This document shows, in pieces, positions 1-23,065 of a stretch of DNA of 23,065 nucleotides. The first letter of the stretch is position 1; each line of letters begins with the position of its first letter. Origin of the DNA: a virus. The notes under the pieces were generated by a model, which saw only the letters and a list, made by a program, of their open reading frames with translations, searched no databases and was not told the origin of the DNA. Location of the stretch: positions 1 through 23,065 of IMG/VR virus record IMGVR_UViG_3300031974_000576; one strand, written 5' to 3'. The translations under genes were made by a program, and so were the position numbers.

Positions 1-2
1 CT

Positions 3-425
3 GTGGCTGACTTTGGGTATAACCAGAGTGAGGGAACTGTTTTCGTAGAGGCCGATGCAATAGGGACGCAAGCAACAACAGCATATTTTAGCAACGGAAC
101 CACAAGCGACAGATTTTTCTTATATGTAAATGATGGCTATCAGGGATTTGTTGGTGATGGAGGCTCAACGCAAGCGCAGTTAGACGGAGGTACTACCGTT
201 GCAGGTTTTAATAAAACTGCGATGGCTGTTAAAAAAGACAGCACAGCACTTTCGTTAAATGGAGGCACCGCTGTAAGCGACACATCTTGTGCGTTTCCAA
301 CGGTGACAAAAATGAATATTGGATCTTCGTACAACGACACTGTAAATAAATCAGTGTATATCAAGTCCATCAAGTATTACCCGCGAAGATTGACGAACGC
401 CCAGCTCGTCGACTTAACCTCATAG
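3..425 (+). CDS. Tail fibre-like structural protein, C-terminal part (truncated by window edge)
   Basis: This reading frame is open from the first bases of the window, so the gene almost certainly begins upstream; the GTG at position 3 is probably an internal valine codon. The visible ~140 residues are rich in Gly, Thr, Ser and Asn, with alternating hydrophobic and polar stretches. They end in KSIKYYPRRLTNAQLVDL. A final strand of this kind (x-I-K-x-x-x-Y-Y-P-x-R-L-T-N-A-x-L) is common at the C-terminus of concanavalin A/LamG-like domains in marine phage structural proteins. The likely role is carbohydrate binding in a tail fibre or virion decoration. It lies just upstream of a small unknown protein and a tailspike on the same strand, which fits a receptor-binding module. 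The fold call comes from pattern recognition only. Confidence 0.65.
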   Translation: MADFGYNQSEGTVFVEADAIGTQATTAYFSNGTTSDRFFLYVNDGYQGFVGDGGSTQAQLDGGTTVAGFNKTAMAVKKDSTALSLNGGTAVSDTSCAFPTVTKMNIGSSYNDTVNKSVYIKSIKYYPRRLTNAQLVDLTS

Positions 426-436
426 GAAGAAATATC

Positions 437-835
437 ATGACAGAAGAAGTAATTGACGAAGTAATCGCGCCGAAGCGGGATTTCTATTTACGTCTCAGTG
501 CTGAATCAGATATGCCGACTGTGCTGTCTGCGTTCTACCAGCAAGACTACGTGACAGTAGTTGATGAGGAAGGCAATGAGACACAAACACCAGAGGGCGA
601 CGCATACCTTGTAACGCACAGTCACGACTACGCTATTGACGTAGTGGGAACGATACAGGAACCAACGGGAACCATGCTCACTGATGACGAGGGCAATGAG
701 TATCCTGAGATGGCACCTGTGTCGGGCTGGCACGTTAACGTAAGACTCGTGGGCGATGCTGTACGTGAGACGGTAGAGGCTTTAGACTTATCTCACGGTG
801 TAACACCTAATTCACCATCAAGGGTTTGGCTATGA
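437..835 (+). CDS. Hypothetical structural-region protein, 132 aa
   Basis: The ATG at 437 is preceded by a GGAAGA ribosome binding site, 11 nt after the stop of the tail fibre-like gene. The protein is acidic and has no membrane segment. It looks like a beta-rich domain containing two similar E/D-E-G-N-E turns (near residues 43-48 and 83-88). The stop codon overlaps the start of the tailspike gene as ATGA, so the two are probably translated together. From its place between a fibre-like gene and a tailspike it could be a tail-associated accessory or chaperone, but no family is recognised and no function is assigned. Confidence 0.75.
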
Positions 836-2556
836 CAGACTACACAAAAACTACGGACTTTGCTGCTAAGGACTCTTTACCTTCTGGTGACACTAATAAA
901 GTCATTCGTGGTGTGGACTTTGGCGTAGAGTTTGACAACATTGAAACCGCTGTAGCTAGTAAGCAGGAGAAGTCCTACATTAGTGTAAAGGACCCTGCTT
1001 ATGGTGCTAAGGGTGACGGTGTTACTGACGACACTACTGCTATTCAGAACGCTATTAACGCAGCAGCAGCAGCAGGTAAAACAGTGTACATCCCAGAGGG
1101 TCACTACATTGTTACTACTTTGTACGACCACTACGACATCACACTAAACCCCGGTTTTCCTGCTCCGGGCAACGGTGGTGGCGGTGTAAACAACCAGCAA
1201 GGCCGTGTGTACTTAAAGGGTGAAAAACCTGTACCTATTGAGCAAATTCAAGCAGTACAGTCAGGAGGAAACCCTGTCAACATGTACAAGGGCACTCTCC
1301 TAGAAACACTAGGTGCTGGTCCTTTGTTTAAGATGGGTAACGACTTAGAGCCGGGAGACAACAACGTAACTAGAGGTACTGTTGTACAAGACCTAAGTAT
1401 GAAGGGTGACAGTGTTACTGACACTCTAGTACACATTGAATGTGCACAGTCAGAAGCGGAGTTAAGAAACCTTGTACTTAATGTTTACCCAGACGACCCT
1501 TCACGGGGTAACGTCATTCGTGTAGACAGAACTGACGTAAATAACAGAAGTGGTAGTTACTTTAATCGCTACCACAACTTAAGAATTTCAGGTGGTTCAG
1601 TAGCAGTACAAATTAACGGAACTGAGGCTGACATTTGGGAGCAGTGTGACATCAGCGGCGCACTTGAGACAGGCCTTGTTCTTACTGCTTCTACAAACTC
1701 TACGTTTTCACATTGTCAGGCTACAGGTTGTCTCAACGGTATGGACTTTGGTTTGAGTCAAAATGTTCGTGTAGTTAGCTGCTGGTTTGAAAACCAAAGT
1801 GGAGACTATGATTTACGAGTCCACAAACGTGCTAACAACATTACTATTGACAGTTGCTTCTTTGTTTCTGACAACGTTAGTAAAGCACATATCGTATGTG
1901 GAGACAACACGGGCACTACAGCAGACGACAAGTGTGACAACGTAAAGATTGTCAACACCAGCTTCAGCGGTATGCTCTTTGAGTTAGCTTCGGGCTACCG
2001 TGGCGGTGCAGTATTAAAGTACAAGGACTGCTTACGTCTTTCTATGGACAACTGCTCCTTCCGTTACCGTAATATTTCAGGGGCGTTCCCTTACGGTGTC
2101 GTTGTGGACACTTCTGGTAATGTAGCTACTCCTACTACTTTAACTAATACAAACTGGTTCCCAGACGTAACTACTGGTCCTACAGACTTCCCTGACGTAA
2201 ACAAAGTTGTAGGCTTTACTGGTTCTTCTTTGTACGCAGGGGCTTATTTAGCTAGAGGCTCTGGTCAAACGTCAACAATTACTTCTAACCTTGACATGAC
2301 TAACTGGACACACCTGTTGGAAACACTTGATGTTAACACTAGTGGTGGGTCAGTTACAGTCACTATGCCCACTCTAGCAAACATTGATGAGTACTTAGGT
2401 AAAACTTTTATCATTAGAAAAACAGTAGACGCTAATGATCTTGTCCTAAGTGGTGACTTTGAGGCAGGTAGCACTGTTACTAAAACAGGAGCAGGTAGCG
2501 GTAAAACCTATGTTTTCCTTGTGGGTCAAAACGGCTTTATTGAGCTTACACCTTAA
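832..2556 (+). CDS. Tailspike with pectate-lyase-like beta-helix fold
   Basis: This 574-aa protein probably adsorbs to and may degrade a host surface polysaccharide. Near residue 50 is the typical entry motif of the pectate lyase 3 superfamily: a [16 protein letters not shown] stretch, followed by an Ala-rich helix and [10 protein letters not shown]. The middle (about 180-400) has the short repeating strands and Asn/Ser/Cys turns of a right-handed beta-helix. The C-terminal ~110 residues are Thr/Gly-rich and may form a trimerisation or second binding domain. The ATG at 832 is chosen over a TTG at 826 because AAGGG (820-824) is well spaced for 832, and because it forms an ATGA overlap with the upstream stop. 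Catalytic residues cannot be assigned by eye, so an enzymatic role is inferred from the fold. Confidence 0.85.
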
Positions 2557-2565
2557 GGACTGAAC

Positions 2566-2622
2566 ATGGCAGAAGATCGTTTTAGTAACATTTACGTAAG
2601 TATTTCTTATAAGGCCACGTAA
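2566..2622 (+). CDS. 18-codon mini-ORF between tailspike and membrane-protein genes
   Basis: An ATG at 2566 opens an 18-residue frame, MAEDRFSNIYVSISYKAT. It has a good AAGGA site at 2555-2559, six bases upstream and overlapping the tailspike stop. It ends in TAATG, so its stop shares one base with the start of the next gene at 2622. It fills nearly all of the only sizeable gap in this part of the late operon. Spacing, ribosome binding site and coupling all look like those of a real gene, but the product may be only a coupling leader. Nothing in the peptide suggests a function. Confidence 0.45.
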   Translation: MAEDRFSNIYVSISYKAT

Positions 2623-3089
2623 TGATCGACCCTATAACTGCCATTGCTGGGGCAACCAAAGCCTTTGCTATGGTGCAGGGGATGGTTCAGGCTGGACGCT
2701 CAGTAGAAGACACGATGGGGCAAATAGCTACGTGGTACGGACATGCTAGTGATGTTCTCTATCAGGAACAGAAAGCAGCCAAAGTATCACCATTTAAGAA
2801 AATAGTTTTTAGCAAGAGTGTAGAAGCAGAGGCAATAAAAGCTTTTGCACGAAAGAAGAAGATACAAGAGCAACAACGAGAGATCATGTTAATGATTCGG
2901 TACGCCTACGGTGACGACGGTCTACGTGAGTTTCGTGAGTTGAAAAGAAAAATAGTACAACAGAGGCAAGACACTGTATACAGACAACAAGAGCTAAAGG
3001 AAAACATGTTCTTAGCTTTGTTTGGTATAGTGTTCTCAATAATAACTTTTGGTTTAGTTTCGGCGGTAATAAGGGAAATTAAAGGATGA
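2622..3089 (+). CDS. Coiled-coil protein with C-terminal membrane anchor (possible lysis or virion protein)
   Basis: A 155-aa protein with a mildly hydrophobic N-terminus (residues 4-24), then a highly charged, Lys/Arg/Glu/Gln-rich helical middle (about 60-127) likely to form a coiled coil. A single strongly hydrophobic segment at 129-150 is followed by a short basic tail, so it would sit in the inner membrane through its C-terminus. The ATG at 2622 overlaps the stop of the 18-codon ORF and has AAGG seven bases upstream. Its 3' end overlaps the next gene as ATGA. It is first of three adjacent small membrane-protein genes, a pattern typical of phage lysis cassettes (holin, antiholin, spanin-like). 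No family is identified with certainty. Confidence 0.7.
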   Translation: MIDPITAIAGATKAFAMVQGMVQAGRSVEDTMGQIATWYGHASDVLYQEQKAAKVSPFKKIVFSKSVEAEAIKAFARKKKIQEQQREIMLMIRYAYGDDGLREFRELKRKIVQQRQDTVYRQQELKENMFLALFGIVFSIITFGLVSAVIREIKG

Positions 3090-3271
3090 GCAGAACAGAA
3101 GAATTATTAGCAAGGATCGAAGGACACGAAAAGGAATGCCTTGTTCGCTACGAAATGATTCAACGTCAACTTGATACAGCAACTAAGGACATCGCTAGTA
3201 ACCGTCAAGCTGTCTTTGCTTTGTACCCTTTTATCCTTGGTGCTATTGTATTTGCTGAGTACATCCGATGA
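3086..3271 (+). CDS. Small membrane protein, coiled coil plus C-terminal TM (XhlA/holin-accessory-like)
   Basis: A 61-aa protein with an amphipathic charged helix (residues 1-40, MSRTEELLARIEGHEKE at the start) followed by one hydrophobic segment at about 42-60. This order, helix then C-terminal membrane segment, is that of the XhlA-type holin partners of some phages, but the similarity is architectural only. It overlaps both neighbours by four bases (ATGA at 3086-3089 and again at 3268-3271), so all three membrane-protein genes should be translated as a coupled set. A lysis-timing role is inferred from that context. Confidence 0.7.
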   Translation: MSRTEELLARIEGHEKECLVRYEMIQRQLDTATKDIASNRQAVFALYPFILGAIVFAEYIR

Positions 3272-3612
3272 TTCAAACGCTTATTGGTCCAGTAGCAGAT
3301 CTTATTGGTGGTTACTTCCAACGTAAAGCTGAAGAGAAGAAGGCTGTCCACGAAGCTAAGATGGTAGCTATTCAGCAGGACGGTAACTGGGAAAACATCC
3401 ATGCTAACAACGCAGCCAACTCTTGGAAAGACGAGTGGTTCACACTGTTGTTTTCGATACCGTGTGTACTAGCGTTCTTTCCTAGTATGGTTCCTATTGT
3501 TATGGACGGGTTTGCTGTCTTAGAAGCTATGCCTGAGTGGTACAAGGCTTTCTTAGGCGCTGCTGTAGCGGCATCGTTTGGGCTACGTGGTCTGGCTAAC
3601 TGGAAAAAGTAG
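3268..3612 (+). CDS. Putative holin (two membrane segments)
   Basis: A 114-aa protein. Its N-terminal ~50 residues form a charged, amphipathic region. An NSWKDEWFTLLF motif (51-62) leads into a first membrane segment (about 57-79), and a second follows a short PEWYKAF turn (about 93-109); the end is basic, NWKK. Size, topology and position after two other small membrane proteins suggest a holin or a membrane protein acting in lysis or DNA delivery. The ATG overlaps the preceding stop as ATGA. No endolysin gene is adjacent, which weakens the lysis interpretation: a virion-associated membrane protein is the alternative. Confidence 0.6.
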   Translation: MIQTLIGPVADLIGGYFQRKAEEKKAVHEAKMVAIQQDGNWENIHANNAANSWKDEWFTLLFSIPCVLAFFPSMVPIVMDGFAVLEAMPEWYKAFLGAAVAASFGLRGLANWKK

Positions 3613-3624
3613 AAGGAGTACGCA

Positions 3625-5259
3625 GTGGCACAAACATTTACTTTTTTTAAAGGCGCAGAAAAAGGCAAAGGTAATCCTAACTACCTCTATGAGCAACGGG
3701 GGCTTAACGAAGAAGCAACTGTAGAAGACCTTCAGGAGTACTTTGAGTCAACCAACCGTTTGCAAGAACAGTTTGGAAGTTTTGACAACTACCTTTCGTA
3801 CATGACTGAACGTGAGCAGCTGATTCAGTCAGGCGACTACGACGTAGGTAACTGGGCAGAAGCCGACGCTGGTTTTACTGAGGACCAGCAAATGATCTTT
3901 GAGGGTGACGCTGATCTAACTATTGATCCTAGTGACCCCGGTCAAAGCCTTACGAACTTACGTAGACAACAATCAGGTGCCCAAAGCGGTGCTTACGAAA
4001 ACTGGGTTAACTCTGATGCTAACCAAGCGTTGTTACAAAAGTACGGCATTAGCGACACTGTCTACAGCGAAACAGGTGACAAGTTTCGTTGGAACGGGTC
4101 AGCTTACGTAAAGACCCAAGACGAAGACAAAGTCACTCTGGGTGACTACGCTAAAATGGCTATGGGCGTAGCTATGGGTTATTACGCTGGTCCTGCTCTG
4201 GGAGAAGCTTTAACAGGTGCTTCAGGAGCTGCTGCAGGAACAGCAACAGGCTCTGCCGTAACAACTGCAGGAGGAGCTACTGTTGGAGCAGCAGGAGGAA
4301 CCGCCGCAGCTACTACTGCTGGTTCTTTTTTACAAGGAGCCATAAACAGCACCCTTGGAAGCGCTATATCTCAAGGTATAGCTACAGGTTCTGTAGACGC
4401 TAGACAGTTAGCTACAGCAGGTATCATGGGTGGCGTTGGAGGAGTAGCAGACGCTATAAAAGCTGGAGAGCTTACAGGTACGGCAGCGTCCAACGCTATT
4501 AATGAACTTGCTACAACAACAGGTCTTTCCGTAGCTGAAACAACAAACATTGTTGAAGGCGTTATTAACGGCACTGTTACTGGTAGTGACATAGAAGACA
4601 TTGCTCTAGGGGCAGTACAAGGTTACACATCGGGCCAAATCAAAAACGCTCTTAGTAACATCCTTGGAGACGAAGTAGAAATTCCAAATGTTTTTGACGA
4701 CAAAACAACAACAATTCCTATTGAGTCCTTAAGCCCTTTTATTGACACTGCTGTAAACGCAGCTTTTGAAGGAAACCTAGAAACAACTGACGTATTAGGA
4801 GCGATAGGAGACTATTTAGACGAAGGCGGTAGTCTGTCATTCCTAGACCCAACCAGAGCTTTTGATTTAGACGCTGAATTATTTGGTCTTCCTGAAAGCT
4901 TAAGAGAAATTGGAAGAGAAACTGAAGACTTTGTAAGAGACGTAGTTAGACCTATCGGCCAAGCAGCGGACTACATCAAAGAACAACTTCCGCATGGAGA
5001 AACACCGGAGTTTGCTACAATAACTGGACCAGACTTGCCCAGTATAGACACTCCTGACCTACCTAGATTGTCCTTAGGTGGCGGCATGTTAGGCGGAGGT
5101 GGTGTAGTAGGAGTAGCTGACAAAGACCCCAAACTTTCCTACGAATCTCCCGGAATAGTAGAAGCCCTTGGTGGAGGAAGTCAACAAAACTTAGCGCTAC
5201 AACAGCTAACAGAACTAATACAGAGAAGCTCAAAGCCACCTAGAGGAATGCTTGCATGA
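3625..5259 (+). CDS. Gly/Ala-rich virion protein, 544 aa
   Basis: The start is a GTG at 3625 with a strong AAGGAG (3613-3618) six bases upstream. The N-terminal ~165 residues are acidic and soluble-looking, with many Gln, Tyr and Asp. The middle (about 175-300) is very rich in Gly, Ala and Thr, with long small-residue stretches that could be membrane-active or flexible. The C-terminal part has a run of D-L-P motifs and a glycine-rich MLGGGGVVGV stretch. The gene ends in an ATGA overlap with the tail adaptor gene, so it belongs to the tail-assembly block. It is probably a structural or internal virion protein; no named family is recognised. Confidence 0.65.
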   Translation: MAQTFTFFKGAEKGKGNPNYLYEQRGLNEEATVEDLQEYFESTNRLQEQFGSFDNYLSYMTEREQLIQSGDYDVGNWAEADAGFTEDQQMIFEGDADLTIDPSDPGQSLTNLRRQQSGAQSGAYENWVNSDANQALLQKYGISDTVYSETGDKFRWNGSAYVKTQDEDKVTLGDYAKMAMGVAMGYYAGPALGEALTGASGAAAGTATGSAVTTAGGATVGAAGGTAAATTAGSFLQGAINSTLGSAISQGIATGSVDARQLATAGIMGGVGGVADAIKAGELTGTAASNAINELATTTGLSVAETTNIVEGVINGTVTGSDIEDIALGAVQGYTSGQIKNALSNILGDEVEIPNVFDDKTTTIPIESLSPFIDTAVNAAFEGNLETTDVLGAIGDYLDEGGSLSFLDPTRAFDLDAELFGLPESLREIGRETEDFVRDVVRPIGQAADYIKEQLPHGETPEFATITGPDLPSIDTPDLPRLSLGGGMLGGGGVVGVADKDPKLSYESPGIVEALGGGSQQNLALQQLTELIQRSSKPPRGMLA

Positions 5260-5903
5260 CGTATTTAAACATAATGAACAACGTGCTACGTCGTTTGCGT
5301 GAAGAGGAAGTAACTAGTGTTACTGAGTCTACCTACGCAAAGATGGTAGGGGACTTCATTAATGACGCTAAGACACACGTAGAAGAGTCTAACGACTGGT
5401 CTGCATTACGATTTACAGTAGGTGTTTTTACCACTGCCGATAGAAACTCTTATGCTCTTAGCGGTTGTGGCGACAACGTAAAAGTAATGTCAGCCTTAAA
5501 TGACACTGATAACTGCTACTTAGCTTATCAAACAAAGGACTGGTTTAACGAGCAGTTGTACCTTAAGGACGTACTGGAAGGCGGCCCACGGTACTACACT
5601 TTTGATGGTCTAGACGGCAACGGTGACACTCAGGTACTCGTAAGTCCTCGTCCTACTGCTGCTCAGACACTTAGGTTTGACGTTGTCAAGAGACAGGCAG
5701 ACTTAGTTGCTAACGACGACAAGCTACTTGTACCTGAGAAGCCTGTAATCCACTTGGCTGTAGCATTGTTGGCTCGTGAGCGTGGCGAAACAGGCGGTAC
5801 TTCTACTGCTGAGTACTTTACTATTGCTGATAAGTACTTGTCCGACGCTATTGCTATTGACGCAGCAAAGCACCCAGAAGAGATGGTATTTAGGACTATT
5901 TAA
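5256..5903 (+). CDS. Tail adaptor / head-tail connector protein (T7 gp11-like)
   Basis: A 215-aa protein with the layout of podovirus adaptor proteins. An N-terminal helical pair (NNVLRRLREEEV, then a long helix through FINDAKTHVEESNDWSALR) is followed by a beta-rich middle (FTVGVFTTADRNSYALSG to about residue 150). A C-terminal helical part (EKPVIHLAVALLARERGE, then AEYFTIADKYLSDAI) completes it. T7 gp11 and P22 gp4 share this order and form a ring below the portal. The gene directly precedes the nozzle-like gene, as gp11 precedes gp12 in T7. The start overlaps the previous stop as ATGA. Sequence identity to T7 is too low to see beyond the general pattern, so the call rests on architecture and gene order. 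Confidence 0.7.
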   Translation: MTYLNIMNNVLRRLREEEVTSVTESTYAKMVGDFINDAKTHVEESNDWSALRFTVGVFTTADRNSYALSGCGDNVKVMSALNDTDNCYLAYQTKDWFNEQLYLKDVLEGGPRYYTFDGLDGNGDTQVLVSPRPTAAQTLRFDVVKRQADLVANDDKLLVPEKPVIHLAVALLARERGETGGTSTAEYFTIADKYLSDAIAIDAAKHPEEMVFRTI

Positions 5904-5904
5904 T

Positions 5905-7398
5905 ATGGCCCAAGAACTACGTAGTGTAAGCCTTGTAGCACCAGCGTTTAGAGGAATCAACACTGAAGATTCTCCTATTGCTCAAGACCCTTCGTTTGCT
6001 GAGATAGCTGACAATGCAGTTATTGACAAGCGTGGTCGTATTGCTGCACGTAAGGGCTACGAGGTTGTTACAACGGACAAGACAGAGTTAGGCTCTGAAA
6101 CTATTCGTTACATGCACGAGTTTGAAAGAAACGTAGGGGACAACGTAGTGCTGTCTGTCGGTAACAATAAAGTTATGACAGGAACAGAAACACTGGTTGA
6201 CATCTCTTCGTCCCTTACAATTACTAGTGACAACTGGAAGATAGTAAACTTTAACGACAAGGCGTACTTCTTTCAACGAGGTGTACAGCCCCTTGTGTAC
6301 GACGGTACAACACTTAGCCTACTGTCGGGCGTAACTACTGCTCAGTACGGTAACGAAGTGTTGTCTGCTTATGGACGACTCTGGACTGCTGACATGTCCG
6401 GAGACAAGTCTACTGTTTACTGGTCAGACCTATTAATAGGCAATGACTGGTCTGGCGGCACTAGTGGTAGCATTAATATTGCTAAGGTATGGCCTGACGG
6501 GTACGACGAGATTGTTGCCCTAGCTGCCCACAACGGCCTTCTAATTATCTTTGGTAAGCACAGTATTGTTGTGTACCAAGGAGCAGAAGCCCCAGCAACA
6601 ATGGTTCTAGCCGATACAATAGCTGGCGTAGGTTGTGTTGATCGTGACACCGTGCAGCACACGGGCACTGACGTTATCTTCTTGTCGCACACGGGTCTAC
6701 GCAGCTTTGGTAGAACTATACGTGAAAAGTCAATGCCTATTAGCTCTTTGTCCAAGACAATAACTAAAGACATTATTCAACTACTACAAAGCGAAACTCA
6801 ATTTAGATCTATTTACAGCCCTGAAGAAAGCTTTTATCTATTGACTTTTGTAGATCGAAAGACTACTTACTGTTTTGACCTAAGAGGTACATTGGAAGAC
6901 GGTTCTCTTAGGGTAACTCGTTGGCCTTATTCTGTGTTTACGTCCTACGCTCGTTTAGAAGACGGTACGTTGTACGTAGGCACTACTGACGGCATCAGTG
7001 AGTACAAAGGATACACTGACAAAGGTGACTCTTATCGTTTCAAATACTACAGCCCTAGTCTTACTTTTGGTGACGTGTCTAAACTTAAGTTTATTAAGAA
7101 AATACAACCGACAATTGTAGGTGGTAGTGACTCAACGGCTTTTGTTAAATTTGCTTACGACTTTGACACTACTTACAGAACAACTAACTTTACTATAGGG
7201 TCTAGCCCTGTTTCTGAATTTGGTGTTTCACAGTACAACATAGACCAGTACACAGGAGGTACTCTAGTTGTACGCAAGTCTTTAAATGCTACCGGGAATG
7301 GCTCTACTGTAGTTATAGGAGTAGAAGCAGACATTGACGGTAACCCTTTATCAATACAAGAAATTAACATATTAGCCTTACTGGGCAAAACGGTTTAA
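5905..7398 (+). CDS. Tail nozzle protein (T7 gp12 / tail tubular protein B-like)
   Basis: A 497-aa protein expected to form the tubular tail tip through which DNA leaves. Near the N-terminus it has FRGINTEDSPIAQDPSFAEIADNAVIDKRGRI; AD/EN-with-Arg-Gly segments like this are typical of podovirus nozzle proteins. The body then repeats beta-blade-like units such as VYWSDLLIGNDWSGG, GLLIIFGKHSIVVYQG, DVIFLSHTGLRSFGR and SFYLLTFVDRKTTYCFD, suggesting a beta-propeller. The ATG at 5905 follows the adaptor stop by one base, with AGGA nine bases before it. A longer open frame from 5776 would lie inside the adaptor gene and is rejected. Placement right after the adaptor matches T7 gene order. Confidence 0.8.
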   Translation: MAQELRSVSLVAPAFRGINTEDSPIAQDPSFAEIADNAVIDKRGRIAARKGYEVVTTDKTELGSETIRYMHEFERNVGDNVVLSVGNNKVMTGTETLVDISSSLTITSDNWKIVNFNDKAYFFQRGVQPLVYDGTTLSLLSGVTTAQYGNEVLSAYGRLWTADMSGDKSTVYWSDLLIGNDWSGGTSGSINIAKVWPDGYDEIVALAAHNGLLIIFGKHSIVVYQGAEAPATMVLADTIAGVGCVDRDTVQHTGTDVIFLSHTGLRSFGRTIREKSMPISSLSKTITKDIIQLLQSETQFRSIYSPEESFYLLTFVDRKTTYCFDLRGTLEDGSLRVTRWPYSVFTSYARLEDGTLYVGTTDGISEYKGYTDKGDSYRFKYYSPSLTFGDVSKLKFIKKIQPTIVGGSDSTAFVKFAYDFDTTYRTTNFTIGSSPVSEFGVSQYNIDQYTGGTLVVRKSLNATGNGSTVVIGVEADIDGNPLSIQEINILALLGKTV

Positions 7399-7410
7399 CG
7401 GAGACAAAGA

Positions 7411-8241
7411 ATGGACTTAAAAGACGTTAGGGATTTTTTCACTAATAACGGAGGTCTTCTTGGCGGAGCTGCCGGAGCTGCTGCTCTGTACAAAGCTTAC
7501 GAAGACTTAGAAGGCTTTGGTCAACGAGGGCTGGAACTTGGGCAGGACCTTGCTCAAACTCAGCTAGAACAGACGGCCTTTAGACCTTACACTGTAACCA
7601 CAGGCACTGGTGGTCAGTTTGGAATAACGCAGGACCCCACTACGGGTCAGTTTACGTACTCTATGGCTATGTCCCCAGAAGAACAAGCGTTTCAACAGGG
7701 GATGTTTGGAGGAGCAGGTCAGTTCTTCCAACAGGCACAGATGCCTACAGGGGAGCGTGAGGCGGCTATATATGAGCGTATGAGGGCCGTAATGTCCCCA
7801 GAAGAACGTCGTCAGCAGTTAGCTATGGAAGAGCGTTTGGCTTCTCAGGGACGCCTAGGTCTGCGTACGGCACAGTACGGAGGAGCGCCTGAGCAGTTTG
7901 CTTTGGCACAAGCTCAGGAAGAAGCACGTAACAGAGCTATGTTAGGCGCTATGCAGCAAGCTCAAGCAGAACAAATGCAGCAAGCCCAGTTAGGACAACA
8001 GTACTTAGGTGCTAGTTACATCCCACAAGCGCAACTCATTGGTGCCCTACAGCCCGGCATGACTGCTGCTGGTATGCAACAGCAAGCACAGTTGACAGGT
8101 GCAGGACTCTTTGGTGAGGCCACTGCTTCTGGTATTGAAGCGCTATTGGCTGGCGACTTAGGTAGAGCAAGACTGTTGCAGACAGCAGGTGCTGGTCTCT
8201 TGAGCGGTGCTGGGGCATTTGGAAATCTAGAGGGCAAATAA
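7411..8241 (+). CDS. Internal virion/ejection protein, Gln/Ala-rich, 276 aa (gp14-like by position)
   Basis: The start has CGGAG seven bases upstream. Residues 10-30 form a small hydrophobic Gly/Ala segment. A conserved-looking FRPYTVTTGTGGQFG block (about 52-66) comes next, then long helical stretches very rich in Gln and Ala (EEARNRAMLGAMQQAQAEQM and neighbours), and the last ~50 residues are Gly/Leu/Ala-rich. Short, Gln/Ala-rich, partly hydrophobic proteins in this position act as ejection proteins in T7-like phages, entering the host envelope with the DNA. It is the first of three such genes of rising size, as in T7 gp14-15-16. The role is inferred from order and composition. Confidence 0.65.
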   Translation: MDLKDVRDFFTNNGGLLGGAAGAAALYKAYEDLEGFGQRGLELGQDLAQTQLEQTAFRPYTVTTGTGGQFGITQDPTTGQFTYSMAMSPEEQAFQQGMFGGAGQFFQQAQMPTGEREAAIYERMRAVMSPEERRQQLAMEERLASQGRLGLRTAQYGGAPEQFALAQAQEEARNRAMLGAMQQAQAEQMQQAQLGQQYLGASYIPQAQLIGALQPGMTAAGMQQQAQLTGAGLFGEATASGIEALLAGDLGRARLLQTAGAGLLSGAGAFGNLEGK

Positions 8242-8242
8242 G

Positions 8243-9643
8243 ATGGCTAAATTTGGACAGAGTTTTTTAGCACAGGCAACACAGCCTGTCCCCGGTTTGT
8301 TTGAGGCTTTTCAGTCTGTAGGCCAACAAATTGGTATGGCTCAACAAAGAGGAATGCTTGCTGGTTTAGATTTAAGTACGCCAGAAGGTCTTAATCAACT
8401 CTCAAAGTTTTATCAAACACAAGGTAAGTATCCTGAAGCTATGCAAGCCGCCTCAGCTTCTAGAGACTTAACAAAAGAGATAACAACTAGATCTGCTATC
8501 GAAGGTTTAAGATCTAACATTATAGAAAGAGCAGGAAAACTAAAGGGTTTTGAAAACCTAGCAAAAACTGCCGCTAACGCCTCTCCACAACAACTTGAGC
8601 AAATGCGTCAATCTGTTTTAGCAGAGGAAATGAGACTTCAACAAGATAAAGAGCTAATAGACACAAGCACTGCTGCGGCCACAAACCTTGGTATATCCCA
8701 AGACATGATAAAGGTGTTTGCCGATGATGGAGAAGGTCTTCAAGCTTTAGTTCAAAACGTAGCCGAAGCTCAATCCATTAGTGCTTTAGAAAAAGCAGGG
8801 GAAAAAGCAACGGCAAAAGCTATGGCTAATCGTGCTAGGTCTTACAACGCCCCTCAAGAAATTATTGACGACATAGAAGACGGTTTTTACAACGATAAAC
8901 CTTTAGAAGCTTTGGCTGCTATGAGAGGGGAAGACTCTAAAAACGAAAGCTACCAAAACGCCGAAACAGGTGAAGTTTTAATGTTGGCTACAAAAGGCGC
9001 TAAAGTCTTTAAAGACGGTAAATGGGCTTTACCTAGTGAGCTAGGTTTAATAGCAGCACCTAAAGTTACTGCTGAAGGTTCAGTGCCTAAGTTTAGAGCA
9101 GAAAACAGATCAACAACCTTTTTAGGTTTTGCTGCTGGAGCAACAAATCGTTTTATTAATGAACTAGACACGTTTGGTAATTTACAGGGAGATGTTTTAC
9201 TTTCTTCTGTTTCTCCTTTAAGTACAGACGCTACTGAAGCTTTAGACGGGTACAGAAACTACGTTAGAGAAGCTTTGGTTCGTTTTACTTCAGGTGCTGC
9301 TGTCCAACAAAACGAGATTCAAAGATATACTGACATGGTGAACATAACCTTTAAAGATTTTGTATCTCCTAAATCTATGGTGCACAAGATTATTGCAGCG
9401 GCGGCTTTAACAAATATTAACGCTAAACTAACGGCTGGAGAAATAACTCCTGCAGACGCCAGAGTTGAAGCCTTAGAAGCTGGCAATATAACACTGACAG
9501 ACGAAGATTATGATTTACTCCGAAGTGACAGACCGGGAAGCATGAAAAAAGTAGTTAAAAAGTATACCGACAGTCTTTTAGATACTGGTTCCGGTTCTAA
9601 AGCAGACCCAGTAGATTCAATCTTAAATAAGTGGAACCTCTAA
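8243..9643 (+). CDS. Internal virion/ejection protein, 466 aa (gp15-like by position)
   Basis: The ATG comes one base after the previous stop, with GAGGG at 8230-8234. The protein is almost wholly alpha-helical in appearance. It opens with FGQSFLAQATQPVPGLFEAF, a type of start (Phe-Gly-x-Ser-Phe, Pro-rich) seen in marine podovirus internal proteins. A charged coiled-coil region (about 75-200) follows, then a short beta-like stretch around 240-260 (GEVLMLATKGAKVFKDGKW). It closes with a helical part ending in DPVDSILNKWNL. No enzymatic motif is seen. It sits between the 276-aa and 913-aa proteins, matching the middle ejection protein of the T7 core. Confidence 0.65.
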   Translation: MAKFGQSFLAQATQPVPGLFEAFQSVGQQIGMAQQRGMLAGLDLSTPEGLNQLSKFYQTQGKYPEAMQAASASRDLTKEITTRSAIEGLRSNIIERAGKLKGFENLAKTAANASPQQLEQMRQSVLAEEMRLQQDKELIDTSTAAATNLGISQDMIKVFADDGEGLQALVQNVAEAQSISALEKAGEKATAKAMANRARSYNAPQEIIDDIEDGFYNDKPLEALAAMRGEDSKNESYQNAETGEVLMLATKGAKVFKDGKWALPSELGLIAAPKVTAEGSVPKFRAENRSTTFLGFAAGATNRFINELDTFGNLQGDVLLSSVSPLSTDATEALDGYRNYVREALVRFTSGAAVQQNEIQRYTDMVNITFKDFVSPKSMVHKIIAAAALTNINAKLTAGEITPADARVEALEAGNITLTDEDYDLLRSDRPGSMKKVVKKYTDSLLDTGSGSKADPVDSILNKWNL

Positions 9644-9654
9644 CAGGATAAAAT

Positions 9655-12396
9655 ATGGCTACTAAAAAAGACTTAGAGCAGGGAATACAGCGCCTTGACT
9701 CTATGATTGAAGCTGAAACAGACCCTGTAAAGAAACAGCAAATGCTAGACGACCTGTCTGTTCTTGCTGCAGAGTACAGAGGACTTTCAGGTAAAACGGT
9801 TGAAGAAAGTCCTGTAATAGAAGACCTTCGTGCTAAAAAGACAGACCTTGCGGGATTAGCAAACGCTATAGTTTCTGGCCTAAACAGAGGGGTTCTTTCC
9901 CTTGCGGACTTACCCTTTGATGTGGTTAATGCAGGACTACAGGCGTTTGACTTGCCTACGGGAGGTACGCCCAGTCAAGCTTTGGACCGCCTATCAACAA
10001 AAGTATTTGGACTGCCTTTAACAACGTCTCCTTATGTAGACAGCCCTACAGAACGCATGTTTCAAACAACGGCTGAATACGCTGGCGGGGGCTTTGGTTA
10101 TGGCGCTGCAGCTAAGGAACTAGGACAAAGATACTTGGCTAGCAGGATGCCTAAAGGTGCTCCTGACACTGTACTGGAGTCAATGGCTAGAACAGCGGCT
10201 ACTCCCGGTGCTGTAGGTTTGGAAACCGCAGTATCTACTGCTGCAGGAGTACCTGCTTCTATTGCTAGAGAAGAAGGAGCAGGTCCTTTTGGAGAAATGG
10301 CAGCTTCTTTTGCTGGAGGAGTAATACCTTCAGCGGCTTTTGGAACAGCTAAGCTTATTTCAGACACTGCTGGACAGTTTACTAGGTCCGGGGCAGAACT
10401 TCGTGTAGGCAATGTTTTTACTGAAGAAGCTCAAGACTTGAACCAAGCAATAGAAAACCTAAGTAAAAACCAATTAGTCGTAGAGTCTGCTCTTCCTGCA
10501 GGAACACAGATAGACGCTGCACGTCTTACAGAAGATCCCGGTGTTATGAGGGTTTTTTCAGCGGCTGCTGCTAATGATGCCAACATCCACAACATCTTAG
10601 GACGTAATCAAGACCAAGTATCGGAAGAAATCATAGATCAACTTGAGGCTTCCGCTGCTGGAGACACTCAAACCTTTCTTTCTACTCTTAACGCAAGAAC
10701 TAACGATTGGATTAAAAGACTAGAAGACGAAATAGACTTAGCTCAAAATCAAGCAGACATAATAGAGCAGAGAGTAGTCCCTAGAAGGGACGGGTCTCCT
10801 GTAACTATGGATCAGCTAAGTATAGACTTTACCAATGCTTTAGAAAAAAGCTATAGAAGAGCTAAAGACTACGAACGTCAAATGTGGGCAACCGTAGACA
10901 AGCACGTCAAAATGGACGCAAAGCGCTTTAGACTAATGGGTTTGCGCCTAAGAAATCAAATGTTGCGTGAAGGTTTTAGTGACAAAAGCTTTGCTGGAAT
11001 GTTTGGTGACGACGAGATCATGCGTTTCGGTAAGCAGATCAAGAAGGACGACGGTACGTTAAAGAAATCTCCAGATTCCAGAGATAGTTTTGAAGCGTTA
11101 CAAAGATACCGTTCTAGACTCTTAGCGGCTAAAAGAGAAGCTGTAAAGAATGGTGACAAGGAAACTGTAGCTGCTTTGTCGAGACTTGACGACCTTGTTA
11201 ATGACTTTATTGACTCAGGCCCCAATTCGGAGTCCTATAGGGCTGCTACTGAAGTTACTCGTACAATAAATCAAAACTATAACAGAGGTAAGCTAGGTAA
11301 GTACCTGAACTTAGACGCTCAGGGAGACCGTAGGATTGATCCTGAAGTTGCTTTAAATACGATTGTGTCTCCCGGAGCAAACGTCGGTCAGGTAAGAAGA
11401 GCACTAGAAGCAGAGCAACAAGGTGTAGAAGGCGTTCCTCCTGCTAGAGGTCTTAGAAAGCCTATTGAAGAAGCTTTAATTCTTAAGTTTCCTTTTGAAG
11501 GTACTAAAAAACAAAGGGAAAAGTTTTTTGAGTCCTATGGTCCTACTTTGCGGCGCTTCCCTACTTTAGCAAGAGACTTAAATGCTATTGACGTAGAAAT
11601 AAACACTCTAGCTCAACACCGCTCTAGCTTAGAAGGCCGTCTTGCAACTAAGATGGACGAAGATGTTGTAGGTGTTTCAGCGTTACTGGGGGCAAATCCT
11701 GATGATATTTACGGGACTCTTAGAAAACTGAATAGAGCAGACCTTCAGAATGTCAACAACATAGCTATTCAAGAAGGCGTAGAGCAAGGCCTTCAAACTA
11801 TTTACATTAGACAAATTGTAGACGCATTAGTTCCTACTGTAGCTTCGAGGGACATACCCGGAGGCACTGCCTCTTTAGCTAAAATACTTAGGGGCGACAA
11901 ACACCTAGCCATGGCTTTTACGGACGTGTTGACTCCAGAACAAAGAAAAGCTTTAGCTAATTTAGACAAGACAAGTACACTTGCTGCAAGAAGTTTGGCA
12001 AGAGAAGGAAGATCAGTAGAAGCTGAGAAGCTTTCCAGATCTACAACGCCTGTACAGGTAATCGCTAAATTCCTTGGTGTAAAAACAGCAGGAGCTGTAG
12101 GACCTTCTGGTGCTGCTTCTCTGCAGTTTGCTGCTACTTTATCCAGCGTATTTACTAAAGTTTTTGACGTTCTTCCTGCAGCCCAAAGCAGAGCAGTGTT
12201 AACAAGGGCTGTGACCGACCCGGAGTACTTAAAAACAATACTTCAGACTAATGCTGTTGGAGCCGTTGATAGTGCTACAGCTTCACGTAAATTAGGAGAA
12301 ATGGAAACTTTCTTGCGTAGATCAGGAATACGTGCTGGACAAGAAATTCAGAGGATCTATAAGGAAGAGCAGAGACGCCAGCAGGAGCAAAACTAG
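9655..12396 (+). CDS. Large internal virion/ejection protein, 913 aa (gp16-like by position)
   Basis: This is the longest protein in the window, with an AGGA site at 9645-9648. It starts with a charged helix, then has Gly/Ala-rich segments at about 75-240 (AEYAGGGFGYGAAAKELG, FAGGVIPSAAFGTAKL) that could insert in membranes. A long helical, Arg/Glu-rich body (about 340-700) follows, and the Gln/Arg-rich end reads EEQRRQQEQN. The size and position suit the large ejection protein of T7-like phages (gp16, about 1318 aa). It is clearly shorter, and no lytic transglycosylase motif like that at the N-terminus of T7 gp16 is visible. If a cell-wall-cutting activity exists in the core it must lie elsewhere, possibly in the next gene. 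Confidence 0.65.
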   Translation: MATKKDLEQGIQRLDSMIEAETDPVKKQQMLDDLSVLAAEYRGLSGKTVEESPVIEDLRAKKTDLAGLANAIVSGLNRGVLSLADLPFDVVNAGLQAFDLPTGGTPSQALDRLSTKVFGLPLTTSPYVDSPTERMFQTTAEYAGGGFGYGAAAKELGQRYLASRMPKGAPDTVLESMARTAATPGAVGLETAVSTAAGVPASIAREEGAGPFGEMAASFAGGVIPSAAFGTAKLISDTAGQFTRSGAELRVGNVFTEEAQDLNQAIENLSKNQLVVESALPAGTQIDAARLTEDPGVMRVFSAAAANDANIHNILGRNQDQVSEEIIDQLEASAAGDTQTFLSTLNARTNDWIKRLEDEIDLAQNQADIIEQRVVPRRDGSPVTMDQLSIDFTNALEKSYRRAKDYERQMWATVDKHVKMDAKRFRLMGLRLRNQMLREGFSDKSFAGMFGDDEIMRFGKQIKKDDGTLKKSPDSRDSFEALQRYRSRLLAAKREAVKNGDKETVAALSRLDDLVNDFIDSGPNSESYRAATEVTRTINQNYNRGKLGKYLNLDAQGDRRIDPEVALNTIVSPGANVGQVRRALEAEQQGVEGVPPARGLRKPIEEALILKFPFEGTKKQREKFFESYGPTLRRFPTLARDLNAIDVEINTLAQHRSSLEGRLATKMDEDVVGVSALLGANPDDIYGTLRKLNRADLQNVNNIAIQEGVEQGLQTIYIRQIVDALVPTVASRDIPGGTASLAKILRGDKHLAMAFTDVLTPEQRKALANLDKTSTLAARSLAREGRSVEAEKLSRSTTPVQVIAKFLGVKTAGAVGPSGAASLQFAATLSSVFTKVFDVLPAAQSRAVLTRAVTDPEYLKTILQTNAVGAVDSATASRKLGEMETFLRRSGIRAGQEIQRIYKEEQRRQQEQN

Positions 12397-12406
12397 AAGA
12401 CTAAGT

Positions 12407-13177
12407 ATGGAAAATAACAACACAACAATTGTATATGGTAATCGTGCTAGGGGTCAAGCTCATATTAGCGATGAGTTTGTTATTGATATGCTAAACAGGC
12501 TACCTGAGCAGGGAAGACCGGGATCACCTCTGGGCTTTATGATGGGCTTGGGATTAAGCAACCAAGATACTGAGTTCAGGTCCTTTACTCGTCCTCCAAA
12601 AATTAAAGACGGTTTAATCTTAGGTGCTTATATGCCATCCGGTCAAGAATATCAGGCTACTCGAGATAAAATGGGCAGTCAGGTTAGAGGCGCAGGTACA
12701 GTTAGTCCTTACTCTGGAGGAGAAGACGTTGCTTACTTTACTCCTCAACATGTTTTAGAGCAAAGAGGATTGGCTGAACGAAACAGCGAATCAGATATAT
12801 TTGCTCATGAGCTTTTCCACAAAGGTGCTGTTCTTTCTATGCCTATCATTAATGACATGTTAGCAGAACGTGGTGGTCCTGTTGAGTTAGCTCTCTTAAA
12901 TAAAGATAAGCTAAAAGAATTTAAACAGTCTTTTGAAGAAGATTCTCATCATAGTAAATATTTAAAAGCTATGAACAAGTATTATCTTGTTAAGGGCGAT
13001 ACAAGTAAATTATCAAAAGAAGAAAATAAAGCCTTAGATGATGTTAAATCTATAAGCATCGCAATAAATCGTTATTTGACAGACGATAAAAAAGAAAAGT
13101 ATGGTATACGTACACCTACGAAAGCAGCGCGGCCTAAACCAAAGAAGAAAGGTTTGTTTGATAGGCTCCTGAAATAA
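12407..13177 (+). CDS. Putative zinc metalloprotease-like protein (HELFH motif), 256 aa
   Basis: This is the last gene of the structural arm. Residues 131-141 read IFAHELFHKGA. The H-E-x-x-H core (His134, Glu135, His138), with a hydrophobic residue before it, is the zincin metallopeptidase signature. The segment before it (YFTPQHVLEQ, then a charged loop) and the helix after it (SMPIINDMLAERGG) are compatible with a small zincin domain. A third zinc ligand is not certain; Glu177, Glu178, His181 and His182 (EEDSHH) are candidates. The C-terminus is basic (KPKKKGLFDRLLK). The ATG at 12407 is used, ten bases after the previous stop; a GTG at 12332 would run 65 bases into the 913-aa gene and is less likely. 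By eye the DNA is more AT-rich than the upstream genes. Possible roles are maturation of virion proteins, host-envelope penetration or lysis. A chance HExxH in a non-enzyme remains possible. Confidence 0.6.
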   Translation: MENNNTTIVYGNRARGQAHISDEFVIDMLNRLPEQGRPGSPLGFMMGLGLSNQDTEFRSFTRPPKIKDGLILGAYMPSGQEYQATRDKMGSQVRGAGTVSPYSGGEDVAYFTPQHVLEQRGLAERNSESDIFAHELFHKGAVLSMPIINDMLAERGGPVELALLNKDKLKEFKQSFEEDSHHSKYLKAMNKYYLVKGDTSKLSKEENKALDDVKSISIAINRYLTDDKKEKYGIRTPTKAARPKPKKKGLFDRLLK

Positions 13178-13196
13178 AAAAGGGGCCGAAGCCCCT
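13176..13196 (-). terminator. Intrinsic terminator for the leftward replication operon
   Basis: Read on the minus strand, the sequence is AGGGGC, a TTCG loop, GCCCCT, then six T. That is a six-base-pair GC-rich stem with a UUCG tetraloop and a U-tract, a textbook Rho-independent terminator. It fills nearly all of the 23-base gap between the stop of the HELFH gene (13177) and the stop of the reductase gene (13201). On the plus strand the same hairpin lacks a downstream T-run (AGTGTCACAA follows), so it should be efficient mainly for the leftward transcript. Confidence 0.9.
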
Positions 13197-13200
13197 AGTG

Positions 13201-15072
13201 TCACAACTCACAGTTATTGCCTGTACACGCTAACTGTTGAGACCCTTCCGTCATGTCAGAGTTCTCAGAGACGTTCCAATCAATCGTCTCTGGGAATTCC
13301 TCCTTCAGCTTCTCATAGGTCTCTAAGTCTATGGGTTCATATGGTGCTTGCTGGTACGTATGTTCGGAATAAGGGAGGAACGATACTCCACTAATCTTGT
13401 CGAACTTGTTGTACAACCACTGACCTACCTCAAGGAACTCGTTGTCACGGTAGTAACACGTCATTGACGGCTTGTGTTCACACCAGAAGTCCTGATAGAT
13501 CTCCCATAGCTCAAGTTGCTCCATAGCACCCATCTCAGAGGCCACCACAGCCCCGTCAGGAGACTTAATGGGGAAAGAGAATACCTTGGTAGTGGGTGAC
13601 ATTACGTCGTCCTCTACGGGCACTCCAGCGGCTTCTAGGACTTGACAGAGTGGGTCCCTTGAGTCCGCTCTAACTCGTCTAATGTACTGATCTGCATATC
13701 TAGGGTGGATGCCAGATGCAGAATCAACCAACTGACTAACAGTACCGGAAGGTTTAACAGCAGTAATGGCAGCGCTAATATTAATACCAAGCTTGTCAGC
13801 CCATTCCGCATTAGTACTAATCGCTTCCTCTTTGAGGGCCACAAGCCAATCCTTAAGTTTTTCACGGTCTTCCCTCCCTGACAACACAGCGTGATCCATG
13901 ATGCCTGTTAGTGATACACCCAGAAGTGCTTCTTCTTCGGTGTTCTTTTGCCACACTTTACGTAAGTAACGGAAGTCTGTTAACGTAGCCTGAAGAGTCC
14001 CAAGGATAGTTGCAACACGTACTTTTCGTTTGAGGTCTGACAGCGTATCTCCTGCCCTGACAACAACTTCCGATAGATTGCAGAACTGGTAGGGCCGCAA
14101 GATGATCTCTGAGCATGGATTAGTTCCAAAATCATAGGTAGCATCTCGTCGCTCATTTTTTGCAGCTTGTTTTTGACTTGCGACTCTAGAGAACATACCT
14201 CGTTCTCCGGAGCGGGACTCGTATAAACTTTTCCACTCATTTAAAAACGCCTCAAAGTCTGGCTTCTCTGTGTAACATGCGCTGTTATTCGCTAGTCCTC
14301 GTTGAGGGTTGTCTTGCCACCATTGTCCTGACTTACATCGTCGGAGTCTATCGTCAGTGAGGTTAGACAGACTGATGAGAGCGGACCTGCGTACACCGCC
14401 GACGACGACGATCTGTGCAATCTTACAGCAGAGATCATGACATTCGATGGAGCTAAGTTTACGTCCAGCAGCCTCCCGAAAGACGCTGACTGTGAAGTTG
14501 AACAAATCGACAAGAGGTTCTGGACCAGACGCTCTACCTCCGAAGGTCTTAAGGGTTGCCCCTGCAGGTCGTACTCCAGAGATGTCCCATTTTGGAAGTT
14601 GACCTGAATACAACAAGCTAATAAGTTCCCGGTAAGCTTTAGCCCATCCAATTTTGCTGTCGGCGACATGTATAACTGTATCGGTATCATGAAAGTCCTC
14701 TGCTACTTCTGGTAATTTACTAACGTACTGACGCTCCACACTGAAGCCCACACCAGTACCACACATTAGGACGTACATCATTTCGTCAAATGCTTTAGGA
14801 TGGTCGATAGGCAGATAAGAGCAGTTAAACCCTGCTACATTGTCACGGTCCAGTGCTTCTCCAGCAGTCATGAGTGCTCTCATGGACGGCATTACGTCCA
14901 ACTCATGAATACTCTGGAAGATCTCACTCTGGTCAAACTCATTGAGTTCTACACGGTCACACCAGTAGTTCAAGTAGCGGTTTACGGTTTCTTCCCAAGT
15001 CTCCCGTCGCTGCTCCTCTGGTAGGTAACGAGCGTACCGTGACTTGTGTATGTACTGTTGATATGCGTCCAT
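13201..15072 (-). CDS. nrdJ: Ribonucleotide reductase, class II adenosylcobalamin-dependent, monomeric type
   Basis: This 623-aa enzyme reduces ribonucleotides to deoxyribonucleotides using vitamin B12 coenzyme, and supplies phage DNA synthesis in the cytoplasm. The active-site pieces are all present. Cys84 (GFNCSYL) and Cys331 (QFCNLSEV) are the redox pair. Asn318-Pro-Cys320-Ser-Glu322 carries the thiyl-radical Cys and its Glu. Cys616 and Cys621 (CTGNNC) are the C-terminal shuttle cysteines. GGVRRSALISL (225-235) and KPSGTVSQLVDSASGIHPRY (440-459) are family blocks. It resembles the Lactobacillus RTPR-type enzyme but is about 115 residues shorter than that 739-aa protein. No small subunit gene is needed and none is nearby. 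The ATG at 15072 has GGAG nine bases upstream. It is the last gene of the leftward operon, ending just before the terminator. Confidence 0.93.
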   Translation of the reverse strand: MDAYQQYIHKSRYARYLPEEQRRETWEETVNRYLNYWCDRVELNEFDQSEIFQSIHELDVMPSMRALMTAGEALDRDNVAGFNCSYLPIDHPKAFDEMMYVLMCGTGVGFSVERQYVSKLPEVAEDFHDTDTVIHVADSKIGWAKAYRELISLLYSGQLPKWDISGVRPAGATLKTFGGRASGPEPLVDLFNFTVSVFREAAGRKLSSIECHDLCCKIAQIVVVGGVRRSALISLSNLTDDRLRRCKSGQWWQDNPQRGLANNSACYTEKPDFEAFLNEWKSLYESRSGERGMFSRVASQKQAAKNERRDATYDFGTNPCSEIILRPYQFCNLSEVVVRAGDTLSDLKRKVRVATILGTLQATLTDFRYLRKVWQKNTEEEALLGVSLTGIMDHAVLSGREDREKLKDWLVALKEEAISTNAEWADKLGINISAAITAVKPSGTVSQLVDSASGIHPRYADQYIRRVRADSRDPLCQVLEAAGVPVEDDVMSPTTKVFSFPIKSPDGAVVASEMGAMEQLELWEIYQDFWCEHKPSMTCYYRDNEFLEVGQWLYNKFDKISGVSFLPYSEHTYQQAPYEPIDLETYEKLKEEFPETIDWNVSENSDMTEGSQQLACTGNNCEL

Positions 15073-15073
15073 T

Positions 15074-15157
15074 TTAATCTCCTTCAGATCCTACATGGTG
15101 CCCAATAATATAACCAAATCCAAAACAAACGGCAGCAAGTAGTAAAAACTCTAGCAT
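15074..15157 (-). CDS. 27-aa membrane peptide
   Basis: A small frame between the DUF3310 gene and the reductase. The ATG at 15157 overlaps the upstream stop (ATGCTAG), and AGAGG lies about eight bases before it. The TAA stop ends one base before the reductase ATG. The translation is a single hydrophobic helix, LEFLLLAAVCFGFGYIIG, followed by HHVGSEGD, so it would be a one-pass membrane peptide with a short polar tail. Tight packing on both sides and a good ribosome binding site argue that it is real. The reductase's own GGAG lies in its last codons, so the two are coupled. Function unknown. Confidence 0.6.
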   Translation of the reverse strand: MLEFLLLAAVCFGFGYIIGHHVGSEGD

Positions 15158-15444
15158 TGGTTTACCTCTTGAATCAGTCTTTCAATGTACCAGCGGCATT
15201 TACGTAAGTCCTCCACTGGTTTCCCTTTGTAGTCGTAGCGCCAGAGGTACTTCAAAGCGTTTCCCTTAAGATAGCCCTTGAACTCGTGTTCAGGCATGGA
15301 CGCTTTGATTGCTTCAATAGCTTCGATTGCTCCCTTGTTGTAATGGTCAGGTTGTTCCACAGGGTCTGACTTCTTTGGTTTTGCTAAGATAGAAATACCG
15401 TCCCATTCAGCAGGGGTTGCGTCGTCAATACTCAAGTTGTTCAT
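15151..15444 (-). CDS. DUF3310 protein (nucleotide kinase-like, cf. T7 gp1.7 C-terminus)
   Basis: A 97-aa protein whose C-terminal two-thirds matches DUF3310. PDHYNKGAIEAIEAI is followed by FKGYLKGNALKYLWRYDYKG and KPVEDLRKCRWYIERLI. The same domain is found in T7 gp1.7, a nucleotide kinase, so a role in nucleotide metabolism is plausible, and the reductase two genes downstream fits that. No P-loop is visible, as is usual for the family. The ATG at 15444 is preferred over a TTG at 15471 because AGAGGA lies eight bases before it. The start overlaps the end of the 58-aa gene by 20 bases, and the stop overlaps the start of the 27-aa peptide. Confidence 0.85.
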   Translation of the reverse strand: MNNLSIDDATPAEWDGISILAKPKKSDPVEQPDHYNKGAIEAIEAIKASMPEHEFKGYLKGNALKYLWRYDYKGKPVEDLRKCRWYIERLIQEVNQC

Positions 15445-15601
15445 CCTCCAGTTCCTCTTCAAACACGTCAAGTCTGTTAATTAGTTTGTCTTCAAAGCGT
15501 TCTAATAACTGTTCCGAAGTTATCTCTAAAGCTTCTAAAAGATCATCAGGGTCGTAGGACTTAAGCAGACGTTCCTTAATTTCTTCAAGTGTTAGAGACA
15601 C
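15425..15601 (-). CDS. Small acidic helical protein, about 58 aa
   Basis: A short, strongly acidic, all-helical protein. It begins SLTLEEIKERLLKSYDPDDL and carries EALEITSEQLLERFEDKL, a pattern I have the impression of in small early proteins of marine phages. The start is either GTG at 15601 (GGAG ten bases upstream) or TTG at 15607 (GGAG four bases upstream); GTG is chosen as the better codon. The 5' end overlaps the endonuclease I gene by about 17 bases and the 3' end overlaps the DUF3310 gene by 20. No enzyme motif is seen; a small adaptor or inhibitor is possible but unsupported. Confidence 0.7.
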   Translation of the reverse strand: MSLTLEEIKERLLKSYDPDDLLEALEITSEQLLERFEDKLINRLDVFEEELEDEQLEY

Positions 15602-15965
15602 GGTCAATTAACTCCTGTAGTGTATCTATATTATACCACAAAATACCTTCTTTGTCACACCATTGGGACATAGTCATTTTGGCACCTTTTCTTATTTTTT
15701 TGTTGGGCTGCATTAGGACAAACACTAGCTCTTGTCCTGCTGGGAGTGAGTCCCTGATGCTGGTGTATTTTTTCGTGTCTCCGTCTCTGAAATATCCTTT
15801 GCATTCAACAAGACATACACCGCTAGGATCGACAAAATCAGGACGATAAGTCCTAGAAATAGTGTAGGGGACAGTGAAAGGTTCATAGTCAAAATCCTTC
15901 AGTATCTTGCTGACATCGTCTTCGAACGTGCTTCTAAATTTCGATTTCCGGGACTTTCGGTTCAT
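15585..15965 (-). CDS. Endonuclease I, Holliday-junction resolvase (T7 gp3-like)
   Basis: A 126-aa protein lining up with T7 endonuclease I (149 aa) over most of its length. FRSTFEDDVSKIL corresponds to FRSGLEDKVSKQL, then VPYTISRTYRPDF and VCLVECKGYF, RKK/TKK and a C-terminal CDKEGI block. The catalytic set of the PD-(D/E)XK fold is visible as Glu15, Asp43, Glu54 and Lys56. In T7 this enzyme cuts branched DNA, resolves recombination intermediates and helps break down host DNA. The gene overlaps the upstream exonuclease gene by 32 bases. The N-terminus is basic (NRKSRKSKF), and the C-terminus lacks the Lys-rich extension of T7 gp3. Confidence 0.9.
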   Translation of the reverse strand: MNRKSRKSKFRSTFEDDVSKILKDFDYEPFTVPYTISRTYRPDFVDPSGVCLVECKGYFRDGDTKKYTSIRDSLPAGQELVFVLMQPNKKIRKGAKMTMSQWCDKEGILWYNIDTLQELIDRVSNT

Positions 15966-16797
15966 TGTGTACCTCTGTTAAATAGCGTGGTCCTGACGAG
16001 TAAGCAAAGGCTCTAAGTTCAGGCCAACAGTTCTTCTTATATGCGCAGTAGGAACAACCAGTGTCCAGCTTCATGTTACCGCTCTTGCCGTCTTCTTTTG
16101 GCTGGTAACAATGCTTAGGTGGCTCTGGCTGTTCTACCATTGTTTTAATGTGGTTGATACGGTCACCTATGTCGTACCCTATGTGTTCATAGATAGGCGC
16201 TTGGGTGTCTTCTTGATCGTACATAAGATACGTAAGGTGACCGTTCTGTTTGTCCATTGCTAACCATCCAAAACGTGAAGCTCCCTCTGCGTTCGCGTAT
16301 CCCTTAATTTGCGCAATGTATCCAAACGGATCATCAGTAGCCAAAGTGCCGTCTTTGAATTTCCTGAACCCATAAGTTGAAACAGACTTAACGTCTGTGA
16401 CAATGCCGTCAATTTTACAGTCCATAGAGCCTGTAATACCATTAACTTCACACTTTTTCTGTTCATCAGTTACCTCGTGTCCTGCTGCTCGTGATAAGAA
16501 AAGGAGTAGTTCTTCTATAAGGTGTCCATAGAGGAACTTAACGTACGTATGACCCTGCATGTCGTCATCCTTCTCTACGTCATTCCAGACGTTCCAAAGG
16601 TAGCGATCACTGCGGCCTATGTTGGACATGCGTAGCTTACGTGAGTCGTCACGCTTCCTAGTAAACTCGTTACGCATAAGTTGTTTAACGCCTTCACCAA
16701 AGGTCTCAATACATTCCTCTATGTCCACACCTTCGGGTACTTGTTTAGTCTCTACCAAGTTGTAGATGTCGTTCACTAACGTATAAATGTTTTTCAT
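15934..16797 (-). CDS. PD-(D/E)XK exonuclease, RecB/Cas4-like, with cysteine cluster
   Basis: A 287-aa nuclease holding the position of T7 gene 6 exonuclease, though of another family. Motifs run YGHLIEELLL (90-99, motif I), GSMDCKIDGIVTDVKS with Asp126, Asp135 and Lys137 (motifs II-III), and QIKGYA with Gln163 and Tyr167 (the Q-x3-Y motif of RecB-family nucleases). The C-terminal part has Cys230, Cys248, Cys251 and Cys257; the C-x2-C-x5-C spacing of the last three matches the iron-sulfur cluster of Cas4/AddB nucleases. It probably degrades DNA ends for recombination or host DNA recycling. The start overlaps the HNH gene stop as ATGA. Confidence 0.82.
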   Translation of the reverse strand: MKNIYTLVNDIYNLVETKQVPEGVDIEECIETFGEGVKQLMRNEFTRKRDDSRKLRMSNIGRSDRYLWNVWNDVEKDDDMQGHTYVKFLYGHLIEELLLFLSRAAGHEVTDEQKKCEVNGITGSMDCKIDGIVTDVKSVSTYGFRKFKDGTLATDDPFGYIAQIKGYANAEGASRFGWLAMDKQNGHLTYLMYDQEDTQAPIYEHIGYDIGDRINHIKTMVEQPEPPKHCYQPKEDGKSGNMKLDTGCSYCAYKKNCWPELRAFAYSSGPRYLTEVHNEPKVPEIEI

Positions 16798-17228
16798 TCC
16801 GACTGCTCCAAGTAGTCTATCGCTCTTTGTAAAGTTTCTATACTATCATCAAAACCGCCTAATGATCTATTACATTTGTGACATAGCCAGCCTCTAAATT
16901 CCTCTGTTTCGTGGCAATGATCTAAAACCCAAGAACCGTTTTTAGTATTTCCTTTACCGTCCACTGCTTCTTCATCGTTTAAACAAATAGGACATATATG
17001 ACCTTCAGGTGCTGTGCCGTACTTGTCCTTGAGTCTTTCCCTAACTTTGCTTAATTCATTATTACACTTTTTACATTCCGGTCGTAAGTAATTCCCCCCA
17101 GAATGTCTAGAGAACGCTTGTAGTGGTAGTAAGTACTTACATTTACTACACTCCTTTACTCCATTACCTAAGTCGTAATGGTCGTCCTCTAGAAAACTAA
17201 GCTGTTGTGTCAATGAGTCTCCGCCCAT
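16794..17228 (-). CDS. HNH endonuclease, recombination endonuclease VII-like
   Basis: A 144-aa protein with two zinc-binding parts. The N-terminal part has Cys27-x2-Cys30 and Cys52-x2-Cys55. The C-terminal part has Cys79-x2-Cys82, the core WVLDHCHETEEFRGWLCHKC (His104, His106, Cys116, Cys119) and Asn120-R-S-L-G-G-F. That core is the endonuclease VII family HNH motif. Such proteins act as junction-resolving enzymes (T4 gp49) or as free-standing homing endonucleases. It lies between polymerase and exonuclease genes that are adjacent in simpler relatives, overlapping both: the 3' end as ATGA, the 5' end by 19 bases if ATG at 17228 is used. A TTG at 17213, with GGAG five bases before it, would give a TTGA overlap instead. 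By eye it is more AT-rich than the polymerase gene, which hints at separate origin. Confidence 0.85.
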   Translation of the reverse strand: MGGDSLTQQLSFLEDDHYDLGNGVKECSKCKYLLPLQAFSRHSGGNYLRPECKKCNNELSKVRERLKDKYGTAPEGHICPICLNDEEAVDGKGNTKNGSWVLDHCHETEEFRGWLCHKCNRSLGGFDDSIETLQRAIDYLEQSE

Positions 17229-18844
17229 GTAGTACCTACCTTGTATTCTCCGTCCAGAGGACATCTTAGGTCAAAGGCTACCCCCGCAGCCTTCAGACAT
17301 TCCACAGCCAACCATCCGTACTTGTCTGCATGGTTAGTGACCACTTCGGCCTGAACCTCGTCATGTATGTTGCCTAGGAACTTATAGTCAAGCTTCCATT
17401 GCTGTGCGTAGTCGTCAAGAATGACCAATGCCTTCTTCATAACGATAGCACCAGCGGCTTGTAGCAAAGTGTTTAATGCAGCATGTTCTGATCTGACTCT
17501 AAGTCTACGACCATCGAGTCCTCTGAGATAGCCTCTCCCAGAAGCTCTACCAACCCGTTCTCGTAAACTGTTAAGAGCAGGTGTATTTCGTAGAAATCGT
17601 TGTTTAAGCTCTGCACCATCACTTGCGCTTCCTCCAACGATAGATCCGATTTTGGCATCTCCAGCTCCGTAGAGGAAAGCGTAGATGAAAGTCTTTGCTT
17701 GAGGTCTTGTTTCCAACCCTGCAGCCATTTGATTTCGTGTGTGAATATCTTCGGTGAGGAGGACATTAGTAAATTCCTTATCGTTCATGTAATGGGCTAA
17801 CATTCGTAGCTCAAGGCCACTAGCGTCGAAACCTACTAGCTTCTTCCCTTCAGGCACAGTCCAGCAGGAGCGGCACTCGTGTCCATAAGGGCTATGACTG
17901 GCAGGTACTTGGGCCATGTTAGGGTTCTGGTGTGTCATACGGCCTGTAACAGCACCGTTGCTAATGACACGACCGTGGACCCTACCGTCGTCCTGCACAG
18001 CTTCTAACCAAGAATGTACCTGCGCATATCGCTTTTGAAGAGTAAGGTACTCCAGAACCTTTGCAGCCTCCGGGACGTGTTCATTCTCTCTAAGCGTCTT
18101 CTCATCGACAACAGGCTTTCCATTTGGCGTCGTCTGGTTCCACTTCGCACCCTTAGTTGCAAGTCTTTCTGCAACTTGTTGTCTGGACCCAACATTGAAA
18201 ACTGTAACTTTGTCTTTAAGTCTTTTCCCTGTCTTCTCAGAGTACCTTTCTTCGACAATGGGCGGGAACATCTCTTGTAGTTCGGCTTCAATGGCATACA
18301 TGCCTTCCTTAAAGGTTGCACAAAGGTCATTAGCTAAACGCTGATCCAAGAGCCAGCCGTTGCGTTCCTGCTGTTGGATGACAAACTGAACCTGATGTTC
18401 GAGCTTGATACAGTCCTCAGAAAACTCCTGCATGTCCTTTGTAAGCTGCTGATGCACTGCTTCAGTGACTGCTACGTCCTGTATGCAGTAGTCAATCATC
18501 TCTTGTGACAGACAAGAAAAGTCAGAGTGGTCACCCTTTGGAAAGCCCAACTCATTCCCCCAGTTCCTTAAGGAATGACCACCTGACTTACTAGGGTCAA
18601 AAAGACGTGAAAGTACTAAAGTATCCACTACCCTCTCAGAGGCTATAGAAAGCCCCCAGAGGCGTTTTAGAACAGGGAGGTCGTACCCTATTAGATTATG
18701 TCCACAAACGCTCACAGAGCCTCTCAGGGCCTCACAGAGGGTGTCTGGGGTGGTGTGTACGGTACTAACACCGTTTTCCCGTGTAACAACACACCAGATA
18801 GTCGTAGGGTCTAGACCGTCAGCTTCCAAGTCAAGGTAAATCAA
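17210..18844 (-). CDS. DNA polymerase, family A, T7 gp5-like with 3'-5' exonuclease
   Basis: This 544-aa replicative polymerase has an N-terminal DEDDy exonuclease: Asp5 and Glu7 (YLDLEADGL), Asp55 (GYDLPVL), Tyr119 and Asp123 (DYCIQDVAV). The polymerase motifs are A, VGFDASGLELR with Asp340; B, KTFIYAFLYGAG with Lys384 and Tyr388; and C, NIHDEVQAE with Asp495. Large parts read almost as T7 gp5, for example HGRVISNGAVTGRMTH. T7 gp5 is 704 aa; most of the difference lies between MFPPIV (about 192) and VFNVGS (about 215), where the thioredoxin-binding insertion of T7 is missing. The start is TTG at 18844, forming TTGA with the stop of the 57-aa gene; an in-frame stop lies just upstream, and the exonuclease motif needs this start. 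An AAGG lies ten bases before it. Confidence 0.95.
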   Translation of the reverse strand: MIYLDLEADGLDPTTIWCVVTRENGVSTVHTTPDTLCEALRGSVSVCGHNLIGYDLPVLKRLWGLSIASERVVDTLVLSRLFDPSKSGGHSLRNWGNELGFPKGDHSDFSCLSQEMIDYCIQDVAVTEAVHQQLTKDMQEFSEDCIKLEHQVQFVIQQQERNGWLLDQRLANDLCATFKEGMYAIEAELQEMFPPIVEERYSEKTGKRLKDKVTVFNVGSRQQVAERLATKGAKWNQTTPNGKPVVDEKTLRENEHVPEAAKVLEYLTLQKRYAQVHSWLEAVQDDGRVHGRVISNGAVTGRMTHQNPNMAQVPASHSPYGHECRSCWTVPEGKKLVGFDASGLELRMLAHYMNDKEFTNVLLTEDIHTRNQMAAGLETRPQAKTFIYAFLYGAGDAKIGSIVGGSASDGAELKQRFLRNTPALNSLRERVGRASGRGYLRGLDGRRLRVRSEHAALNTLLQAAGAIVMKKALVILDDYAQQWKLDYKFLGNIHDEVQAEVVTNHADKYGWLAVECLKAAGVAFDLRCPLDGEYKVGTTWAETH

Positions 18845-19014
18845 TCTAGAGCAACCTTATTTATGGATATGTCAGGATGGTATAAACTTAAGCCGTGTTC
18901 CTCACTATCAGTTAGTAAAAAAACATGACATTCCTCTTCTGATCCTTCAAAAAGAACATCATAGCAACTCCATTCAAACGGATTATGAAAACGTACTTGC
19001 CATACTGAATTCAT
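18841..19014 (-). CDS. 57-aa protein between primase-helicase and polymerase
   Basis: A short frame locked to both neighbours. Its ATG at 19014 shares one base with the primase-helicase stop (TGATG), with AGGAG ten bases upstream inside that gene. Its TGA overlaps the polymerase TTG start (TTGA). The protein starts MNSVWQVRFHNPFEWSCYDV and continues through a Glu-rich turn (EGSEEECHVF) to LSLYHPDISINKVALD. It looks like a small acidic beta-hairpin domain with two Cys. Without it there would be a 170-base gap in an otherwise gapless operon. It may assist or regulate the polymerase or helicase, but only the context suggests that. Confidence 0.8.
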   Translation of the reverse strand: MNSVWQVRFHNPFEWSCYDVLFEGSEEECHVFLLTDSEEHGLSLYHPDISINKVALD

Positions 19015-20618
19015 CAGAAGTCCGCTCCTATGTTTGGATTAGGTACTTCAGACATCCTACCAGTGGTTTCGTCGTACTGCAACCAACAAGCAGGGCCTGT
19101 CTGTCCTGTATAGCGGTTCTTAAGAACACGAACCAAGGAAGTATTCCTTACTTCTTCACTGTCGTGCTGCTGGTCACGTTCCATACCAATGACAATGTCC
19201 GACAGTTGTGCAATGGACTGTGACCCCCGTAGTTCACCCAAAGATATTTTAGCTCCGTCCTCGTGTGCTGTACCTTGGGAACGACGAAGGTGTGACACGA
19301 GGAATAAGCTTATACCTGTTTCAGCTACCAAGGTGCGTAGCTTGGTCATTATTTCGTCAATGGTTTTTCGTTCGTCTCCTGACTCTTGGGAAGACACGAC
19401 GATGGACAAGTGATCCAGTACGACATACCTGCAGTCCAAGGCCTTTGCCATGTAGCGAACACGGGAGAGGAGGTTATCTGCAGAAGTTGACCCCCAATGG
19501 TCGAATAGGTAGTAACGTCCTGTTCCCAGTGTGGCCTCCCAGTAGGGCCGAAGGTCGTCCACTGGCGTGTCCTCTTCCAAGTGAAGGGGCCTGTTCGCCG
19601 CCACCGACATGATACCAAGAGTTGTTCTGGGTACGTCTTCTTCGAGGGCCAACACCCCAATATTTCCTTCGCATCGCTGTAACAAGTCATGCTCAATTTC
19701 TCTGATAAACTGTGACTTGCCCATACCACTACCGCTGGTGATCGTAACGAGTTCATACGGCCTATGCCCCCTTGTTAAGTTGTTAAGGCCTTCCCAAGGG
19801 TACGGGATGGACTTAACCTTTCTTTTTTCTACTAGGGCGTCCCAAGTGTCCTCCCCTGCAATAATACCGTCTGGACGATAGGTCTTGGCATTCCACCAAG
19901 CTTGAGTAAAGTCCTTAACCCTATTAGCCATAAGCATGTCACTGGCGTCCTTCAGGGGTAGCTTTACTGTTTTTAACTTGTTAGGACTGAAGAGGTCCTT
20001 AACTTGTTCCAGAGCGGCTTCCCCTGCCTTGTCGTTGTCAAAGCAAAGGACTACGGTTTCGTAGCTTTCGAGCCACTCTAACTGTTCCTTAATTTCTTTA
20101 GCAGCATTACTAGCGCCTGACCGAAGGGACACTACGTCGTACTGCTTATTGAACATCTCGTACACAGCCAAGGCGTCTAGTTCACCTTCCGTGATTGTAA
20201 TGTACTTGTTAGTAGTACACTGTTGCTGTCCAAAGAACCCTGCTTGGGTGCTGTCACCTGTTGTGTAGAAACCTTTGGTTTTAACTTCACGGGCCTTTGC
20301 AGCAACTACTTCGTTGGTGTCAGTGTTGTAGTAGGGGTAGTAATGCTTAATGATCTCCCCGGTACTGGAGTACTCCACAGTAACACCGAAACGTGAACAG
20401 GTTTCTTGGGATATACGTCTGTTGGGTATAGCGGCCACTACGCCACCCATGCTAAGTGGCTTGGCTTTTGGTAATGTTTCGATGGACACTACGCTGTTAC
20501 CTCGTGTGTGATGGTCACAGACGGCATTGAAACAATGAGTAGAGCCGTCGTCGTAGATAGCAAGGGCATCCGAAGACGAACACTTCGGACACCCTTCATG
20601 GCGTACAAACTTAGCCAC
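19014..20618 (-). CDS. Primase-helicase (T7 gp4-like)
   Basis: A 534-aa bifunctional replication protein. The N-terminal zinc finger has Cys10-x2-Cys13 and Cys29/Cys34 (THCFNAVC). The TOPRIM primase core has Glu144 (ITEGELDAL) and the Asp194/Asp196 pair (CFDNDKAG). The DnaB-type helicase has Walker A SGSGMGKS (295-302), a likely catalytic Glu326 (LALEED), Walker B YVVLDHLSIVV (Asp402), and C-terminal motifs ELRGSQSIAQLSD and RVLKNRYTGQTG. T7 gp4 is 566 aa with the same order. The last residues are NIGADF, ending in Phe after an acidic residue as in T7 gp4. The start is GTG at 20618, three bases after the SSB stop, with only a weak ribosome binding site, so expression probably depends on SSB translation. 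Confidence 0.95.
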   Translation of the reverse strand: MAKFVRHEGCPKCSSSDALAIYDDGSTHCFNAVCDHHTRGNSVVSIETLPKAKPLSMGGVVAAIPNRRISQETCSRFGVTVEYSSTGEIIKHYYPYYNTDTNEVVAAKAREVKTKGFYTTGDSTQAGFFGQQQCTTNKYITITEGELDALAVYEMFNKQYDVVSLRSGASNAAKEIKEQLEWLESYETVVLCFDNDKAGEAALEQVKDLFSPNKLKTVKLPLKDASDMLMANRVKDFTQAWWNAKTYRPDGIIAGEDTWDALVEKRKVKSIPYPWEGLNNLTRGHRPYELVTITSGSGMGKSQFIREIEHDLLQRCEGNIGVLALEEDVPRTTLGIMSVAANRPLHLEEDTPVDDLRPYWEATLGTGRYYLFDHWGSTSADNLLSRVRYMAKALDCRYVVLDHLSIVVSSQESGDERKTIDEIMTKLRTLVAETGISLFLVSHLRRSQGTAHEDGAKISLGELRGSQSIAQLSDIVIGMERDQQHDSEEVRNTSLVRVLKNRYTGQTGPACWLQYDETTGRMSEVPNPNIGADF

Positions 20619-20621
20619 TGT

Positions 20622-20996
20622 TTAGAAGTCCGCTGCTTCGGACTCTAGCATTTCAGCTTCCTCAAGTACCTTAACGGCCTCAAGGTAAGTAGCCACTCCG
20701 TGAACCGGGTGGGCATTACCAAGCTTGTACTTAAGGCGCACCTTAGAGTTATAAGGTACTTCACCTTGGTAAGGATTACCGTCAACGTCAAACAACTTGA
20801 TGTCGTACTTGGACTTGAACTTCCGTTGCTTGTTGCCTTGGTAGTCCTTGATCTTAACGCCCTGTGCAGCCAAGGTAGTTGCGTCGTCCTCTGACATTGT
20901 GATTGTCATGGAAAAGGCACCCGTGTCCTGACCGTTGAACACGTCGTGTTTAGTTACGTTGCTGAAGTTTACAACACCTTCAATTACATTTGTCAT
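20622..20996 (-). CDS. Single-stranded DNA-binding protein (T7 gp2.5-like)
   Basis: A 124-aa protein with a beta-rich, OB-fold-like body rich in Lys and aromatic residues (NKQRKFKSKYDIKLFDVDG, YNSKVRLKYKLGNA). It ends in an acidic tail, EEAEMLESEAADF, whose last residue is Phe. The combination of OB-like body, acidic tail and C-terminal aromatic is that of T7 gp2.5, whose tail contacts polymerase and helicase. It is shorter than gp2.5 (232 aa). The ATG at 20996 has GGAG eight bases upstream and follows a probable promoter. It is the first gene of the core replication block, directly before primase-helicase, as expected for an abundant protein. Confidence 0.82.
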   Translation of the reverse strand: MTNVIEGVVNFSNVTKHDVFNGQDTGAFSMTITMSEDDATTLAAQGVKIKDYQGNKQRKFKSKYDIKLFDVDGNPYQGEVPYNSKVRLKYKLGNAHPVHGVATYLEAVKVLEEAEMLESEAADF

Positions 20997-21047
20997 GGAA
21001 TAATCTCCGTTTATCGTTTTATGATAGCATCATTGCATCATAGTAAT

Positions 21048-21076
21048 AGTATAACACACTTAAATAGTTAGTACAA
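21048..21076 (-). promoter_or_regulatory. Probable sigma-70 promoter for ssb and the replication genes
   Basis: On the minus strand, TGTTATACT (21056-21048) is an extended -10 element (TG-n-TATACT). TTGTAC (21076-21071) sits exactly 17 bases upstream as a weak -35, inside the end of the 56-aa gene. Transcription would begin near 21041, before the ssb ribosome binding site. The 63-base gap between the 56-aa gene and ssb is one of the few in this arm. The leader just downstream (21041-21020) holds two ATGATGC direct repeats within ATGAT...ATCAT arms, which could be an operator or a small stem-loop. Confidence 0.5.
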
Positions 21077-21230
21077 TGTCTTGTACGGGGTTTTTCTTGT
21101 CGCTATTGTCGAACCGAATGTGCGCTTCTGTTGCTTCTACCTCTTCAAACTCTATGCAGATCTTTACAGGTTTGTCAAGGTTGTGGCCTTCGGCTTTCAG
21201 TACTAAATCAAAAAGTTGTCCATAAGTCAT
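21060..21230 (-). CDS. 56-aa hypothetical protein upstream of ssb
   Basis: A short frame with ATG at 21230, a strong GGAG eight bases upstream, and an ATGA overlap with the stop of the 84-aa gene. The product begins MTYGQLFDLVLKAEGHNLDK, continues with an acidic beta-like segment (VKICIEFEEVEATEAHIRF) and ends PVQDIVLTI. It appears to be a small alpha-beta domain, without membrane segment or Cys motif. Its last codons carry the -35 element of the putative ssb promoter. No family recognised. Confidence 0.75.
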   Translation of the reverse strand: MTYGQLFDLVLKAEGHNLDKPVKICIEFEEVEATEAHIRFDNSDKKNPVQDIVLTI

Positions 21231-21481
21231 TGGTTTTCTCCTTTCGGTAGTTCGTCACTTGCTAAAAATAAAATTTTGTCCAATGTGGACTTGGTCATAA
21301 CCACATTGCCCTTGTCGTCGTAGGACAGCTCTAAGTCCTGTTTAAGGACAAACGGAATGCCACCCCAAGGGTCGGCCCTCATGATGTCATTCGTCACTGT
21401 ACGGGCTTGTGTGTAGCCTAAGCAGTAGATGGAGTAGTCACCCCCATCCACTAAATAGATACTCTTTTCGTCTATCGACAT
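21227..21481 (-). CDS. 84-aa hypothetical protein downstream of the repeat tract
   Basis: A mostly beta-looking protein: SIYLVDGGDYSIYCLGY at the N-terminus, then FVLKQDLELSYDDKGNVVM and an acidic C-terminal helix. The ATG at 21481 has AGGAG ten bases upstream, and that site lies within the tandem repeat tract (21482-21611), so the tract forms this gene's 5' leader. The stop overlaps the next gene as ATGA. No known motif; role unknown. If the tract is regulatory, this is its most direct target. Confidence 0.75.
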   Translation of the reverse strand: MSIDEKSIYLVDGGDYSIYCLGYTQARTVTNDIMRADPWGGIPFVLKQDLELSYDDKGNVVMTKSTLDKILFLASDELPKGENQ

Positions 21482-21611
21482 ACTTAAGTTACTCCTAAGT
21501 TTACTAATGTAGTTTACTACTATGATTACTTCTTTAGTTTACTTCTTTAGTATTACTACTTTGGTTTACTTCTTTAGTTTACTACTAAAGTTACTACTTA
21601 AGTAATACTTT
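21482..21611. repeat. AT-rich tandem array of imperfect ~13-nt repeats flanked by ACTTAAGT palindromes
   Basis: This is the longest non-coding stretch in the right arm, about 130 bases. Plus-strand units begin at about 21498, 21511, 21525, 21536, 21549, 21563, 21576, 21589 and 21601 and are 11-14 bases long, with consensus AGTTTACTTCTTT or AGTTTACTACTNN. The minus strand is correspondingly purine-rich, AAAGAAGTAAACT. The 8-bp palindrome ACTTAAGT occurs at both ends, 21482-21489 and 21596-21603. One unit starts with GG in place of AG. The stop codon of the zinc-finger gene (21610-21612) falls at one edge. Possible roles are binding sites for a protein, a replication origin, or a leader controlling the 84-aa gene. 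Confidence 0.8.
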
Positions 21612-21804
21612 AGAAGAGGGTATCATAATCATCGTCATTTGTCAATGACCCATATGGGTTATCTATTTCCTCCTCTAGGGTTATTCCCCCGTAATTAAAA
21701 GTAGAATTAAGGCAGTAGCTACAAAGATCAATATAGTCACCATGTGTGTCCTTCTTAGTTAGTTCGTGGTCTTCTAGGATTCTATTACAAGCTTTACACC
21801 TCAT
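21610..21804 (-). CDS. Small zinc-finger protein, 64 aa
   Basis: The ATG at 21804 forms an ATGA overlap with the upstream stop and has GGAG nine bases before it; a TTG five codons upstream is less likely. The protein has two Cys pairs, Cys3-x2-Cys6 (MRCKACNRIL) and Cys28-x2-Cys31 (DLCSYCL), giving a four-Cys zinc ribbon with a 21-residue spacer. The C-terminus is acidic and ends DDDYDTLF. Small zinc-ribbon proteins of this size are frequent in the early regions of phages and may bind nucleic acid or a host protein; nothing more specific is supported. Confidence 0.78.
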   Translation of the reverse strand: MRCKACNRILEDHELTKKDTHGDYIDLCSYCLNSTFNYGGITLEEEIDNPYGSLTNDDDYDTLF

Positions 21805-22010
21805 AGGTTTTCTCTCCAATGAGGGCCATAGATATCTAAGAAATTTTCTTCTATTTCGGAATAGGTCATTGTTTTTATCCTTTGTTTAACCTGAAGCCTA
21901 AACATCTCTACTTCGTATTCCTCTATCATAGAGGTCATATAGAGGAACTCACTAAGTTCCTCTGTAGTAAAGATTTCTTGGGGGTCCGGTGGCAGCATTT
22001 GCTCAACCAT
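21801..22010 (-). CDS. 69-aa acidic helical hypothetical protein
   Basis: The ATG at 22010 is used rather than GTG at 22019, because AAGGG lies eight bases before the ATG, and the ATG gives an 8-base overlap with the stop of the upstream 52-aa gene. The protein has a Pro-rich start (MVEQMLPPDPQEIF) and is then helical and acidic (EELSEFLYMTSMIEEYEVEM), with a YSEIEENFLDIYGPHW motif near the end. No domain is recognised. The stop overlaps the zinc-finger gene start. Confidence 0.75.
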   Translation of the reverse strand: MVEQMLPPDPQEIFTTEELSEFLYMTSMIEEYEVEMFRLQVKQRIKTMTYSEIEENFLDIYGPHWRENL

Positions 22011-22161
22011 AGTAGTCACCCTTAAGTTTATTTATAACTTTATCAATGACTACTTGTTCAGCCTTTTTCCACTCCTCTAGGTCGTCTAATGTTTCTTCAT
22101 CGTCTGACTCTAATTGGTCATAGTAATCATCGTGCCAGTATTCCCAACTTTCTTTTGACAT
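22003..22161 (-). CDS. 52-aa acidic hypothetical protein
   Basis: A short frame with ATG at 22161 and a very strong AGGAGAGG site, two bases after the stop of the sigma-like gene. Its own stop overlaps the next start by eight bases. The peptide begins MSKESWEYWHDDYYDQLESD and continues with a long acidic then basic helix (LDDLEEWKKAEQVVIDKVIN). High charge and many aromatic residues at the start suggest a small interaction protein, possibly a host-takeover factor. It would otherwise leave a 140-base gap in a gapless operon. Confidence 0.78.
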   Translation of the reverse strand: MSKESWEYWHDDYYDQLESDDEETLDDLEEWKKAEQVVIDKVINKLKGDYYG

Positions 22162-22163
22162 TG

Positions 22164-22328
22164 TTACCTCTCCTTTGCACCAACGTACCGTTGAAGTTTA
22201 CCATATGCCCTAATTTTTTTCAAAGCATTACGTTCTATTACTTGAACTTGAGCCCTAGATATGCCTAGGGCCTTAGCTATTTCCTCGTGTGTCATAAAGT
22301 AGTCCGAAGGTTTACCGTGGTACTTCAT
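22164..22328 (-). CDS. Sigma-70 region 4-like small DNA-binding protein, 54 aa
   Basis: Residues 12-44 read like the helix-turn-helix of sigma-70 region 4.2: MTHEEIAKALGISRAQVQVI, followed by ERNALKKIRAYGK. Bacterial sigma factors have T-x-E-E-I-G-x-x-L-G-V-T/S-R-x-x-V-x-Q-I-E-x-x-A-L-x-K-L-R at this place. No region 2 is present, so it cannot be a complete sigma factor. It may bind a -35-like site, bridge to host RNA polymerase, or be a stand-alone regulator of phage promoters. The ATG at 22328 has GGGGAG seven bases upstream; an ATG at 22352 lacks a binding site and would overlap the upstream gene by 20 bases. Confidence 0.82.
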   Translation of the reverse strand: MKYHGKPSDYFMTHEEIAKALGISRAQVQVIERNALKKIRAYGKLQRYVGAKER

Positions 22329-22332
22329 TAGT

Positions 22333-22680
22333 CTACTCCCCAAAATTTTCATTTAAGGTGTTCCAAATACCCTCTGCATAGTCATTAGCGGAATAGTCAC
22401 TAATAACCACCATTGGGTCATAATCGGAACCATTGTTGTAAATAAGTAGGAACCAAGCTAATTGGCTATTGTTTGAATCCTTTATAAGAAATTCGTCCTC
22501 GTCACCTAGGGCCATATTGCTCAGGATTTCCTGAGGGTCCCTAGAGTTCTTAACTTCGTATTCGTATTCACCAGCAATAGAGACACTAACGGAGTTGCCA
22601 GTGTCTGCTAGTGCAAGGTTAACCAGTGCATTTAACACTGGCCGTTCTACTGGGGTTGCGCCTTGTGGTTCATTAATCAT
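22333..22680 (-). CDS. 115-aa hypothetical protein
   Basis: The ATG at 22680 overlaps the upstream stop (ATGA) and has AGAGGAA eight bases before it. The product looks like a single alpha-beta domain: a helix (VLNALVNLALADTG), strands (VSVSIAGEYEYEV, WFLLIYNN, PMVVISDYS) and a closing helix. It is acidic and has no Cys or membrane segment. No family is recognised. It sits between the 81-aa protein and the sigma-like protein in the early cluster. Confidence 0.75.
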   Translation of the reverse strand: MINEPQGATPVERPVLNALVNLALADTGNSVSVSIAGEYEYEVKNSRDPQEILSNMALGDEDEFLIKDSNNSQLAWFLLIYNNGSDYDPMVVISDYSANDYAEGIWNTLNENFGE

Positions 22681-22922
22681 TTTACTAATTCCTCTATTCG
22701 TGATTGTGGGACTAATTCAGCTTCACCAGCGTTATTTGCTCTTAACCACTGGTTAATGTGCTTGCTAGTGGTAACCGAATATTTTTGCTTAGTGCGTAGG
22801 AAACGACCACTGGGCAGCATGGCCGCCACTGGTGTTTCATAGCTAAACAAAATGTGCATAGGACCATTATGTAGGTCGAATGTCACTTGCGTTTTATTAC
22901 TACCGATGGGTGTTAACTTCAT
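22677..22922 (-). CDS. 81-aa hypothetical early protein
   Basis: The start has a strong GGAGGA about ten bases upstream. The product is beta-rich at the N-terminus (TQVTFDLHNGPMHILFSYET) and continues with PVAAMLPSGRFLRTKQKYSV and TTSKHINQWL. This last pattern (F-S-Y-x-T-P-V-A, then Y-S-V-T-T-S-K-H-I-N-x-W-L) seems familiar from small uncharacterised proteins widespread in tailed phages, but no function is known to me. It is the first complete gene of the leftward arm seen here and follows a hairpin in its leader. Confidence 0.78.
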   Translation of the reverse strand: MKLTPIGSNKTQVTFDLHNGPMHILFSYETPVAAMLPSGRFLRTKQKYSVTTSKHINQWLRANNAGEAELVPQSRIEELVK

Positions 22923-22950
22923 TTTCTACTTTCCTCCAATTGATACAGCA

Positions 22951-22976
22951 GAGGCCCCAGTATTACCTAGGGCCTC
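22951..22976. promoter_or_regulatory. Stem-loop in the leader of the 81-aa gene
   Basis: GAGGCCC (22951-22957) and GGGCCTC (22970-22976) form a perfect 7-bp GC-rich inverted repeat around a 12-base loop. It lies 8 bases beyond the stop of the partial gene at the window edge and about 28 bases before the 81-aa gene. No T-run follows on either strand, so it is not a standard intrinsic terminator. An RNA processing site, mRNA stabiliser or operator are alternatives. Confidence 0.5.
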
Positions 22977-22983
22977 CCCTTTA

Positions 22984-23064
22984 TCAACTGTGAGTGCAAC
23001 CGTCAGGTTCAATAGCTAAATACATATTGCACCATTTAATAACGATTGCAGGGTCTCCGAACAT
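22984..23064 (-). CDS. C-terminal end of a gene entering from the right edge (partial or 26 aa)
   Basis: On the minus strand, a frame open to the window edge ends in TGATAA at about 22986-22981. The visible residues are MFGDPAIVIKWCNMYLAIEP followed by DGCTHS. The ATG at 23064 may be the true start of a micro-gene or an internal Met of a longer protein; no bases remain to look for a ribosome binding site. The double stop and following hairpin suggest a genuine gene end. No family can be named. Confidence 0.4.
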   Translation of the reverse strand: MFGDPAIVIKWCNMYLAIEPDGCTHS

Positions 23065-23065
23065 A

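Follow-up and report, generated by a model that had tools for sequence, protein, structure and literature searches.

Does the small gene that closes the late operon of an uncultured phage encode a metallopeptidase and, if so, what would the phage use it for? The window analysed here is a stretch of 23,065 nt, IMG/VR record IMGVR_UViG_3300031974_000576, whose source is an uncultured, short-tailed and probably marine phage. Its best polymerase match is to Pelagibacter phage HTVC103P (48%), the window being a 23-kb fragment. A sequence-only reading had pointed to a HELFH zinc-protease motif in the last gene of this operon and had suggested a separate envelope-active or processing enzyme. Zincin domains in ejected phage proteins have long been predicted, but their role has stayed obscure because they are buried within very large proteins. 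If, as here, the putative enzyme has a small gene to itself, which some phages carry and close sisters lack, comparing phages and deleting the gene can test that role directly, and the target can be found. Here, we argue that the gene product is a free-standing zincin-type metalloprotein with a His/His/His site and that the gene is an optional addition to the ejection module. The protein would be packaged or delivered with the ejection proteins, or act on the ejection machinery, and would cleave a host or phage protein. We put the probability of this reading at roughly 55%; if true, it adds a His/His/His variant to the phage-delivered zincins.

Gene and genomic context

The stretch IFAHELFHKGA spans residues 131–141 of a 256-aa open reading frame (ORF), with HELFH at residues 134–138 and the His134 codon at 12806–12808, as the sequence-only reading had it. 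The ORF begins 10 nt past the stop codon of the 913-aa gene, and AGAAG lies seven nt upstream of its ATG (Table 1). A strong hairpin stands before the convergent reductase gene, which confirms that the zincin-like gene ends the late operon. Its proposed neighbourhood with ejection-type genes is likewise borne out, the ejection-protein calls resting on gene order, not homology: the succession of a small, a middle and a large gene is the one with which HMO-2011-type phages and N4 end their late operons, and upstream of these genes lie an SU10-type adaptor (Pfam SU10_adaptor) and a tail protein. Wherever the zincin gene occurs, it follows the large ejection-type gene and precedes the reductase. 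No recognisable lytic domain was found in the large ejection protein, in agreement with the earlier remark that it shows no transglycosylase motif. The further idea that the small gene makes up for this missing function is not upheld, as nothing points to an envelope target.

Table 1 Features of the window and of the related loci
Feature	Position or locus	Strand	Remark
Small internal-core-type protein, 276 aa	7411–8241	+	
Middle ejection-type protein, 466 aa	8243–9643	+	
Large ejection-type protein, 913 aa, type A	9655–12396	+	Replaced by type B or C beside the zincin gene in relatives
Zincin-like gene, 256 aa	12407–13177	+	ORF; last of late operon; same-place homologues in ~17 contigs; purifying selection
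D107-V-A-Y110	12725–12736	+	D and Y invariant; putative strand before the putative active-site helix; L004 model has a strand at the corresponding position
HELFH motif, H134/E135/H138	12806–12820	+	Two putative metal ligands and putative general base; invariant in 16 sequences, both subtypes
His182 (HSKYL)	12950–12952	+	Candidate third metal ligand; His in every member
Conserved C-terminal tail KPKKKGLFDRLLK	13136–13174	+	K-P-K-K-x-G-[LM]-F kept in both subtypes; in the model, a low-confidence linker comes before it
Terminator-like hairpin	13181–13196		−13.2 kcal/mol, z −2.9; between late operon and convergent reductase gene
Ribonucleotide reductase	13201–15072	−	Convergent synteny anchor; Pfam Ribonuc_red_lgC; 83–98% identical in sampled relatives
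Zincin subtype I, HELFHKG	Window, L001, L016–L018		
Zincin subtype II, HEFYHRG or HEFFHRG	L003–L014, L023		L005 ends before the motif
Large protein type A	Window 9655–12396, L003–L007		
Large protein type B	L001, L016–L018		e.g. L016:1593–4409
Large protein type C	L008, L010–L014		e.g. L014:2823–4631
G-M-[L/F] tails	Window 5245–5256 and 13136–13174; L046:7899–8630; L037:2616–4448; L008:3–1637		

Conservation of the motif and a third histidine

About 0.10 HExxH motifs are expected by chance in the 7,390 coding residues, and at least one occurs in 14% of shuffled proteomes (P ~0.14). A lone HExxH in the window proteome is statistically unremarkable; what is remarkable is its conservation. IMG/VR scans yielded about 17 related contigs in addition to the window, with one close relative at 90% identity, and a second subtype was found in the same place through the neighbouring large gene. 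The two subtypes share only 25–31% identity, yet match each other with a BLASTP E value of 9e-20. The loss of either histidine or the glutamate in homologues had been named as grounds for dropping the zincin assignment; applying this check, we find H134, E135 and H138, together with G140, invariant in 16 of 16 full-length sequences of both subtypes. With 27 invariant columns among the 222 of the alignment, the probability that three given columns are all invariant is ~0.0016. The gene is a separate ORF of 246–266 aa in all members and is under purifying selection, with dN/dS values of 0.11–0.44 within subtypes.

All 16 members also have a third histidine, which follows HExxH at a distance of 43 residues in subtype I and of 36 residues in subtype II. 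L003, L008–L012, L014 and L016 have only three histidines in the whole protein. The third histidine stands just before a helix whose end is the invariant Tyr192 in both subtypes. Because it is one residue out of register between the subtypes in the alignment, homology of its position is likely rather than proven. The alignment holds no invariant glutamate downstream of HExxH. As far as sequence can tell, both histidines, the glutamate and the third histidine thus form a candidate metal site, and to this extent the zincin reading stands. HExxH would lie on the catalytic helix with Glu135 as the general base, and the third histidine, contributed by a helix some 40 residues further on, would complete a His/His/His site for which we infer zinc as the metal.

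Of two structure models of low to moderate confidence, the better one is compatible with this arrangement. The model of the window protein is poor (pLDDT 57) and resembles only helical bundles, whereas that of the subtype II member L004 is better (mean pLDDT 68). The latter has an N-terminal helix, short strands at 83–85 and 112–115, HExxH on a confident helix (130–145) after the second of these strands, and His177 near the start of another confident helix (173–188), an order of predicted helices and strands compatible with zincin topology. Foldseek searches of the PDB and of viral models gave no significant match for either model. In a second-look alignment of the L004 model the first two rows were metallopeptidases, the BlaR1 metalloprotease 8exr (Z 3.1, rmsd 7.5, 115 residues aligned) and the putative zinc peptidase 4l7a (Z 2.8, rmsd 5.6, 155 aligned), both far below significance and to be read with the caveat that Foldseek also sees the motif letters.

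The C-terminal half is largely helical in the models and, together with the place among ejection-type genes, this would also suit a fourth ejection-channel or core protein with a structural, not catalytic, metal site. The glutamate of HExxH is, however, invariant along with both histidines, although a purely structural site could do without this residue; we consider such a protein improbable. The three-histidine signature could also be that of a metalloenzyme other than a protease, such as an HExxH-type iron/2-oxoglutarate hydroxylase, which likewise uses a third histidine, and HExxH occurs in radical-SAM-associated HExxH enzymes too, as noted in the N4 structure paper (PMC12633501). However, none of the searches run matched the protein to such enzymes by sequence or by fold, and the place in the ejection module suits an effector peptidase at least equally, which leaves this the least probable of the readings weighed here.

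Single-protein and profile sequence searches gave no credible match for the zincin-like protein in Pfam, PHROGs, NCBIfam or the PDB. Among annotated phages the sole match (MT836427, E 0.3) falls within an ORF that resembles an iron-sulfur oxidoreductase, and is a chance hit. The 93 matches of a pattern search in the genome collection included no relative, and the literature search found no paper describing this gene.

Comparison with known zincins

The earlier remark that the T7 core has no known enzyme of this kind needs qualifying, since the ejected virion RNA polymerase of phage N4 carries an HExxH domain (PMC5512222, PMC12633501). By analogy, the zincin domain inside such N4-type polymerases appears to be the nearest counterpart. 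The C1 domain of N4 gp50 (Schitoviridae), like the window protein, places HExxH within a protein of the ejection set, and the gene for gp50, like the window gene, closes the late block and follows those of two smaller virion proteins; the two families also share a local profile similarity, T-[LI]-x-H-E-x-x-H. In contrast, C1 is a domain of a 3,500-aa protein whereas the window protein is a stand-alone small gene product, and the C1 family has an invariant downstream glutamate (NEFMAW), the likely third ligand, where the window family has a histidine as the candidate. An hhalign comparison with the N4 HExxH-domain profile covered 17 columns around the motif at a probability of 12.7%. Residues 417–536 of a solved internal virion protein of 1,337 aa (PDB 9sfn_G) match the same profile with an E value of 1e-6 and have HExxH plus a glutamate. 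Hence, this HExxH domain is shared beyond the giant polymerases, and zincin domains in ejection proteins are already known.

The zincin-like MPTase domains of polyvalent proteins are parts of multidomain proteins and use glutamate as the third ligand (Iyer et al. 2017, PMC5512222). They resemble the window protein in HExxH, in a phage-delivered context and in being frequent in exchangeable modules; they differ from it in that it is a single small protein with a histidine and has no Pfam match. Membership of the N4 C1/polyvalent MPTase group was rejected on the third ligand and the profile test. Given this ligand, the stand-alone form and the lack of homology beyond the motif, the window protein is not shown to be a member, and it plausibly works like the zincin domains of N4-type and other ejection proteins. 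Metzincins are defined by HExxHxxGxxH/D. The window family shares HExxH and a third histidine with them but has its glycine at +2 after the motif (HExxHxG) and the third histidine 36–43 residues away, not 5, and was not placed among them.

Optional occurrence in the ejection module

The large ejection-type protein next to the zincin gene comes in at least three types with mutually undetectable similarity, subtype I pairing with type A or B and subtype II with type A or C. Despite these unrelated partners, the reductase is at least 91% identical across the zincin-carrying loci. A reductase search gave, among the matches listed, 80 contigs at 83–98% identity, ~72 of which extend at least 800 nt beyond the reductase. 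The zincin family is present in 3 of these ~72 among the matches listed, some known carriers lie outside that listing, and the true carrier fraction is uncertain. In non-carriers the slot holds a protein of a 550–650-aa family, a 244-aa protein, or a large protein directly, and the other occupants gave no family match among those tested. The 550–650-aa family (L035:8049–9707 and similar loci), which fills the terminal slot in many relatives, matches nothing in the databases and has a recurrent stretch like GGVNDFIAID...SDGHDLFG. The zincin family is also absent from the stretches read of the late operons of HMO-2011, HTVC103P, CRP-3, CRP-207, RHph_N3_13 and Slicky01. An HExxH in the late operon of ctYwJ313 belongs to an unrelated 102-aa ORF.

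The fixed place beside three unrelated large proteins, and the absence from ~69 of the ~72 sampled relatives, show the zincin gene to be a cassette that the ejection module can exchange or do without, rather than a maturation protease common to all these phages. A protease that cleaves ejection or core proteins in the infected cell before or during packaging, and need not enter the virion itself, would fit a gene that closes the structural operon and adjoins ejection-type genes, and it has a precedent in phage P1 DdrB, whose processing before packaging is attributed to its own zincin domain (PMC5512222). An obligate processor should, however, occur in every such phage and change together with its substrate, whereas most close relatives that have this module lack the gene, and where it occurs it is kept beside unrelated large proteins. 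This argues against an indispensable processor of the large protein, and the suggestion of a general processing enzyme is not supported; we regard a maturation role as unlikely. A conserved, optional and exchangeable putative metal-site protein that is co-expressed with ejection-type proteins is more easily explained as an accessory enzyme delivered by the virion than as a maturation protease that the phage cannot do without.

The preferred reading, an optional virion-delivered metalloprotein, makes the gene a cassette that closes the ejection-protein module in podophages of the HMO-2011/SU10-adaptor type. The protein would be made late, together with the ejection proteins, and its incorporation into the virion would be aided by the conserved basic/GLF C-terminal tail. 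It would then be delivered along with the ejection proteins and DNA, and we infer that it would cleave a host or phage protein at entry or in early infection.

A conserved C-terminal tail

The tail KPKKKGLFDRLLK is as conserved as the HExxH motif and may be a sorting signal. A similar tail, with G-M-[L/F] close to the C-terminus, is shared by five late-gene families that are otherwise unrelated; counted over the last 25 residues, there are 34 hits among 278 late ORFs and 0 among 414 early ORFs. It ranks top of 17,600 patterns in the late families, and support for a shared tail is marginal because the early families hold a different pattern at an equal count. One could go further and take the end of the late operon for a cassette site of exchangeable virion-delivered effectors that share this G-M-[L/F] sorting tail, the three-histidine zincin being one of them and cleaving a host protein on entry; this extension is speculative and, in our view, doubtful. 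Elsewhere in the window, positions 826–2556 encode a Pectate-lyase-type beta-helix tailspike (Pfam Pect-lyase_RHGA_epim).
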